Origin: Sulfitobacter sp. F26204
Lineage (GTDB): Bacteria > Pseudomonadota > Alphaproteobacteria > Rhodobacterales > Rhodobacteraceae
Length of the DNA: 64,000 nucleotides
Assembly (NCBI RefSeq): GCF_026410305.1
Contig: NZ_JAPMLQ010000002.1
Span: 372,001 to 436,000, forward strand
Reading direction: 5' to 3'
Under the pieces are notes generated by a model, which was given only the letters and a program-made list of their open reading frames with translations, was not told where the DNA came from and searched no databases. Of this stretch, positions 1 to 64,000 are shown piece by piece; position 1 is the stretch's first letter; every line of letters starts with the position of its first letter. Both the position numbers and the translations under genes were made by a program.

Positions 1-725
1 AATATATCATGTCCGAACGCGTCAAGGGCGGTGTATCCGATCGTTCCGACCTGAATGTGCTGCGCCAGAAGCTGGCCGAGATCAAAGCGGACCGTTCCGC
101 AAATATAGAAGCGGCGAATACCGCCATGGCCGAGTTGAACGCGATGTCGATAGAGCCGCTTGGCGGTCTGCACGGGGTTCCGGCGTTGCGTGTTTCGTCC
201 AATGCTGCGCAACCATTGACGGTGGTGCTGGCCGAGGCGGAAAAAACCCGTGCAATTGCTGCTGCCAAGATTGATCGTGCCGATCAGCTTCCCGGATTGT
301 CGGCAGGGGGCACGATTGGCGAAGAGTCCGATCTGGGTCTACGGGTCAGTGCGGACACATTGCTGGGGTTCGGCACCGGCGCGACCTTGCGCGCAATCGA
401 AGAGGCGAAAGAAGCCGCCGGGCGCAGAGTCGCCCAGGCCAATGAAGATTCAAACCGCAAGTTGCGCAAACTTGAAGGCCAGATTGCCGCAAAGTCCCGT
501 CAGGCCAGCGAAGCTGCGGGACTGACCAGACAGGCCAAGCGCAACCTTGACCTGTTTCAGGAACAATATGATGCCGGTCAGCGTCAGGTTCTGGATGTAG
601 TGAGTGTATATGAAACCTTTGCCCGCCAGCAACAGGCCGAGGTCACATTAAAGTATGAAGCTGCACAGTTGCAGATCGATCTGGCCCGCCTGTTGGGTGT
701 GCTGGCCGATGGGGATGAGATTTGA
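1..725 (+). CDS. TolC-family outer-membrane efflux protein (5' partial)
   Basis: C-terminal ~240 residues of a TolC-like outer-membrane channel protein. The frame stays open to the left edge and the first ATG (position 9) has no ribosome binding site, so the start lies outside the window; family members are usually 430-480 residues. The sequence is rich in Ala/Gln/Glu heptads, as in the periplasmic helical barrel, and ends with the typical last repeat (FQEQYDAGQRQVLDVV, then a helix ending LLGVL). The stop codon overlaps the TTG start of the ABC exporter, and HlyD follows, so this is most likely the outer-membrane part of a type I secretion system. The family is clear; the secreted substrate is not in the window. 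Confidence 0.85.
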   Translation, partial: YIMSERVKGGVSDRSDLNVLRQKLAEIKADRSANIEAANTAMAELNAMSIEPLGGLHGVPALRVSSNAAQPLTVVLAEAEKTRAIAAAKIDRADQLPGLSAGGTIGEESDLGLRVSADTLLGFGTGATLRAIEEAKEAAGRRVAQANEDSNRKLRKLEGQIAAKSRQASEAAGLTRQAKRNLDLFQEQYDAGQRQVLDVVSVYETFARQQQAEVTLKYEAAQLQIDLARLLGVLADGDEI

Positions 726-2950
726 GCCAGAAACGCGCGTTCACCTTGAAAATCAGCAATGGCAATCAGGGACGTCTTGCGGCGGCCAATACGGCTGATC
801 GTCCTGCTGACGACAAGAAGATCAACAGCTTTGACGAACGCATCGCGGTGCGGGCCCAGTTGGCGGCGACCTACGCCGGATTGTTGGGCGTCGAAGCGGT
901 GCGCCGCGATCTGTTCGAGGCCATTGGCGGTGCGACCCGTGAAGGGGCGGCTGACAAGGACGAAGCAAACGCAATTGCGCATGGGATGCGGTCGATCGGG
1001 CTTTTGGCGCAGGTTGCAAGGGTGCGCGGCCTTACTGCGGATCTCTGGCCTGCATTGGCCTATATGACCTCCGGACAGGTGTTGTTGGTCATGGGACAGT
1101 CGCGTGGCGATCTGGTGATTTTCGACAAGACCTGTCCTGACAACCGTGCCTTCGTACCGGTTTCCGATTTCAAGCCGTTTTTCACCGGTCTGCTGGTGCG
1201 CGCCGAAGCCCCTTTGGCCAAGGTTGCAGAGACCCACAAGACCGAAAGCGCCAAGCCTCACTGGTTCTGGGGGCATTTCGGCCGGTTCAAGCGCCAGATG
1301 GCCGAAGTGGCGCTGGGTTCTTTTGTGGCGAACCTTCTGGCGGTGGCAGTGGCGTTGTTTTCCTTGCAGGTTTATGACCGGGTCATTCCACATCAATCGG
1401 AAGCGACGCTATGGGTGTTGGCCATCGGCGCGGGCCTTGCCCTGTTGATGGAGGCTTTCATCAAGGTTGCGCGCGCGCGCCTGATGGATGGGGCAGGCCG
1501 TCAGATCGAGGTGTCGGTGCTGCAGATCCTGATGAACCGTATTCTTGGCATGCGTTCGGATACCAAGGGACAGGCACCCAATCAGGTGTTTTCCAGCATG
1601 CGTGAGTTTGGCTCTGTGCGTGAGTTCTTTACCGCGTCGACCATCGGGACGATTGCTGACGTTCCCTTTATTTTTGTGTTCCTGTTTCTGGTCGCCAGCA
1701 TTGCAGGCAATGTGGTCTGGGTTCTGGTTGCGGGGGGTATTCTCATGGTGATCCCGGGGTTCATCATGCAAAAGAAGATGATCCGCCTGACACAGGAAAC
1801 CCAAGGGGCCTCGGCCAAGTCGTCGCGGCTGCTGCACGAAACGATCTTTGAACTCGACACGCTCAAGACCCAGCGCGGTGAAGACCGGGTTGCGCGGTTG
1901 TGGCAGGAATTGAACATGCTGCAGGCGATGAAATCCTCCGAGCAACGCAAACTGGCCTCGACGCTGACCTTCTGGTCACAGGGGGTACAACAAGGAACCT
2001 ATGTCGCAGCAGTGATCACCGGTACCTATCTGGTGTTTGCCGGTGAATTTACCGTCGGATCGATCATCGCTGTAGGGATATTGACGGGACGGACGCTTTC
2101 ACCGCTGACCCAGCTTGCGGGGACACTCGCGCGTTGGGGCAATGTCAAATCCGCGCTGGACGGGTTGGAAATGATTGCCAGTGCAGAGCAAGATACAGAT
2201 GCCAACCGGAGCTATCTGCGCCGCGAACAGTTGAAGGGGCATTTCGAACTGCGTGATGTGACGTTCCGCTATGAAGAGGACGGCGCGCCGACACTTGATA
2301 TCAAGGGCATGGCGATCCTGCCTGGGCAGAAGATTGCCGTGCTGGGGGCGAATGGTTCGGGCAAATCCTCGTTGTTGAAATTGCTCAGCGGACTTTATGC
2401 GCCGGAAACCGGCCGCGTGATGCTTGACGGGACCGAGATGAGCCAGATCGAACCGCGCGATCTGCGGCGTCTGATCGGCTATCTGGGACAGGATGTGCGG
2501 CTGTTTGCAGGCTCGTTGCGCGACAATCTGAACCTCACGATGCTGGAACGCGACGATGACCGGTTGTATGCGGCACTGGATTTTGCCGGACTTGGCCCCT
2601 TTGTCAAAGCGCATCACAAGGGGCTGGACCTTGAGATCAAGGACAATGGCGCAGGTTTGAGTATCGGTCAGCGGCAGTCCATCGGCTGGGCGCGTTTGTG
2701 GTTGCAAGACCCCAAGGTTTGCCTGCTGGACGAACCGACGGCGGCGCTGGACCAAACGCTTGAGGCGACGTTGGTGAGCCGCATGGAAAGCTGGCTGGAG
2801 GGGCGCACCGCCATCATTGCAACCCATCGTGCGCCGATTCTCGCGCTGACGAGCCGTACCCTGGTCTTGCAAGGTGGACGCATGACGATTGATGGCCCAA
2901 AGGACCAGGTGCTGGGCCATATCGCCACAATGAGAGGGCAGGCTGCATGA
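722..2950 (+). CDS. Type I secretion ABC transporter, LapB/RTX-exporter type
   Basis: 742-residue inner-membrane exporter. An N-terminal C39-peptidase-like domain (about residues 20-145) appears to lack the catalytic Cys, as in exporters of RTX proteins that keep their C-terminal signal. A membrane domain follows (about 170-430), then an ATPase domain with Walker A GANGSGKSS near residue 542, signature LSIGQRQ near 645 and Walker B VCLLDEP near 667. The TTG start overlaps the TolC-like stop (TTTGA); the next in-frame Met is about 90 residues later and would remove the N domain. The stop overlaps the ATG of the HlyD gene, so the three genes are probably translationally coupled. Likely substrate: a large RTX adhesin or similar protein. 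Confidence 0.93.
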   Translation: MSQKRAFTLKISNGNQGRLAAANTADRPADDKKINSFDERIAVRAQLAATYAGLLGVEAVRRDLFEAIGGATREGAADKDEANAIAHGMRSIGLLAQVARVRGLTADLWPALAYMTSGQVLLVMGQSRGDLVIFDKTCPDNRAFVPVSDFKPFFTGLLVRAEAPLAKVAETHKTESAKPHWFWGHFGRFKRQMAEVALGSFVANLLAVAVALFSLQVYDRVIPHQSEATLWVLAIGAGLALLMEAFIKVARARLMDGAGRQIEVSVLQILMNRILGMRSDTKGQAPNQVFSSMREFGSVREFFTASTIGTIADVPFIFVFLFLVASIAGNVVWVLVAGGILMVIPGFIMQKKMIRLTQETQGASAKSSRLLHETIFELDTLKTQRGEDRVARLWQELNMLQAMKSSEQRKLASTLTFWSQGVQQGTYVAAVITGTYLVFAGEFTVGSIIAVGILTGRTLSPLTQLAGTLARWGNVKSALDGLEMIASAEQDTDANRSYLRREQLKGHFELRDVTFRYEEDGAPTLDIKGMAILPGQKIAVLGANGSGKSSLLKLLSGLYAPETGRVMLDGTEMSQIEPRDLRRLIGYLGQDVRLFAGSLRDNLNLTMLERDDDRLYAALDFAGLGPFVKAHHKGLDLEIKDNGAGLSIGQRQSIGWARLWLQDPKVCLLDEPTAALDQTLEATLVSRMESWLEGRTAIIATHRAPILALTSRTLVLQGGRMTIDGPKDQVLGHIATMRGQAA

Positions 2951-4137
2951 CCTTTGTGAACCCGACCACCATGGACGCACAAATGGGTCGACAGATGCGC
3001 GGCCCTTCGGCTGTGATCTGGATGTGCGGTGTTGCGGTGTTGGTGTTTCTGACCTGGGCCGCCTTTGCATGGGTTGATGAAATTGTGCGCGCCGAAGGTT
3101 CGATGATCTCATCCTCGCGCCCGCAGATCATTCAAAACCTCGAAGGTGGTATTCTGGCAGAGCTTGAAGTGGCTGAAGGCGATATTGTGGAGCGCGGTGA
3201 CGTTCTGGCCCGGTTGCACGGGACGCAGTTCCAGTCCTCTGTGGATGATTTGCGCAACCAGATTTCGACATTCGAGATTCGCCGTTTGCGTCTGGAGGCG
3301 GAGCTCGCCGGACAGTTCGATTTTGACGTTCCGAATGAATGGGCAATGCGCACACCGAACATTGTCGATTCAGAACGTTCTCTTTTGCGGGCACGCCAGT
3401 CTGATTTCGTTTCGCGTTCCGATGGTGCCAAGCGCGTGCTGATCGAGGCAGAGCGCGAAGCCAACCTGATGAATGACCTGTTGGAGCGTAACATTGTATC
3501 GCTGATCGAGGCGACCCGTGCGCGAAAATCATTTGCCGATGCCCAGATCAGGTTTGACGAGGTGACAACCCAGACAGAACTGGAGCGGGCCCAGGAATAT
3601 TCCGATGTCCTAAAGGAACTGGCAACACTGCGCCAGAATCTGAAATCCAGCACCGACCAATTGAATCGTACCGTGCTGACAAGCCCGATGCGCGGGATTG
3701 TGAATAATTTGTCCGTTACCACGATTGGCGGGGTGGTGCGCCCCGGTGAGGAAATTCTGCAGATCATCCCCTTGGACGAGGAATTGTTTGTCGAGGCGCG
3801 GGTGCGTCCCGAAGATATTGCAGGGGTGCGCCCCGGTCAGGAAGCGACGGTAAAACTGTCGGCCTATGACTATACGATCTATGGTACACTCAAGGGGAAG
3901 GTTACCTTGATCTCGGCGGATACATTCAAGGACGAACGCGCCCGTGATCCAGATGGCAACCCCCATTACAAGGTGACACTGCAAGTGGACACCGAGCATC
4001 TTACCGAGCGTCAGGCCTCGTTGCGGATCAGACCGGGGATGCAGGCATCGGTTGAATTGCATACGGGGTCAAAGACGGTGATGCAATATCTGCTCAAGCC
4101 CTTGTACAAGAGCAAGGAAGCCTTTCGCGAACCCTAA
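2947..4137 (+). CDS. HlyD-family periplasmic adaptor of type I secretion
   Basis: 396-residue membrane-fusion protein. A short cytoplasmic tail and one transmembrane helix (about residues 24-44) are followed by a lipoyl-like half-motif (QNLEGGILAELEVAEGDIV), a long alpha-helical hairpin (about 90-235), the second lipoyl half (LTSPMRGIVNNLSV) and beta-barrel sequence to the end. This order is that of HlyD/LapC adaptors that link the inner-membrane ABC exporter to TolC. It overlaps the exporter gene by 4 bp (ATGA). It is the last gene of the operon; the next gene is on the other strand. Confidence 0.93.
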   Translation: MTFVNPTTMDAQMGRQMRGPSAVIWMCGVAVLVFLTWAAFAWVDEIVRAEGSMISSSRPQIIQNLEGGILAELEVAEGDIVERGDVLARLHGTQFQSSVDDLRNQISTFEIRRLRLEAELAGQFDFDVPNEWAMRTPNIVDSERSLLRARQSDFVSRSDGAKRVLIEAEREANLMNDLLERNIVSLIEATRARKSFADAQIRFDEVTTQTELERAQEYSDVLKELATLRQNLKSSTDQLNRTVLTSPMRGIVNNLSVTTIGGVVRPGEEILQIIPLDEELFVEARVRPEDIAGVRPGQEATVKLSAYDYTIYGTLKGKVTLISADTFKDERARDPDGNPHYKVTLQVDTEHLTERQASLRIRPGMQASVELHTGSKTVMQYLLKPLYKSKEAFREP

Positions 4138-4222
4138 GGCGGATCCGTTGTATCGTATTCCTTCGAGTGCTTCTACCGTTGATCTATGGCGATAGTTGCC
4201 CTGCCGTCAAATGGGGGCGTTG

Positions 4223-4666
4223 CTATTCCTCGGTATCCAGCCAGATTGTAACCGGACCATCATTGGCCAAGGCCACCGACATGTCCGCGCCGAAACGCCC
4301 GCGTTGCGTGGGAATGTCCAGACTGGAAAGGTGGTGCACAAAATGTCTGTAAAGTTCTTGTGCGACAGCGGGTTTTGCTGCCTTTGAAAAGCCGGGCCGC
4401 GTGCCGCGTCTGGTGTCGGCGGCCAGCGTGAATTGGCTGACCACAAGGGCGCTGCCCCCTGTTTGGGCAAGGTTCAGGTTCATCTTTTCTGCGTCATCTT
4501 TGAACAGGCGCAGTTTGGCGATCTTGTTGGCAAGGGTTTCGGCCGTTGCGGGCGTATCCTGGGGCATCGCGCAGACGAAAATCAACAAACCGTTGGCAAT
4601 TTCGGCAATAACGGTGCTGTCGACTGTGACGGATGCCGCGCTGACCCGCTGCAGGAGGGCCCGCAT
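4223..4666 (-). CDS. dtd: D-aminoacyl-tRNA deacylase
   Basis: 147-residue DTD, the family's normal length. It hydrolyses D-aminoacyl-tRNAs and so proofreads chirality in translation. It begins [16 protein letters not shown] and carries both active-site signatures: [17 protein letters not shown] in the middle and [11 protein letters not shown] near the C terminus (the NxGPxT motif). Its start ATG shares a base with the end of the nitroreductase gene, so the pair is probably co-transcribed on the minus strand. The role is housekeeping. Confidence 0.96.
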
Positions 4667-5340
4667 CAGGATTTCCAGTCGATGATACTGTCTGGTGTGA
4701 CGCGCTCGGTCCTGAAGCTGTTTGCGGGATGGTCGGTATCCGCATAGCCAAAGGAAATGGCACAGAGCACCAGACGGTCATCGCCAATACCAAAATGGTT
4801 TCGCACTTGTGGTGCGTATGCGGCGATGGCTGCCTGTGGGATTGTTGCCACCCCGAGGGCGGTTGCCGCCAGCGTAAAAGCGGTGACAAAGCCACCCGTG
4901 TCCATTGCCCCATAGGGGCCAAGCTCTGTAGGAGAGTGGATGATTGCCACATGAGGCGCGTCAAACAGGGTATAATTGCGCAACATCTGCGCGGCACGGC
5001 CGGCGCGGTCTGCCTTTTCGATGCCGACAGCATCATAAAGCTGGAATCCACAAGTGCGGCGGCGGGAAGCGTATTCGTCCGTATAGCTGGAGGGCCAGTC
5101 GAGGTCCGGTGCCGGAGTTACGCCCTGGGTGGCAAGGTCAGTCACCATTGCGCGAAAGGCATCGGTTGCCGCCCCCTTGGTAATCGTGACCTGCCAGGGT
5201 TGGGCATTGCACCAAGACGGGACATGTCGGGCGGCATCGATGATCCGGGTGATGGTTTCGTCGGGAACGGGATCCGCGCGGAAGGCGCGACAAGAAAAGC
5301 GCGCCGTCAAGGTTTCGCTGAGCGTGTCATATTGAGTCAT
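4666..5340 (-). CDS. Nitroreductase-family FMN oxidoreductase
   Basis: 224-residue flavin reductase of the nitroreductase superfamily. The N-terminal [14 protein letters not shown] matches the family's S-x-R-x-F/Y FMN-phosphate motif, followed by PSWCNAQPW, and a Gly-rich segment ([18 protein letters not shown]) sits where the second flavin-binding helix is expected. The physiological substrate cannot be read from sequence; relatives reduce nitroaromatics, quinones or enals with NAD(P)H. It overlaps the upstream zinc-ribbon gene by 4 bp (ATGA) and touches dtd downstream, giving a compact minus-strand operon. Confidence 0.9.
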
Positions 5341-6458
5341 TGTTGTGCTGCCAGATAACCGATGAGTCCCGCGGCAAGCAGGCCGAAGATCACCGCAATT
5401 GTGATTTTGATTGCTGAGAAGGGGCGTTCGCCCTGTACCCGACCGCTGCGGCCGTTCACGACAAAACGATAGGTCTTGCCACGATATTTGTATGCCGCCA
5501 GCCAGACGGGCAGCAGAATATGTTTGAAAGTGAGGTCGGATAATTGGGTATCAATGTTATGAATGCGCTGACGGTCGCCGCCGATGTCGAATTTCACATC
5601 GCGTTCGATGACACGGTCCATATGAGCACGGGCTTCGGCAAACCCTTCTTCGAGCGATAGGGCGTAGGCTTCGGCGCGAAACCCGGCAAGGTATTCGGGC
5701 GCATAGGGTTCGAGGGCGGACAAATCCCAGGGCTGCAGCGCATCTGTGTATTTCTTTGGCAGTGATTTCGAGGCCAGAACCAGCACATCGTCAAAGAAGC
5801 GTGCCACACGTCCTGAAGCAGAGCGCCAGCGTATTTTGGCAACCTGTTGCGTCGTGCGTTTGCCGTCACGCATGACGGTTTTTGTGACGTAGTAAACAGT
5901 GCCGCGCTGGCCTGTGTAGCTGCTACGCGTATTGGCGTCATAGGTCCAATAGGGAACATAGATGCCTTGCATGCGGCGCCCCTTGCGGGCGTATTCCTGC
6001 AGCCCGTTTGGTGCAAACCACAGCGCGCCGAGCCAATCGTTCATTGCGTCCCGTGCGGTTTCCTGAGTAAGGGCAAAGGGCAAAACCGCGCGGGGTTTGA
6101 TATGGCGGTTGGTGCCCGTATCCACGACCACAGGTGTTGCGCAAAAGGGGCATTCCGTGGCGTGTTTGCCAGTGGCGAATTCAACCTCGGCGGCGCAATT
6201 AGGGCAGGTCGTGACGCGCGTTTCTTCCATCTGATCCGCAGGTAGATCCGCCCGCAAGCCCGCATGCAGATCAAGTTCGGCGATCGGTTGCATCCGAAAA
6301 CCGGCACCGTCAATGGATTCAGTGTTGCCACAATGATCACAGGTCAACTGCCCCGTGTCCGGCGCAAATCGCAGGTCGGACCCGCAGGTATCGCAGGGAA
6401 AGCGATGCTCTTTGAGGGGCGCTTCGGGCGTGGTTTCAGGTGGCATGTGTTCGGGCAT
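5337..6458 (-). CDS. Zinc-ribbon membrane-anchored protein (TFIIB-like zinc finger)
   Basis: 373-residue protein with two zinc ribbons near the N terminus: CDTCGSDLRF...CDHCG (about residues 22-43) and CPNCAAEVEF...CPFC (about 85-104). A long mixed alpha/beta region (about 120-335) follows, then one C-terminal transmembrane helix (KITIAVIFGLLAAGLIGYL). Homologues in this lineage are sometimes labelled replication-factor-Y or TFIIB-like from the zinc motif alone; no helicase motif is visible, so that label is not adopted. In minus-strand gene order it lies after the SPFH and cytochrome b genes, and many SPFH loci include zinc-ribbon partners, so a membrane-associated role is inferred. Exact function unknown. 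Confidence 0.75.
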   Translation of the reverse strand: MPEHMPPETTPEAPLKEHRFPCDTCGSDLRFAPDTGQLTCDHCGNTESIDGAGFRMQPIAELDLHAGLRADLPADQMEETRVTTCPNCAAEVEFATGKHATECPFCATPVVVDTGTNRHIKPRAVLPFALTQETARDAMNDWLGALWFAPNGLQEYARKGRRMQGIYVPYWTYDANTRSSYTGQRGTVYYVTKTVMRDGKRTTQQVAKIRWRSASGRVARFFDDVLVLASKSLPKKYTDALQPWDLSALEPYAPEYLAGFRAEAYALSLEEGFAEARAHMDRVIERDVKFDIGGDRQRIHNIDTQLSDLTFKHILLPVWLAAYKYRGKTYRFVVNGRSGRVQGERPFSAIKITIAVIFGLLAAGLIGYLAAQQ

Positions 6459-6501
6459 AAGCCAGACATAGCCTCCTTTGTGATGACCCTCAAATGTTCA
6501 A

Positions 6502-7041
6502 TTACAAATAACGGTGCAAGGCTCTGGGGGCCATGATCCGCAGGGCATTATCTCGTAGCTTGAGATGTCTCCAGATATGAAATCCAGCGTGCACCAGGGC
6601 AATCAGGGCGAGCAGGTAAAATTCGAAAACGTGGATTTGGCCGATGATCTGATTGGCCTGAGCCATGTTCATCGGTGGTGCAATTGGCAGAAAACCACCT
6701 GCCTTCAGCAAGACGGCCGAGGTGAGACCGAGAAGGAAGCCGGTAACAGCAACTCCGAACAAACCCCAGATAAGCAATTTGTGCAGGGCCTGATGCATGA
6801 TGCGCGCCCACGGCGCGAGCTTTGGCCCTGGCCGGCTGGCCAATCCCCGACGCAAATAGTCAGCCGTCCAGATCAGGCACATGGTCACGAATATCAGCGC
6901 AAGGAAGGAATGGGCCTGAAATGCCTTGGGTCCGAAGGGCAACACGTCATCAGGTGTCACGAGAAGGAACCAGACCAGCATTGGGACCATGGCCCAATGC
7001 AATACCTTTAGGGCACTACGGCGTTTCGGAAGGCGTAACAT
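6502..7041 (-). CDS. Cytochrome b561/b6-type membrane protein
   Basis: About 179 residues forming a four-helix di-heme cytochrome b domain. Candidate heme-ligand histidines are visible in VLHWAMVPML, QAHSFLALIF, MHQALHKLLIW and the last helices (QIHVFEFYLL, LVHAGFHIWRH). Such proteins pass electrons between quinones and soluble partners. Start uncertain: the ATG at 7041 begins MLRLPKRRSALKVLHW, matching the usual short N terminus, while a GTG at 7107 would add 22 basic residues just after the SPFH stop; neither has a good ribosome binding site. The electron partner is unknown. Confidence 0.85.
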   Translation of the reverse strand: MLRLPKRRSALKVLHWAMVPMLVWFLLVTPDDVLPFGPKAFQAHSFLALIFVTMCLIWTADYLRRGLASRPGPKLAPWARIMHQALHKLLIWGLFGVAVTGFLLGLTSAVLLKAGGFLPIAPPMNMAQANQIIGQIHVFEFYLLALIALVHAGFHIWRHLKLRDNALRIMAPRALHRYL

Positions 7042-7120
7042 GACAAAGTCACGCAGGCAGGGACGAAAGAGTTTCGCCCACCTTTTCTTTGCGGTGCGGG
7101 GGGTCACCCCGGAACAGGCT

Positions 7121-8230
7121 TCATGTGCCAGGTGGCGGCGGCGGCAGAATGGTAAAGAGCTGCGCCAGTTCGGTTACATGCTCTGCCTTTTGCCATCCGT
7201 CCTGACCAGCGGTCCAGACATAGGTTTCGCGGGTCAAGGTCCCGTCCGAGACCTTGCGCCCCATGGCGGCCTTGGAAAACGGGCCGGTGGTTTCGCCGTT
7301 TTCGGCAATGTGCCAGACATGTTCTACCGGCGGCGGCGGCGGGGCCATCGAAGCCGGAGCGGCAGGGCGCGCACCCCAGGGGCCAGCCTGAACCGCGGCC
7401 GCCTGACCCATCTGCATGCCCAGGCCCGCGCCCAGGCCAGTCTGGATCGCAGCCGCCCCCGCGCCGTCACGGCCCAAGGATTCGGCGGCCTGAAATTGCA
7501 TGTATTCACCCAGATTACCGATCACGCCCATGGCAGAGCGTTTGTCCATCACCTCTTCGACGGCGGGAGGAAGCGAGATGTTTTCGATATAGAGTTCTGG
7601 CAGGGCCAAACCGTATTCGGCCAATTGGGCAGCGATTTCCTTGCCTACCAGCTTGCTTAACTCGCGGGTGTTCGCCGCCATATCCAACACGGGAATATGT
7701 GCCCGTGCAATTGTACGGGAAAATTCCTGAACGATGATGTTGCGGATCTGATAACTGATTTCGTCCATGGTGAATTCACCGTCGGTGCCGACAATCTCGG
7801 TCAGAAAACGCGCCGGATCGCTGACCTTGACCGAATAGGTGCCATAGGCGCGCAGGCGCACGGGGCCGAATTCGGGGTCACGGACGATGATCGGGTTCTT
7901 GGTGCCCCATTTCAGATCGTTGAACCGTGTTGTATTGACGAAATAAACTTCGGATTTGAACGGACTCTTGAAGCCATGATCCCAGTGCTGCAAGGTTGTG
8001 AGGATGGGCATATTGTTGGTTTCGAGCATGTAGAGGCCGGGCGTGAATACATCGGCCAATTGGCCTTCATGTACAAACACTGCCGCCTGTCCTTCGCGCA
8101 CGGTCAGCTTGGCCCCGTATTTGATCTCGTGGGCTTCGCGTTCGAACCGCCAGACCATGGTGTCACGGGTGTCGTCCACCCAATGGATAACGTCAATGAA
8201 TTCACCTGAGAGGAAGTCGAAAATACCCAT
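7121..8230 (-). CDS. SPFH/band-7 protein with C-terminal GYF-like domain
   Basis: 369-residue protein. The SPFH domain fills roughly residues 20-250 (start MGIFDFLSGEFIDVIHW; LRAYGTYSVKVSDPARFL in the core). A low-complexity Ala/Gly/Pro linker (about 265-305) leads to a GYF_2-like module (WHIAENGETTGPFSKAAM to QDGWQKAEHV). Relatives are often annotated as virion-core-protein-like because of the SPFH part, with no phage link. SPFH proteins form oligomeric scaffolds, usually at membranes. It lies just downstream of the DUF2927, TelA, XpaC and TerC genes on the same strand, so it may belong to a membrane-stress module. No enzymatic motif is visible. Confidence 0.88.
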   Translation of the reverse strand: MGIFDFLSGEFIDVIHWVDDTRDTMVWRFEREAHEIKYGAKLTVREGQAAVFVHEGQLADVFTPGLYMLETNNMPILTTLQHWDHGFKSPFKSEVYFVNTTRFNDLKWGTKNPIIVRDPEFGPVRLRAYGTYSVKVSDPARFLTEIVGTDGEFTMDEISYQIRNIIVQEFSRTIARAHIPVLDMAANTRELSKLVGKEIAAQLAEYGLALPELYIENISLPPAVEEVMDKRSAMGVIGNLGEYMQFQAAESLGRDGAGAAAIQTGLGAGLGMQMGQAAAVQAGPWGARPAAPASMAPPPPPVEHVWHIAENGETTGPFSKAAMGRKVSDGTLTRETYVWTAGQDGWQKAEHVTELAQLFTILPPPPPGT

Positions 8231-8279
8231 GGTTCTGGTCCTTTACGTCAGTTGCCTTGCGTGAAATTTTTGGCAGGCG

Positions 8280-9233
8280 TCACAGCGGCCCCCCAACAAG
8301 TTCACGCGCGATTATTCGGGCTATGGGGCCTGCTTGTTCGGCGCTCATTCCGGGGCGCAGGCGGGGGTCATACAGCATCTTTAACAAGAGTTCATCGTGG
8401 TTGGTCAGCAGCGCAAATTCGTCGTCGTCGTTAAAGATCGAGGGGCGTGCAGCCGGGCTGTCATTGGCCAGGCCAAGCCCTTGCGCCAGTTCTTCGTGGA
8501 TGCAGGACAGACGCAGAAGATCTGGATTTTCAGAGCGGATCACCGCCACGGCTGCGGTGTAGGTGCTGGGGTCGGGCCCAGCCGCATAGGCCGCAACCGC
8601 GCAATAGGTGTCGCGGCGCAGGTCACGAAAGGCATCAAGTGAGGCGGGTGAAATGTCCGAAACGCGGGCTGCGGCCTGTGCAAGGGCGGCACCACGATCA
8701 TCTTCAGAAGCGATGATCACCACGAAATTCGGCGGTGTGCTGACGGAAATCGGATGACCTGTCACGCGCGCCAAGCGGTTGGCATAGCTTGTGACGGCGG
8801 CGAGATCCGACTTGCGTTGGGACGGGGGCACGCCATTGCCGAAAACCACCTGCATACGCACTGGTTTGGCCCAGCGGCGCAGCGGGCTGGCACCGCCACG
8901 ACCTGAGAAATTGCCATTATATTCGTTGAAAAACGCAATTTGTTCGAAGTTGCGCACCAGAGTGTCGGCAGTAAAGGGCGTGTCAACACCACCGCCATCC
9001 TGACGCAACAGGCCTTGACTGGTCTGGGCGCGCTCCACCTGATTCAGGTATTGTCGCAAGCGCGCGCTTCTTTGCGAGGTGGGTTGCGCGACTACGGGGG
9101 GCGGTGCGGCAACAACCGGCCGCGCCTGTGGTTTTGCCACGGGGACAACGGGCGGTTCGACCGTGCAAGCGGTGAGCGTGGCCAACATTGCCGCCACGCC
9201 CCAGCGTCGGATGAAATGGACCTGCGCCGCCAT
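8280..9233 (-). CDS. DUF2927 family lipoprotein
   Basis: 317-residue exported protein. The N terminus (RRWGVAAMLATLTACTVEP) ends in a lipobox with Cys near residue 24, so it is predicted to be lipid-anchored. A Pro/Ala/Val-rich linker leads to the DUF2927 domain, whose conserved C-terminal part is visible as CIHEELAQGLGLANDSPAA and FALLTNHDELLLKMLYD. The HEExxQ-like segment resembles a metallopeptidase helix, but no catalytic role is established. The stop of the telA-like gene lies 7 bp upstream of this start, so they are almost certainly co-transcribed. Confidence 0.85.
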   Translation of the reverse strand: MAAQVHFIRRWGVAAMLATLTACTVEPPVVPVAKPQARPVVAAPPPVVAQPTSQRSARLRQYLNQVERAQTSQGLLRQDGGGVDTPFTADTLVRNFEQIAFFNEYNGNFSGRGGASPLRRWAKPVRMQVVFGNGVPPSQRKSDLAAVTSYANRLARVTGHPISVSTPPNFVVIIASEDDRGAALAQAAARVSDISPASLDAFRDLRRDTYCAVAAYAAGPDPSTYTAAVAVIRSENPDLLRLSCIHEELAQGLGLANDSPAARPSIFNDDDEFALLTNHDELLLKMLYDPRLRPGMSAEQAGPIARIIARELVGGPL

Positions 9234-9240
9234 ATCCTTA

Positions 9241-10437
9241 TCAGCCCGGGACAGCGCCGGATGCGGTTTCGCCCAGGCCGGTCTTTTTGGCCTTGGCCGC
9301 GGCCAATGTGTCGCGCAATTTGGCTTCCATGTCCTTCAGCTCGATCTCGGCGGCGGCGCGTTTGGCCTTGCCTTCGTCGGCGATCTGGAGGCTTTCCTGT
9401 ATTGTGCCGATCAGGTCCGCATTTGCCTTTTTCACCGCTTCGATGTCAAAGACGCCGCGTTCCATTTCCTGACGAATGATCTTGTTGCTGTCGCGCAGGT
9501 TCTTGGCGTTCGAGGTCAGCAATTCATTTGTCAGATCATTGGCTTCGCGGACGGCAGAGGCTGCTTCGGCGGAACGTTGGATCGTTACGGCCTGGGCCAG
9601 TTGGGTTTCCCACAAGGGTACCGTGTTGACGAGGGTGGAGTTTATCTTGGTGACCAGGGATTTATCATTTTCCTGCACCAGCCGAATTGAGGGCAAGGAC
9701 TGCATCGTGACCTGTCGCGTGAGTTTCAGATCATGCACACGGCGTTCAAGATCATCCCGCGCCGCTCGCATGTCGCGCAGTTCCTGAGCGATCATCACGG
9801 CGTTTTCTTCGGAGGCGTTCTGAACCGCCTTTTCCTTTGCGGGGATGGTGGTGGCATCGAGTTCGGCCAGCTTTGCCTCGCCAGCAGAGATATAGAGGGC
9901 CAGTTCGTCATAGAACTGCAGCGTTTTTTCGTAAAGCTTATCAAGCGACTTGATGTCTTTCAGCAGGGTATGTTCGTGGCTCAACAGGTTGTCGGTGATA
10001 TTGTCGATCTGGCTTTGAACCTCTTCGAACTTGGCGGTGAATTTGGCGAAAGGCGCGGCGCGGCCCAACAGTTTTTCCCACCAGCTGCGTTCACGGCGCA
10101 CGTCCAGTTCCGAGATTGAAAATCCGCGAATCGTGGTCACGATGCTGCGCAGTGAATCGCCTGCGGGGCCTACGTCCTTGTTGCGTACGTCGGCCAGCAT
10201 GCTCTGGCTGATTTCCTGTAATTCCGCCTGCGCGGCGGAGCCGAAAGAAACGATTGACTGGGTATCCTCCATGTCGATTTCACCCATCCGGCGCTTGATC
10301 TCGTCACCCAGCGGCTTGTCGGCTTTTTCAAGCGGCACGATGGCGTTGGCCTCTGCCGGTTCGGGCAGCACGACGGCGGTTACTTCTTCGACCAAAGCGA
10401 GAGATTGATTGGCTTTTTCACGTACAGTGTCAGACAT
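9241..10437 (-). CDS. telA: TelA-family toxic anion resistance protein
   Basis: 398-residue soluble, helix-rich protein of the TelA family. Recognisable segments include the N-terminal QSIVSFGSAAQAELQEIS, the central WWEKLLGRAAPFAKF and the coiled-coil region with TMQSLPSIRLVQENDKSLV. Family members are linked to tellurite and other envelope stress but have no proven enzymatic activity. It is directly followed by a DUF2927 lipoprotein and preceded by XpaC, the usual partner of TelA; TerC is two genes further up. The set is a Ter-like stress cluster, which is an inference from neighbourhood. Confidence 0.92.
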   Translation of the reverse strand: MSDTVREKANQSLALVEEVTAVVLPEPAEANAIVPLEKADKPLGDEIKRRMGEIDMEDTQSIVSFGSAAQAELQEISQSMLADVRNKDVGPAGDSLRSIVTTIRGFSISELDVRRERSWWEKLLGRAAPFAKFTAKFEEVQSQIDNITDNLLSHEHTLLKDIKSLDKLYEKTLQFYDELALYISAGEAKLAELDATTIPAKEKAVQNASEENAVMIAQELRDMRAARDDLERRVHDLKLTRQVTMQSLPSIRLVQENDKSLVTKINSTLVNTVPLWETQLAQAVTIQRSAEAASAVREANDLTNELLTSNAKNLRDSNKIIRQEMERGVFDIEAVKKANADLIGTIQESLQIADEGKAKRAAAEIELKDMEAKLRDTLAAAKAKKTGLGETASGAVPG

Positions 10438-10472
10438 TTAATAGGGTCCCTTGAGTTTTAGGAGAAGTGCGT

Positions 10473-11360
10473 TCATTTACCAAGTTGCACGCCTTCGCGC
10501 GCCAGACGGTCGCGCAATACGTCGATTTCGATGGTCAGATCGCTGCGGTCATCCAGCAGTGACTTCTGAGTGCGGGCGGCAAAGTTCTGTTCCAGATCGT
10601 CGAGCAAGGCAAAGTAGTCCTCCCGCGCTGCCTTGTCCTGTGTCCGGTCGTAAATCTCGGTGAATTTGATCGTCGCATCCCGTGCGCCCTGCAGATACAC
10701 GCCAAGATATTTTCGCGCCGCGGTCAGGTCACGGGGGTCTTCTTCTACGGTGCGGATCAATGTGCGTGCAGCATCCTGAAAGTCTTCCAGTTTGGCAACG
10801 GCCTGTCGGTCGCCGATACGGGCGATGGCGCTGGTCATCGCGCTGAGATGTTTTTCGGCTTCGTCGACAACACGGGCAACCCGGTCTTGTTGAAAACTGT
10901 CGATGCCTTCCATGCCCTTTGATTTCAACGGGTCAATGCCAAAGGCCGCGAGATGCAAAGCCGTGGTACTTACACCAAAGATCAGCGCGGCAAGGAGGCC
11001 GCCGGATTCTTTATGTGCGCTGACGGCCAAAGCGGTGCCGATGCCAAAGCCGAGCGCTGCAAAAATCTTGCGTGGTACGGCGGGGCGATGGGCGACCTTG
11101 CGGTCCTGGAATGCGGCTTCGGCAAGCAATCCTTCGCGCAACAGCCAGGCTGATAACGTCCAGAGGGCCGCACCGCCCAGTCCGAGTGCCATGGGAATCG
11201 CCCCGGCCCACAGGGTCGTCGCCACCAACGGGATCGCGGGGATAAACATGATGTTGCTGCGCCCACCTGCTGGCGTCACCTGAATGCGGCGGGACGATTT
11301 GCGCGGTGCCTGGGGGCTTTTTCCATCGGGGCTGAACTTGCCGCCATAGCGTTGTGCCAT
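10473..11360 (-). CDS. XpaC-family protein (TelA partner)
   Basis: 295-residue protein of the XpaC family ('5-bromo-4-chloroindolyl phosphate hydrolysis' proteins, a name from a Bacillus phenotype, not a known reaction). A basic N-terminal 35 residues is followed by hydrophobic helices (IPLVATTLWAGAIPMALG; ALWTLSAWLLREGLL) and another pair near 100-135, then a cytoplasmic helical domain (DRVARVVDEAEKHLSAM onward). XpaC and TelA are commonly neighbours, here 35 bp apart. Likely the membrane partner of TelA. The GTG/ATG choice at the 5' end is not critical because the basic start follows the stop of the 76-residue gene closely. Confidence 0.88.
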   Translation of the reverse strand: MAQRYGGKFSPDGKSPQAPRKSSRRIQVTPAGGRSNIMFIPAIPLVATTLWAGAIPMALGLGGAALWTLSAWLLREGLLAEAAFQDRKVAHRPAVPRKIFAALGFGIGTALAVSAHKESGGLLAALIFGVSTTALHLAAFGIDPLKSKGMEGIDSFQQDRVARVVDEAEKHLSAMTSAIARIGDRQAVAKLEDFQDAARTLIRTVEEDPRDLTAARKYLGVYLQGARDATIKFTEIYDRTQDKAAREDYFALLDDLEQNFAARTQKSLLDDRSDLTIEIDVLRDRLAREGVQLGK

Positions 11361-11363
11361 CGC

Positions 11364-11594
11364 TCAAAGTCCCCCGAGGATGCCGGAGGCAGCGCCAAAA
11401 AGCACGACGATCAGCGCGATGTATGCTGCTTTCTGAATGCCGGATGGTGCCATATCTTGTCCTTTGATCTCTCCCCTTGCAGGGTGCAGGCGTTGGCGAC
11501 CTGCCTCTACTATGCTGGTCCAGAGTGCGTGTAAAATGACCGCGAAGGCAACTATGGCTGCAATTGCGATCAGAATTATTAACAAACGGCCCAT
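11364..11594 (-). CDS. Small two-helix membrane protein
   Basis: 76-residue protein with two hydrophobic helices: residues about 4-26 (LLIILIAIAAIVAFAVILHAL) and about 56-76 (AAYIALIVVLFGAASGILGGL), joined by a basic loop. The stop is 3 bp from the XpaC start, so it is in the same transcript and probably translationally coupled. No family recognised; its position between terC and xpaC suggests an accessory membrane subunit of the TelA/XpaC/TerC system. Confidence 0.7.
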   Translation of the reverse strand: MGRLLIILIAIAAIVAFAVILHALWTSIVEAGRQRLHPARGEIKGQDMAPSGIQKAAYIALIVVLFGAASGILGGL

Positions 11595-11637
11595 GTTACC
11601 TCTCTGACGCTAACATATGCGCTCCGGTGCCGCTGCG

Positions 11638-12456
11638 CTAGTGACGTGAACTGGTGCGGCGCTCGGCGTTGAGCTTGCGGGTATATCCCGATTGGATCAC
11701 CTCTACCGCGACGAGAACGACAACCGAGAAATAGAAGGTTGTTTTTGACATCGGGATCACTTCGTAGCCGAAGAAGCGCAAAGCCAGTTCAGGGTCATGC
11801 ATGGCATGAGCGGCCGCTTGTCCCGCTTCGCCCAAAAGAACGATGCCGACAATCAAAAGGATGAACAGGCCCAGCACCTCGTACATTCGGTTTGCTTCAA
11901 GAAAGCGGGTGACGCTGTCCGCCAGCAACAGCATGGCAATGCCGGAAAGGATGATCGCAATGGCCAGAACGACAAAGACATCGGTGATCGCCAGCGCAGA
12001 AAGCACGGAATCAAAAGAGAAAATCAGGTTCATCATCACGATAAGCATCACAACCTGTGTGGCGCTTTTGCCGGATTTTCCTTCCAGATCCGTATCCAAA
12101 TGTTCAATGGATAGCATGTGACCGATTTCCTTGACCGCTGTATACATGATGAAAATACCACCGATGATGAACACCAGCGTGGCAAAGTTGACGCCGCCAG
12201 TGATCACGCCTTCCCATTCCAGGACAAAGAAGGGGTCTGCCATGGCGTCGATCAGCCTGATCATCACGAAAAGCAGAACAACACGCAGGGCCACCGCGAT
12301 GATGATGCCCCAGCGGCGTACGGCGGCTTGTTGCGCGACGGGCGCGCGCTGGCTTTCGATCGAGATATAGAGAAGGTTGTCAAATCCGAGAACGGCCTGC
12401 AGAAAGCAGAGCACCAGCAGATTGCCAAGGTTTTCGAGTGTGAGCAGGTCGGTCAT
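11638..12456 (-). CDS. TerC-family integral membrane protein
   Basis: About 272 residues, mostly transmembrane. The TerC signature acidic residues lie in helices: LQAVLGFDNLLYIS near the N terminus and MMNLIFSFDSVLSALAITD in the middle, the repeat pair found throughout the family and linked to metal (Mn2+) export or metal-dependent complexes. The start at 12456 (MTDLLTLENLG) is preferred over 12468 because GGGGGA stands 5 nt ahead of it. It heads a minus-strand series with the small membrane protein, XpaC and TelA. Confidence 0.9.
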   Translation of the reverse strand: MTDLLTLENLGNLLVLCFLQAVLGFDNLLYISIESQRAPVAQQAAVRRWGIIIAVALRVVLLFVMIRLIDAMADPFFVLEWEGVITGGVNFATLVFIIGGIFIMYTAVKEIGHMLSIEHLDTDLEGKSGKSATQVVMLIVMMNLIFSFDSVLSALAITDVFVVLAIAIILSGIAMLLLADSVTRFLEANRMYEVLGLFILLIVGIVLLGEAGQAAAHAMHDPELALRFFGYEVIPMSKTTFYFSVVVLVAVEVIQSGYTRKLNAERRTSSRH

Positions 12457-12603
12457 CAGATCCCCCATTTTTCGCGTTGTGCATGCTCATAGGGGGCAAA
12501 TGGTTCAATGTGAACGGGGTGTGAGGGGGAATTATGCAGGATCGGTTGCTTTGCATGTCGGAATTTTCGAAAAAATCCGGTGCATTTTTGCGAACCAACC
12601 GGT

Positions 12604-13428
12604 TTAGCGCCGTGGTTTCATAGGCTTTCGCGGCGGGCGTTTGACCATTTTCGGTTTTTTCGCAGCCGTGCCGCTGTTGTCTTCCAACACCAGGCCCAAT
12701 TGGTCACGCACGACCTTGCGGCGCAATTCCTCGACTTCGCCCTGCTTCAGCTCTCCCAGTTGGAAAGGCCCATAGCTGATGCGGATCAAACGGTTGACGG
12801 AAAGCCCGACGGCCTCCATGGCGCGGCGGATTTCGCGGTTCTTACCTTCGCGCAAGCCAATGGTCAGCCAGGCATTTGCGCCCTGTTGGCGATCAATTGT
12901 CACGGCCATCGGTTGAAAACTTTCGCCGTCCAGGGTGATGCCCTTGCGCAGTGGTTCCAGAATTTCGTCCGAAGGACGGCCGTTCACCCTTGCGCGATAC
13001 CTACGCAACCAGCCGGTGCTGGGCAATTCCATTTTCCGCTTGAGCGCGCCGTCGTTGGTCAACAGCAACAAGCCTTCGGAATTGAGGTCAAGGCGTCCCA
13101 CGCTCATCACCCGGGGCATATCCGCTGGCAGGTCATCATAGATGGTGCCACGCCCTTTTTCATCGCGGTTGGTTGTGACCAGACCTGATGGTTTGTGATA
13201 CAGCCAAAGCCGTGGCGGTTCCGGTTCTGCCAGGGGTTTGCCGTCGACCTCGATCCTGTCGGTCGGGGTCACATTCAGGGCAGGCGAGACTATCTGTTCG
13301 CCGTTCACACGGATGCGGCCCGCTTCGATCATGCGTTCGGCTTCGCGGCGCGAGGCGACGCCAGCGCGGGAAAGAACCTTGGCGATCCGGTCGCCCTTGG
13401 GTGTGTCGTTGTTTGGCTGTGTTGTCAT
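12604..13428 (-). CDS. rluB: 23S rRNA pseudouridine synthase, RluB/RsuA family
   Basis: 274 residues. An S4 RNA-binding domain (IAKVLSRAGVASRREAERMI, residues about 16-60) precedes the catalytic domain, which shows the family motif GRLDLNSEGLLLLTNDG with the catalytic Asp, and KNREIRRAMEA further on. The C terminus is a highly basic Lys/Pro/Arg tail. RluB modifies 23S rRNA in helix 89; assignment to RluB rather than RluE/RsuA rests on overall resemblance. It is divergent from tadA with about 60 bp between start codons. Confidence 0.9.
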   Translation of the reverse strand: MTTQPNNDTPKGDRIAKVLSRAGVASRREAERMIEAGRIRVNGEQIVSPALNVTPTDRIEVDGKPLAEPEPPRLWLYHKPSGLVTTNRDEKGRGTIYDDLPADMPRVMSVGRLDLNSEGLLLLTNDGALKRKMELPSTGWLRRYRARVNGRPSDEILEPLRKGITLDGESFQPMAVTIDRQQGANAWLTIGLREGKNREIRRAMEAVGLSVNRLIRISYGPFQLGELKQGEVEELRRKVVRDQLGLVLEDNSGTAAKKPKMVKRPPRKPMKPRR

Positions 13429-13491
13429 GTCTGTGGCTTAACTGCTTTGGCGGACTTGCGAAAGGGCGGCATTTGCGGGCATGTGACGGAT

Positions 13492-13944
13492 ATGGTGTTT
13501 CGGTCTTACATGGAGGTGGCTTTGGCTGAAGCCAAGACTGCAGCGGCCCGCGGCGAGGTGCCGGTGGGTGCCGTGGTGGTTGATGCCGCCGGACAGGTGG
13601 TGGCGCAGGCAGGGAACCGGACCCGTGAACTGAATGATCCGACGGCCCATGCAGAGATGCTTGCGATCCGCGCGGCCTGTGCCCGGGTGGGATCGGAGCG
13701 GTTGATTGATCATGATCTATACGTCACGCTCGAACCCTGTGCGATGTGCGCCGCCGCCATTGCCGCAGCGCGGGTGGCGCGGTTGTATTATGCGGCTTCT
13801 GATCCCAAATCGGGCGGTGTGGCACAGGGGGCACGGGTGTTTTCCCATCCGCAATGCCATCACGCGCCCGAGGTCTACGACGGGATCGGCACCGCCGCCG
13901 CCGAACTGCTGTTAAAGTCGTTCTTTGCGGGCAAGCGGCGCTAG
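13492..13944 (+). CDS. tadA: tRNA-specific adenosine deaminase
   Basis: 150-residue zinc deaminase that makes inosine 34 in tRNA-Arg(ACG). The catalytic motif HAE is in DPTAHAEMLAIRAACAR and the second zinc motif PCxxC is in TLEPCAMCAAAIAAARV. The open frame extends 99 codons further upstream, but that part overlaps the divergent rluB gene and is unlike the family, so the ATG at 13492 is used; another ATG at 13510 is possible. The stop overlaps the end of the convergent metal-hydrolase gene by 4 bp. Confidence 0.94.
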   Translation: MVFRSYMEVALAEAKTAAARGEVPVGAVVVDAAGQVVAQAGNRTRELNDPTAHAEMLAIRAACARVGSERLIDHDLYVTLEPCAMCAAAIAAARVARLYYAASDPKSGGVAQGARVFSHPQCHHAPEVYDGIGTAAAELLLKSFFAGKRR

Positions 13945-14636
13945 ATTTCAATCGCTTGCAAAACCTGCGGTTCAACCACATCGACCTCTGGCAAGCCCTC
14001 CGCCAACACTTTTGCGGATTGTTCCAGCAAGGGGAATGTGCGGTAGTGGCAGGGGATCACGGTCTTGAAGTTGAAATACCGTTTTGCGGCATAGGCGGCT
14101 TCTTTCATACCCATTGTATAGTGCCCGCCGGCAGACAGAATGCCGATGTCGGGTTTGTAAAAATCCCCGATCCAGTCCATGTCCGCCATGATGCCCGTGT
14201 CACCCGACACATAGATTGTATGACCCTCACCGCGCAGGATGAATCCGGTCTCCGATCCCATGTATCGGCGCATATCACCCACATCAGCAGCCGAGGAATG
14301 GGAGGCGGGCACCATGCTGACGGTGACCTTGTCGCCCAGAGAGATGGTGCCGCCGATATTGAAGGCGTCACCCTCAACCGCGCCCTGGGCATGTAGGTAC
14401 TGCGCCAGTTCATAGATTCCCGACACCGGTGCGCCGGTTTTCTTGGACAGTGCGACAACATCGGTGATGTGGTCAAAATGGCCATGGGTCACATGGATTT
14501 GGGTCGCACCTTTGGTCGCCGCTTCATGTTGATCTTCGGTCATCATCGGGTTGCCGGTGAGCCAGGGATCCACCAATAGCACCTGATCTTCGATTTCGAT
14601 GCGGAAAGAGCCATGTCCAAGCCAGATGATTTTCAT
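13941..14636 (-). CDS. UPF0173 metal-dependent hydrolase (metallo-beta-lactamase fold)
   Basis: 231 residues beginning MKIIWLGHGSFRIEI, preceded by an AGGAGAAG ribosome binding site, so the start at 14636 is well supported over the longer frame. The metal-binding motif HxHxDH is present in VTHGHFDHITDVV; further ligands are in VSMVPASHSS, VSGDTGIMADMDW and the C-terminal VIPCHYRTFP. The family is conserved but its substrate is unknown. It is convergent with tadA and divergent from gatC. Confidence 0.92.
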   Translation of the reverse strand: MKIIWLGHGSFRIEIEDQVLLVDPWLTGNPMMTEDQHEAATKGATQIHVTHGHFDHITDVVALSKKTGAPVSGIYELAQYLHAQGAVEGDAFNIGGTISLGDKVTVSMVPASHSSAADVGDMRRYMGSETGFILRGEGHTIYVSGDTGIMADMDWIGDFYKPDIGILSAGGHYTMGMKEAAYAAKRYFNFKTVIPCHYRTFPLLEQSAKVLAEGLPEVDVVEPQVLQAIEI

Positions 14637-14758
14637 TTTTCTTCTCCTGTGTTTTCCAGAGAGTTTAGCGTCTTTACGATGATGCACCAGCCTCCCCTTG
14701 CGAGGCGCAGCGTAGGGCGGTATTGGCAGGAAAACGAGATGACCGCGAAGGAAGCCCC

Positions 14759-15046
14759 ATGTCGATTGATGAAAATACCGCCGCCCGCGTGGCGAAACTG
14801 GCCCGCATCAAAGTCGAGCCTGAGGCCTTGCCTGCCTTGGCGCAGGAATTCAACGGCATCCTCGGCTTTATCGAACAGTTGAGCGAAGTGGATGTAGAGG
14901 GCGTTGAACCGATGACTTCTGTAACACCGCAGCGGCTGAAGCGCCGCGAGGACGTGGTGACGGACGGGGATCAGCAGGACAAGGTTCTAAAGAACGCGCC
15001 CGATGCGCGTGAGGGTTTTTTTGCGGTGCCAAAGGTGGTGGAATAA
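14759..15046 (+). CDS. gatC: Asp-tRNA(Asn)/Glu-tRNA(Gln) amidotransferase subunit C
   Basis: 95-residue GatC. It stabilises GatA in the GatCAB complex that amidates misacylated tRNAs. It begins [17 protein letters not shown] and contains the typical [22 protein letters not shown] and [14 protein letters not shown]. The ATG at 14759 gives the family's normal length. Its stop overlaps the gatA start by one base (TAATG), the usual arrangement for translational coupling. gatB is not adjacent in this window. Confidence 0.96.
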
Positions 15047-16536
15047 TGAGCGATCTGAACAAATTGGGACTGGCCGAAGCCCGCGATGCTTTGCGTGCCG
15101 GGGAAACCACCTCCAAAGAACTGACCGAAGCCTGCCTCACCGCGATCGACGGGGCAGGGGCCTTGAACGCCTTCGTGCATCGCACGCCCGAGATTGCGAT
15201 GGAACAGGCGACCCAGGCCGATGCGCGCTTGAAAAGCGACAAAGAGGCCCCCGCCATGTGCGGCTTGCCCATTGGTATCAAAGATCTGTTCTGCACTAAG
15301 GGCGTGCCTTCACAGGCAGGCTCACGCATCCTCGAAGGGTTCCTTCCGGAATATGAATCCACCGTCAGCCAGAACCTGTTTGATGCGGGCGCGGTCATGC
15401 TGGGCAAGCTGAACATGGACGAATTCGCCATGGGATCGTCCAATGAAACCTCCGTCTATGGCAATGCGGTCAACCCCTGGCGGCGCGGCAATGACGATGT
15501 GGCGCTGACACCGGGTGGTTCCTCTGGTGGTTCCGCCGCTGCGGTTGCAGCCGACCTTTGTCTGGCGGCCACCGGCACCGATACCGGCGGCTCCATCCGC
15601 CAGCCCGCCGCTTTCACGGGCATCACCGGCATCAAACCGACCTACGGGCGCTGTTCCCGCTGGGGCGTCGTTGCCTTCGCTTCCTCGCTCGATCAAGCTG
15701 GCCCGATGACGAAATCCGTGCGCGATGCGGCGATCATGCTCGAAGCCATGTGCAGCTATGATGCCAAGGATTCGACCTCGGCAGAGTTGCCCGTTCCGAA
15801 TTTCGAAGCCGCTCTGACAGGCGATGTCCGAGGCAAGAAAATCGGCATCCCCAAAGAGTATCGTATGGAAGGTATGCCCGAGGAAATCGAAACCCTTTGG
15901 GCCGACGGCATCGCGATGATGAAGGATGCAGGGGCGGACATCGTCGACATTTCGCTGCCGCATACGAAATATGCGTTGCCCGCCTATTACGTCATTGCCC
16001 CTGCCGAAGCCTCATCCAACCTCGCGCGCTATGACGGGGTGCGATATGGCCACCGTGCCAGGCTGGATCACGGGGATGGCATCACTGAGATGTACGAAAA
16101 GACCCGCGCCGAAGGGTTCGGCCCCGAAGTGCAGCGACGCGTGATGATAGGGACCTATGTGCTTTCGGCGGGCTTTTATGACGCCTATTACAACCGCGCG
16201 CGCAAGGTGCGCAGCTTGATCAAAAAGGACTTTGAGGATGTCTTTGCCCAGGGTATCGACTGTATCCTGACCCCTGCCACACCATCTGCGGCCTTTGGGT
16301 TGGGTGAAATGGCTGATGCCGATCCGGTGCAGATGTATCTCAATGATGTCTTTACGGTGACGGTCAACCTTGCCGGGTTGCCGGGTATTGCGGTGCCCAC
16401 GGGGACCGACCGTCAGGGATTGCCGTTGGGGCTGCAACTGATTGGGCGTCCCTGGGAAGAGGCCGATTTGCTGTCTTCCGCCTATGCGCTTGAGACAGCC
16501 GCCGGTTTTGTAGCCAAGCCGGACAAATGGTGGTAA
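15046..16536 (+). CDS. gatA: Asp-tRNA(Asn)/Glu-tRNA(Gln) amidotransferase subunit A
   Basis: 496-residue amidase subunit that frees ammonia from glutamine for transamidation. The amidase-signature catalytic triad is present: Lys79 in [10 protein letters not shown], the cis-Ser in [12 protein letters not shown] (near residue 157) and the nucleophile Ser in [15 protein letters not shown] (near 182). Length and C terminus are normal. Operon partner gatC overlaps by 1 bp; the next gene starts 40 bp downstream. Confidence 0.97.
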
Positions 16537-16575
16537 AAGCCCCGCAAGAAACAGGTCAAAAGACAGAGCAGCTTC

Positions 16576-17331
16576 ATGATGATACGTCTCCCCCTCGTTC
16601 TCGCCGCTGGCGTGGCGCTTCCCGCATGTCAACCTGCCGTGCCTGATTCGGGGCGCGGTGTCGGGTTCGGTGATGATTTTGTTCAGCAACAACGCGCTCG
16701 TGACGCAGCGCTTGCACAGGGGACCAGCCTGCCGGCACCCGCGCAGGTTTCAGCGACCCCGCTTGGGTCGGCACCCGCTGACGGTTCTGCCGAAGCAACG
16801 GCGGCTGAAACTGCCCGGGTTCTGGCGGCAACGCGCAGTGGCGCAAGCAATGGGCTTGGCAATACTGCCGCCACCAATTCCGGTGTCGCACCCGTCATTG
16901 CCAGCCCGACCAACGCACCGCCACCGGTCCTGAATGCTGCGGGGATCTCGAATGAAAACAACTTTGACGCGGTTTCGGGCCAGCGCAGCATTGATGCAGA
17001 TGCCGCACGTCTCGCCTCCAACCGGTCACAATATCAGGTGATTCAGCCCGAAGCCCTACCGGATCGGACCAATAGCGGGCCCAACGTAGTGGCCTATGCG
17101 CTGCAAACGACGCATCAGCGGGGCGTTCAGAAATACCGCCGTACCGGGTTTAACAAACAGGCGAAATATGAACGCGCCTGTGCCGAATTTGCGACAGATG
17201 ACGAAGCCCAGATCGAATTCCTGTCCCGCGGCGGCCCTGAAAAGGATCGCAAGGGCATGGACCCCGATGGCGACGGCTTTGCCTGCCGCTGGGATCCGAC
17301 ACCCTACCGGCGGGCGGCGCAACAGGGATAA
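16576..17331 (+). CDS. Lipoprotein with C-terminal excalibur-like calcium-binding motif
   Basis: 251 residues. A short signal (MMIRLPLVLAAGVALPAC) ends in a lipobox with Cys18. The middle is low-complexity Ala/Thr/Pro/Ser sequence. The C-terminal ~60 residues (KYERACAEFATDDEAQIEF, then DPDGDGFACRWDPTPYRR) match the excalibur type: DxDxDG with a nearby Cys pair. Such domains are found on surface proteins and are thought to bind Ca2+. An AmpD-like amidase starts 4 bp after the stop, so the two may act together at the cell wall (inference from position). Confidence 0.82.
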   Translation: MMIRLPLVLAAGVALPACQPAVPDSGRGVGFGDDFVQQQRARDAALAQGTSLPAPAQVSATPLGSAPADGSAEATAAETARVLAATRSGASNGLGNTAATNSGVAPVIASPTNAPPPVLNAAGISNENNFDAVSGQRSIDADAARLASNRSQYQVIQPEALPDRTNSGPNVVAYALQTTHQRGVQKYRRTGFNKQAKYERACAEFATDDEAQIEFLSRGGPEKDRKGMDPDGDGFACRWDPTPYRRAAQQG

Positions 17332-17334
17332 CCT

Positions 17335-17991
17335 GTGCAAACCCTTGAGATAGCTCAGCGTCCTTCGCCCAATTGCGGGCCGCGTCGCGCAGGGTTGAAG
17401 CCCCAACTGATCGTGATCCACTATACGGCGATGGATAATGCCGAAGTTGCGATCCAGCGGTTGTGCGATCCGGTGGCGGAAGTCTCGGCACATTACCTCA
17501 TAGCTAACAACGGCGCGATCACCGGCCTGGTGCCCGAGGACCAACGGGCATGGCACGCCGGCGCGGGCTCCTGGCAGGGGCAGGATGATGTCAACTCCCG
17601 CTCGATCGGCATCGAGTTGGACAATCGCGGCACGCATCCGTTTTCAGAACCCCAGATGAGCGCCCTCGAAGGGTTGCTGGCGCAGGTCATTCAGCGGTGG
17701 TCGATCCCTGCAACCGGTGTGATCGGTCATTCGGACATGGCCCCCGGTCGCAAAATGGATCCCGGTCCGCATTTTGACTGGGCGCGGCTCGCCCGTCTCG
17801 GGCTGGCGGCCGATGTCTGTCGACAACGCGTCCCGCTTTCTCTCGATCCGGACAGTTTCATGCGGACAGCCCAGGCTGCGGGATATCCTGTTGATCTGCC
17901 CTTCGAAACCCTCCTCGCGGCGACGCGGTTGCGTTTTGCCCCCTGGCGCAGGGGCCCGTTGGTCCCGGCTGATTACAATTTGCAGGCCTGA
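17335..17991 (+). CDS. N-acetylmuramoyl-L-alanine amidase, AmpD-like
   Basis: 218 residues, GTG start 4 bp after the preceding stop. The Amidase_2 zinc site is visible: the first His in LIVIHYTAMDN, and the second in IGHSDMAPGRKMDPGPHFDW, which also carries the conserved Lys and Asp. HYLIANNGAITGLV and RAWHAGAGSW are typical AmpD segments. No signal peptide, so probably cytoplasmic and active on 1,6-anhydromuropeptides during wall recycling. The C-terminal ~45 residues look like a small helical extension. Confidence 0.93.
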   Translation: MQTLEIAQRPSPNCGPRRAGLKPQLIVIHYTAMDNAEVAIQRLCDPVAEVSAHYLIANNGAITGLVPEDQRAWHAGAGSWQGQDDVNSRSIGIELDNRGTHPFSEPQMSALEGLLAQVIQRWSIPATGVIGHSDMAPGRKMDPGPHFDWARLARLGLAADVCRQRVPLSLDPDSFMRTAQAAGYPVDLPFETLLAATRLRFAPWRRGPLVPADYNLQA

Positions 17992-18011
17992 TCCCTGGAC
18001 GATCCCTTCTT

Positions 18012-18034
18012 CTCTTTTTGGCCTTATATACCGT
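18012..18034 (-). repeat. Dispersed 23-nt motif, copy 1 (reverse orientation)
   Basis: Read on the minus strand this is identical over 23 nt to copies at 32820 and 63873 (begins ACGGTATATAAGG and ends CCAAAAAGAG). It lies between the amidase stop and the rnpB promoter, pointing back toward the amidase gene. There is no inverted repeat inside it. See the findings list. Confidence 0.7.
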
Positions 18035-18052
18035 AGCGCCCCATCTGCTGCA

Positions 18053-18081
18053 TTGACGACAGACCCGTTCACGCGCTAGGC
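18053..18081 (+). promoter_or_regulatory. Putative rnpB promoter
   Basis: TTGACG at 18053-18058 matches a -35 box; 17 bp later CTAGGC at 18076 is a weak -10. The predicted start, 7 nt after the -10, falls at about 18088, exactly where the P1 helix of the RNase P RNA begins. The positional fit is the main support. Confidence 0.5.
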
Positions 18082-18087
18082 CCGCCT

Positions 18088-18499
18088 CACATGCGGAAGG
18101 CTGGATGGCCGCGGTGCCCTTCGGGGTGTCGAGGAAAGTCCGGACTCCAAAAAGAGACGGTGCCGGGTAACACCCGGGCGGGGCAACCCGACGGAAAGCG
18201 CCACAGAAAACAGACCGCTTTTGTGCTTGCATGAAAGTAAGGGTGAAACGGTGGGGTAAGAGCCCACCACGCTTCTGGCAACAGCGGCGGTACGGCAAGC
18301 CCCACCGGGAGCAATGCCAAATAGGAACCGCGTGTCGCGGGCTTTCGGGCCAGTGACAGGGCTGCTTTTGCCCCAGCAGGTTCGGGTTGGCAGCTATAGC
18401 CACTGTGGCAACACAGTGGTCAGAGGAATGGTCATCCAACGTCAGCGGGTTTTCCCGGTGACGGGGACAAAATCCGGCTTACAGGCCTTCCGCATGTGT
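18088..18499 (+). ncRNA. rnpB: RNase P RNA (class A)
   Basis: Catalytic RNA of ribonuclease P, which trims tRNA 5' leaders. Recognised by conserved core segments in order: GAGGAAAGTCCGGACTCC (CR-I), AAGTAAGGGTGAAACGG, GGTAAGAGCCCACC, AGCAATGCCAAATAGG and ACAAAATCCGGCTTACAGGC (CR-V). The ends pair as the P1 helix: ACATGCGGAAGGC at 18089-18101 with its exact complement at 18485-18497. The ~410-nt length is typical. Boundaries are good to a few nt. Open frames across this interval are not genes. Confidence 0.97.
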
Positions 18500-18590
18500 T
18501 CGTCGGGTCTTTCTGGCGTCGGGGAGACCCGGATATTCTGCAGGCACCGTTTACTGTAGCGGGGCCTGCGACAGCAAAGGGATGAGGCAT

Positions 18591-19298
18591 ATGGAATTGC
18601 GCAACAAAACGGCACTGGTCACAGGGGCCAGTGATGGCATCGGGCGTCACATCTGTCTCAAACTGGCACAGGCGGGCTGCGGTATCGCCGCGCTGGGCCG
18701 TGATCAGGCGCGGCTTGCGGCCGTCACGACTGCCAGCACCGAGGCTGGGGCACCCTGGGCAGAGAGCTTTGTCTGTGACATGCGCGATCCGGATGCGATC
18801 AGGGAGACAACAGCCGCTCTGCAAGCAGCCTCGCGCGCTCTTGATATTGTGATCAACAACGCTGGGATCTGGCACAAGACGGGACCGCTTGATTCGATTT
18901 CTTCTGAGATGATCGAGGATACGGTCGCCACCAATCTTACCGGAGCGATACATCTGACCCGCAGTCTGTTGCCGGGATTGCGTGCGCAACCCGAAGCGGC
19001 GATTCTGAATGTTGTATCAAAGTCCGGTGTTCTGGCCGAAGAGGGGCAATCGGTCTATGCCGCGACCAAACATGGCATGCGCGGCTTTACCGACGTGCTC
19101 AAGATTGATGAAGCGCAAAGCGGTGTCAGGGTGGCTGGCCTGTACCAAAGTGGCACCAATACGGGTATGTTTGCCAAAGCGGGGCAGGATGTGCCCAATC
19201 ACATTTTTACCGAACCCGATGATCTGGCGGATGTGGTGGTATTCATGCTCTCGCGGCCTGCGAAACTCTGGATGCATGACGTACGGGTCGAGTTGTAA
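18591..19298 (+). CDS. Short-chain dehydrogenase/reductase
   Basis: About 235 residues. Classical SDR features: the NAD(P)-binding TGASDGIGRHI near the N terminus, the structural NNAG (IVINNAGIWHK), catalytic Ser in LNVVSKSGVLA and the YxxxK pair in SVYAATKHGMRGF. The start at 18591 is preferred because AAAGGG stands about 9 nt before it; an in-frame ATG at 18582 has that sequence directly against it. Substrate unknown; it stands alone between rnpB and rpmG. Confidence 0.9.
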   Translation: MELRNKTALVTGASDGIGRHICLKLAQAGCGIAALGRDQARLAAVTTASTEAGAPWAESFVCDMRDPDAIRETTAALQAASRALDIVINNAGIWHKTGPLDSISSEMIEDTVATNLTGAIHLTRSLLPGLRAQPEAAILNVVSKSGVLAEEGQSVYAATKHGMRGFTDVLKIDEAQSGVRVAGLYQSGTNTGMFAKAGQDVPNHIFTEPDDLADVVVFMLSRPAKLWMHDVRVEL

Positions 19299-19403
19299 GA
19301 AAACCCCGCCTTTGGTGTTGACTTGGGGTGGCATCCCGTTAAAAGCCAAACTTCAGAATACACGCGCCAGCCTTTGTGCCGATGCGCAGCAGGAGAAGAC
19401 AAA

Positions 19404-19571
19404 ATGGCAAAGCCAACCACGATCAAGATCCGTCTGAACTCGTCCGCGGGCACAGGCCACTTCTACGTCACCAAGAAAAACGCTCGCACCATGACCGAGA
19501 AAATGGTCATTCGTAAATACGACCCCGTTGCGCGCAAGCACGTCGAGTATAAAGAAGGCAAGATCAAGTAA
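19404..19571 (+). CDS. rpmG: 50S ribosomal protein L33
   Basis: 55-residue L33. It starts [18 protein letters not shown] after a good AGGAGAAG site and ends [11 protein letters not shown]. It has no zinc-binding CxxC pairs, so it is the zinc-free paralogue type. A strong rho-independent terminator follows within 25 bp, so it is probably a single-gene transcript. The longer upstream frame is not used because it adds sequence unlike L33. Confidence 0.97.
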
Positions 19572-19595
19572 GATCTGACTTTCGTTTTATGCAGG

Positions 19596-19619
19596 GCCGC
19601 GCAGTTTGCGCGGCTTTTT
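19596..19619 (+). terminator. Rho-independent terminator of rpmG
   Basis: Perfect 8-bp GC-rich stem (GCCGCGCA / TGCGCGGC) with a GTT loop followed by TTTTTG, 25 bp after the rpmG stop codon. Confidence 0.9.
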
Positions 19620-19647
19620 GCGTTTAGGGACAAAGGCAGGGGATGTG

Positions 19648-20199
19648 ATGACACCTGAAGTCTCAATGAATCCTGTGCGGTCCATGAAACGCACCATGAT
19701 CCTTGGCGGGCCGGGTTCCGGCAAATCCACCTTGGCGCGTTTGCTGGGGCCGCGATTGGGCTTGCCGGTTTTTCACATGGATCAGATTCATTGGCAGGAA
19801 AACCGGGTTGAGCGTCCGATGGCCGAGAAACTTCCCATGGCGCAAGCCGTGGAAGAACAGGACAGCTGGGTGTTTGAGGGCGGCATGTCCGTGACCTATG
19901 GCAGTCGAATGGAACGGGCGGATCTGCTGATCTGGCTGGATTTGCCGGTGGGGCTGCGTCTGTGGCGGGTGACCAAACCTCTGTTCCGCTATCTGGGCAA
20001 GGCGCGGCCGGATCTGCCGCAGGGCTGTGTGGAACGGCTGCACCCGGAAACGCTGACGTTTTACAAATTTATCTGGCAGTCACGGCATATTGCGCGGGCG
20101 AAGGTTGCCAAGCTGGTTACAGAGGCACGGGACGAATTGGTTGTGGTCCATCTGCGCCGCCCGCGTGAGGTACAGGCCTGGCTGGCGGGGTTGTCCTGA
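19648..20199 (+). CDS. P-loop nucleoside/nucleotide kinase-like protein (FlaR/AAA type)
   Basis: About 183 residues. A Walker A motif (LGGPGSGKSTLARLLG) lies near residue 17; WVFEGGMSVTYGSRMERAD and LLIWLDLP follow, the pattern of 'DNA topology modulation kinase FlaR'/adenylate-kinase-like P-loop proteins. An Arg-containing lid region (LWRVTKPLFRYLGKARPDLP) is present. The true substrate is unknown. The ATG at 19648 has a GCAGGGG site; a start at 19684 (MKRTMILGG) is also possible. Confidence 0.75.
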   Translation: MTPEVSMNPVRSMKRTMILGGPGSGKSTLARLLGPRLGLPVFHMDQIHWQENRVERPMAEKLPMAQAVEEQDSWVFEGGMSVTYGSRMERADLLIWLDLPVGLRLWRVTKPLFRYLGKARPDLPQGCVERLHPETLTFYKFIWQSRHIARAKVAKLVTEARDELVVVHLRRPREVQAWLAGLS

Positions 20200-20209
20200 C
20201 GCCGCCGCG

Positions 20210-20520
20210 TTAACGCTGCTCTGGCAGTATGTCCTTGGTCGCGGTAACCAGTGCCTTGATATTATCCATATCGTGTTTCAACCTGCGGCGCTTGTCGCCT
20301 GGTGATTGATGCAGGCGGCTGGTGCCGGGACGGCGGGCGGTTGCCGGGCGGATCGGGCGCGGTACAAAGCCGCCTGCGCAATTGGGGCAGACGTTATATG
20401 CAACACTGTGTCCACACAGGAAGCGCAAAAGGTGCATTCATAGCTACAGATGCGGGCATTTGTGGCCTCTGGCGGCAGGTCGCAGTCGCACATCTCGCAG
20501 TTGGGGCGCAGTTCAAGCAT
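20210..20520 (-). pseudogene. DUF1272 protein, frameshifted
   Basis: Small zinc-ribbon DUF1272 protein split between two frames. The first part (from 20520) reads MLELRPNCEMCDCDLPPEA then CSYECTFCASCVDTVLH. The second, in another frame, gives NVCPNCAGGFVPRPIRPA and ends at 20210. Together they restore the family's Cys pattern (C-x2-C, C-x2-C, C-x2-C). The shift is at about 20396-20404, where the coding strand reads CATATAAC; removing one AT gives CAT AAC and an intact protein of about 102 residues. Either a real dinucleotide-duplication mutation or a sequencing error. Confidence 0.75.
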
Positions 20521-20550
20521 CAGATTTCTCCCGAGATGGATTTGGCTTGT

Positions 20551-20585
20551 GAAAAGAAAAAGGCCGATCCATGGGACCGGCCTTT
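20551..20585 (-). terminator. Rho-independent terminator downstream of the BI-1 gene
   Basis: On the minus strand an 8-bp stem (AAAGGCCG / CGGCCTTT, 20585 to 20559) with an 11-nt loop is followed by TTTTCTTTTC. It lies 24 bp after the Bax-inhibitor-1 gene and before the frameshifted DUF1272 gene. Confidence 0.8.
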
Positions 20586-20608
20586 CAAAACGTTCTGGCG
20601 AAAGCCGC

Positions 20609-21385
20609 TTATTCGCGGTTGCCGAAGAGCTGCAGCAGCATCATGAACATGTTGATAAAGTTCAGATAAAGGCTCAACGCGCCCATGATGGCGGCCTTGC
20701 CCAGCCACTCCGTGTCGCCGTGATGCGCATGGGAGATATAGTCGGTTTTGATCCGCTGTGTGTCATAGGCTGTCAGACCGGCAAAAATCAGCACGCCGAT
20801 GGCAGAGATGGCGAACATCAGGGCACCGGATTGCAGGAAGATATTGACGATAGACGCCACGATCAGACCAATCACTCCCATGATCAGGAAGCTGCCCCAA
20901 CCGGAGATGTCCCGCTTGGTCGTGTAGCCATAGAGCGACAGACCGGCAAAGGCGATTGAGGTGACCAGGAAAACCTGAGCAATAGAGTTATTGGTATAAA
21001 CCAGAAAGATCGAACTGATCGAAACACCCATAACAGCGGCAAACAGGTAGAATACCGTCTGTGCTGTGGCGGCAGACATCCTGTTGATCGCCGCGCCGAA
21101 CCCGAAAACAAAAGCAAGCGGGGCGAAAATCACGACCCATTTAAGGGGCGAGGCATAAAGCGCATACCCGAGACTCGTCAGATATTTATCCGCACTCAGT
21201 TGTGCTGAAGCACCGGCAGGGTCGCTGGTGACAGCAAGTCCCGCAAGCGCCCAGGCAGCGGCGAAAGTGATCAACATGCCTACAGACATTGTGCTGTAGA
21301 CCTTGTTCATATGGGCGCGCAGCCCCGCATCTATATCGGCGGCGCGGGTTCCGGCTGCGGTCCGGATTGTATTCACGTCAGCCAT
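20609..21385 (-). CDS. Bax inhibitor-1/YccA family membrane protein
   Basis: 258 residues, seven predicted transmembrane helices, starting MADVNTIRTAAGTRAADIDAG. BI-1 signature segments include NKVYSTMSVGMLITFAAAWA, GFGAAINRMSA and FAGLTAYDTQRIKTDY near the end. The family forms pH-sensitive ion/Ca2+ leak channels in some members and interacts with membrane quality control in bacteria. Monocistronic, with its own terminator downstream. Confidence 0.92.
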   Translation of the reverse strand: MADVNTIRTAAGTRAADIDAGLRAHMNKVYSTMSVGMLITFAAAWALAGLAVTSDPAGASAQLSADKYLTSLGYALYASPLKWVVIFAPLAFVFGFGAAINRMSAATAQTVFYLFAAVMGVSISSIFLVYTNNSIAQVFLVTSIAFAGLSLYGYTTKRDISGWGSFLIMGVIGLIVASIVNIFLQSGALMFAISAIGVLIFAGLTAYDTQRIKTDYISHAHHGDTEWLGKAAIMGALSLYLNFINMFMMLLQLFGNRE

Positions 21386-21510
21386 TCATGACCTCCAATT
21401 GGCAAAAGTGTCGTTTCCCGCGCCAAGTTCACGCGGTCTCCCGTCAAATATCGGAATTCGAGGCACATATTACAAGGTTTAACCTGCCCGTATGACGCAG
21501 GAATGTCGGT

Positions 21511-21735
21511 TTATTTGATCCATTGCGCCGGTGTGTGCCAAAATGGGCGCTTTGCCTCTGTTTTTGCGGTGGTTTCGCTGATCCCGATGTCGTCCAGTTG
21601 ATGCGGATCCAATGCCGCAAGCTGCCTGCGGCTGCGGGCGACGGCAGATGCGATATTGATGCGCTGGATCAGAGAGGGGCGTGCCGGTTGGCAGATGGCA
21701 GTCTGAACGACGACGGACGAAGGGGAGAGCCGCAT
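21511..21735 (-). CDS. DUF1127 small protein
   Basis: 74 residues. The C-terminal DUF1127 (YjiS-like) motif is visible as SRRQLAALDPHQLDDIGIS followed by a Lys/Thr-rich tail and FWHTP. In alphaproteobacteria such Arg-rich small proteins have been tied to RNA binding and to phosphate or carbon metabolism. The start at 21735 (MRLSPSSVVVQ) has AAAGGT upstream and suits the family; the longer frame to 21807 is not used. It is divergent from the LysR gene (122 bp). Confidence 0.8.
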   Translation of the reverse strand: MRLSPSSVVVQTAICQPARPSLIQRINIASAVARSRRQLAALDPHQLDDIGISETTAKTEAKRPFWHTPAQWIK

Positions 21736-21857
21736 GGTATGACCTTTCAGTAAATGTGATGTTTTCGCTCTTTTCATTTCGATACTTGATATGTCTTGCA
21801 AAAACATAAATAAGGAAAGAGAATGTTTGTTGGATGATGCATCACGAAAGTTGATAT

Positions 21858-22733
21858 ATGAGAAATTTGGACATCACGACCCTGCGGTCTTTTGTGGCCG
21901 TGGCGGATTCTGGTGGCGTCACACGTGCTGCCGGGTTCCTGCACCTGACGCAGTCGGCGGTGTCGATGCAGCTCAAGCGGTTGGAAGAAATGCTGGATCT
22001 GCCGCTGCTGGACCGAAGTGGGCGCACCATTGCGTTGACCGCATCAGGCGAACAATTGTTGGTTTATGCCCGTCGGATGGTGGCGCTAAATGATGAATTG
22101 ATCAGCCGGTTGACCCATCAGGCCTTTGAGGGAGAAATCAAATTGGGTGTGCCACATGATGTGGTCTATCCGGCCATTCCCCAAGTGCTGAAACAGTTCC
22201 ACTCCATATATCCAAGGGTCAAGATTCAGCTGGAAGCCTCCTATACCCGTACGCTGAAAGACCAGTTTGCCAAGGGCGAATGTGCAGTGATCGTAACGAC
22301 GGAAACCGGCGTTGATCAGGGAGGGGAGGTTCTTGGGGCCAAGCCTTTGGTTTGGGTCGGTGCCCCCGGTGGAACGGCGTGGCGCCAACGCCCGCTGCCG
22401 CTTGCCTTTTGCCGCTATTGTGTATTTCGCGCCCAGATCGGTGTCGCGCTTGACGCTGCCGGGATTGATTGGGAAATGACAGTGGATACCGAAAGCGATC
22501 GCACGATCGAGGCAGCGGTCAGCGCCGATCTGGCGGTGCATGCGATGATCGAGGGAACGCAGCCCCCTTATCTGGAAGTGATCGATCATGGCGGCGCATT
22601 GCCCGCCTTGCCGATCCAGCAAATCAACCTTTATGGCGCGTCGGAAGGAGGAGGCGAGGTGCATAACACACTTCTGGACCTTCTCCGCCGTGCCTTTTCA
22701 GGTACGGAAGTGCAAAGGATACGCGCAGTCTAG
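21858..22733 (+). CDS. LysR-family transcriptional regulator
   Basis: 291 residues. The N-terminal winged helix-turn-helix (MRNLDITTLRSFVAVADSGG; AAGFLHLTQSAVSMQLKRLE) is followed by a periplasmic-binding-protein-like effector domain. The divergent DUF1127 gene is the obvious first regulatory target. The effector is unknown. The start is unambiguous from the family pattern, though the Shine-Dalgarno sequence is weak. Confidence 0.92.
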   Translation: MRNLDITTLRSFVAVADSGGVTRAAGFLHLTQSAVSMQLKRLEEMLDLPLLDRSGRTIALTASGEQLLVYARRMVALNDELISRLTHQAFEGEIKLGVPHDVVYPAIPQVLKQFHSIYPRVKIQLEASYTRTLKDQFAKGECAVIVTTETGVDQGGEVLGAKPLVWVGAPGGTAWRQRPLPLAFCRYCVFRAQIGVALDAAGIDWEMTVDTESDRTIEAAVSADLAVHAMIEGTQPPYLEVIDHGGALPALPIQQINLYGASEGGGEVHNTLLDLLRRAFSGTEVQRIRAV

Positions 22734-23154
22734 GGGCGAGTCGGGTGCCGTTTCTGCCCAAAATAGCTTGTATCGGCAAATTCCAGCCGATCCCGCCAAT
22801 CCGCATCAAAGCGCGGGCGCACGCTGGATTGAGAGCGCCGGCTTGCGAAAGGCCACTACCTATGGGAGAAAAGTATCCATTTGAAACAACGCTTGGCGGC
22901 ATCTTTGAGGGATCTTCCATCTTAGCGGGTACTTTGGTGTGAAACCCCTGAACCTGCGTCGACATCCAATGATAAAGGGTGTCTTAAGGTCCAAAATTAA
23001 ATTATTGGGACATTTTGATTTGCGCCGCCCATCGTGCGTTGTACAGTGCTCGGAATGGTTAAACCTGTTAACAGTGCGGAGTGGACGATGGTCGTTTCGA
23101 TAAAACCGGAGTCCACGAGTAAATCGGAAATTTTAGTAAGAAGGTTTGTACGCT
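22734..23154 (+). other. Intergenic region, no gene seen
   Basis: 420 bp without a convincing gene; the only long open frame (22745-22942) has atypical composition and no ribosome binding site. The right part is AT-rich and contains a perfect 10-bp palindrome CTGTTAACAG at about 23069, which could be an operator for the downstream XRE gene. AAGG at 23141-23144 is the ribosome binding site of that gene. Confidence 0.5.
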
Positions 23155-23529
23155 ATGCCTCATAAGGTTGATGTATTTGTAGGTCAGAAGATCCGGCAAC
23201 GGCGGTGGCTGACCGGAATGACGCAACAGCGGCTGGCGGAATTGGTGGGTATCAAATTTCAACAGATTCAAAAATACGAAACCGGTGCAAACAGGGTCAG
23301 CGCCTCCAGGTTATGGGACATCGCTGACGCCCTGGGCGTTGATGTTTCCTTTTTTTTCGAAGGGATCAAATCTGAAGAGGAACAAACCACTGCGGGCGTT
23401 GAAAACGTCCCCGTTGATCTCATGGGGGACAAGGAAGCGATGGATTTGATCCGGTCCTATTATTCCATACCCGAAGATCAGCGCCGGCGCTTGTTCGAAC
23501 TCGCCCGTGTATTAAGTGATGTGGCCTAG
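23155..23529 (+). CDS. XRE-family helix-turn-helix regulator
   Basis: 124 residues. The N-terminal HTH_3 domain spans about residues 8-65 (GQKIRQRRWLTGMTQQRLAE, then IQKYETGANRVSASRLWDIA). The C-terminal half (DKEAMDLIRSYYSIPEDQRRR) is the arrangement typical of small alphaproteobacterial regulators of this type. Effector and targets unknown. Start at 23155 is placed by AAGG ten nt upstream. A palindrome in the leader suggests autoregulation. Confidence 0.88.
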   Translation: MPHKVDVFVGQKIRQRRWLTGMTQQRLAELVGIKFQQIQKYETGANRVSASRLWDIADALGVDVSFFFEGIKSEEEQTTAGVENVPVDLMGDKEAMDLIRSYYSIPEDQRRRLFELARVLSDVA

Positions 23530-23583
23530 CCCCGGACAGCGATTGCACAACACATCGAATACCTGCCCCGGAACCTGATTTTG

Positions 23584-24381
23584 ATGCCTCACCCTTCCTA
23601 TGATGCTGATGTACGGCGTGTTGCCTGGATGATGGCCGATGCGGCAAGAAAGGTAATACTGCCCTATTTTCGCGGTTCGGATCTGGCGACGGAAAACAAA
23701 TTGGCGGGCGGTTACGATCCTGTCACACTGGCAGACCGCGCCGCTGAACAGGTGATGCGTGAGATTCTTGCGGTTGAACGTCCAGATGACGCGATCCTGG
23801 GCGAGGAGTTCGGCATCAAGACGGGTACATCCGGCCTGACATGGGTGCTGGACCCGATTGACGGCACCCGCGGTTTTGTTAGCGGTACACCGACCTGGGG
23901 GGTTCTGATTGCGCTGTCGGATGCGGATGGACCTTTTTACGGCATTATTGATCAACCCTATATTGGCGAGCGGTTTGAAGGTGGACCGGAAGGTGCGTCC
24001 CTGGCCGGTCCATTGGGTGAACGTGCCTTGCAGACACTTGCACCCCGCGATTTGACCCAGGCGATCATTCTGACCACCTTTCCCGAGGTTGGCATGCAGA
24101 CCGATCATGATGGATTTCATGCCGTCGCCTCAAAGGCTCAGCTGACGCGCTATGGGATGGATTGTTATGCCTATGCGTTGTTGGCGGCGGGGCAGGTAGA
24201 TCTTGTGATCGAGGCGGGTTTGCAAGCCTATGACATTCAGGCGCCCATCGCGGTGGTGCGGGCTGCCGGCGGGATCGTGACCGACTGGCGCGGCGGCCCG
24301 GTTCATGATGGTGGCCGTGCCCTTGCAGCGGCAAACCCCGAGATTCATGCGCAGGCTCTGGCGATCCTGCAAAAATATTGA
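23584..24381 (+). CDS. Inositol monophosphatase-family phosphatase, probable histidinol-phosphatase
   Basis: 265 residues. The metal-binding motifs are present: the Glu pair in AILGEEFGIK, WVLDPIDGTRGFVSGTP (DPxDGT) and the C-terminal DIQAPIAVVRAAGGIVTDW. The G-T-R-G-F-V/I-S-G arrangement is that of HisN-type histidinol-phosphate phosphatases rather than SuhB or CysQ, but the call stays tentative. It begins at the second codon of the open frame (ATG 23584). Confidence 0.82.
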   Translation: MPHPSYDADVRRVAWMMADAARKVILPYFRGSDLATENKLAGGYDPVTLADRAAEQVMREILAVERPDDAILGEEFGIKTGTSGLTWVLDPIDGTRGFVSGTPTWGVLIALSDADGPFYGIIDQPYIGERFEGGPEGASLAGPLGERALQTLAPRDLTQAIILTTFPEVGMQTDHDGFHAVASKAQLTRYGMDCYAYALLAAGQVDLVIEAGLQAYDIQAPIAVVRAAGGIVTDWRGGPVHDGGRALAAANPEIHAQALAILQKY

Positions 24382-24483
24382 CGCCGCGAGGAGGCGCAAA
24401 TAAGCTTGCCCTGTGCAGGTTCTTCCCGTTTTCCGTCTGTACGTCAGGTAACCTGAAATGGGCATCGCGGAGAGGTGTCCCTT

Positions 24484-25815
24484 ATGGCTGAAACGCTCAT
24501 TCGAAATGCAGACATTATCGTTACAATGGACGATAGCCGTCGTGAAATCGCGCAGGCCGACCTTCGGTTGACCGATGGCGTGGTCAAGGAAATCGGCCAC
24601 GATTTACAAAGCAAGGGTGAAGTGATTGACGCGCAGGGCTGTGTGGTGACACCGGGTCTGGTCAATACGCACCACCATCTTTATCAATCACTGACCCGTG
24701 CCGTGCCATCTGGGCAGGACGCCCTTTTGTTCGGCTGGCTCAAGACACTCTACCCCATCTGGGCGCGGATGACGCCAGAACATTTTTTCGTTTCTGCGCA
24801 GGTCGGACTGGCCGAACTCGCCCTGTCGGGATGTACGTTGAGTGCTGATCATCTCTATCTGTATCCAAATGGTGCGCGGCTGGAGGATACGATCCATGCT
24901 GCAGCGGAGCTGGGTCTACGGTTTCACCCCACACGCGGTTCGATGAGCATTGGGGAAACTGCCGGAGGTCTGCCGCCGGATGACCTTGTCGAAGACGAAA
25001 ACGTGATTCTTGAGGATTGTATCCGGTTGGTCGATGCCTTTCATGATCCCGGCGAAGGTTCGATGTGCCGTGTTGGTCTTGCGCCTTGTTCGCCGTTTTC
25101 CGTCAGTACGGATCTGATGCGAGAGACCGCGCTTCTGGCGCGAGACAAGGGAGTGAGGATGCATACTCATCTGGCTGAAAACACAGAAGATATTTCCTAT
25201 TCTCAAGAAAAGTTCGGCTGCAGGCCTGGCCATTATGCAGAAAACCTTGGCTGGGTCGGAGAGGATGTCTGGATGGCTCATTGTGTCAAGCTGGACGCGT
25301 CTGAAATCGCGCTGTTTGCAGATACAGGGACCGGCGTTGCCCATTGCCCCTGTTCGAATTGTCGTCTTGGTTCCGGCATCGCGCCGGTGCGCGCCATGCG
25401 TGATGCCGGGGTGCCTGTGGGGCTTGGTGTCGATGGATCTGCCAGCAATGACGCCGGTAACCTGCTGACTGAAGCGCGTATGGCTATGTTGTTGCAAAGG
25501 GTTGCCAATGGCGCAGACGCCATGAGTGCGCGCGAAGCGCTGGAAATCGCGACACGGGGCGGGGCCGACATGCTGGGGCGGCCTGACTGCGGCCGCATTG
25601 CGCTGGGATGCCGTGCCGACGTTGCGATCTGGGATGTGAGCGGCATCGAAGCGGCGGGGTCCTGGGATCCGGCGGCCTTGCTGCTTGCCGGGCCAACCAC
25701 AGTGCGCGACTTGTTTGTTGAGGGCCGCCAGATCGTGCGTGACGGCCATGTCACGATGCTGGATCTGGGCGCAGTCATTGCACGTCAGAACGCCCTGGTG
25801 CGGGCATTGGCCTAA
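24484..25815 (+). CDS. 8-oxoguanine deaminase-like amidohydrolase
   Basis: About 443 residues of the cytosine-deaminase-like amidohydrolase group. Metal and catalytic motifs: GLVNTHHHLYQSLTR near residue 60, RMHTHLAENTEDI near 225, WMAHCVKLDASE near 260 and GLGVDGSASNDAGNL near 315. The order and the ISYSQEKFG segment resemble characterised 8-oxoguanine deaminases, which make urate from 8-oxoguanine. GGAGAGG lies upstream of ATG 24484. It is convergent with a guanine deaminase, the two stops overlapping by 4 bp, which supports a purine-catabolism role. Confidence 0.82.
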   Translation: MAETLIRNADIIVTMDDSRREIAQADLRLTDGVVKEIGHDLQSKGEVIDAQGCVVTPGLVNTHHHLYQSLTRAVPSGQDALLFGWLKTLYPIWARMTPEHFFVSAQVGLAELALSGCTLSADHLYLYPNGARLEDTIHAAAELGLRFHPTRGSMSIGETAGGLPPDDLVEDENVILEDCIRLVDAFHDPGEGSMCRVGLAPCSPFSVSTDLMRETALLARDKGVRMHTHLAENTEDISYSQEKFGCRPGHYAENLGWVGEDVWMAHCVKLDASEIALFADTGTGVAHCPCSNCRLGSGIAPVRAMRDAGVPVGLGVDGSASNDAGNLLTEARMAMLLQRVANGADAMSAREALEIATRGGADMLGRPDCGRIALGCRADVAIWDVSGIEAAGSWDPAALLLAGPTTVRDLFVEGRQIVRDGHVTMLDLGAVIARQNALVRALA

Positions 25816-27107
25816 CCGGTCAGGTCACCTGCGACCCAGACGTCAGCAACGGCGCGGTCATCCCCCATCATGATGGTGGCAAACAGGCTTTCCCAATGGG
25901 ATTTTGCCTGTGCATGGCGCTGTGCGATCGCGGGGGTCGAGGACAGGTTCAATACTGTTACATCCGCCTCGTACCCCTGTGCGATAGAGCCGATCTTGTC
26001 GCTCAGATGCAGGCTGCCCGCCGACCCGGCGGTTGCCAGCCAGATCAGTTGCGCCGCGTGCAACGGCGTGCCGCGAAGCTGGCCAATCTCATAGGCTGCG
26101 GCCATGGTGCGCAGCATTGAAAAGGATGATCCGCCGCCGGTGTCCGTGGCCAGGCCGATGGGGATATGACGGGCGGCAAGACCGGCCATGTCAAACAGGC
26201 CTGACCCGATAAATGTGTTCGATGTCGGGCAATGCACAAGCGCGGCGCCTGTCTCGGTGATGCGGTCGATCTCGCGGGGTTCGAGATGGATCGCATGGCC
26301 AAAGACGGCGCGTTCACCGATCAATCCCTGTGCTTCGTAAGTGTCGAGATAATCCCGTGCCTGTGGGTGCAAATCCGACACCCAGGCAATTTCGTCCGTT
26401 TGTTCGCTGAGATGGGTTTGCATCAGACAATCGGGATATTCGCGCCAAAGGGCACCGAGAGCGGCAAGTTGCTCTGGCGTCGAAGTGGGGGAAAAGCGCG
26501 GAGTAATCGCATAGGTTGCACGCCCTTTGCCGTGCCATCTGTCAATCAGGGCCTTACTGTCGTCATAGGCGGTTTGCGCGGTGTCGCGCAGGCCTGCAGG
26601 GGCGTTGCGATCCATACAGGTCTTGCCGGCGACAATACGCAGGTTGCGTGTTTGCGCCGCCTTGAAAAGGGCGTCGGCGCTATGAGGGTGGATCGTGCAG
26701 AAGGAAGCAACCGTGGTGGTGCCATGGGCAAGGGTCAGATCAAGGTAGCGTGCAGAAATGGCGGCAGCATAGGTTGGATCGGACAGCCGCATTTCCTCGG
26801 GGAAGGTATAGTCGTTTAGCCAGTCTATCAGGCGTTTCCCCCAGGAGGCGATCATGGCAGTCTGGGGATAATGCACATGTGCATCCACAAAGCCCGGACA
26901 GATCAGGTGATCCGCCCCATAGGAGGTCACCGCCGCCTCTGGATAGGCTTGTTTCAGCGCTGCTGCCTGTCCGACCTGGGTGATGATGCCGTTGGCGATC
27001 AATACCGCGCCGTCGGTGTCAATGCGCACAACGTCCTCCCAGGCTTGCTGCAAGGGATTGCCGTCGAAACATAAGGTCGGGCCGGTCAGGAGGGTCATAT
27101 CTGTCAT
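25812..27107 (-). CDS. guaD: Guanine deaminase
   Basis: 431 residues; converts guanine to xanthine. The Zn site and family motifs are visible: PGFVDAHVHYPQTAMIASWG, CLMQTHLSEQTDEI, VFGHAIHLEPREIDR, HCPTSNTFIGSGLFD and GLATDTGGGSSFSML. Length is normal. Its 3' end overlaps that of the 8-oxoguanine deaminase gene; it is divergent from mgtE (152 bp). Confidence 0.94.
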   Translation of the reverse strand: MTDMTLLTGPTLCFDGNPLQQAWEDVVRIDTDGAVLIANGIITQVGQAAALKQAYPEAAVTSYGADHLICPGFVDAHVHYPQTAMIASWGKRLIDWLNDYTFPEEMRLSDPTYAAAISARYLDLTLAHGTTTVASFCTIHPHSADALFKAAQTRNLRIVAGKTCMDRNAPAGLRDTAQTAYDDSKALIDRWHGKGRATYAITPRFSPTSTPEQLAALGALWREYPDCLMQTHLSEQTDEIAWVSDLHPQARDYLDTYEAQGLIGERAVFGHAIHLEPREIDRITETGAALVHCPTSNTFIGSGLFDMAGLAARHIPIGLATDTGGGSSFSMLRTMAAAYEIGQLRGTPLHAAQLIWLATAGSAGSLHLSDKIGSIAQGYEADVTVLNLSSTPAIAQRHAQAKSHWESLFATIMMGDDRAVADVWVAGDLTG

Positions 27108-27232
27108 GGCGTGATCTTAGGCGGGGTGCGGGCAGGCGACAATGGGCATGGTGCGCCAGCCTGCACAAAGTCGACATTGGCGGAGCGCCGGTCGGTTAGC
27201 ACATTGTTCTTTTTCAGGGGCTTGCCTATTGT

Positions 27233-27251
27233 TCCTGCAACCAGCAGGAGG
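27233..27251 (+). promoter_or_regulatory. Hairpin covering the mgtE ribosome binding site
   Basis: A perfect 6-bp stem TCCTGC (27233-27238) / GCAGGA (27244-27249) with loop AACCA contains the first four bases of the Shine-Dalgarno AGGAGG (27246-27251), 8 nt before the mgtE ATG. It could limit initiation. No M-box-like structure is apparent upstream. Confidence 0.4.
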
Positions 27252-27259
27252 CACGTAAG

Positions 27260-28660
27260 ATGTTAGATAGTGATACTGAAACGGCTGTAACCTCCGAAGA
27301 CGAAGACGCAAAGAACTACAAACTGGACCGGCGTACAGTTGCGTCTGTTCTTTATGCTGTCGAAATTGATGATCGTGACCGTTTGATCGAATTGATGGAG
27401 CCGCTGCATGCGGCAGACATTGCGGACCTGCTGGAACAGATCAACGCCTATGATCGCAGTCGTCTGATCCGGTTGTATGACATGGAATTTGACGGCGAGA
27501 TCCTGTCGGAACTTGACGAATCCATCCGCGAAGAAGTGATCGCGGTGCTGACACCGCAGGTGTTGAGCCAGGCAGTGCGTGAGTTGGACAGCGACGATGT
27601 TGTTGACCTGATCGAAGACCTTGAGGACCATCAGCAAGAAGCGATTCTGGAGGTTTTGGAAGACGCTGATCGGGTCGCGGTCGAACAATCCTTGTCCTGG
27701 CCTGAATATTCCGCGGGCCGCCTGATGCAGCGCGAGGTGGTCAAGGCACCCGAACATTGGACTGTAGGGCAGGCAATTGATTATCTGCGCGCAACCCCGG
27801 AAGAAGATCTGCCGGCCCAGTTCTATCACATTGTGATGGTCGATCCGCGCTTTCACCCAGTTGGCAACGTTACACTGGGCAAACTGATGCGCTCCAAACG
27901 CGCAACGATGCTCAAGGATATTCTTGAAGATACCTTTCAGATCATTCCTGTGATGCAGGACGAGGGCGATGTGGCCTATGCGTTCAACCAATATCACCTG
28001 ATTTCGGCACCGGTTGTAGATGACGAAGGGCGGCTGATCGGGATGATCACCATTGATGATGCCATGGCGGTGCTGGACGAAGAACACGAGGAAGACATTC
28101 TGCGTCTTGCCGGTGTTGGCGAAAGCTCTCTCTCGGACCGCGTAATCGAGACGACCAAGCAGCGCTTGCCATGGCTTGCGGTGAACCTGCTGACCGCGAT
28201 TGCGGCGTCGATGGTGATTTCCCAGTTCGAAGTCGCGATTGCACAGATCGTAGCCCTGGCGGTGCTGATGCCGATCGTTGCCTCCATGGGGGGCAATGCC
28301 GGCACTCAAAGCCTGACAGTGGCCGTGCGCGCCATCGCAACCAAGGATCTTACCGGATCGAACGTCTGGCGCGTGATCCGGCGTGAATGCCTGGTGGGGC
28401 TGATCAATGGCGCGATTTTTGCGGTGGTGATGGGGATCGTCGGCGTGATCTGGTTCGGCTCTCCGGCGCTTGGTTATGTGATCGCGTCTGCGATGGTGAT
28501 CAATATGGTGGTTGCGGGATTTGCAGGCACAGGCATTCCGATCCTGCTGGAACGGATCGGTATTGATCCGGCGTTGGCGTCAGGTGCCTTTGTAACGACG
28601 GTAACGGATGTTGTCGGGTTCTTTGCCTTTCTGGGATTGGCGGCTGCGGTGCTGTTGTGA
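27260..28660 (+). CDS. mgtE: Magnesium transporter MgtE
   Basis: 466 residues. Order: MgtE N domain (about 35-140, HAADIADLLEQINAYDRSR), a pair of CBS domains (about 150-275) and five transmembrane helices (about 295-466) with the pore segment PIVASMGGNAGTQSLTV. MgtE is a dimeric Mg2+ channel gated by cytosolic Mg2+ through the N and CBS domains. The ATG has an AGGAGG site. Its stop overlaps the GTG start of the cyclo-ligase gene. Confidence 0.96.
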   Translation: MLDSDTETAVTSEDEDAKNYKLDRRTVASVLYAVEIDDRDRLIELMEPLHAADIADLLEQINAYDRSRLIRLYDMEFDGEILSELDESIREEVIAVLTPQVLSQAVRELDSDDVVDLIEDLEDHQQEAILEVLEDADRVAVEQSLSWPEYSAGRLMQREVVKAPEHWTVGQAIDYLRATPEEDLPAQFYHIVMVDPRFHPVGNVTLGKLMRSKRATMLKDILEDTFQIIPVMQDEGDVAYAFNQYHLISAPVVDDEGRLIGMITIDDAMAVLDEEHEEDILRLAGVGESSLSDRVIETTKQRLPWLAVNLLTAIAASMVISQFEVAIAQIVALAVLMPIVASMGGNAGTQSLTVAVRAIATKDLTGSNVWRVIRRECLVGLINGAIFAVVMGIVGVIWFGSPALGYVIASAMVINMVVAGFAGTGIPILLERIGIDPALASGAFVTTVTDVVGFFAFLGLAAAVLL

Positions 28661-29223
28661 CCGATCTGAAACAGATCAAGGAAGCCGCTCGTAAAGCGGC
28701 ATTTGCACGGCGCAGGCCCTTGTTTGAAAAGGCAAATGCTGCTCAGGCAGGGTATCTGAGCGAAATTTTGGCGGGGTATCGGGGTGTGCCACTGTCCGGC
28801 TTCATGCCGATCCGTACCGAGATTGACCCCGTGCCCGCCATGGCCGAAGCCTCAGCCCATGGTCCTGTGGGTGTTCCCGTGATCGAAGGTGCTGATCAGC
28901 CTTTGAAATTTTCGCAATGGACCCCGGACGCGCGAATGGTGCCGGGGGCCTTTGGTGCGCAAATCCCTGATGTCCCAGTGTATTTCGAGCCTGAAATCCT
29001 GATTGTGCCGTTATTGGCATTCAACCGTTTAGGCGGGCGTCTGGGCTATGGCGGCGGATTCTATGACCGCACCCTTGAGATGCTGCGCGCCAAACGAGCA
29101 ACCCTCGCCATCGGCTTTGCCTTTGCGGGACAGGAAGTTACGGATTTGCCTCTGGAAAGGACCGATCAACCGCTCGATCTGATCGTGACAGAAGCCGGTG
29201 TGATCGAGGTGCCGGCGCATTGA
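28657..29223 (+). CDS. 5-formyltetrahydrofolate cyclo-ligase
   Basis: 188 residues; ATP-dependent conversion of 5-formyl-THF to 5,10-methenyl-THF. Family motifs: a basic N-terminal helix region (KQIKEAARKAAFARRRPL), GFMPIRTEIDPVP, and the signature NRLGGRLGYGGGFYDRTLE with its folate/ATP-binding Gly-rich turn. GTG start overlapping mgtE by 4 bp. Homologues often sit near 6S RNA; no 6S RNA is recognised here. Confidence 0.93.
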   Translation: MTDLKQIKEAARKAAFARRRPLFEKANAAQAGYLSEILAGYRGVPLSGFMPIRTEIDPVPAMAEASAHGPVGVPVIEGADQPLKFSQWTPDARMVPGAFGAQIPDVPVYFEPEILIVPLLAFNRLGGRLGYGGGFYDRTLEMLRAKRATLAIGFAFAGQEVTDLPLERTDQPLDLIVTEAGVIEVPAH

Positions 29224-29308
29224 TTGCTCAGCGGTGTCTTGACGGGTGCGGCGGAATTTCATTTCCTGATTGTAAAAAATTAATTTTAGCAACAATCGGA
29301 GACTGAAA

Positions 29309-30031
29309 ATGAGCTTTTTTGATGTTTTTATAGATTCAGTTAAGCCGCAAACGGCCAAGGATTTTGAAACTGTCTACAAGGTCGGCAAAGCGCTCGACAA
29401 GATGGGTCCCAAGTCCAGCGCAAAGAATGTCGAAGAACTGCAAAGTGTTCTGAAAAAAGGCTGGATTGAGAAGGCCGAAAAACAGATCAAACTTGAGTTG
29501 AAACGTTTTCAGACAGCGCTGAAGGCCAAAACCATCTGGCCGGAAGAAAAGATCGATGCCTATGAGAAAAAGGTGATTTCCGCCTACAAGAAAGAAAGCA
29601 AGAAAGGCTTGCAACCCATCGATTGCAAGCAGACCATTGCCGCCATTCGTCCCCTGTTGAAAGAGATTTCCAGACACGAGCAGGCGCTGCGCGACATTGC
29701 TTATCTGTCCAAGAAATCAATCGCGACAGCCGCCGGCATGGAAAAAGACTATCGCCTGCGCAAGGAATATTCCGCCGAACTTGCCAAGCAGTTCAAGCTG
29801 TTGACCAAAGTGGCGGTCTTCGGGGCGATGCAGGCAGAAATGCTTACTTATTATCTACATTGCATCGAACTCAAGAAATTATATGCGGAGGCGGAATCCT
29901 GCGCCAAAAAGCTTGGCAAACGCGTGGCGGAGGACGCCAAGGAAGCCAAAAGCCGGGCAGAGATGACCAGGGAACAATTCAACTACACCAGTCGTTCCTG
30001 TTATTGGGAAGACCTTGAAGGGCGCATCTGA
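29309..30031 (+). CDS. Lysine-rich coiled-coil protein, unrecognised
   Basis: 240 residues with no recognised domain, signal peptide or membrane helix. It is almost wholly helical and strongly charged, with many Lys/Glu/Ala heptads (e.g. KKGWIEKAEKQIKLELKRF, KKVISAYKKESKKG). A good start is supported by GGAGACTGAAA-ATG. The 85-bp leader is AT-rich and holds an inverted repeat GATTGT...ACAATC (29268-29297). It lies between the cyclo-ligase and YmdB-like genes on the same strand but has its own leader. Composition (rich in AAA/AAG Lys) differs from its neighbours. Confidence 0.7.
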   Translation: MSFFDVFIDSVKPQTAKDFETVYKVGKALDKMGPKSSAKNVEELQSVLKKGWIEKAEKQIKLELKRFQTALKAKTIWPEEKIDAYEKKVISAYKKESKKGLQPIDCKQTIAAIRPLLKEISRHEQALRDIAYLSKKSIATAAGMEKDYRLRKEYSAELAKQFKLLTKVAVFGAMQAEMLTYYLHCIELKKLYAEAESCAKKLGKRVAEDAKEAKSRAEMTREQFNYTSRSCYWEDLEGRI

Positions 30032-30106
30032 CCACGGGTAAAGGTCTGGGTAACCGCCCAAATCTGTACTTGCGTGCATGCGGGTCTGGCCCTAGCTGTT
30101 CTTCTC

Positions 30107-30919
30107 ATGAAAATACTCTTTCTCGGCGATGTCATGGGCCGCGCTGGCAGGCGCGCTGTTTCAGAAAACCTCCCGCGTCTGCGCGACGCATGGAAGCTGG
30201 ATTTTGTCGTGGTCAATGGCGAAAACGCCACTTCTGGCATGGGGCTATCGGGGGCGCATGCCAAGACTCTGCTGGAGGCGGGGGCGGATTGCCTGACGCT
30301 GGGTGATCATGCCTTTGACCAGAAGGACATGCTCAGCTTTATCGAACAGGAACCGCGCATCATTCGCCCACTCAATTTTTCCAAGACCGCACCGGGCAAG
30401 GGCGCAAAGCTGTTTACTGCCCGGAACGGACGCAAGGTTCTGGTGACACAGGCCCTGGGGCAGGTGTTTATGAAACGTCCCTATGACGACCCGTTCTCAG
30501 CGCTGGATGCGGTGCTCAAGATCCATCCGCTTGGCGGCATGGCTGCGGCGATCATCGTTGACATACATTGTGAAGCGACCTCGGAGAAAATGGCAACCGG
30601 GCATTGGTGTGACGGACGTGCCTCTTTGGTTGTGGGGACCCATACGCATGTGCCGACATCGGATGCAATGATCCTCAAGGGCGGCACTGCTTATCTGAGC
30701 GATGCGGGGATGTGTGGTGATTACAATTCTGTCATCGGGATGGACACGACCGAACCTTTGCGCCGTTTCATTACCGGCATGCCGAAAGACCGTTTCACAC
30801 CGGCCAACGGAGAGGCGACCCTTTCGGGAGTCTATATCGAGACAGATGACAAAACCGGCCGTGCCACCCGTATCGTTCCCGTGCGCGAGGGGGGGATGCT
30901 TCAAAACAGCGGTCCGTGA
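30107..30919 (+). CDS. YmdB-family metallophosphoesterase (TIGR00282)
   Basis: 270 residues from ATG 30107, starting MKILFLGDVMGRAGRRAV. Metal-binding motifs of the YmdB family are intact: GDVMGRAG, VVNGENATSGMG, TLGDHAFDQ, IVDIHCEATSEKMA and VVGTHTHVPTSD. The Bacillus member is a 2',3'-cNMP phosphodiesterase affecting biofilm and RNA decay. The frame extends 11 codons upstream, but the shorter start matches the family exactly. Confidence 0.92.
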   Translation: MKILFLGDVMGRAGRRAVSENLPRLRDAWKLDFVVVNGENATSGMGLSGAHAKTLLEAGADCLTLGDHAFDQKDMLSFIEQEPRIIRPLNFSKTAPGKGAKLFTARNGRKVLVTQALGQVFMKRPYDDPFSALDAVLKIHPLGGMAAAIIVDIHCEATSEKMATGHWCDGRASLVVGTHTHVPTSDAMILKGGTAYLSDAGMCGDYNSVIGMDTTEPLRRFITGMPKDRFTPANGEATLSGVYIETDDKTGRATRIVPVREGGMLQNSGP

Positions 30920-31008
30920 CTTTGCTTTGACAAGCCGCGTGCTTGTCGCCTAAGCGGCGATGAGCGACATTTCAATCAAGTCGCATAGCGCAGGTCGAGG
31001 TTGCATTG

Positions 31009-32781
31009 ATGAATTTTCTGCCCCTTTCGGACACCGGAAACGCGGTTCTTGCGCTCACTGTTGTGGTGATCATGTTCGTGCTTTTCCTGCGCGAGAGCTT
31101 TCCAACCGAAGTCGTGGCTCTTGCCGGTGCTGCGGTCCTTCTTGTAACGGGCATATTGCCCTATCAGGACGCGCAGATGGTGTTGTCCAATTCGGCACCC
31201 TGGACGATCGCAGCGATGTTCATTGTGATGGGGGCACTGGTGCGCACGGGCGCGCTGGATGTGCTGACGCAACTGGCCGAACGATACGCCCGAACCAATC
31301 CAAAGATGGCGGTGATCGGCGTGATCCTGTCGGTGATGGCGGCAAGTGCCGTCATGAACAACACACCTGTGGTTGTGGTGATGATCCCGGTGGTCGTGCA
31401 GTTGAGCAAAACCCTGGGTACAAAGGCGTCCAAGTTATTGATTCCGTTGTCCTATGCCGCAATCATGGGCGGATCGCTGACCCTGATCGGCACCTCGACG
31501 AACCTGCTGGTGGACGGGGTGGCCCGTTCTCAGGGGATGGAGCCGTTCGGGATCTTCGAGATCATGCCGATTGGTTTGGTGGTCTGTGCCTGGGGATTGA
31601 TTTATATGGGGCTGTTCGCCCGCAAGCTCTTGCCAGATCGCGACAGTATGGCCTCCATGTTGTCGAACCGGTCGAAAATGAAGTTTTTTACCGAGGCGGT
31701 AATTCCTCCGGATTCCAACCTGATCGGGCGTGAGGTGCTGGATGTGAAGCTGTTCAAGCGCGAGGGGGTCCGCTTGATCGATGTGATCCGGGGCGATCAA
31801 TCCTTGCGGCGTAACCTCAAAGATGTGTCTCTTGAGATTGGTGACCGCGTGGTCCTGCGCACGGAAATGACGGAATTGTTGAGCCTTCAGGCGACCAAGG
31901 AATTGAAGCGCGTCGATCAGCTGTCAGCGGTCGAGACCACCACAGTCGAAGTGCTGATTACACCGGGGTGCCGTATGGTGGGACGGACGCTCGGCTCGAT
32001 CCGGTTGCGGCGGCGTTATGGCGTCTATCCGCTGGCGGTGCATCGGCGCAACCAGAATATCGGCCTGCAACTGGATGATCTCATCGTGAAGGTGGGTGAT
32101 ACGCTGCTGCTGGAAGGGGCGGCTGAGGACATCAACCGTCTGGCGGTTGATATGGATATGGTGGATGTGAGCCAGGCCTCTGCGCGGGCCTACCGGCGCG
32201 GCCATGCCCCCATCGCCATTACTGCCCTGGTTGGCATTGTCGTGCTCGCCGCATTCAATGTGGCACCGATCCTGATGCTGGCGGTCATTGCTGTCGCCCT
32301 GGTGCTGGTCACGGGGTGTATTGACGCCGAAGAGGCCTTTACCTTTGTTGACGGACGTTTGCTGGCCTTGATTTTTTCGATGCTGGCGGTGGGGGCGGGT
32401 TTGCAGAATTCAGGGGCGATTACGCTGCTGGTCAATGGCATTGCGCCGACACTTGGCAACTTGCCGCTGACCGTCGTGATCTTCTGCGTGTTCCTGCTGA
32501 CCACGGTGCTGACCGAAATCGTCTCTAACAATGCAGTTGCCGTGATCATGACACCGATTGCAATCAGCCTTGCTGCGGCGCTGGGTATTGATGCACGGCC
32601 CCTGGTGGTGGCGGTGATGATTGCGGCGTCCTGTGCCTTTGCCACGCCGATCGGATACCAGACCAATACGCTGGTTTATGGTCCGGGTGGCTACAAGTTC
32701 ACCGATTTCATGCGTATTGGTGTGCCTTTGAACCTGAGCATGTCCTTGCTGGCCAGTGCTGTCATTCCAATGGTTTTCTAG
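31009..32781 (+). CDS. SLC13-family permease with two TrkA_C domains
   Basis: 590 residues. N-terminal transmembrane half (about 1-200, with MNNTPVVVVMIPVVVQL and LTLIGTSTNLLVDGVARSQG), two RCK_C/TrkA_C domains (about 225-375), and a second transmembrane half (about 395-590, with TEIVSNNAVAVIMTPIAISL and FATPIGYQTNTLVYGPGGYK). This is the divalent-anion:Na+ symporter type (DASS) whose substrates include sulfate and dicarboxylates; here the substrate is unknown. It faces an equal-size paralogue at 32858-34630. Confidence 0.92.
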   Translation: MNFLPLSDTGNAVLALTVVVIMFVLFLRESFPTEVVALAGAAVLLVTGILPYQDAQMVLSNSAPWTIAAMFIVMGALVRTGALDVLTQLAERYARTNPKMAVIGVILSVMAASAVMNNTPVVVVMIPVVVQLSKTLGTKASKLLIPLSYAAIMGGSLTLIGTSTNLLVDGVARSQGMEPFGIFEIMPIGLVVCAWGLIYMGLFARKLLPDRDSMASMLSNRSKMKFFTEAVIPPDSNLIGREVLDVKLFKREGVRLIDVIRGDQSLRRNLKDVSLEIGDRVVLRTEMTELLSLQATKELKRVDQLSAVETTTVEVLITPGCRMVGRTLGSIRLRRRYGVYPLAVHRRNQNIGLQLDDLIVKVGDTLLLEGAAEDINRLAVDMDMVDVSQASARAYRRGHAPIAITALVGIVVLAAFNVAPILMLAVIAVALVLVTGCIDAEEAFTFVDGRLLALIFSMLAVGAGLQNSGAITLLVNGIAPTLGNLPLTVVIFCVFLLTTVLTEIVSNNAVAVIMTPIAISLAAALGIDARPLVVAVMIAASCAFATPIGYQTNTLVYGPGGYKFTDFMRIGVPLNLSMSLLASAVIPMVF

Positions 32782-32819
32782 CGCCCTGGTCTGAACGGGA
32801 GCGCTTGTCGAGAGTGCGG

Positions 32820-32842
32820 ACGGTATATAAGGCCAAAAAGAG
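32820..32842 (+). repeat. Dispersed 23-nt motif, copy 2
   Basis: Identical over 23 nt to copies at 18012 (reverse) and 63873; with copy 3 the similarity extends upstream to GAGAGTGCGG (one mismatch) and downstream through the GGGG run. It sits between the two convergent permease genes. Confidence 0.7.
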
Positions 32843-32857
32843 GAGGGGGAAGTGCCC

Positions 32858-34630
32858 TTAAAGCGGCCAGAACACCAGGATTGCGGGGATCGAAACCGCG
32901 ACAACGATGATTTCGAGCGGCAGCCCCATACGCCAGTAGTCGCCAAAGGAATAGCCGCCCGGACCAAGGATCAAGGTGTTGTTCTTGTGTCCGATCGGGG
33001 TGAGGAAGGCGCTGGAGGCGGCCACTGCAACGGCCATCAGGAAAGGATCCGGAGAAACCCCCAGGGTCTGGGCCATCTGGATGCCGACGGGGGCTGCAAC
33101 GATGGTTGTCGCGGTGTTGTTAAGGACATCGGACAGGGTCATGGTCACCACCATCAAGACGGTCAGCACGATCCAGGGGGCCATGCCCTGGGTCAGCCCG
33201 ATCAGCGCCCCCGCGATCAATTCGGTACCGCCGGAGGTTTCAAGCGCCGCGCCAAGGGGGATCATGGACCCCAGGAGCACCACGACCGGCCATTCGATGT
33301 GGGAATAGAGTTCGGAGAGGGGCACGATTTTCACGAGCACATAGGCGATAACAACAAGTCCGAGGGCGACCGGCAGGTAAATCAGTCCCACACTCGCAGC
33401 CATGACGGCGGCACCAAAAAGACCGATGGCCAGCCATACCTTGGTGTTTTCCGTCACCGCCAGCCCGCGATCCGCAAGGGGGAGGACATCAAGCCACTCC
33501 GTCACATCGGCCGCAGTGTCACGTGGCACCAGCAGCAATAGAATATCGCCTGCTTTCAGCTCGGTACCGCGCAAACGTGACGTGATTTTGCGGCCCTGGC
33601 GGGAGATGCCCATCAGGACGGTGCGCCGGCGCCATGCCAGGCCGACCGCCTGTGCGGTGCGTCCGTTCAGCCTCGAGGATTCCGTGACGACCACCTCTAT
33701 GATCTCAACACCTTCGCCCCCTGCCTTCAGGAGTTCCTCGCGGTCAGTATCGGCCAAAGCGAGCTTGAGCGTGCTGCGAAATTCGTCCAGGGCATCCGGA
33801 GTCGCGTCCAGCACCAGCGCATCCCCTGCCTGCAGGATCACGGAGCGCGCCTGGCCGTAGCGGCGTTTGCCATCGCGGATGAGACCGAGGATTGACACGT
33901 CGGCGCTGTCGGCGTCGGGATAGAGTTCCTTGACCCGTTTGCCGATGTGTTTGCTGTCCTCGGGAATCACCAGCTCGGCAATATATTGCGACAGGTCTTC
34001 GGTGCTGATCGAGGCATCATCGCGGGCCGGGATCAACCGCCAGCCGATCAAGGCGACAAACGTCAGCCCGGCGATGGCGGCAACCCCGCCGACGGGGGCG
34101 AAATCAAACATGCGAAAGGGTTCGCCCAGTGATTCCTGTCGTATCGCGGCGATGATGATATTCGGTGGCGTGCCGATCAGGGTGACCATGCCGCCGAGGA
34201 TGGTGGCAAAGCTGAGCGGCATCAGGCTGAGGCCGGGGACGCGGCCCGCCTTGCGTGATGTCTGGATGTCGACGGGCATCAAGAGCGCAAGGGCTGCGAC
34301 GTTGTTCATGAAAGCCGAGAGGATGCCGCCGACGGCGCCCATCAAGGTGATATGGGCACCCAGAGAGCGGGAGGCATCGACAAGCGTGCGGGTGATCAGC
34401 AGCACCGCACCGGAGCGCACAAGGCCGGCGGATACGACCAGCACCAGCGCAACCACCAATGTGGCGGGATGGCCGAAACCGGCAAAGGCGTTTTCGGTCG
34501 GGACAACGCCGAGAACGACGCCCAGCATCAGAGCGCTGAAGGCGACCAGATCATAGCGAAACCTGCCCCAGAGCAGCATGCCAAAAACCGCGCCAAAGAG
34601 GGAGAATAGGATGATTTGATCAGTGCTCAT
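32858..34630 (-). CDS. SLC13-family permease with two TrkA_C domains (paralogue)
   Basis: 590 residues with the same layout as the neighbouring permease: transmembrane half, two RCK_C domains (about 210-375), transmembrane half. Pore motifs: MNNVAALALLMPVDIQ, TLIGTPPNIIIAAIRQES, LNNTATTIVAAPVGIQ and FLTPIGHKNNTLILGPGGYS. Sequence is clearly different from the other copy, so this is an old paralogue, not a recent duplicate. Substrate unknown. Confidence 0.92.
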   Translation of the reverse strand: MSTDQIILFSLFGAVFGMLLWGRFRYDLVAFSALMLGVVLGVVPTENAFAGFGHPATLVVALVLVVSAGLVRSGAVLLITRTLVDASRSLGAHITLMGAVGGILSAFMNNVAALALLMPVDIQTSRKAGRVPGLSLMPLSFATILGGMVTLIGTPPNIIIAAIRQESLGEPFRMFDFAPVGGVAAIAGLTFVALIGWRLIPARDDASISTEDLSQYIAELVIPEDSKHIGKRVKELYPDADSADVSILGLIRDGKRRYGQARSVILQAGDALVLDATPDALDEFRSTLKLALADTDREELLKAGGEGVEIIEVVVTESSRLNGRTAQAVGLAWRRRTVLMGISRQGRKITSRLRGTELKAGDILLLLVPRDTAADVTEWLDVLPLADRGLAVTENTKVWLAIGLFGAAVMAASVGLIYLPVALGLVVIAYVLVKIVPLSELYSHIEWPVVVLLGSMIPLGAALETSGGTELIAGALIGLTQGMAPWIVLTVLMVVTMTLSDVLNNTATTIVAAPVGIQMAQTLGVSPDPFLMAVAVAASSAFLTPIGHKNNTLILGPGGYSFGDYWRMGLPLEIIVVAVSIPAILVFWPL

Positions 34631-34769
34631 GCCTGCACCATCTTTGGTATCAACTTCCAGGGCAAGAGGAGAATGGTGTCAGGACACAACGACTTGACTC
34701 CGACTTGTCCGCCAAGCGGTGCTGGCCTATAGAGGCGGAAATCGCAGGAAATCCACCAAGAGGTATATC

Positions 34770-35525
34770 ATGGCCGGCCACTCCAAATGGGCAAATATCC
34801 AGCACCGCAAGGGGCGTCAGGACAAGATTCGCGCCAAGCTGTTTTCAAAATTCAGCAAGGAAATCACCGTTGCAGCCAAGATGGGCGACCCTGATCCAGA
34901 TAAGAATCCGCGCCTGCGGCTTGCGGTGAAAGAGGCCAAGTCGGCTTCGATGCCCAAGGACAACATCGACCGTGCGATCAAGAAATCAGTTGCGGGCGAG
35001 GGCGAGGATTACAAGGAAATCCGTTATGAGGGCTATGGTCCCAACGGGGTGGCGGTTATTGTCGAGACAATGACCGACAACCTGAACCGGACCGCGTCGA
35101 CGGTGCGTTCGACCTTTACCAAGAATGGCGGCAATCTGGGGGAAACCGGCAGCGTCGGGTTCATGTTCGACCGCAAGGGCGAAGTCAGCTATCCGCTGGA
35201 AGTGGGAGACAATGACACCGTGATGATGGCCGCGATCGAAGCCGGTGCCGAAGATGTGGAAAGCACTGAAGACGGTCACGTGATCTGGTGTGCCGATACG
35301 GAACTGAACGATGTGGCCACGGCGCTTGAGGCCGAGCTGGGCGAATCGGAGTCGACCAAACTGGTCTGGAAACCGACAACCACCACCGAATTGGATCTGG
35401 AAGGTCTGCAAAAGCTGATGCGGCTGGTGGATGCCCTGGAAGATGACGATGATGTGCAGCGTGTCACAACGAATTTTGAAGCCTCTGACGAGGTGATGAT
35501 GCAGTTTGAAGAGTCCGCCGGGTGA
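34770..35525 (+). CDS. yebC: YebC/PmpR-family protein
   Basis: 251 residues, starting [18 protein letters not shown], the invariant family N terminus, so the ATG at 34770 is certain. [15 protein letters not shown] and [15 protein letters not shown] follow. YebC proteins were described as transcription regulators and more recently as factors that help ribosomes at proline stretches. The acidic C terminus is normal. Confidence 0.96.
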
Positions 35526-35591
35526 TCATTTGAAACTTGAACTGCCGCTCTTGCGGCGCGGCAGTTCGGGAAGGTGCAGGGCCTCTGGCAT

Positions 35592-35837
35592 CTAGCCAGA
35601 CAGGCGGGCGCGACCGACCCAGGGAAACCCCCTCCAGCGGCGGCGCGGGTTTTGTTCGGTCGGTTTTTGCTGGGCGAGGCTGGCCAGTACTTTTTTGACC
35701 TCATTCAGCCGGCTGCGCGCGGCGGTGCTGCCGGCGGATGCCTGAACATCCAGAATCTTGGATTGGGTATGAAGGGCGGCTTCAATGACGGCCAATTCCT
35801 GATCACTGACAATCAGATCATGTTGTTTGCAGAACAT
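35592..35837 (-). CDS. Small protein, unrecognised, Rhodobacterales-like
   Basis: About 81 residues from the ATG at 35837, which has AAGGA seven nt before it (ATG 35852 is a weaker alternative). It starts MFCKQHDLIVSDQELAVIEAA, then HTQSKILDVQASAGSTAARS and a basic C terminus with PRRRWRGFPW. Helical and soluble. It stands alone between yebC and argP. Function unknown. Confidence 0.6.
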   Translation of the reverse strand: MFCKQHDLIVSDQELAVIEAALHTQSKILDVQASAGSTAARSRLNEVKKVLASLAQQKPTEQNPRRRWRGFPWVGRARLSG

Positions 35838-35935
35838 ATTGTTTTCCTTCATCTCTGGAGCCCATGTAGGCGCTTGCCTGCGCAGATGCTAGGGACAGCA
35901 ACGCAGATCACATTGATTTGTGGCGGTTTTGTGGT

Positions 35936-36823
35936 TTAGCGCTGCAATGGGCGTAATTGTTTCAACCCGATGCGCAAAATTTCGCGGGTCAGGGGCGCGA
36001 GGGCCGGAGCCATTGCGCGGGTCACTTGCCAATACAGTGGCACATCCATCGGCAAGGTGGCATCGAGCGTGACCAAGCGGCCGCTGGCCAGATGGTCGCG
36101 GATCAGGCTTTCGGGGATCATACCCCAGGCCATACCGGTGAGCGCGGCCTTGTCGAAGGCGGGGGTGGAAGGCATCTGATGTGTGGGCGGGTATAGAGAC
36201 CTGCCGGTTTTTGCCGTAATCCAGCGGGCCTGAAGCTGATCCTTGGAGGTAAATGTCAGCATCGGGGCAGAAGCAAGACATTCGGCAGTTATCCCCGCCG
36301 GGAAATAGCGCGCCATGTAGTCAGGGCTGGCAACGGCACTGTAGCGCAGGGCACCAAGGGGGTGGAGATCGCAGCCCGTGACGGCCTTGTTCTTGCCTGT
36401 AACGGCGGCGCTGACGGCCCCGCGGCGCAGCCATTCATCTGCGGTATCCTGATCGTCGATGCGGAGATCGAACAACATGGCAGGTGCCGCCGCAAGGGCA
36501 GGGACCAGCCATGTGTCCATACAGTCAGCAGGCACGGCAAGGGTCAGCCGGGCGGGCAAGGCGGCCTCTTTGGCGATGTCGCCAAGAGCTGCTGCCTCCA
36601 GCAAGGCAACGTCTTCGGCATGTTTTGCCAGCCGCGTGCCCAAAGGCGTCGCCGTGCAGGGCTGGCTGCGTGTGACGAGGGTTGCGCCAATCCGTTCCTC
36701 CAGCGCCTTAAGCCGTTGCGAAATGGCTGAGGGTGTCACGTTCAGGCTTGCCGCGGCGGCCTCAAAACTGCCCAGGCGCAGAATGGCGGAGAGGGCGGCA
36801 AGCTGTGTGGGGTCGATCGGCAT
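35936..36823 (-). CDS. argP: LysR-family regulator ArgP
   Basis: 295 residues. The winged HTH (LAALSAILRLGSFEAAAASL; VTPSAISQRLKALEERIGA) and the effector domain match ArgP/IciA, which senses lysine and arginine and activates the exporter gene lysE/argO. The divergent lysE 92 bp away is the classical target, which supports the call strongly. Confidence 0.9.
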   Translation of the reverse strand: MPIDPTQLAALSAILRLGSFEAAAASLNVTPSAISQRLKALEERIGATLVTRSQPCTATPLGTRLAKHAEDVALLEAAALGDIAKEAALPARLTLAVPADCMDTWLVPALAAAPAMLFDLRIDDQDTADEWLRRGAVSAAVTGKNKAVTGCDLHPLGALRYSAVASPDYMARYFPAGITAECLASAPMLTFTSKDQLQARWITAKTGRSLYPPTHQMPSTPAFDKAALTGMAWGMIPESLIRDHLASGRLVTLDATLPMDVPLYWQVTRAMAPALAPLTREILRIGLKQLRPLQR

Positions 36824-36915
36824 AAGATTTTCTAATCTTGAGTTACTATCTTTAATTTGATTAATGAGCTATCCCCCCGGTAGTCAAGTGGCAGACTTAA
36901 AACAGGATTTTGCTG

Positions 36916-37515
36916 ATGCTTGCTTCGTTCCTTCCCGGTTTCGCTCTCAGCTTGACTCTCATCCTTGCTATCGGGGCGCAAAATGCCTTTGTCCTGCGAC
37001 AGGGGCTGCGCCGCGAGCATGTGTTCTGGGTCTGCCTGACCTGCGGAGTATCCGATGCGCTCTTGATCGCGGGTGGTATCGCGGGATTTGGCGCATTGGC
37101 GCAGGCTGTCCCCGGGTTTGAAACCGCCATGCGCTATGGCGGGGCGGGGTTCCTGTTCTGGTACGGGGCGCAGAATGCACTTTCCGCCTGGCGCGGCGGC
37201 GAGGCCTTGGACACGTCCGGCAAGGCGTCACATGGTCTTGCCCGCACGATACTGACCTTGCTCGCCATTACCTGGCTCAATCCGCATGTCTATCTTGATA
37301 CCGTGGTGCTGATCGGCTCGATCTCGGCGCAATATCCGGACAGGATGGTCTTTGGTGCCGGGGCCGTGCTGGCGAGTGTGACCTTCTTCTTCGTGCTGGG
37401 CTATGGCGCACGTCTGCTTGTCCCACTGTTTGCCAGGCCTGTCAGCTGGCAAATCCTCGATGGCCTCATCGCGCTCACCATGTGGGCGATTGCCGCAAAA
37501 CTATTCTTGATGTGA
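36916..37515 (+). CDS. lysE: LysE-family amino-acid exporter
   Basis: 199 residues, about six transmembrane helices. GAQNAFVLRQGLRREHVFWV is the LysE/ArgO signature, and WLNPHVYLDTVVLIGSI is the second conserved loop. Exports lysine/arginine with the membrane potential. The ATG at 36916 follows AGGA by nine nt; an upstream in-frame TTG is not used. Controlled by the divergent argP (inference from arrangement). Confidence 0.93.
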   Translation: MLASFLPGFALSLTLILAIGAQNAFVLRQGLRREHVFWVCLTCGVSDALLIAGGIAGFGALAQAVPGFETAMRYGGAGFLFWYGAQNALSAWRGGEALDTSGKASHGLARTILTLLAITWLNPHVYLDTVVLIGSISAQYPDRMVFGAGAVLASVTFFFVLGYGARLLVPLFARPVSWQILDGLIALTMWAIAAKLFLM

Positions 37516-37552
37516 CCTTGCCCTTTCTGCGGGCGCGGCTCACTAATAGGAC

Positions 37553-38455
37553 ATGACAACTGCCCTACCTCACCGCCCGCTGACCGGCATCTTCTGGATG
37601 CTCGTAACCGGATTCTTTTTCATCATGGTCACGGCCCTGGTGAAATTCATGGGTCCGCGCCTGCCTGCCGCAGAAGCAGCCTTTTTGCGCTATGCCATGG
37701 GTCTGATGTTCCTGATCCCGGCGTTCGGTGCCTTGAAGGCGGCGCATTTGACGCGGCGGCAATGGACCTTGTTCGGCATGCGCGGTCTGTGTCACGCGAT
37801 GGGCGTGATCCTTTGGTTCTTTGCAATGACCCGCATCCCCATTGCCGAAGTCACGGCGATGAACTATCTCGCGCCGATCTATGTGACGGTCGGCGCGGCG
37901 CTTTTTCTTGGCGAACCGCTCGCCTTGCGACGGATTATTGCGGTGATCCTGGGTTTGCTTGGGGCGGCGATCATCCTGCGCCCGGGCTTTCGTGAGGTCA
38001 GCGCAGGCCATATCGCAATGCTGATTGCAGCAGTGGTTTTCGCAGGGTCCTACCTGATCGCCAAGGTGCTGGCAGATGAGGTGCGTGCCGGCGTGGTTGT
38101 CGGCATGATGTCGGTATTTGTCACCTTGGCGCTGGCCCCCCTGGCGCTGTCTGTCTGGATCATGCCCACCGGACAAGAGATTTTGATCCTGTTGGTTGTT
38201 GCCTGTTTCGCGACGGCGGGCCACTTTACAATGACGCTTGCCTTTGCGGCTGCGCCGGTAACGGTGACGCAGCCGATTACCTTCTTGCAATTGGTCTGGG
38301 CCACGGCCCTGGGGGCATTGGCATTTGCCGAGCCGGTGGACATCTGGGTCATTCTGGGCGGTTTTGTGATTCTCAGTTCGGTAACCTTCATCACCTGGCG
38401 CGAGGCCATGTTGAAGCGTGAGATCACTCCGAATGCTAACGCGACCAAGGTGTGA
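37553..38455 (+). CDS. DMT-superfamily (EamA) transporter
   Basis: 300 residues, ten predicted transmembrane helices in two EamA repeats (about 10-145 and 155-290). Typical segments include EVTAMNYLAPIYVTVGAALF and FLQLVWATALGALAF. Likely a metabolite exporter; the substrate is unknown. It lies just upstream of betI but is separated from it by a BetI-like operator, so it is probably a separate unit. Confidence 0.88.
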   Translation: MTTALPHRPLTGIFWMLVTGFFFIMVTALVKFMGPRLPAAEAAFLRYAMGLMFLIPAFGALKAAHLTRRQWTLFGMRGLCHAMGVILWFFAMTRIPIAEVTAMNYLAPIYVTVGAALFLGEPLALRRIIAVILGLLGAAIILRPGFREVSAGHIAMLIAAVVFAGSYLIAKVLADEVRAGVVVGMMSVFVTLALAPLALSVWIMPTGQEILILLVVACFATAGHFTMTLAFAAAPVTVTQPITFLQLVWATALGALAFAEPVDIWVILGGFVILSSVTFITWREAMLKREITPNANATKV

Positions 38456-38468
38456 CGAAACGTTCTTG

Positions 38469-38482
38469 ATTGACTAGTCAAT
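38469..38482 (+). promoter_or_regulatory. Palindromic operator upstream of betI, probable BetI box
   Basis: Perfect 14-bp palindrome ATTGACTAGTCAAT, 49 bp before the betI start. BetI is a TetR-type repressor known to bind ATTGA-type palindromes next to its own operon. The site is placed to control betI-betC-betB-betA. Confidence 0.65.
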
Positions 38483-38531
38483 AAAAGCCGAACTACCCTT
38501 GTGGCGGAACGCTCAAGGACAGGATTCTCTG

Positions 38532-39107
38532 ATGCCCAAGGTTGGAATGGAACCCATACGCCGCTCGGCTCTGGTGCAGGCGACGATTCAAGAGATCGGC
38601 GCAGCGCATTCCCTTGATGTAACCGTCGGCCAGATCGCAAAACGTGCCGGCATGTCGACGGCACTTGCGCATCACTATTTTGGAGGCAAAGACCAGATCT
38701 TCCTTGCTGCCATGCGCTTTATTCTGGCGGAATACGGCGACGAGGTGCGTGCCCGTCTGGCCGAAGCCCGCAGCCCGCGGGACCGTGCCGCCGCAATCAT
38801 CATCGCCAGCTTTGACGAAACCTGCTTTGCCCCGGCCACCGTGACCGCCTGGATGACCCTCTATGCCGCGGCACCGACGAACCAGGACACCAGGCGTTTG
38901 TTGCGGCTCTATCAAAGACGCCTGCGTTCGAACCTCACCCATGCCCTGCGCCCGATCAGTGCAACACCCGAAGCGGATTCCGACACGATTGCCGCCTTGA
39001 TTGACGGGCTGTATCTGCGTGCCGCCCTTTCCGAACGCGGCACAGCCTCGGCGGCGCGGGCAAGTGCCCTTTCCACGCTGCAGCTCTTGCTGGATGCCTC
39101 GTCATGA
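38532..39107 (+). CDS. betI: Choline-responsive repressor BetI
   Basis: 191 residues; TetR family. It starts MPKVGMEPIRRSALVQATIQ and has the BetI HTH VGQIAKRAGMSTALAHHYFGGKD. AGGACAGGATTCTCTG precedes the ATG. It represses the choline oxidation genes until choline is present. Overlaps betC by 4 bp (ATGA), so betI and betC are translationally coupled. Confidence 0.95.
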   Translation: MPKVGMEPIRRSALVQATIQEIGAAHSLDVTVGQIAKRAGMSTALAHHYFGGKDQIFLAAMRFILAEYGDEVRARLAEARSPRDRAAAIIIASFDETCFAPATVTAWMTLYAAAPTNQDTRRLLRLYQRRLRSNLTHALRPISATPEADSDTIAALIDGLYLRAALSERGTASAARASALSTLQLLLDASS

Positions 39108-40612
39108 GCAAACCCAACATTCTGATCCTGATGGTGGACCAATTGAATGGCACGTTGTTTCCGGATGGTCCGGCGGACTGGCTGCACGCGCCGAACCTCA
39201 AGCGGCTGGCGGCGCGGACTACCCGTTTCGCAAATTGCTACACGGCCTCGCCGCTCTGTGCTCCGGCGCGGGCGGCCTTTATGTCTGGCCAACTGCCAAG
39301 CGCCACGGGCGTCTATGACAATGCCGCCGAATTCGCCTCCTCGATTCCTACCTATGCACATCACCTGCGCCGGGCGGGCTATCAGACCTGCCTGTCGGGC
39401 AAGATGCATTTTGTCGGCCCCGACCAGATGCACGGGTTTGAGGAACGGCTGACCACGGATATATACCCGGCTGATTTCGGCTGGACCCCTGATTACCGTA
39501 AACCGGGCGAGCGGATTGACTGGTGGTATCACAACATGGGGTCGGTGACCGGGGCCGGTGTTGCGGAAATCTCCAACCAGATGGAATATGATGACGAGGT
39601 TGCCTATCACGCGACCCGCAAGCTCTACGATCTGTCACGTGGTGCCGATACACGGCCCTGGTGCTTGACGGTCAGCTTCACCCATCCCCATGATCCCTAT
39701 GTTGCACGCAAGAAATACTGGGATCTCTACGAAGATTGTGCGCAATTGCTGCCCGAGGTTGCGATGATGGCCTATGAGGATCACGACCCACATTCACAGC
39801 GTATCCTCGATGCCAACGACCGCGACAATTTCGACATCACCGAGAATGACATCAAACGCGCCCGCCGCGCTTATTTCGCCAATATCAGTTATCTTGACGA
39901 CAAGATTGGTGAGATTTTGCAAACTCTCGAAGAGACCCGACAGGAGGCGATCATCGTCTTCGTCTCCGATCACGGTGACATGCTGGGGGAACGCGGCCTC
40001 TGGTTCAAGATGTCCTTTTACGAAGGATCGGCGCGCGTGCCGATGATGATCTGTGCGCCACAGATGCAAGCCGGCCTGCAAACCACCCCGGTCAGCAGCA
40101 TCGACATCTGTCCGACTCTCTGCGCGTTGGCCGGCGTATCGATGCAGGAGGTCATGCCCTGGACCACCGGCCAGTCCCTGGTGCCGCTGGGGCAGGGCGG
40201 GGCACGCAGCGAACCTGTTGCGATGGAATATGCCGCCGAAGCCTCCTATGCCCCGATGGTCTCCCTGCGCTATGGAAAATGGAAGTACAACCGCTGCGCC
40301 CTCGATCCTGATCAACTTTTTGATCTGGACGCAGACCCGCATGAGTTGAGCAACCTTGCCGACCACCCCGACCATCAGGGTACCGTCACCTCGCTGCGCG
40401 CCAAATCCGAGGCCCGTTGGGACTTAGCCGTTTATGACGCGGATGTGCGTAAATCGCAGGCGCGCCGCTGGATCGTCTATGAGGCATTGCGTCAGGGGGG
40501 CTACTTCCCCTGGGATCATCAACCGCTGCGCAAGGCCTCGGAACAATATATGCGCAACCACATGGATCTGAACGTGCTGGAAGAAAGCAAACGCTTCCCG
40601 CGCGGCGAATAA
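39104..40612 (+). CDS. betC: Choline-sulfatase
   Basis: 502 residues; hydrolyses choline-O-sulfate to choline and sulfate. The formylglycine motif C-x-P-x-R is CAPAR at Cys52, and alkaline-phosphatase-fold metal ligands are seen in LILMVDQLNG and FVSDHGDMLGERGLWFKMS. The C-terminal choline-sulfatase tail (YFPWDHQPLRKASEQYMRN) is present. No signal peptide, so cytoplasmic: choline sulfate must be imported. The position in the bet operon confirms the assignment. Confidence 0.96.
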   Translation: MSKPNILILMVDQLNGTLFPDGPADWLHAPNLKRLAARTTRFANCYTASPLCAPARAAFMSGQLPSATGVYDNAAEFASSIPTYAHHLRRAGYQTCLSGKMHFVGPDQMHGFEERLTTDIYPADFGWTPDYRKPGERIDWWYHNMGSVTGAGVAEISNQMEYDDEVAYHATRKLYDLSRGADTRPWCLTVSFTHPHDPYVARKKYWDLYEDCAQLLPEVAMMAYEDHDPHSQRILDANDRDNFDITENDIKRARRAYFANISYLDDKIGEILQTLEETRQEAIIVFVSDHGDMLGERGLWFKMSFYEGSARVPMMICAPQMQAGLQTTPVSSIDICPTLCALAGVSMQEVMPWTTGQSLVPLGQGGARSEPVAMEYAAEASYAPMVSLRYGKWKYNRCALDPDQLFDLDADPHELSNLADHPDHQGTVTSLRAKSEARWDLAVYDADVRKSQARRWIVYEALRQGGYFPWDHQPLRKASEQYMRNHMDLNVLEESKRFPRGE

Positions 40613-40664
40613 CCCCTTCATCTTGCCCCTAAACCTCCCGCCGGAGGCATGAAAGTTCTTACCG

Positions 40665-42122
40665 ATGCCCTATGATACACAACCCCCCGCCAGCCATTTT
40701 ATCAACGGTTCCTACGTCGAAGACACGGCTGGCACTCCGATCGAGGTGATCTATCCCGCGACGGGGGCAAAAATTGCCACGGTCCATTGTGCGACGCCAG
40801 CCATCATCGAACAGGCGATCATCAGCGCAAGGCAGGCCCAGGTGGCTTGGGCTGCGCTCAGCGGCACGGAACGGGGCCGTATTCTGCGCAGGGCCAGCGA
40901 CATGCTGCGCGCATGTAACCACGACTTGAGCGTGCTGGAAACCTATGACACCGGCAAACCCTATCAGGAAACCTCAGTCGCAGATGCGACTTCCGGAGCG
41001 GATGCGCTGGAGTATTTCGGCGGCCTGGCGGCAACCCTGACCGGCGAACATATCCAGCTGGGCGAGAACTGGGTCTATACACGCCGCGAAGCGCTGGGCC
41101 TTTGTGTCGGCATTGGTGCCTGGAACTATCCCACCCAGATCGCCTGCTGGAAGGGAGCACCGGCGCTGGCTTGTGGAAATGCGATGGTTTTCAAACCATC
41201 TGAAACGACCCCGCTTTGTGCATTGAAGGTCGCCGAGATTCTGCATGAGGCCGGATTGCCGGCAGGGGTATATAATGTCGTGCAGGGCATGGGGGAGGTA
41301 GGCCAGGCGTTGGTCACGGACCCACGCGTCGACAAGGTTTCGTTGACCGGATCGGTCCCGACGGGGCGACGGGTCTATGCGGCAGCAGCCGAAGGGATCA
41401 AGCATGTCACCATGGAGTTGGGCGGCAAATCCCCGCTGATCATCTTTGACGATGCGGATATTGAAAACGCCGTAGGCGGGGCCATTCTGGGCAATTTTTA
41501 CAGCTCGGGCCAGGTCTGTTCCAACGGCACGCGGGTATTCGTGCACAAGGCCATCAAGGAGCAATTCTTGACCAGGTTGACCGAGCGGCTGAGCAAGGCT
41601 GTGATCGGTGATCCCATGGACCCCGAAACCAGCTTTGGCCCGATGGTATCAGAGCGGCAGATGAGAGTCGTGCTGGGCTGTATCGAAAAGGGACAGGCCG
41701 AAGGCGCGCGTCTGGTGACAGGGGGTGGGCGGATAGACCGCGAGGGCTTCTATCTGCAACCTACGGTTTTTGCCGATGTGACCGATGACATGAGCATTGC
41801 CCGCGAAGAGATTTTTGGCCCCGTGATGGCGGTGCTGGATTTTGAAGACGAAGACGACGTGATGACCCGCGCCAATGACACCGAGTTTGGCCTTGCGGCG
41901 GGTGTCTTTACCAAGGATCTGACCCGCGCTCACCGCGTTGCTGCGCGGTTCGAGGCGGGCACCTGTTACATCAACACCTATAACGATGCGCCGGTTGAGG
42001 CCCCTTTTGGCGGGTCCAAGAATTCCGGTGTCGGGCGGGAGAATTCCAAGGCAGCGATTGAACATTATTCGCAGCTGAAATCGGTTTTTGTGCGCATGGA
42101 TGATGTGGAAGCGCCGTTTTGA
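40665..42122 (+). CDS. betB: Betaine-aldehyde dehydrogenase
   Basis: 485 residues; NAD(P)-dependent oxidation of betaine aldehyde to glycine betaine. Catalytic Glu in [13 protein letters not shown] and Cys in [15 protein letters not shown]; the cofactor loop [13 protein letters not shown] and C-terminal [19 protein letters not shown] are as in BetB. Start at 40665 gives normal length; the GGAGG at 40642 is rather far upstream. 52 bp after betC. Confidence 0.96.
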
Positions 42123-42240
42123 GGGGGCGTGACCCAAAGGAGCGCTGACGCGCATTACATTTTGGTGCGGATGAGAGGTGAGCCCGGATTCGAGGGGCCT
42201 GTGCGGGGTTTGAGGATTTGGGAAATTTGCTGAGAGGTGC

Positions 42241-42264
42241 TTGAGGCCACAGTCTGTGGCTCAA
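42241..42264 (+). repeat. Hairpin in the betB-betA gap
   Basis: TTGAG(G)CCACA at 42241-42251 pairs with TGTGGCTCAA at 42255-42264: ten pairs, one bulged G, loop GTC. No U-run follows, so it is not a standard terminator. It lies 26 nt before the larger folded leader of betA. Confidence 0.55.
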
Positions 42265-42289
42265 GACACCTGATCAATTTTGAAGGTGC

Positions 42290-42364
42290 GATTCCCCGCA
42301 GCCTCAAGGACAAGCCGGGCAAGCCCGGTGCGCGAAGGGCGCATCCTTGACCCTGCGCGGAATC
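42290..42364 (+). promoter_or_regulatory. Three-way-junction structure in the betA leader
   Basis: Outer stem: 42290-42310 pairs with 42344-42364, 18 of 21 positions Watson-Crick (mismatches at 42296, 42302 and 42303). Inside are two perfect hairpins: CCGGG/CCCGG (42315-42328, loop CAAG) and TGCGC/GCGCA (42329-42343, loop GAAGG). The structure ends 14 nt before the betA ATG. Could be a post-transcriptional control element, an RNA processing site or a palindromic repeat element; no known riboswitch is recognised. Confidence 0.6.
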
Positions 42365-42378
42365 ACGGGAGTGGTGAG

Positions 42379-44037
42379 ATGAAGGCGGAATTTTTAATTG
42401 TCGGGGCGGGTTCGGCGGGCTGTGCGATGGCCTATCGTCTGGCCATGGCGGGGCGCAGGGTTATCGTGATTGAACATGGTGGCACGGATGCGGGTCCGTT
42501 CATCCAGATGCCTGCTGCCTTGTCCTATCCCATGAACATGAAGCGTTACGATTGGGGCTACAAATCCGAACCGGAACCGCATCTGGGCGGGCGGCGTCTG
42601 GTCTGTCCACGGGGCAAGGTGATTGGTGGATCCTCCTCCATCAACGGGATGGTTTATGTGCGCGGCCATGCGCAGGATTTTGATCATTGGGAAGCAGAAG
42701 GTGCCCATGGCTGGGGCTTTGCCGATGTCCTGCCCTATTACAAGCGCATGGAAAACTGGCATTCGGGTGGTCATGGCGGTGATCCGGCATGGCGGGGTCA
42801 CGACGGCCCGTTACATGTGAGCCGGGGTAGGCGGGCCAATCCGTTGTTCGAGGCCTTTGTCCGATCGGGAGAACAGGCAGGGTATCAGGTGACGGATGAT
42901 TACAACGGTGCCCAGCAAGAAGGTTTTGGGCCGATGGAGCAGACCGTCTGGAAGGGACGGCGCTGGTCTGCGGCCAATGCCTATCTGCGGCCGGCGCAAA
43001 AGACCGGCAATGTGCAGCTCGTGCAGGGGCTGGCGCAGCGGATCGTGATTGTCGATGGCCGGGCCACCGGGGTTGAAGTGTTGCGGCGGGGGCATTCCGA
43101 GGTAATCGAGGCGGAGCGTGAAGTGGTGCTTGCCGCGTCTTCGATCAATTCCCCCAAGTTGTTGATGTTGTCGGGGATTGGTCCTGCGGCGCATCTGTCT
43201 GAACACGGCATCGAGGTCGTGGCCAACCGGCCCGGTGTGGGAGCGAACCTGCAGGACCATCTGGAAATGTATATACAGATGGCGGCCTCCCAGCCGATCA
43301 CGCTCTACAAGCATTGGAACCTTTTGTCCAAAGCCCTGATCGGCGCGCAATGGTTATTTACCAAAACGGGCATGGGAGCGTCGAACCAGTTTGAATCCGC
43401 CGGTTTTATCCGTTCGAAAGCGGGGGTGCCCTATCCAGACATCCAGTTTCATTTTCTGCCGATTGCTGTGCGCTATGACGGGCAGGCAGCGGCAGAAGGA
43501 CATGGGTTTCAGGCCCATACAGGGCCAATGCGTTCGCGCTCCCGCGGGACGGTGACCCTGCGTTCGGCGGATCCTGCCGCAGATCCGGTAATCCGGTTCA
43601 ACTATATGTCCCATCCGCAGGATTGGGAGGAATTTCGCACATGTATCCGCCTGACGCGTGAAATTTTCGCCCAGGAAGCGTTCAAGCCTTTTGTAAAACA
43701 CGAAATCCAGCCTGGCGCGGCCTATCAGACCGATGCGGAGTTAGATGAAGTGATCCGCGAGCATGCCGAGAGTGCCTATCATCCCTGTGGCACCTGCCGG
43801 ATGGGCCGCGCCGATGATCCGCAGGCCGTGGTTGACCCGCAGGCGCGGGTGATTGGCATCGAGGGGCTGCGTGTGGCGGACAGTTCGATCTTCCCGCGCA
43901 TCACCAATGGCAACCTGAACGCGCCGTCGATCATGGTAGGGGAGAAGGTGTCGGATCATCTGCTGGGGCTCGATCCCTTGCCGCGGTCCAATGATGAACC
44001 GTGGAACCATCCCGATTGGAAAACCGCCCAGCGTTAG
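42379..44037 (+). CDS. betA: Choline dehydrogenase
   Basis: 552-residue GMC-family FAD oxidoreductase that oxidises choline to betaine aldehyde. FAD-binding [14 protein letters not shown] at the N terminus; [20 protein letters not shown], the GMC signature; and C-terminal HPCGTCRMG and [16 protein letters not shown] with the catalytic His/Asn region. The start at 42379 is fixed by the FAD motif; the upstream 33 codons of the frame lie within the folded leader and are not family-like. 256 bp separate it from betB. Confidence 0.96.
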
Positions 44038-44049
44038 AGCGTTGCGAAG

Positions 44050-44064
44050 TTAAGACAGCGTTAA
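44050..44064 (+). promoter_or_regulatory. CtrA-type box upstream of the nuclease gene
   Basis: TTAA-GACAGCG-TTAA, an exact TTAA-N7-TTAA consensus for the alphaproteobacterial cell-cycle regulator CtrA, 55 bp before the nuclease ATG. A further TTAA half-site is at 44071. Confidence 0.55.
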
Positions 44065-44110
44065 TCAACCTTAACAGATGTCGTTGCGGGGGGGCAAATT
44101 CTGCTGCACC

Positions 44111-44125
44111 TTAACGAAATGTTAA
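44111..44125 (+). promoter_or_regulatory. CtrA-type box overlapping the nuclease start codon
   Basis: TTAA-CGAAATG-TTAA, a second exact TTAA-N7-TTAA box; the ATG start (44119-44121) lies in its spacer. Binding here would be expected to block rather than activate. Confidence 0.5.
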
Positions 44126-44778
44126 GACTTTGTTCCTGCTTTCTTCTTGCCCTTGTCTGGGCAAATTCCGTTATCGCGGCGGAATTCACAGGCAAGGTGC
44201 GCGTCATCGACGGTGATACCCTGGATGTCGGTGGCATTCGCCTGCGCCTGCACGGGATCGATGCGCCGGAACGTGACCAGCCCTGTACCACCCTATCGGG
44301 GCAGGACTGGGGCTGTGGGGACTGGGTCACGCAGCAGGTCCGTGACCGCTATCAAGGGGCGCAGGCGCGATGCGAAGCGACGGATCACGACAGATATAAG
44401 CGCGTTGTGGCACGGTGTTTTGTCGACGGTCTGGACATCGGGCAGGATCTGGTTGCGACTGGTCTGGCCTATGCCTATCGCAAATACACAATGGAGTATG
44501 ATCTGGAAGAAAAGGCGGCCTTTATTGCGGATCGGGGTATTCATGGCTTTACCCTGAGTTCCCCCGAACGTTACCGTTTGACGCGGACCAGGGGACGCGA
44601 GGCACCGGATTCCAAATGTCTGATCAAAGGCAATATCAATGGCACGGGCGCGCACATCTATCATGTTCCTGGGCAGAAATTTTACGAACGCACCGGAATC
44701 CGCAGTGAAGCGGGCGAGCGGTGGTTTTGTTCCGAGGCCCAGGCGCGGGCGTCTGGCTGGCGGGCCGCAAGACAATAG
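44119..44778 (+). CDS. Secreted thermonuclease-family (SNase-like) nuclease
   Basis: 219 residues. Signal peptide MLRLCSCFLLALVWANSVIAAEF (cleavage near residue 20) and an SNase domain: VRVIDGDTLDVGGIRLRLHG with the Ca2+ Asp pair, GIDAPERDQPC with the catalytic Arg, DRYKRVVARCFVDG and ATGLAYAYRKYTMEYD. The extra ~80 C-terminal residues contain NGTGAHIYHVPGQKFYERT, a common excalibur-free extension in this family. Acts in the periplasm or outside on DNA/RNA. Two CtrA boxes flank its start. Confidence 0.93.
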   Translation: MLRLCSCFLLALVWANSVIAAEFTGKVRVIDGDTLDVGGIRLRLHGIDAPERDQPCTTLSGQDWGCGDWVTQQVRDRYQGAQARCEATDHDRYKRVVARCFVDGLDIGQDLVATGLAYAYRKYTMEYDLEEKAAFIADRGIHGFTLSSPERYRLTRTRGREAPDSKCLIKGNINGTGAHIYHVPGQKFYERTGIRSEAGERWFCSEAQARASGWRAARQ

Positions 44779-44867
44779 CCAATCGCAATGCGGCAACGAT
44801 CCCCTTGCGCTGTTTTCAACGGCAAATGACCCGAGGTACGATCAGGAAAGCCGGGCCATGGCCGGTC

Positions 44868-46268
44868 TCATTCAACGCGGTAGGGCAGGATATTGCGCAG
44901 GTTGGGATCCACAACAAGATCACGCTCAAGCGGGGGCACCGCCCGTTGATGACAATTCCTGCGTTCGCAAATCCGGCATGAAATACCGATAGGTTCAAAG
45001 GCTCGGTCGCGGGTGATGTCGATCCCGTCCGCATAGACCAATTGATCCGCGTGACGCATTTCGCAACCCAGGGCGATGGCAAAACGACGCACGGGGGCAC
45101 CGAAACGCCCGGCGGGTTTGGAAATATCGCGGGCAAGCGAGATATAGCGCACACCATCGGGCGTTTCGGCCAGTTGCCGCAGAAATCGACCGGGCGTTTC
45201 AAAGGCACTGTGCACGTTCCACAATGGACAGGCCCCGCCAAAGCGGGCGAACTGCAGCCGGGTGGCAGAATGGCGTTTGGTGATCGTGCCGGCCTGATCT
45301 ACGCGGACGAAAAAGAATGGCACGCCCTTGGCCCCGGGACGTTGCAGTGTCGAAAGCCGGTGGGCGACCTGTTCAATCGATGCTCCGAACTGGCTTGAGA
45401 GCAGTTCAAGGTCATGACGGCAATCCTGTGCGGCGGCGTGAAAGCGGCTGTAGGGCATCAGTGCTGCACCGGCAAAATAGTTAGCCAAGCCGATCTTCGC
45501 AATGTCACGGGCGTCGCTGGTGGTGAAGCGGGCCAGATCCAGTGTCGCTTCGAGCAATGCATCCTGACGGGTCAGGGCAACCTGAAGCAGCAACTGAAAA
45601 GTCTGGGTTTCAGGGGGCGCGCGTGTAGAGATATGCAGGGTGTTGCTGTCAGGGTCGAAACGGCGAAGGGCGTCGGTATCGTCAAAGGAAACCGTGACAC
45701 CCGCGTTCCCCAACGCCGACACGGCGGCCACGCGCATATTGACGGCTGTGCCTTTGCGTCCCGAGAAATGCTCGGCAGCATAGTCGACAGCGTCGATGTA
45801 ATTATCGCAATAATGAAAAAAATCCCGCACTTCTTCCCAAGGAGAAGGGGAAGTGCGGGCGTCTTCCCGCCCCAGGGCTTCGTCCAAAGAGGCAAGACGC
45901 TCATGGGTTTGGCGGTAACTCTGGTGCAGATCGAGAAATGCCCGCGCCAGCGCCGGGGCATTCGAAGCGGTCAGCCGAATATCTGCCAGCGGTGGCAGTT
46001 TGCCCTGAAACACCGGATCGGCCAGCGCTTCACGCATGTCACTCACCAGCCGCTCGCTGTCTCCGGCACCAAGTTCGGTAACATCAAGGCCGAATTCAGA
46101 CGCCAGCGCCAGAACAACGGTTGTGGAAATGGGCCGGTTGTTGTTTTCCATCTGGTTCAGATAGGGCAGCGACACCCCCAGCCGTGCAGCAAATTCTTTT
46201 TGAGTAAGCCCGATCTTGGTGCGTAATTCGCGCAGCTTCGCTCCGGCGTAGAGTTTCTGACTTGCCAT
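44868..46268 (-). CDS. pccR: ScfR-family regulator of propionyl-CoA metabolism (PccR-like)
   Basis: 466 residues: N-terminal XRE HTH (KLRELRTKIGLTQKEFAARL, residues about 10-65), an ImmA/IrrE-like middle (about 170-300) and a short-chain-fatty-acyl regulator C-terminal domain with a Cys cluster (GCEMRHADQLVYAD then CRICERRNCHQRAVPP). In Rhodobacter sphaeroides, PccR of this family controls pccB and mutase genes through TTTGCAAA-type sites; the same boxes stand upstream of this gene and of pccB. Naming is by that combination of domain type and location. Confidence 0.85.
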   Translation of the reverse strand: MASQKLYAGAKLRELRTKIGLTQKEFAARLGVSLPYLNQMENNNRPISTTVVLALASEFGLDVTELGAGDSERLVSDMREALADPVFQGKLPPLADIRLTASNAPALARAFLDLHQSYRQTHERLASLDEALGREDARTSPSPWEEVRDFFHYCDNYIDAVDYAAEHFSGRKGTAVNMRVAAVSALGNAGVTVSFDDTDALRRFDPDSNTLHISTRAPPETQTFQLLLQVALTRQDALLEATLDLARFTTSDARDIAKIGLANYFAGAALMPYSRFHAAAQDCRHDLELLSSQFGASIEQVAHRLSTLQRPGAKGVPFFFVRVDQAGTITKRHSATRLQFARFGGACPLWNVHSAFETPGRFLRQLAETPDGVRYISLARDISKPAGRFGAPVRRFAIALGCEMRHADQLVYADGIDITRDRAFEPIGISCRICERRNCHQRAVPPLERDLVVDPNLRNILPYRVE

Positions 46269-46278
46269 GGGAGGACCC

Positions 46279-46318
46279 TTTGCAACTTTGCAATCGAGTC
46301 AAACCTAGCTTTGCAAAG
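46279..46318 (-). promoter_or_regulatory. TTTGCAA-type boxes at the pccR promoter
   Basis: TTTGCAAC at 46279, TTTGCAAT at 46287 and the palindrome CTTTGCAAAG at 46309-46318, within 50 bp of the pccR start. They match the TTTGCAAA element described for ScfR/PccR/RamB regulators and suggest autoregulation. The Mu-like element ends 22 bp further upstream. Confidence 0.7.
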
Positions 46319-46340
46319 GCGGGGTCACAAGCGCAGATTT

Positions 46341-46369
46341 TGTTAGTTATCATACACTCTGCACCCCCC
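46341..46369 (+). repeat. Left terminal inverted repeat of the Mu-like element
   Basis: Begins TGTTAGTTATCA and ends TGCACCCCCC; 21 of 29 positions match the reverse complement of 51945-51973, including the last ten. Followed inside by TTTCAGGGG. Flanking 5-mer: GATTT (46336-46340). Confidence 0.6.
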
Positions 46370-46435
46370 TTTTCAGGGGTTTGACCCCGGAAGACCCCCG
46401 CTGATCGTGGAAGTTCCCGGATGGGAAAGCAGGTT

Positions 46436-46669
46436 TCAGCCGTGCCGATTGGGCTGACGTTGCCACCATGCATGAATTGCAGACTTGCCCACCCGGCGCT
46501 CTGGCGGGAAATGATCCGCGATCTGCGCAGCAAGCGCTTCAAACGTGGTGGTGTCGATCCGCGCCACGACAAAGGCGTGAAGCTCTGCATCTGTGTCGAT
46601 CTTGGATGGCCTGCCGGGGCGGTGCTTACGGACGTGTTCGGCCTTTTCGAACGGGGGTTCGAACCGCAT
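46436..46669 (-). CDS. Small phage DNA-binding protein
   Basis: 77 residues from the ATG at 46669, which has AAGGGGG 8 nt upstream (a longer frame from 46705 overlaps the preceding gene). The core HRPGRPSKIDTDAELHAFV and ERRVGKSAIHAWWQRQ looks like a helix-turn-helix, similar to proteins common in alphaproteobacterial Mu-like phages. Exact role unknown. It is the last gene before the left terminal repeat. Confidence 0.6.
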   Translation of the reverse strand: MRFEPPFEKAEHVRKHRPGRPSKIDTDAELHAFVVARIDTTTFEALAAQIADHFPPERRVGKSAIHAWWQRQPNRHG

Positions 46670-46698
46670 GTTAAAGCCCCCTTCGAACGCTGAGCGTT

Positions 46699-47064
46699 TC
46701 ACCATGGCTTCGCTCCTTTCGGCTCATTGCGACCATGTAGATACTTCCGCACGGTTACGTCTGTGACGCGCAGCCGGCGGGCTATGGCGGCGGTGGATAA
46801 ACCTTGGACCGAAAGGCATTGCGCCAGCCATTTTGTCCCCAATGGTATGCGGTGTTTGAGCGCGTATGACAGACCGCTGAGCCGTTGCATTTTTTCGAAA
46901 CCAATGACCCGCTCAACTTCGCTTTTGCCTTTGGGTGTCGTCGGAATGGACAACTCTGCCCCGCCAAAATTCAGGAGAAAATCAATCGTCGTTTCAACGC
47001 CCAGCACATCCACGAAGCGCTGCACGTGGGCGGGCGGAATAGGGTACTTCGCTTCGCTGTTCAT
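46699..47064 (-). CDS. Mor-like late-gene activator (phage)
   Basis: 121 residues. The pattern LGVETTIDFLLNFGGAELSIP resembles the Mor/C beta-strand region (GGG-x-YIP) of Mu, and LSTAAIARRLRVTDVTVRKYL is a C-terminal helix-turn-helix. In Mu, Mor activates middle transcription and lies right after gemA; here it is downstream of the head genes. Assignment is by motif resemblance only. Confidence 0.55.
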   Translation of the reverse strand: MNSEAKYPIPPAHVQRFVDVLGVETTIDFLLNFGGAELSIPTTPKGKSEVERVIGFEKMQRLSGLSYALKHRIPLGTKWLAQCLSVQGLSTAAIARRLRVTDVTVRKYLHGRNEPKGAKPW

Positions 47065-47203
47065 CCCTCAAGCCTCAGATTTGCGTGGCCCCCTGACGCC
47101 ATGATCTGCGTCAGGGGACGGGCTTTGCCGCGCATCACCAAAAAACTGCACGGCAAAGGTTCGGCATGGCCTCTGGGGGATGGGCTCTACCTGCCGAATT
47201 CAG

Positions 47204-48145
47204 TTATCCCAGTGCGCTTTCTTCAAGCCCCAACTGGCGACAAATCATGGCCGCATCGTCTTTGCGTTCGACGGTCAAAGCGCTGGCGTTAGACGGCGGC
47301 AAGCCGGAGGTATTGGTGGCCTTTGTCAGATGCCCGAATTTCGCCGGAGACTGACCGATAAAGGCGTCAAAGCTCGCTGGGTTCTGGGTGCAAAGTGCCG
47401 TTGCCCAATTCACCATGGCAGGCGTGATGTGACCCTCAGCGAGCGCCGCTTGCACCTTCGCCTGCGCATTGGCCTCCGCCTGCGCGCTGGCCTGCTCGTT
47501 GCGATCATCCATGGCGCTTTTCATGGCCTCAATCGGCACGTACTTTTCAGGATCAGGCATGGCGTCCAGCGCCTTATCCAACGCCTGCGCAATCTCGTCA
47601 TCGCTGGCAGTGTCAGACAAACCCAGCATCTTTATGATGCGCTGGGTCAGCGTCATGTCATCCGGCTTGGTGCCGGGGGTGTTCTTGTCCATGGTGAAGT
47701 CCTCTGAGGCGAGTGCGGTAAGGGTGAGATTGGGGTGGTGAACAAGGCCTGCGCCGTTCAGCCAGCGGACCTCGGTTTCGCCGGGGCGGTGCATCAACAC
47801 CGGGCTGAGATAGCGGTACGCTTTCTGCGCGATCAACTCGCGCGCTTTGGCGGTCCAGTCTACACGGCCCCAGATGCCATCGGCACGGGCCTGCAACTCC
47901 TTGATCCATCCGGCGGCGGGTACGGGGCCGCTGCGCTTTTCAGACTGGGTTTCCGACTGGTGTTCATAGTCGATGGGCAGGTCTGTGCCACGGGCGTTGA
48001 ACGTGTCGACAATGCCTTGAGGGTTGCTGACCGTCCACGCACGGCCGTCACGCCCCTGCGCCCGCACGGCGGGCAACAAGTGGACCCATTCCGGCGCGTC
48101 TGCGCTGACCTCTTGAGCGCAAAGATGGGCGGAATAATGGGTCAT
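47204..48145 (-). CDS. Mu-like head protease/scaffold (gpI family)
   Basis: 313 residues. The N-terminal protease half (WVHLLPAVRAQGRDGRAW, LPIDYEHQSETQSEKR, AAGWIKELQARADGIWGRVDW, YRYLSPVLMH) matches Mu gpI. The C-terminal half, from an internal ATG at MDKNTPGTKPDDMTLTQRI, is Ala/Gln-rich and scaffold-like; a GAGGACTTCACC site precedes that ATG, so a separate scaffold protein (gpZ type) may be made, as in Mu. Its start overlaps the decoration gene's stop by 4 bp. Confidence 0.88.
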   Translation of the reverse strand: MTHYSAHLCAQEVSADAPEWVHLLPAVRAQGRDGRAWTVSNPQGIVDTFNARGTDLPIDYEHQSETQSEKRSGPVPAAGWIKELQARADGIWGRVDWTAKARELIAQKAYRYLSPVLMHRPGETEVRWLNGAGLVHHPNLTLTALASEDFTMDKNTPGTKPDDMTLTQRIIKMLGLSDTASDDEIAQALDKALDAMPDPEKYVPIEAMKSAMDDRNEQASAQAEANAQAKVQAALAEGHITPAMVNWATALCTQNPASFDAFIGQSPAKFGHLTKATNTSGLPPSNASALTVERKDDAAMICRQLGLEESALG

Positions 48146-48573
48146 AGGTTTCGGGCCATGGCCTCGTCAAACCGGACCCACACGCCACGGGGTTCAACGT
48201 CTGCGATAAACCCGGCCACTGAGCGGGTGCCAGTGCCATCCGTCTTTGCGACTGTCTGATCATCCACGGCATAGCAGACCGCGCCAATGTCAGCCGTCGC
48301 GATCAGGTCAGCCGCTGCGCTGTTCGCCAGCAAAAACGTGCCCGCCTGATATTCACCCTTTGTGGTGCCATTGGCAGCGCCTGTGTCCGCAATCGCGGCC
48401 ATCGCGATCCCGACGCCCACCGCGCCGACAACAGGCTGCCCGATGGTCAGAAAGCCGTCGCCCCGACGCAAGAGCATTGCCCCGACAAACACGGTCTCGC
48501 CGGATGCCATAGGGCCAAGCATGTTATCGCCAAGGCGTTGAAGGGTGTTGCGATCTTTGATCAGTGCTGTCAT
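48142..48573 (-). CDS. Phage head decoration protein (DUF2190-like)
   Basis: 143 residues rich in Ala/Gly/Val with alternating strands (GFLTIGQPVVGAVGVGIAMA; GEYQAGTFLLANSAAADLIA), typical of the small capsid-stabilising proteins between protease and major head protein in Mu-like phages. Overlaps the protease gene (ATGA) and follows the major head gene by 12 bp, so the three form one transcript. Confidence 0.7.
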   Translation of the reverse strand: MTALIKDRNTLQRLGDNMLGPMASGETVFVGAMLLRRGDGFLTIGQPVVGAVGVGIAMAAIADTGAANGTTKGEYQAGTFLLANSAAADLIATADIGAVCYAVDDQTVAKTDGTGTRSVAGFIADVEPRGVWVRFDEAMARNL

Positions 48574-48585
48574 CGCCTTGCCCCC

Positions 48586-49482
48586 CTACGCCGCCAGATA
48601 CGGTGTGACGAGCAAGTCAGCGGTCTTGCTCCAAGGGTTTGTTCCCCCACCGTCATTGAATTCGGTGTTGACGATTTTCAGGGCCGCTTCTTCGAGTGCA
48701 GGCGGCACCACCAACATCATCGGTTTCACGCCCAGAATGCGCCCCGTGTCGCTCTTGAAGTTCATCATCGCGGCGCGCGCGGCGGCATAGTTGGCGGCAG
48801 TCAGTTCGGCCTTGGACCCAAAGCCCAGTTGCCACAGGCCAAAGCCCGCGTTGACCCGTGCGCGAACGCCGTAGAGATACTCGTCGTTCTTGAAGACGTG
48901 TTCATCGGTCGGGCGATCCATCGCCTCAAACTCGTATTTCTCGCGCTCTTGCCAGATGATGGGCCGCACGGCCCGCGACGTGTCCAGCAGGAACCATGGC
49001 GGCTCAGCGCCTGCCTGCATGTTGCTCACGCTGACCACCTCGCCTTCCGGGTTCAGTGTCGGGTGATCCGTGTCGAAGAAATATTGGCCGTCATAGCACT
49101 CGGTCTCGAACCCGGATGCCAAGAGGTTGAACACCAGTTCTTCGGGGTGGTTCGTGGCCAGATGGCCCATCTCGGAAAACGCGGGCTTGAAAACACCCAG
49201 CTTGTCGTCGCTGATATGGTCCCGGCTGACCTTGACCGTGCTTTCAAACTTGCGGTTCACGATCTTGAAGCCATGGGCCTCAAGATTATGGATGACACGC
49301 GGTCCCAGCCATTCGCGCAGCTGAGGGAATTGTCCCATCCAGCCATAGGTTTCATCTGCCCCGACGCTGGTCGATTGCATGGCAATCTTGTCCCAATTCG
49401 GTTCGGCTTTCAGAAAGGCGTCTGTGTAGACGGTTTTGAAGCCCTGAAAGACGAGATCGAGGGTCTGCGCGTTGACGAGCAT
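48586..49482 (-). CDS. Mu-like major head protein (gpT family)
   Basis: 298 residues from the ATG at 49482 (AAAGGA upstream); the longer frame to 49653 is not used. Features: MLVNAQTLDLVFQGFKTVYT, KIAMQSTSVGADETYGWMG, REWLGPRVIHNLEAHGF and KSDTGRILGVKPMMLVVPP, all typical of Mu gpT. It appears complete, including the C-terminal NDGGGTNPWSKTADLLVTPY. In the order of transcription it comes first in its operon, ahead of decoration and protease genes, the reverse of Mu. Confidence 0.92.
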   Translation of the reverse strand: MLVNAQTLDLVFQGFKTVYTDAFLKAEPNWDKIAMQSTSVGADETYGWMGQFPQLREWLGPRVIHNLEAHGFKIVNRKFESTVKVSRDHISDDKLGVFKPAFSEMGHLATNHPEELVFNLLASGFETECYDGQYFFDTDHPTLNPEGEVVSVSNMQAGAEPPWFLLDTSRAVRPIIWQEREKYEFEAMDRPTDEHVFKNDEYLYGVRARVNAGFGLWQLGFGSKAELTAANYAAARAAMMNFKSDTGRILGVKPMMLVVPPALEEAALKIVNTEFNDGGGTNPWSKTADLLVTPYLAA

Positions 49483-49680
49483 GGTGGCGGTCCTTTTGAG
49501 GTTGGCAAGGCCCGGAAAGCAATCCCGGACGGTTGCGGATAACGTAGGACGGCACCGGATGGCCGGACATCCACAAGCATATTGCGGGGAAGGGTTTGGG
49601 GGGGTGCTGACTGGCCCCAAGCCGGACGTCCAAAACGACCGAGTTAAAAGCAAGGCACCTGATGCGCAGCCAGTCCCCTA

Positions 49681-49781
49681 TCGCTATTCAAACGCGCCGA
49701 TTTGGTCAAGTTGAGCGGTCGCCTTGCGGGGGATGCGGGCAGGTTTCGATTCTTAAACGGTTTTCCGCGCCGTTTAAACGG
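49681..49781 (-). promoter_or_regulatory. Candidate promoter and palindrome upstream of the head genes
   Basis: On the minus strand TTGACC (49709-49704) is followed after 17 bp by TAGCGA (49686-49681), a possible promoter about 200 bp before the major head gene. Just upstream, TTAAACGG (49753-49760) and CCGTTTAAACGG (49770-49781) form an inverted repeat with three half-sites, suitable for an operator. The 380-bp stretch 49483-49863 holds no gene. Confidence 0.4.
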
Positions 49782-49857
49782 TCTGTTCGCTTTTCATGGG
49801 GTAGGATGGCCCCCAAGCATAGGGCGGCGCTATACGGGCATTTTTTCGGGGTGTTGG

Positions 49858-49891
49858 AAAGGAAAGCGGCGGGCAATCTGGCCCGCCGCTT
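49858..49891 (-). terminator. Terminator-like hairpin after the early phage genes
   Basis: Perfect 11-bp stem AAGCGGCGGGC / GCCCGCCGCTT (loop of 6) right after the 42-residue gene. On the minus strand it is followed by only TTCCTTTCC, so the T-run is weak. Confidence 0.55.
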
Positions 49892-49897
49892 ATTTGA

Positions 49898-50026
49898 TCA
49901 CTTTTCCGGTTTCTTGCTAGGAGGATCGTCCAGCGCCGGAAGATGCCCCTGCTGAATGAGTTCCCGAATTTGATCTGGGGTCAATTTCAGCAAGCGCTCA
50001 ATGACTTCAATCCTATCTCTCAGCAT
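49898..50026 (-). CDS. 42-residue phage protein
   Basis: Starts at an ATG 2 nt after the gemA stop: MLRDRIEVIERLLKLTPDQI, ending LPALDDPPSKKPEK. Amphipathic helices, no recognised family. Close spacing to gemA and a terminator-like hairpin directly after it support expression. Longer starts inside gemA are unlikely. Confidence 0.5.
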   Translation of the reverse strand: MLRDRIEVIERLLKLTPDQIRELIQQGHLPALDDPPSKKPEK

Positions 50027-50028
50027 GT

Positions 50029-50439
50029 CTACGCCGCCCGCGCTTTCATCGCCTTGAGCGCGGTAATGACCTTCTGAGCGGTGTCCTTTCTCAGGAACCG
50101 CAGGCTTGAGATTTTCCACGTGCCCAGAAGCCATTTGTTCAACTCGTCTTCACCAGCCTTGCCGCCTGTGTACTCGTGCCACAGAGCGCGGACCAATTCG
50201 AGTTGTGCAAAGCTCGCCATGCCAGGGCGATTGCCGTAGTCGGCCCCGGTTGCGACCAGCGGCGCAAAGCCCAGGTATTCGAAGAACCCCATGACCGCGT
50301 TAAAACCGTCCCGATCCAGTTCGGTCGAGCTGGTCACGCCCGCTATGTGAACAAGCGTAGCCCGATACTCGGCCTCGCTCAGGTTCAGCTTGCCCTTGGC
50401 GACGTGCAGGAGGGCCTTCTGTTTGTTGGTCAGTTTCAT
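50029..50439 (-). CDS. GemA/gp16-family phage regulatory protein (DUF1018)
   Basis: 136 residues: MKLTNKQKALLHVAKGKLNL, then SEAEYRATLVHIAGVTSS, and the C-terminal WKISSLRFLRKDTAQKVI are the typical DUF1018 segments of Mu gp16. In Mu, GemA modulates host gene expression and the gene lies just ahead of mor. Overlaps the preceding gene by 4 bp. Confidence 0.88.
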   Translation of the reverse strand: MKLTNKQKALLHVAKGKLNLSEAEYRATLVHIAGVTSSTELDRDGFNAVMGFFEYLGFAPLVATGADYGNRPGMASFAQLELVRALWHEYTGGKAGEDELNKWLLGTWKISSLRFLRKDTAQKVITALKAMKARAA

Positions 50440-50705
50440 GCGGTGGTCTCCTTTTGGGCCATGGTCGCTTCAAGTGCGCGGCGTTCTTGCATGACGAATT
50501 GCACCGCCTCGTTAGCGTGCCCTTCCGTCAGCGCCTCCAATGCGATCCCGGCGAAGTAGGTGGCGGCGTGGGCTTCGATTCGCTCGATGCGCTCGAAGTG
50601 GATGCCATCCACCAGAATCTTTGCGTAGTGAAGCGCGCTTTGAAGGTCGTTCAGGCGTTCCTCTTGGGCGGCGAGGGCGGTGAGTGTGTGTTGCTCTGCC
50701 ATCAT
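50436..50705 (-). CDS. Hypothetical phage early protein
   Basis: 89 residues, helical, starting MMAEQHTLTALAAQEERLND; no recognised family. Overlaps gemA by 4 bp and begins 4 bp inside the end of a short open-frame remnant, so it lies within the early operon of the element. Confidence 0.6.
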   Translation of the reverse strand: MMAEQHTLTALAAQEERLNDLQSALHYAKILVDGIHFERIERIEAHAATYFAGIALEALTEGHANEAVQFVMQERRALEATMAQKETTA

Positions 50706-50760
50706 GCACCGCCTTTCTTCACGCCGCGCGGCGCAAGCTGCATATCCAGAATAGCCGCTT

Positions 50761-51024
50761 TCAGATGGGCGGTTGTAGGAAAGCAGCTTGCGCGGTATCG
50801 TCGTATTCGCCCAGCTCTAACTCTGCCTCCAATACCGATTGAGCAAGGTATGCTTGGCGTTCTTCCTCGGGGAGGTCTGCGATAACAACGTGGGCGCAAG
50901 GCCCGCCTTCACTTCCCAATTTTACAACGGCAACGTTTTCACGATCCAACCAAAGCCGTGCATTTTTCCTACATGTTGGAATGCGGCCTATGCCAGTGAG
51001 TTTGCTTACTCTTACGAGCATCAA
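50761..51024 (-). pseudogene. Mu-type transposase, N-terminal fragment only
   Basis: 87 residues (GTG/ATG region MMLVRVSKLTGIGRIPTCR) resembling the N-terminal DNA-binding part of MuA-like transposases: a winged-helix segment ending VVIADLPEEERQAYLAQSVL, then an acidic linker and a stop. Full transposases have about 650-700 residues; the catalytic DDE domain is absent. In another frame about 20 codons (AHLKAAILDMQLAPRGVKKG) continue to 50702, probably the far end of a deleted gene. Call based on N-terminal resemblance. Confidence 0.55.
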
Positions 51025-51218
51025 TTCCCCTCACCCAATTCGCTTGAAATCTTGTCGAGAATTTCAGTTGCCTTCGGCCCTTTCCATATACCAAGAACGG
51101 CTTTTCGGGCATTGTGGGGGTCGATGTTGTTCAATTGACACCACGCATGGAAACTTGACCCGCGAGCGATGAAAGCTGCGCGAACCTTGTTGTTCCTCTG
51201 GATATTACCTTTAGGCAC
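51021..51218 (-). CDS. Ner-like phage DNA-binding protein
   Basis: 65 residues from a GTG at 51218 with AGAGGG five nt upstream; the ATG at 51299 is rejected because it lies in the repressor start. VRAAFIARGSSFHAWCQLNN followed by DPHNARKAVLGIWKGPKA is an HTH pattern like Ner/Nlp proteins. Ner turns down early transcription in Mu. Overlaps the transposase fragment by 4 bp; divergent from the repressor, leaving an 80-bp control region. Confidence 0.7.
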   Translation of the reverse strand: MPKGNIQRNNKVRAAFIARGSSFHAWCQLNNIDPHNARKAVLGIWKGPKATEILDKISSELGEGN

Positions 51219-51297
51219 TGCTACCCTCTTAGGAGTTATATATGTTCCTGATTGGGGTATTTGTAATTCCTTTTTTGGGTAAAGCAAGGGGAAACGC

Positions 51298-51825
51298 ATG
51301 TCTGGCGATTTATCTTATCGGTTGCGCTCATTGCGCGATAAGCGCCAATGGACTGTCGCTGACATGGCTGAGCGGACTGGCATTCCGAAGCGGACCTTGG
51401 ATAAGTACATGCTTCGAAACAATCCTATACTGCCCGGATATGAGGCTCTTTTGTCTTTGTCCAAAGGCCTCGGTGTCTCGCTAGATTGGTTGGTTTTTGG
51501 TGCTGAGACTGTCAGTGAAGTCTCGAAGCTGATCGCTGAAATGGCCGCGACAAAAGTTAGCCAGCAACACTTTGAAACGATACTACGCGAGCTTCAAAAA
51601 GTAGGTGCCATAGAACCGTCGGAGGAAATTCTTGTGGGCCTATCTCCAGAAATGTGGGCGTGTGATCTGGGGTCGCGAGTTGGCGAGGCAGTTCAAGAAA
51701 TCGCTGCGGGCGGCATCACCTTAGAAGAGCTATTGCATTGGTCTGACCGAAACACTGAGCGGCAAGGTGAACTGGTTCAAGACATGGCGAACCGATTTTT
51801 GTACCCTGTCAAAAGTGGTGCCTGA
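51298..51825 (+). CDS. Phage repressor, XRE-type
   Basis: 175 residues. HTH domain in the first 60 (LSYRLRSLRDKRQWTVADMA, then GIPKRTLDKYMLRNNPILPG), followed by a helical C-terminal region with no peptidase motif. AAGGGG precedes the ATG. Base composition is richer in A/T than the host genes. Position and orientation (toward the right end, divergent from Ner) are as for the Mu c repressor. Confidence 0.85.
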   Translation: MSGDLSYRLRSLRDKRQWTVADMAERTGIPKRTLDKYMLRNNPILPGYEALLSLSKGLGVSLDWLVFGAETVSEVSKLIAEMAATKVSQQHFETILRELQKVGAIEPSEEILVGLSPEMWACDLGSRVGEAVQEIAAGGITLEELLHWSDRNTERQGELVQDMANRFLYPVKSGA

Positions 51826-51944
51826 CTACATCCTTTGGGACGTGTAGCGTTGGGCGATTTCGCGCCACACCTTTTGATATACGACCATTGAAATCATTGG
51901 ATAATTTTTTGCCACCCTCACCTGAATAGCCCTGAAATGGGCTT

Positions 51945-51973
51945 GGGGGGTGCAAACCGTTTGATAGCGCTCA
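51945..51973 (-). repeat. Right terminal inverted repeat of the Mu-like element
   Basis: Plus strand begins GGGGGGTGCA and ends GATAGCGCTCA; inverted match to 46341-46369 (21 of 29). The following 5-mer GGTTT (51974-51978) resembles GATTT at the other end and reaches into the first base of the MFS gene's stop codon. Confidence 0.6.
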
Positions 51974-51977
51974 GGTT

Positions 51978-53213
51978 TCACTGTCTGCGCAGGGAGAGGA
52001 ACCTTTCGCGCCGGATCACCAGAAGGATCGACAACATTCCGGCGATCGCCGAGGCAAGCATCAACAGGATCAGCGGATAGGCACCGGTTTCCGGCGTCAG
52101 CAGCAAACCAGCCAGAACTGCAAGGGCCGCCCCGCCGCCGATCATGATGGCCCCGCCAAGACCCGAAGCAGTGCCTGCCAGATGCGGGCGCACGGACAAC
52201 ATGCCCGCGGTGGCATTGGGAATGCATAACCCGTTGCCCAAACCGATAAATGTCATCATGCCAAAGAAGATTTCAGGGGTGCCATAACCAATGAGAAATG
52301 CAAGCAGAGACAGGCCGCTGCCCGCCGTGGTGCCGATACATCCCCATAAAATCATGGCGTTGACACCAAAGCGTGTCGCATAGGCCCCGGTCAGCCAGTT
52401 ACCGGCAAAATAGCCAATGGCTGGTGCCCCGAAATACAGGCCAAGCCAGAACGGGTCGAGACCGAAGACTATGGAGCCGACAAAGGGTGCCCCACCCAGA
52501 TAGGCAAAAAACGTGCCCGAACAAAAGGCCGTGGCAAGAGCATAGCCCCAGAACCGAGGCGAGCGCAGCAGCTCTGGATATTCGCGAAATTGGCCCATGA
52601 GGGTCTGATTGCTGGGTTTCGCTGTTTCGCCCATGTCAAAATAAACCAGCGCCAATATGGCGGTGGCAACGATCAGCATGAGCCAAAAGGTGGCATGCCA
52701 TGTGAACACCTGTTCCATTGCCCCTCCGATTGCGGGAGCGATCATGGGTACAACAGCCATGCCCATCGCGACATAGCCGATTTTCGATGCTGCCTGGTCC
52801 TGTGTGTAAAGGTCGCGCAGAACGGCACGGCTCAACACCATTGCAGTGGCGATAATCGCCTGGGCGATACGGAAGGCCAGAAAAACACTGGCCGTTGGTG
52901 CCATGATGCAGCCAAGGGTGGCCAGCATGAACAGGAGCAAACCACCGATCATCACCCGCCGTCGTCCCAGATTATCCGAAATCGGCCCGACAAACAGCTG
53001 GATCACGGCGCTGAACAGCAGATACAGCGGAACGGAAAGTTGCATCGTTGCATAGGTCGTTCCGAAATATTCGGTCATTTGTGGCAGGCTTGGCAAGAAA
53101 ACATTCATCACCAAAGCCGACAATCCCGCCAGCAGGATCAGGGTCAGTAGGGTGGGGGGGGTGCTGCGGTCCAGGAAACGAACGACAGGCACGGGGGAGG
53201 GGGACCTATTCAT
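51978..53213 (-). CDS. MFS transporter, Bcr/CflA drug-exporter type
   Basis: 411 residues, twelve predicted transmembrane helices. VGPISDNLGRRRVMIGG is the motif A of the DHA1/Bcr-CflA group, and an AQAIIATAMVLSRAVLRDLY segment follows. Likely a drug or metabolite:H+ antiporter. Its stop codon directly adjoins the Mu-like element; its start is divergent from pccB, with TTTGCA-type boxes between them, so it may be co-regulated. Confidence 0.9.
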   Translation of the reverse strand: MNRSPSPVPVVRFLDRSTPPTLLTLILLAGLSALVMNVFLPSLPQMTEYFGTTYATMQLSVPLYLLFSAVIQLFVGPISDNLGRRRVMIGGLLLFMLATLGCIMAPTASVFLAFRIAQAIIATAMVLSRAVLRDLYTQDQAASKIGYVAMGMAVVPMIAPAIGGAMEQVFTWHATFWLMLIVATAILALVYFDMGETAKPSNQTLMGQFREYPELLRSPRFWGYALATAFCSGTFFAYLGGAPFVGSIVFGLDPFWLGLYFGAPAIGYFAGNWLTGAYATRFGVNAMILWGCIGTTAGSGLSLLAFLIGYGTPEIFFGMMTFIGLGNGLCIPNATAGMLSVRPHLAGTASGLGGAIMIGGGAALAVLAGLLLTPETGAYPLILLMLASAIAGMLSILLVIRRERFLSLRRQ

Positions 53214-53264
53214 GCAAATGCAACTAAACCGATCAGTGCACCTTGTCCATGGCGCGAGGCATTA

Positions 53265-53313
53265 TTTGCATATTTGCAATTTGCATAGTTAATCCTGAAT
53301 ACACTTTGCAAAT
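53265..53313 (+). promoter_or_regulatory. TTTGCAA-type boxes at the pccB promoter
   Basis: TTTGCATA at 53265, TTTGCAAT at 53273, TTTGCATA at 53280 and TTTGCAAA at 53305-53312. The last is an exact copy of the half-site known for PccR/RamB. More TGCAAA-like sequence overlaps the start of the divergent MFS gene. Confidence 0.7.
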
Positions 53314-53384
53314 ATTCACAATCACTCTTCCATAAACGACCCTCTTTTCGGTATTGTCGCTCAAATATTAAGCAGGGGTGAGTC

Positions 53385-54917
53385 ATGAAAGATATTCTTG
53401 AACAGCTGGAAGAACGCCGTGAAACGGCGCGCATGGGCGGCGGGCAGGGGCGCATTGACGCGCAGCATGGCCGTGGAAAGCTGACGGCAAGAGAACGGGT
53501 CGACTTGCTGCTGGATGAAGGGTCGTTCGAAGAGTTCGACATGTTCGTGAGTCACCGTTGTACCGATTTTGGTATGGAAAATCAAAAACCTGCCGGCGAT
53601 GGCGTGGTCACGGGCTGGGGTACGATCAATGGGCGGCTGGTCTATTTGTACTCGCAGGATTTCACCGTCCTGGGCGGTTCGGTATCTGAAACCCACGCCA
53701 GGAAGATTTGCAAGATCATGGATATGGCAATGCAAAATGGTGCCCCCGTGATCGGGCTGAATGATTCAGGTGGCGCGCGGATTCAGGAAGGTGTGGATTC
53801 GCTGGCCGGATACGCCGAAATCTTTCAACGCAACATTATGGCTTCGGGTGTGATCCCGCAGATCAGCGTAATCATGGGCCCTTGTGCGGGGGGCGCGGTT
53901 TATTCGCCTGCAATGACTGACTTTATTTTCATGGTCAAAGACAGTTCGTACATGTTTGTCACCGGCCCAGAAGTGGTCAAGACCGTCACCAACGAAGTGG
54001 TCACCGCCGAAGAACTGGGCGGGGCAGGAACCCATACCAAGAAATCCTCTGTTGCGGATGCCGCGTTCGAAAATGATGTCGAGGCTTTGGCCGAGGTGCG
54101 CCGTTTGGTGGACCTGCTCCCTGCCAACAATCGCGCTGAATTACCGGTACGCCCGTTTTTTGATGACCCGGAACGCATCGAACCTTCTCTTGATACGCTG
54201 GTCCCGGCCAATGCCAATACGCCCTACGACATGAAGGAGTTGATCCTGAAGCTGGGGGATGAGGGCGATTTTTATGAAATTCAGGCGGAGTTTGCCAAGA
54301 ACATCATCACCGGTTTCATTCGGATCGAAGGTCGCACCGTTGGTGTCGTCGCCAATCAGCCGATGGTGCTGGCGGGTGTTCTGGACATCGACAGTAGCCG
54401 AAAGGCGGCGCGGTTTGTGCGCTTTTGCGATTGTTTTGAAATCCCGATCCTGACGCTGGTCGATGTGCCCGGCTTTCTCCCCGGCACGTCACAGGAATAT
54501 GGCGGCGTCATCAAACACGGCGCGAAGTTGCTGTTTGCCTATGGTGAGGCGACGGTGCCGATGGTCACATTGATCACACGCAAGGCCTATGGCGGCGCTT
54601 ATGATGTGATGGCCTCCAAGCACCTGAAATCAGATTTCAACTATGCCTGGCCGACAGCCGAAGTGGCAGTGATGGGTGCCAAGGGGGCCTCGGAAATCAT
54701 CCATCGCGCGGACCGTAATGATGTAGAGAAGCTTGCCCAGCATACTGCGGATTACGAAGCACGCTTTGCAAACCCCTTTGTGGCGGCCGAGCGCGGGTTT
54801 ATTGACGAGGTGATCCAGCCCCGCACAACGCGCAAGCGGATCGCCCGCGCCTTTGCCTCTTTGCGAAACAAGAAAGTAACAACCCCGTGGAAGAAGCACG
54901 GTAACATTCCGTTGTGA
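53385..54917 (+). CDS. pccB: Propionyl-CoA carboxylase, beta (carboxyltransferase) subunit
   Basis: 510 residues; transfers CO2 from biotin to propionyl-CoA. Carboxyltransferase features: [40 protein letters not shown] (acyl-CoA oxyanion hole), [19 protein letters not shown] and [16 protein letters not shown] (biotin oxyanion hole). The family's PccB length is normal. TTTGCAAA boxes upstream imply control by pccR. The partner pccA is 2.1 kb downstream on the same strand, with small genes between. Confidence 0.96.
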
Positions 54918-54929
54918 GGGGCGCCTCTT

Positions 54930-55106
54930 GTGGATGCTTCGCCTTGGTTCATGTCTTTCGTTGATGAAGGTCTGTTTCCGAACGGTGCAGAGACGCGGAA
55001 ACTGAGGGTCACTGAGGGGTCTATGAGCAGCATCATGAATGGCCGGACGAAAACGTCCGTCGATGCGCTGCTGAAAGCGCAGAGAAAGTTGAAAGAAGAT
55101 CAATGA
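54930..55106 (+). CDS. 58-residue hypothetical protein between pccB and pccA
   Basis: GTG start 12 bp after the pccB stop, with GAGGGG eight nt upstream. Starts MDASPWFMSFVDEGLFPNGA and ends SVDALLKAQRKLKEDQ, a charged amphipathic helix. No known family. Close spacing to pccB suggests the same transcript. Coding potential is suggested by the ribosome binding site and amino-acid composition only. Confidence 0.45.
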   Translation: MDASPWFMSFVDEGLFPNGAETRKLRVTEGSMSSIMNGRTKTSVDALLKAQRKLKEDQ

Positions 55107-55245
55107 CGTCGTCCTTTAATACCCAGTGCTTTACCATTGGCCACGAGGTCTCCGACACCTTGAGGGGGCCGGGGATGTCTATTGTGGATGCCTCCTGCCC
55201 CCAGCACGGGCAGGCCGGGCACCTTGTTCGCAAGGGATGTGCCCT

Positions 55246-55626
55246 GTGAAACCATTGCTTGCAGCCCTCCTTTTTGTTGCCAGCCCCGCTTTGGCCGTAG
55301 ATGTGCCTTCTGGTCAGCCCTTGGATCTGCATGAGGTTCTGGTGGACCGAGTGGAGAGTGAAACCTGGATCCGGTTCCGCTTTATTGCGCCTGACATCAC
55401 GCGTGATGGCGATGCGATGGATTATGACGCCGCCGCAGGGGATATGATGCACCTATGCACCGAATTGGCCTTGCCATACATTCAGCACCATGCTCTCGCG
55501 GGGGAGGTCATCGTGATCTCACTGGCCGACCGCGCCACGGAATTCGGGATCCCCGACCCCGAAGCGACACAATTCTTCGAGGCTTTTCGTCCTGTGGATA
55601 ACACCTGCATCTGGGAGGATTTGTAA
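55246..55626 (+). CDS. DUF6497-type exported protein
   Basis: 126 residues from a GTG at 55246 (AAGGG nine nt upstream). Signal peptide VKPLLAALLFVASPALA, then PSGQPLDLHEVLVDRVESE, DYDAAAGDMMHLCTELALPY and a C-terminal DNTCIWEDL, which fits the DUF6497 family of Rhodobacterales. Periplasmic; function unknown. Two Cys could form a disulfide. Confidence 0.75.
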   Translation: MKPLLAALLFVASPALAVDVPSGQPLDLHEVLVDRVESETWIRFRFIAPDITRDGDAMDYDAAAGDMMHLCTELALPYIQHHALAGEVIVISLADRATEFGIPDPEATQFFEAFRPVDNTCIWEDL

Positions 55627-55840
55627 TGCAACCACAATATCTTGCGGCTGACGGCTCATGTGAATGCTTTACTGAGGCTTTAGCGTCACAAATTTGCCGA
55701 TTGCGCAGGGCTGGATATGTTTTCGAAACGGACTACTCTATGGTGACGACAAGGACTACCCAAGTATTCCTTACCTCAGTAACGGGACGTGCGAGGCAGT
55801 ATAAGAATGCACGTGCCACCCACATAAACAGGAGACTCAG
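55627..55840 (+). other. Gap without a convincing gene
   Basis: 214 bp. An open frame (55626-56060) crosses it but has no matching start, odd composition and runs across the lipoprotein gene. Nothing further seen except the AGGAGA ribosome binding site at the end. Confidence 0.5.
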
Positions 55841-55987
55841 ATGTCAAAGAGCATCAAATTCCTGGCAGCCATTGGTTTCATCACCACTGTCGCTGCCTGT
55901 ACATCCGGCCAGACGGAAGAAGAATACGTTGTTGTCGAGCCCGAGCCCATCTCGGTTGAGCCAACATACACAGGCAAGTACAAGTAA
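55841..55987 (+). CDS. Small lipoprotein
   Basis: 48 residues: MSKSIKFLAAIGFITTVAAC, a signal with lipobox (Cys20), then TSGQTEEEYVVVEPEPISVE and a Tyr/Lys-rich end. AGGAGACTCAG stands before the ATG. Acidic, Val/Glu/Pro-rich mature part; function unknown. A perfect 9-bp hairpin follows 10 nt after the stop. Confidence 0.7.
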   Translation: MSKSIKFLAAIGFITTVAACTSGQTEEEYVVVEPEPISVEPTYTGKYK

Positions 55988-55996
55988 TCGTACTAT

Positions 55997-56020
55997 GGGA
56001 CAGGCGGCGACGCCTGTCCC
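55997..56020 (+). terminator. Hairpin after the small lipoprotein gene
   Basis: GGGACAGGC (55997-56005) and GCCTGTCCC (56012-56020) pair perfectly with a 6-nt loop. No T-run follows, so it may slow RNA decay or terminate weakly. Confidence 0.45.
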
Positions 56021-56059
56021 AGCCGATACCCGATGGCCCTTTGAACGGAGGGCCGTTTG

Positions 56060-56419
56060 ATGCCAGCTTATATGTTGAAACATCGCGGGTTTCCGGGCCG
56101 TTTGCCCAGCACTGATTTTCAATTCACCATTCGCCGTCCCAATCCCAAGGGAGTAACGCCGATTACCCGGCGCGAACGGCGATCTGACCGTCGTCCGCCG
56201 GATCGTCGCGCGGACGCGGCCTTCATGAAGGCACTGTGGGACCATTTCGGCCCGCATCCTTTCGAACGCGGCAATCTCGATGCCGGCCGATTGTCCTGGC
56301 TCTTTGGTCGCGAGGTCCTGCCCGCGTCCGATCCTTTTGACCCGGCACATTATGAATCTCTTTTGGTGATTGACGAGGCTGCAGCACGTGCGGCATTCCC
56401 CGAAGCATTCGAGGAGTGA
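56060..56419 (+). CDS. Hypothetical basic protein in the pcc operon
   Basis: 119 residues from ATG 56060 with GGAGGG seven nt upstream (MPAYMLKHRGFPGRLPSTDF). A strongly basic N-terminal half (RRERRSDRRPPDRRADAAF) precedes an acidic, helical C-terminal half ending AAFPEAFEE. No family recognised; a similar gene is often seen near pcc genes in this lineage (memory, unverified). Confidence 0.6.
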   Translation: MPAYMLKHRGFPGRLPSTDFQFTIRRPNPKGVTPITRRERRSDRRPPDRRADAAFMKALWDHFGPHPFERGNLDAGRLSWLFGREVLPASDPFDPAHYESLLVIDEAAARAAFPEAFEE

Positions 56420-56591
56420 TCGGCATGATTTTGCCCGTTTCCCTCGTGCACCGGCGGTGCTTGGCCGAAATCGGTCAGGACAGCGGCGAAGGCTTGGCTG
56501 GTGCCGCGGCATTGCGGAATGTGGTTGGTGTCGGCAGCGATTCTTCTTCAGCGTCGCCGCTGACAGTCCTAAACCATACCCCTTCCCCTCA

Positions 56592-56633
56592 GGGGCCGCA
56601 GGGCATTTCCCCAAACCCGCGGCCCCCTTTTTT
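56592..56633 (+). terminator. Rho-independent terminator
   Basis: GGGGCCGCAGGG (56592-56603) pairs with CCCGCGGCCCC (56616-56626, one bulge) and is followed by CTTTTTTC. Located 170 bp after the basic hypothetical gene. It would separate the upstream part of the pcc cluster from the rest. Confidence 0.75.
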
Positions 56634-56741
56634 CAAAGCATTTGCTTTCGGCGGGATTGAAAAATCTTCCTGTCGCGACACGCAGCCATTGCCCCTGTCG
56701 CGGCTGGCAAGACCAGAACAGAGCAGACAGGGAACAGAAAC

Positions 56742-56948
56742 ATGTTCGTCACCAGAAACCTCATTGTCATTACCTTGTGTACCGGCCTTGCGGCCTGTGG
56801 CAGCACGATTGCCGAACAGAGCCTTGGCGGCGCTGCGATCGGCGCGGGCGCGGCAGCCCTTACCAGTGGCAGTCTTGCACAGGGCGCCGCCGTCGGTGCC
56901 GCGGGCAACATCACTTACTGCAAGTTCAACCCCGGCAGATGTAACTGA
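56742..56948 (+). CDS. Small glycine-zipper lipoprotein
   Basis: 68 residues. MFVTRNLIVITLCTGLAAC gives a lipobox (Cys19), followed by a Gly/Ala-rich stretch (LGGAAIGAGAAALTSGSLAQ, then GAAVGAAG), resembling glycine-zipper outer-membrane lipoproteins. Ends with a Cys-containing tail KFNPGRCN. An AGGGAACAGAAAC sequence precedes the ATG. Function unknown. Confidence 0.7.
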   Translation: MFVTRNLIVITLCTGLAACGSTIAEQSLGGAAIGAGAAALTSGSLAQGAAVGAAGNITYCKFNPGRCN

Positions 56949-56990
56949 TCCATCATATGCGGCGCCTGCGCGTCGCATGTCGTTTCACAC

Positions 56991-57031
56991 CCCCGCGCAA
57001 CATCTGTTGCGACGGGGCTTTTGCGTTTTTT
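56991..57031 (+). terminator. Terminator-like hairpin upstream of pccA
   Basis: CCCCG(C)GCAACA and TGTTGC(GA)CGGGG form a stem over 56991-57017, followed by TTTTGCGTTTTTT. It lies 23 bp before the pccA start, so either pccA has its own downstream promoter or the hairpin acts as an attenuator. Confidence 0.7.
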
Positions 57032-57053
57032 CAAGACCTCAGAAGGACACCCC

Positions 57054-59099
<2,046 letters not shown>

Positions 59100-60011
59100 G
59101 TGTCAGTACCTGATTTCGAATCTCTCATGAAGCCGGTTCTCGTTTCTGCGAAAGACAGTGAACGAAAAATTTCAGAAGTGGTGGAGGAGCTGGCTCTCAC
59201 CCTCGGTTTAACCGAGGACGAAAGGAATCAGACTCTTCCTAGCGGTAAGCAAACTAGATTTGCAAATAGGGTTCATTGGGCGAGAAGCTATTTGAAGCAA
59301 GCAGGATTGGTCAAGAGCATCAAGCGTGGTGTTTTTGAAGTGACCCAAGCTGGCCGTGCAGTCCTAGAAGAAAATCCGGTGCGTATCGACAAAGCGTATC
59401 TAGAACGCTTTGAGGAATACAGAGATTTCAAATCACGTTCAGGTACGAACGTAGAAAATGCAGAGTTGGGAATAGTTGTTGAAGCTGAACGCGGCTCAAC
59501 GCCGGATGAAGTTCTCAATAGCGCCTATGAAGAAATAAACGCTACTCTGCGACAGGAGTTGTTGAGTAAATTGCGGGACAGTGATCCTGCATTTTTTGAA
59601 GATATTATCGTACGGCTGTTGCTTAAGATGGGCTACGGATATGATGCTAAATCCGGTCAGGTAATCGGGCAAAGCGGCGATGATGGAGTAGACGGAGTCA
59701 TTAACCTCGACCGGCTTGGTGTTGATCAGGTGTACGTACAAGCCAAACGATATGCGCTTGGTAACGTCATCGGGTCAGGGGCAATTCGTGATTTTTACGG
59801 TGCTCTTGGCATGAAAGATGTAACCAAGGGAATCTTCGTTACAACGTCAGCTTTTTCTACCGATGCTGTCCGAACGATAGAAAAACTGGGCGCTAGGATT
59901 GTGCCAATAGATGGAAACCAGCTTGCCCAACTGATGATTGATCACGAAGTCGGTTGCCGCGTTAAGCAAGTCTATCCGATATCTGAAGTTGACGACAGTT
60001 TTTTCGAATGA
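59100..60011 (+). CDS. Mrr-type restriction endonuclease (type IV)
   Basis: 303 residues. The N-terminal Mrr_N winged-helix domain (about 1-100, FANRVHWARSYLKQAGLVKS) and the C-terminal PD-(D/E)xK nuclease domain with GQSGDDGVDGVINLD and VYVQAKRYALGNVIG, giving the D...QxK catalytic set. Mrr cleaves methylated DNA. The GTG start follows the pccA stop directly, with no gap. Base composition is clearly more A/T-rich than pccA, and nothing in the pathway calls for a nuclease, so acquisition by transfer is likely. Confidence 0.88.
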   Translation: MSVPDFESLMKPVLVSAKDSERKISEVVEELALTLGLTEDERNQTLPSGKQTRFANRVHWARSYLKQAGLVKSIKRGVFEVTQAGRAVLEENPVRIDKAYLERFEEYRDFKSRSGTNVENAELGIVVEAERGSTPDEVLNSAYEEINATLRQELLSKLRDSDPAFFEDIIVRLLLKMGYGYDAKSGQVIGQSGDDGVDGVINLDRLGVDQVYVQAKRYALGNVIGSGAIRDFYGALGMKDVTKGIFVTTSAFSTDAVRTIEKLGARIVPIDGNQLAQLMIDHEVGCRVKQVYPISEVDDSFFE

Positions 60012-60019
60012 ATATCGTG

Positions 60020-60112
60020 ATGTTCAAAGGACAGCCAAAAAATTTTGGCTCTGAACCCTATTTCAATAGCCGGGCCGCGGCCCAGTCCGACCCGTCACAG
60101 GAATCGGAGTAA
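60020..60112 (+). CDS. Short open frame after mrr, possible gene remnant
   Basis: 30 residues: MFKGQPKNFGSEPYFNSRAA, ending QSDPSQESE. GC-rich again, unlike mrr. It may be the last part of a gene cut by the mrr insertion, or a small real protein. No ribosome binding site is clear. Confidence 0.25.
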   Translation: MFKGQPKNFGSEPYFNSRAAAQSDPSQESE

Positions 60113-60200
60113 AGGGCGGGATGTCATCATATTTGTCCATATCCTTCTCCTTTGCCTCTATTTCCTTTAATATAGGTGACTCCGGCGGTGCACGCAGCAC

Positions 60201-60656
60201 TCAGCGCGTGCGCGCCGCGTCCTTGTTTTCGCGGATCTCGCGTTGGCGCATGGGCATCTTGTCAATGCTGCGGGTGATCTCGCGCACGCTCCACGGAAAG
60301 GGTTTGCGCAGCCTGTTGCCACCGTCCTTACCAACCAGAACCAGCATGAAACCCCGCGGGCGCATCTGTAAACGCAGCGCTGAACGCGCGGCGGGATCAG
60401 TATCGCTCAATACAATGACATCGCGTTCGAACAGTTCCTCCATACGGGCATGTAGCAATGCCATCTGCTCGATATATGCCGGATCATCCGCGCTGTCGGC
60501 AAAGACCAGTACGGGCCGCTTTTTCCAACGAAATTCGCTCAAATCGTCCATATCTGCCGGAAGAAAAAGCATATCTGCCTGCGGGCTGGCGGTTTCTTCG
60601 GCAAGAGGGGCAGTGGCGATTAGTCCAGCAATAACAATGGGAATTAGGCGTTTCAT
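60201..60656 (-). CDS. DUF4174 exported protein
   Basis: 151 residues from the ATG at 60656 (CAGGAGAGACC upstream). Signal peptide MKRLIPIVIAGLIATAPLAE, then the DUF4174 domain, with FRWKKRPVLVFADSADDPAY and RPRGFMLVLVGKDGGNRLR. The domain is thioredoxin-like but lacks a CxxC. Function unknown. The longer frame upstream overlaps the divergent sulfotransferase-like gene and is not used. Confidence 0.82.
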   Translation of the reverse strand: MKRLIPIVIAGLIATAPLAEETASPQADMLFLPADMDDLSEFRWKKRPVLVFADSADDPAYIEQMALLHARMEELFERDVIVLSDTDPAARSALRLQMRPRGFMLVLVGKDGGNRLRKPFPWSVREITRSIDKMPMRQREIRENKDAARTR

Positions 60657-60755
60657 GGTCTCTCCTGTTGAGACAGATATAAGCCTGATTTGCGCAATTG
60701 CGATGGCTAAACTGCATCTTGGACGGATTAAGCAGGTCGCAAGGGGTTGTGCGCT

Positions 60756-61772
60756 ATGACGCTGTCTCTCCCTGCTGAATGGCCGAACGGGGCGGCGCGA
60801 CTGCAAAGACTGGGCCGAACTGTCATGGATGTTATCTTGCATTTGGGTGCGCATCGCACCGCGACGACCACTTTTCAACATTACATGCGCGACCAGGCCG
60901 ATGCGCTGTCGGCGCAGGACATCGAATTTTGGGGACCACGCCGGTCACGCGATTCTGTGTTTCCGGGGCTGTTTCGCAATTCCACTGCGCCAAGGGGGCG
61001 CAATGTCGCCCTGCGTGCCGTGGGACGGATCCGCATGTTTGCCACCCAGGCTCGCGCAAGGGGCGTGAAACAGCTCTTGATCAGCGATGAAAACCTGCTG
61101 GGCAATTGCATCCAGAATATCAGAGCCGGCCGCCTGTACCCTGCCGCCGGGGAACGCACGGCGCGCATTTCCTTCGCTTTCGGGGGACGTCTGCGCCGTA
61201 TTGTCCTGTCGATCAGATCGCAGGATTTATGGTGGGCTTCTGCCTGTGCACTGACCGTGTCACGCGGTCACCCTGTACCCGGAGCTGCACAGTTCGATGC
61301 AATCTTGCGCGCCCGCCGTACCTGGCGGGATGTGATCATGGATTTGTCCTGTGCCGCACCCGGTGCCGAGATCGAGGTGCTGGCGTTCGAAACGATGCAG
61401 GGACAGCCGGAGGGGATTTTGCGTACCGCCCTTGGGATCGAGGCACCAAAGGATTGCAGAGGGCGCTGGCTGAACGGCTCCAGAGACTTGCCAGGCCTGC
61501 GGGCGGGATTGGTCGATCGGGGGCAAAACCCTGATCTGTTGCCTGAAGGTACAGGTCGCTGGATGCCCTTTACATCGGAACAATCCGCAGAATTGCGGGA
61601 ACAATACGCGGATGATCTGCACTGGCTGATCGCCGGTGCCGATGGTTTGGCAACATTGACAGAGGAGTCACACCCGACAAGAGCGGACCCAAGTCTGCCG
61701 ATGGGTGCACAAACAAAAGGACAGATGCATGACCAAGGACAATTCGAAAGATACATGGCGCAGCACCGCTGA
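60756..61772 (+). CDS. Sulfotransferase-like protein
   Basis: 338 residues from the ATG at 60756 (AAGGGG nine nt upstream). The motif [18 protein letters not shown] resembles the PAPS 5'-phosphosulfate loop of bacterial sulfotransferases, and [15 protein letters not shown] fits the 3'-phosphate region. The acceptor is unknown. The 3' end overlaps the mutase gene by 44 bp, so they are co-transcribed; a functional tie to propionate metabolism is not evident. Confidence 0.7.
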
Positions 61773-63864
61773 AGCGGAGTTGCGGGGCCGCGGCATTGAC
61801 GAACTGACGTGGAAGACGCTGGAAGGCATCGACGTACAACCGGTCTATACCGCAGCCGACCTTGAAGGCGTGACCCATCTGGACTCCATGCCCGGAGAAG
61901 GGCCTTTTACACGGGGGGTCAAAGCCACGATGTACGCGGGTCGACCCTGGACGATCCGGCAATATGCGGGCTTTTCGACGGCGGAAGAATCAAACGCTTT
62001 TTACCGGCGCAATCTGGCTGCGGGGCAACAGGGTGTTTCTGTCGCTTTTGATCTGGCCACCCACCGTGGCTATGACAGCGACCATCCCAGGGTCGAGGGC
62101 GACGTGGGCAAGGCCGGTGTCGCGATCGACAGTGTCGAGGACATGAAGATTCTCTTTGATGGCATCCCCCTGGACAAGGTCAGCGTCTCGATGACGATGA
62201 ACGGTGCAGTGATCCCGATCCTCGCCAGTTTTATCGTGGCGGGTGAAGAGCAGGGCCATGACAAATCCGTCCTGGCCGGCACAATTCAGAATGACATTCT
62301 GAAGGAATTCATGGTGCGCAATACCTATATCTACCCGCCCGAACCCTCGATGCGGATCATCGGCGATATTATCGAATATACTTCTGACAACATGCCGAAA
62401 TTCAATTCTATTTCGATTTCGGGCTACCATATGCAAGAGGCCGGCGCGAACCTTGTGCAGGAACTCGCCTTTACCTTGGCGGATGGTCGCGAATATGTGC
62501 GCACCGCCATTGCCGCGGGTATGGATGTTGACCGTTTCGCGCCGCGTCTGAGCTTTTTCTTTGCCATCGGCATGAACTTTTTCATGGAAGCCGCCAAGCT
62601 GCGTGCCGCCCGTTTGCTGTGGCACCGGATCATGTCTGAATTCGAACCCAAGAACGCCAAATCCTCGATGTTGCGCACCCATTGCCAAACGTCGGGCGTG
62701 TCTCTGGCAGAGCAGGATCCCTATAACAATGTCGTGCGCACCGCCTTTGAAGCGATGAGCGCGGTGCTGGGCGGGACCCAAAGCCTGCATACCAATTCAC
62801 TGGATGAAGCCATTGGACTGCCCACCGAACATTCTGCGCGTATCGCGCGCAATACACAGTTGATCCTGCAGGAAGAAACCGGCGTGACCAAGGTGGTCGA
62901 TCCTCTGGCGGGATCCTATTACGTTGAGAAACTGACTCATGATCTGGCCGAAGCAGCCTGGAAAATGATCGAGGAAGTCGAAGCTATGGGGGGCATGACC
63001 AAGGCTGTGGCCTCTGGCATGCCCAAGTTGCGTATCGAGGAAGCCGCGGCAACCCGTCAGGCCAACATCGACCGCGGTACCGAAGTGATTGTCGGTGTGA
63101 ACAAATATCGCCGCGACAAGGAAGAACCGATTGATATTCTGGATGTGGACAATGTGGCGGTGCGCGAAAGCCAGATTGCACGCCTCAAGGCGATCCGTAG
63201 CAGCCGTGACGACAGCGCCTGCAAGGCCGCGCTACAAGAATTGTCACGCCGCGCTGCTGAGGGCGGCAACCTTTTGGAGGGGGCTGTTGAAGCTGCCCGT
63301 GCGCGTGCGACCGTAGGAGAGATCAGCATGGCAATGGAAGAAATTTTTGGTCGCCATCGCGCCGAAGTGAAAACCCTCGCAGGGGTTTATGGTGCGGCTT
63401 ATGAAGGAGACGCGGGCTTTGCCACGATCCAGAAGTCTGTCGAACAGTTTGCCGAAGAAGAAGGCCGGCGACCGCGTATGTTGGTTGTGAAGATGGGGCA
63501 GGACGGTCATGATCGTGGCGCCAAGGTGATTGCGACGGCCTTTGCGGACATCGGGTTTGATGTCGATGTCGGTCCTTTGTTCCAGACACCTGCCGAAGCG
63601 GCTCAGGATGCAGTCGACAATGATGTACATGTGATTGGCATTTCTTCGCAGGCCGCCGGGCATAAAACGCTTGCTCCGCAATTGGTGCAGGCGCTGAAGG
63701 ACGCAGGTGCCGAAGACATTCTGGTGATTTGTGGTGGTGTGATTCCGCAGCAGGATTATCAATTTCTCCATGATGCAGGCGTCAAGGCAATTTTTGGCCC
63801 TGGCACCAATATTCCCGCTGCCGCTGAAGAGATACTAAAACTCATACGGGCGGCGCGTGGTTGA
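61729..63864 (+). CDS. scpA: Methylmalonyl-CoA mutase
   Basis: 711 residues; adenosylcobalamin-dependent conversion of (R)-methylmalonyl-CoA to succinyl-CoA. The catalytic domain includes [40 protein letters not shown] and [20 protein letters not shown]; the C-terminal B12 domain has [16 protein letters not shown] (DxHxxG, near residue 592) and [10 protein letters not shown]. The ATG at 61729 has AAAAGGACAG upstream. It finishes the PccAB route from propionyl-CoA. A single-chain, homodimeric type is expected. Confidence 0.97.
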
Positions 63865-63872
63865 GAATGCGG

Positions 63873-63895
63873 ACGGTATATAAGGCCAAAAAGAG
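63873..63895 (+). repeat. Dispersed 23-nt motif, copy 3
   Basis: Identical core to copies at 18012 (reverse) and 32820. It begins nine nt after the mutase stop; the following AGAAGGGG serves as the ribosome binding site of the next gene. Confidence 0.7.
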
Positions 63896-63907
63896 AAGGG
63901 GCAGGCT

Positions 63908-64000
63908 GTGATCGAGTTTGACCATATCGCCGTTGCCGCGGAGACGCTGGCGGTGGCACAGGCCCATGTGGAGGGCGTTCTGGGTGTTGCGATGCAGGCT
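63908..64000 (+). CDS. VOC/glyoxalase-like protein (3' partial)
   Basis: GTG start after AGAAGGGG. Only the first 31 residues are in the window (MIEFDHIAVAAETLAVAQAH), matching the first strand of the glyoxalase-like VOC fold. It could be a glyoxalase-like domain protein; a methylmalonyl-CoA epimerase is possible from its position after the mutase but the segment is too short to decide. Confidence 0.6.
   Translation, partial: MIEFDHIAVAAETLAVAQAHVEGVLGVAMQA

Follow-up and report, generated by a model that had tools for sequence, protein, structure and literature searches.

The window analysed here (64,000 nucleotides of Sulfitobacter sp. F26204, contig NZ_JAPMLQ010000002.1, positions 372,001 to 436,000) carries a betC-like gene followed by betB and betA, names which for the latter two rest on NCBIfam equivalog models. 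The gap between betB and betA contains a structured element, designated E, and the features of the region are the following:

39104-40612, betC-like choline sulfatase gene, upstream of betB
40665-42122, + strand, betB, betaine-aldehyde dehydrogenase, the upstream gene (ORF; NCBIfam TIGR01804 and NF009725 above cut-off)
42129-42166, + strand, 5' module GTGACCCAAAGGAGCGCTGACGCGCATTACATTTTGGTG, with a small GCGC-TGAC-GCGC hairpin and, after it, a T-rich stretch (sequence comparison, partly by eye)
42228-42368, + strand as read with betA, core repeat unit E, consisting of the P1 hairpin, a linker and a three-way junction (R1 match, alignment A2, 84 genus copies)
42235-42271, + strand, P1 hairpin AGGTG.CTTGAG (bulge) NNNNN-NNN-NNNNN CTCAAG N CACCT (fold, alignment and covariation)
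42288-42366, + strand, three-way junction, outer stem P2 around two hairpins (fold and covariation)
42290-42294, unstranded, GATTC, a GANTC (CcrM-type) site on the 5' arm of the outer stem (site count in genus copies)
42314-42329, + strand, hairpin P3 with CAAG loop (fold)
42330-42342, + strand, hairpin P4 with GAAGG loop (fold)
42360-42364, unstranded, GAATC, the second GANTC (CcrM-type) site, on the 3' arm of the outer stem (site count in genus copies)
42379-44037, + strand, betA, choline dehydrogenase, the downstream gene (ORF; NCBIfam TIGR01810 above cut-off)

The first-pass annotation had described a three-way junction at 42290-42364, and the fold bears this out: the minimum free energy is -42.3 kcal/mol vs -26.0 ± 3.4 in shuffled sequences (z -4.86; 0 of 200 shuffles as good), and the outer stem comprises 6+5+7 = 18 pairs over 21 positions (42290-42310 with 42344-42364), its conserved flanks reaching 42288 and 42366. 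The two enclosed hairpins, P3 (GCCGGG-CAAG-CCCGGU) and P4 (GCGC-GAAGG-GCGC), have the loops attributed to them, but they are not both perfect, the basal pair of P3 being a G.U. Likewise, the smaller hairpin that had been placed at 42241-42264 exists as the inner part of a longer one (42235-42271). As P1 is conserved together with the junction, the conserved unit amounts to approximately 141 nt (42228-42368). The distances given in the annotation were reproduced, with 14 nt between junction and betA (42364 to the ATG at 42379) and a betB-betA gap of 256 bp (42123-42378); measured from the end of the E core, betA starts 10 nt downstream. Against the CM R1, the window copy scores 148.1 bits (E-value 9.3e-28), being itself one of the 47 rows from which R1 was built.

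In a terminator scan of 42000-42500 the betA strand was free of sites and the other strand had a single weak one, inside the junction, where 0.5 are expected by chance; the 5' module was scored as no terminator in the same scan. This module, in which TGATCC, AAGG and a GCGC-loop-GCGC hairpin, often with a T-rich stretch and TTGG, can be recognized by eye, often accompanies the E core and also occurs without it. It was seen after genes, with the core present or absent, in the window (42129-42166) and at loci L169, L181, L183-L185, L198, L201-L205, L207, L209, L210 and L212, and is possibly a weak terminator or a second repeat. Just 5' of betB, CCTCCCGCCGGAGGCA (40634-40649) resembles the end module of a mosaic repeat of genome G108, described below, and is possibly another common intergenic palindrome. 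Elsewhere in the window, Mu-like prophage genes are found on the - strand (47204-49653; Mu-like prophage I protein, PF10123, and major head subunit gpT, PF10124), as well as a bacterial RNase P RNA class A (18093-18497). In Ruegeria, transcription of the choline/betaine pathway is described as being under BetI repressors.

E is a dispersed repeat of Rhodobacteraceae. Searching the own genome with 42235-42380 revealed a second copy, which covers nearly the whole query at 74% identity, lies 173 kb away on the same contig and takes up the space from a 3-hydroxyisobutyrate-dehydrogenase-like gene to the 3' end of a facing L-serine ammonia-lyase gene. The DNA query matched 25 of 78 genomes (own included), all matches falling within the same genus, and a pattern scan of named genomes detected 37 loci, which belong to Sulfitobacter, Tateyamaria, Roseobacter, Rhodophyticola and uncultured Rhodobacteraceae and include two chance matches, in Hymenobacter and Granulosicoccus, from both of which the junction is absent. 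With R1, at least 84 copies were detected in 35 of 62 genus genomes (own included; one to six per genome), a lower bound obtained from 53 candidates scored per genome (86 rows minus 2 reverse-strand overlaps). In the family sample, at least 59 of 394 genomes, own included, carried E (59 of 393 genera sampled), again a lower bound since at most eight candidates were scored per genome, and in three of the weakest of these genomes the junction is incomplete. Five of the family genomes were scanned more deeply, with 150 candidates scored per genome, which yielded at least 41, 22, 17, 12 and 11 copies, the most in G108 (at least 41) and G143 (22, with 8 reverse-strand partial rows left out). In the class sample, with eight candidates scored per genome, E was found in 3 of 385 genomes: the own genome, another member of the family and a genome from outside it that holds the junction part only.

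The first-pass annotation had offered a palindromic repeat element as one of its readings, and had named many copies elsewhere in the genome as what would refute a leader RNA. The repeat reading is upheld by the 14 neighbourhoods that E occupies within the genus and by the at least 41 copies of a single other genome; the search for copies elsewhere was positive in other genomes, though only two were found in that of the window. No Rfam (release 15) match was obtained here at gathering score, nor any at E-value ≤ 1 for 42000-42600. Viral contigs (pattern search) and plasmids and phages (blastn) gave no match to E in what were sequence searches rather than R1 searches, and among the best matches of searches in the open-access literature no title or abstract named the E repeat. 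In G108 (L269-L307) most copies have the core inside a larger mosaic repeat that includes additional conserved modules, and many end in ...AATTCACTTTCTTCAAATATACCCCGCCGGAGGCA.

Conservation of the structure was evaluated in alignment A2, which contains 47 distinct copies aligned with MAFFT without structure. The structure was written from the window copy, one of its rows, which favours the real pairing over slid versions; with this proviso, it is formed in 89.5% of cells and both-side changes occupy 176 cells, vs 63.8 in shuffles and no more than 54 with the partner strand slid. Of the five covariation measures, two stay near the shuffles (pairs with a both-side change, 17 vs 15.5; pair types, 43 vs 38.8), as the shuffles keep the column make-up. 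The five-pair inner helix of P1 is exchanged wholesale among copies (e.g., CCACA/TGTGG, GATCA/TGATC, GCGCA/TGCGC) and, in the outer stem, four pairs each occur as four or more standard pair types; alignment is poorer in P3 and P4 (69-71% paired). Conservation of the TCAAGGA/TCCTTGA blocks equals that of the GANTC sites, and the conserved blocks are common to betA and non-betA copies. Thus, the compensatory changes in orthologous leaders for which a covariation analysis had been proposed are present and, together with the copies elsewhere, they indicate a structure that is both repeated and conserved.

The 84 copies of the genus are distributed over 14 locus groups, and 51 of them lie beside genes other than betA, the neighbours being, among others, Lrp and P450, Lpd and methyltransferase, ffh and GNAT, dehydrogenase and L-serine ammonia-lyase, and ValS and enoyl-CoA hydratase. 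Pfam matches on the flanks comprised an Lrp regulator with a P450, a dihydrolipoamide-dehydrogenase-type enzyme with a methyltransferase, Ffh with an acetyltransferase, TetR with pirin, a valyl-type tRNA synthetase with an enoyl-CoA hydratase, OmpA with an M23 peptidase, an FAD oxidase with a phosphoribosyltransferase, and proline dehydrogenase, among others; several upstream frames of genus loci had no Pfam match. For these other loci, clustering by locus on the copy tree is weak or absent (Lrp 9 changes vs 11.5 shuffled, Lpd 8 vs 9.6, ffh 7 vs 7.8, with few columns), and the Lrp/P450 and Lpd/methyltransferase copies intermix.

Most copies of E occupy convergent or tandem gaps; divergent (promoter) gaps seldom contain one. 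Among 50 copies from other genera, 29 were in convergent, 15 in sense tandem, 6 in antisense tandem and 0 in divergent gaps, and among the 36 classifiable of 39 G108 copies the figures were 20, 8, 4 and 4, respectively, as called by a home-made codon-usage gene caller that disagrees with simpler calls for some groups. Background gaps of at least 100 bp from the same loci were convergent in 1, divergent in 14 and tandem in 6 cases (0, 10 and 10 in the G108 set), giving a Fisher p of about 2e-5 for the enrichment of convergence in each set, with a small background that does not vary independently of the sites. Once nine betA copies are excluded, the tandem copies were 6 sense and 6 antisense in other genera, and 8 and 4 in G108. 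For the genus loci listed (at most six per group), the distance from the 3' edge of E to the stop of the facing gene ranges from -11 to 26 nt; in G108 most facing genes are at least 60 nt away. At L127 the stop codon of the facing gene is a TGA inside the end of E, and an offset of -5, which implies the same arrangement, occurs in 8 of the 50 other-genus copies (so at L216, L225, L230, L232 and L238); E would thus supply or overlap the stop. The betA and Lpd copies sit within co-directional gene pairs.

Within the genus, betA is present in 60 of 62 genomes (own included) and is preceded by E in 33. In 28 genomes betA occurs without E, with gaps of 0-265 nt, five of which contain the 5' module only (by eye), eight a conserved frame and the rest other sequence; one such gap (G042) measures 39 nt. 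The frame, open over 83-85 residues, replaces E in betB-betA gaps of 250-256 nt at L180, L182, L186, L187, L190-L192 and L194. In L024 and L027, E is kept at betA and the 5' module is gone. From the E core to the betA start there are 5-19 nt in the 32 genus copies placeable by pattern, and in other genera E lies 3-64 nt before betA in at least 13 of 56 genomes with both, a lower bound because eight candidates were scored per genome; in G235, E follows betB and another gene precedes betA. Mapped onto a betB 3'-end tree of 60 genomes, 32 of them with E, the presence of E requires 12 changes vs 20.1 shuffled, and on the tree of the 84 copies those at betA need 4 changes vs 26.2 shuffled, implying that most of them were inherited. 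At L115 (element at 3003-3139), E precedes betA and the upstream frame ends like the choline sulfatase of the window, with no betB between; this copy groups with those of the ffh locus and either arrived independently or results from a rearrangement. At the betA locus, the copy is old, mostly inherited by descent and often shared, and it is not required.

Both arms of the outer stem carry GANTC in 67 of the 84 genus copies, including 30 of 33 at betA, while 14 are without both sites, 10 of these belonging to the Lrp and Lpd groups. The middle base of the 5'-arm site varies (T 54, G 27, A 2, C 1), its neighbours hold in 73-79 of 84 copies and the adjoining stem bases vary freely. In 65 further copies, mostly from other genera, 44 have at least two GANTC in the junction part and 19 have none; both sites are found in 36 of 39 G108 copies, and L309, the junction-only match from outside the family, keeps GAGTC and GACTC on the two arms. 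GANTC occurs in the window at 1.6 per kb. The genome encodes a protein with a RAMA domain, which is taken here to mark CcrM-type enzymes; among 14 control genomes, Caulobacter alone has one.

With respect to the strand, raw junction energy was better on the betA strand in 1 of 33 betA copies and in 1 of 25, 0 of 26 and 0 of 39 others; among the 65 further copies it was better on this strand in 4 and on the other in 60, with 1 tie, and a set of 16 betA copies, most of them from other genera, gave 15 in favour of the other strand and 1 tie. The consensus energies were -43.0 (other strand) vs -36.9 (betA strand). This better folding of the strand opposite to betA mRNA was discarded as a strand signal after a shuffled control, since the mean difference is 4.59 kcal/mol in real and 4.16 in shuffled copies, a near equality due to the betA strand being richer in A+C. 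Dinucleotide shuffles of 24 of the 84 copies gave mean z-scores of -5.2 (betA strand) and -5.8 (other strand), the latter being more extreme in 16 of 24. Read on the betA strand, the outer stem contains 39 A.C vs 12 G.U in 84 copies (one column left out), 30 vs 11 after thinning to 66 copies and 9 vs 2 in the 33 betA copies. This excess speaks against selection on a betA-sense RNA, and composition skew may be its cause. No clear strand preference was evident for P1 in betA copies; the betA strand was favoured in the Lrp/Lpd-type group.

By analogy, the kinds of element closest to E would be Caulobacter CIR, REP/BIME and ERIC repeats. The CIR (CIR1-4) were reportedly described by Chen and Shapiro in 2003. 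According to the summary given in a review, these CcrM-associated intergenic repeats of Caulobacter and other alphaproteobacteria are multicopy, measure approximately 110-140 bp and have two long hairpin arms, a linker and conserved GANTC (PMC2229807). E has the same two arms with linker, intergenic location, multiple copies and conserved GANTC, at about 141 nt vs about 110 bp; it differs in that its GANTC lie at the base of the larger arm, the outer stem, instead of at or in the terminal loop as stated there for CIR, and in that one of its arms is a three-way junction. REP/BIME, including the CGTC-tagged REPs of alphaproteobacteria, are characterized in the source consulted as intergenic palindromes, often dimers, found mainly in convergent and unidirectional gaps, the convergent ones mostly at less than 20 bp from ORF 3' ends (PMC3733652). 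This placement near ORF 3' ends is also that of E, which in contrast to those 20-40 bp high-copy units with a GTAG or CGTC tag spans about 141 bp, has a low copy number in the genus and showed no such tag at its ends by eye. ERIC/IRU and NEMIS/Correia are, in the account of the same review, structured intergenic repeats of roughly 100-170 bp that are transcribed together with adjacent genes and have been connected with mRNA stability or cleavage by RNase III (PMC2229807); they differ from the two-armed E in having a stem formed from two ends, terminal inverted repeats and TA ends. As for MITE-type ends, E copies with the 5' module show by eye imperfect ends resembling GTGATYC, and the core also occurs without the module. 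In the Rhodobacter puf operon, also of Rhodobacteraceae, a structured intercistronic region forms a hairpin reported to set protein stoichiometry by segmental mRNA stability (PMC11354728); that hairpin belongs to a single operon and E is comparable to it by functional analogy only.

Altogether, this evidence makes it probable that E at betA is a copy of a dispersed, two-armed palindromic intergenic repeat which, when transcribed, behaves as a generic 3'-end or intercistronic hairpin. The structure before betA being one copy of an old scattered repeat, a private switch for choline metabolism is unlikely. The betaine- or osmolarity-sensing leader suggested in the first-pass annotation is not supported, given the 51 of 84 genus copies beside other genes, many of them convergent and without a downstream start codon, and the 28 genomes with betA and no E; a betaine riboswitch was likewise rejected on distribution (14 locus groups, family-wide copies, convergent gaps). 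More generally, a dedicated cis-regulatory RNA of betA, whether riboswitch or protein-binding leader, that sets BetA against BetB is highly improbable. Such a leader would account for betA being the locus most often shared (33 of 62 genus genomes and 13 of 56 from other genera), for the short distance to its start, for the covarying stems and for the retention of E in L024 and L027 despite loss of the 5' module, but confinement to one pathway upstream of start codons is not what the locus groups display, the conserved blocks are found in non-betA copies as well and A.C outnumbers G.U on the betA strand, although this may be due to composition skew.

A purely selfish or neutral MITE-like repeat kept by descent, whose position would reflect promoter avoidance and whose covariation could come from palindrome correction in DNA, has more in its favour and is a possibility to be taken seriously, if still doubtful. 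It agrees with the presence of E at betA being scattered over the betB tree, with the 41 copies of G108 and their cores inside a larger mosaic repeat, with the intermixing of Lrp/P450 and Lpd/methyltransferase copies and with the tandem copies off betA having no clear orientation bias; against it, the betA copies keep their sequence and structure from genus to genus, many pairs showing compensatory changes, and the recurrence beside betA in many genera exceeds what a neutral repeat need show. Somewhat unlikely is a bidirectional termination or mRNA 3'-processing element serving both genes of a convergent pair. Convergence in 29 of 50 other-genus and 20 of 36 G108 copies, facing stops close to E or within it, and a fold far better than shuffles on both strands point in this direction, but the terminator scan, the co-directional pairs at betA and Lpd and the distant facing genes of G108 do not. 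The paired GANTC sites suggest a further candidate, a DNA-level element linked to CcrM/GcrA in which these sites and not the transcript would matter. Their frequency in all three sets of copies, the variable middle base between constant neighbours and free stem bases, and the RAMA-domain protein are consistent with it; in view of the 14 genus and 19 further copies without sites, and of TCAAGGA/TCCTTGA blocks being equally conserved, it is nevertheless considered unlikely. That the betA copy was recruited as a methylation-marked folding element, whose GANTC sites and junction would together adjust the ratio of betB to betA transcripts in the course of the cell cycle, appears improbable.

Under the preferred reading, that of a dispersed repeat acting as a generic hairpin, the past spread of E would have resembled that of REP/BIME, CIR or MITE, as a non-autonomous element. 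As its position suggests, the transcribed hairpins may act, like those of ERIC, as 3'-end structures of a generic kind, stopping 3'-to-5' exonucleases or marking the site of an RNase cut. In betBA, taking the puf intercistronic hairpin as a model, E would uncouple betB mRNA from betA mRNA, its action would need no ligand, and an effect on the BetB:BetA ratio is possible.

E represents a structured repeat family of Rhodobacteraceae without an Rfam match, and illustrates that a supposed "leader RNA" with covariation may in fact belong to a dispersed repeat. If the betA copy were indeed a recruited element, betBA would be an operon tuned by a domesticated repeat. The fact that the betA copy is kept in many genera while copies elsewhere vary provides a natural comparison between tolerated and useful repeats in this family.
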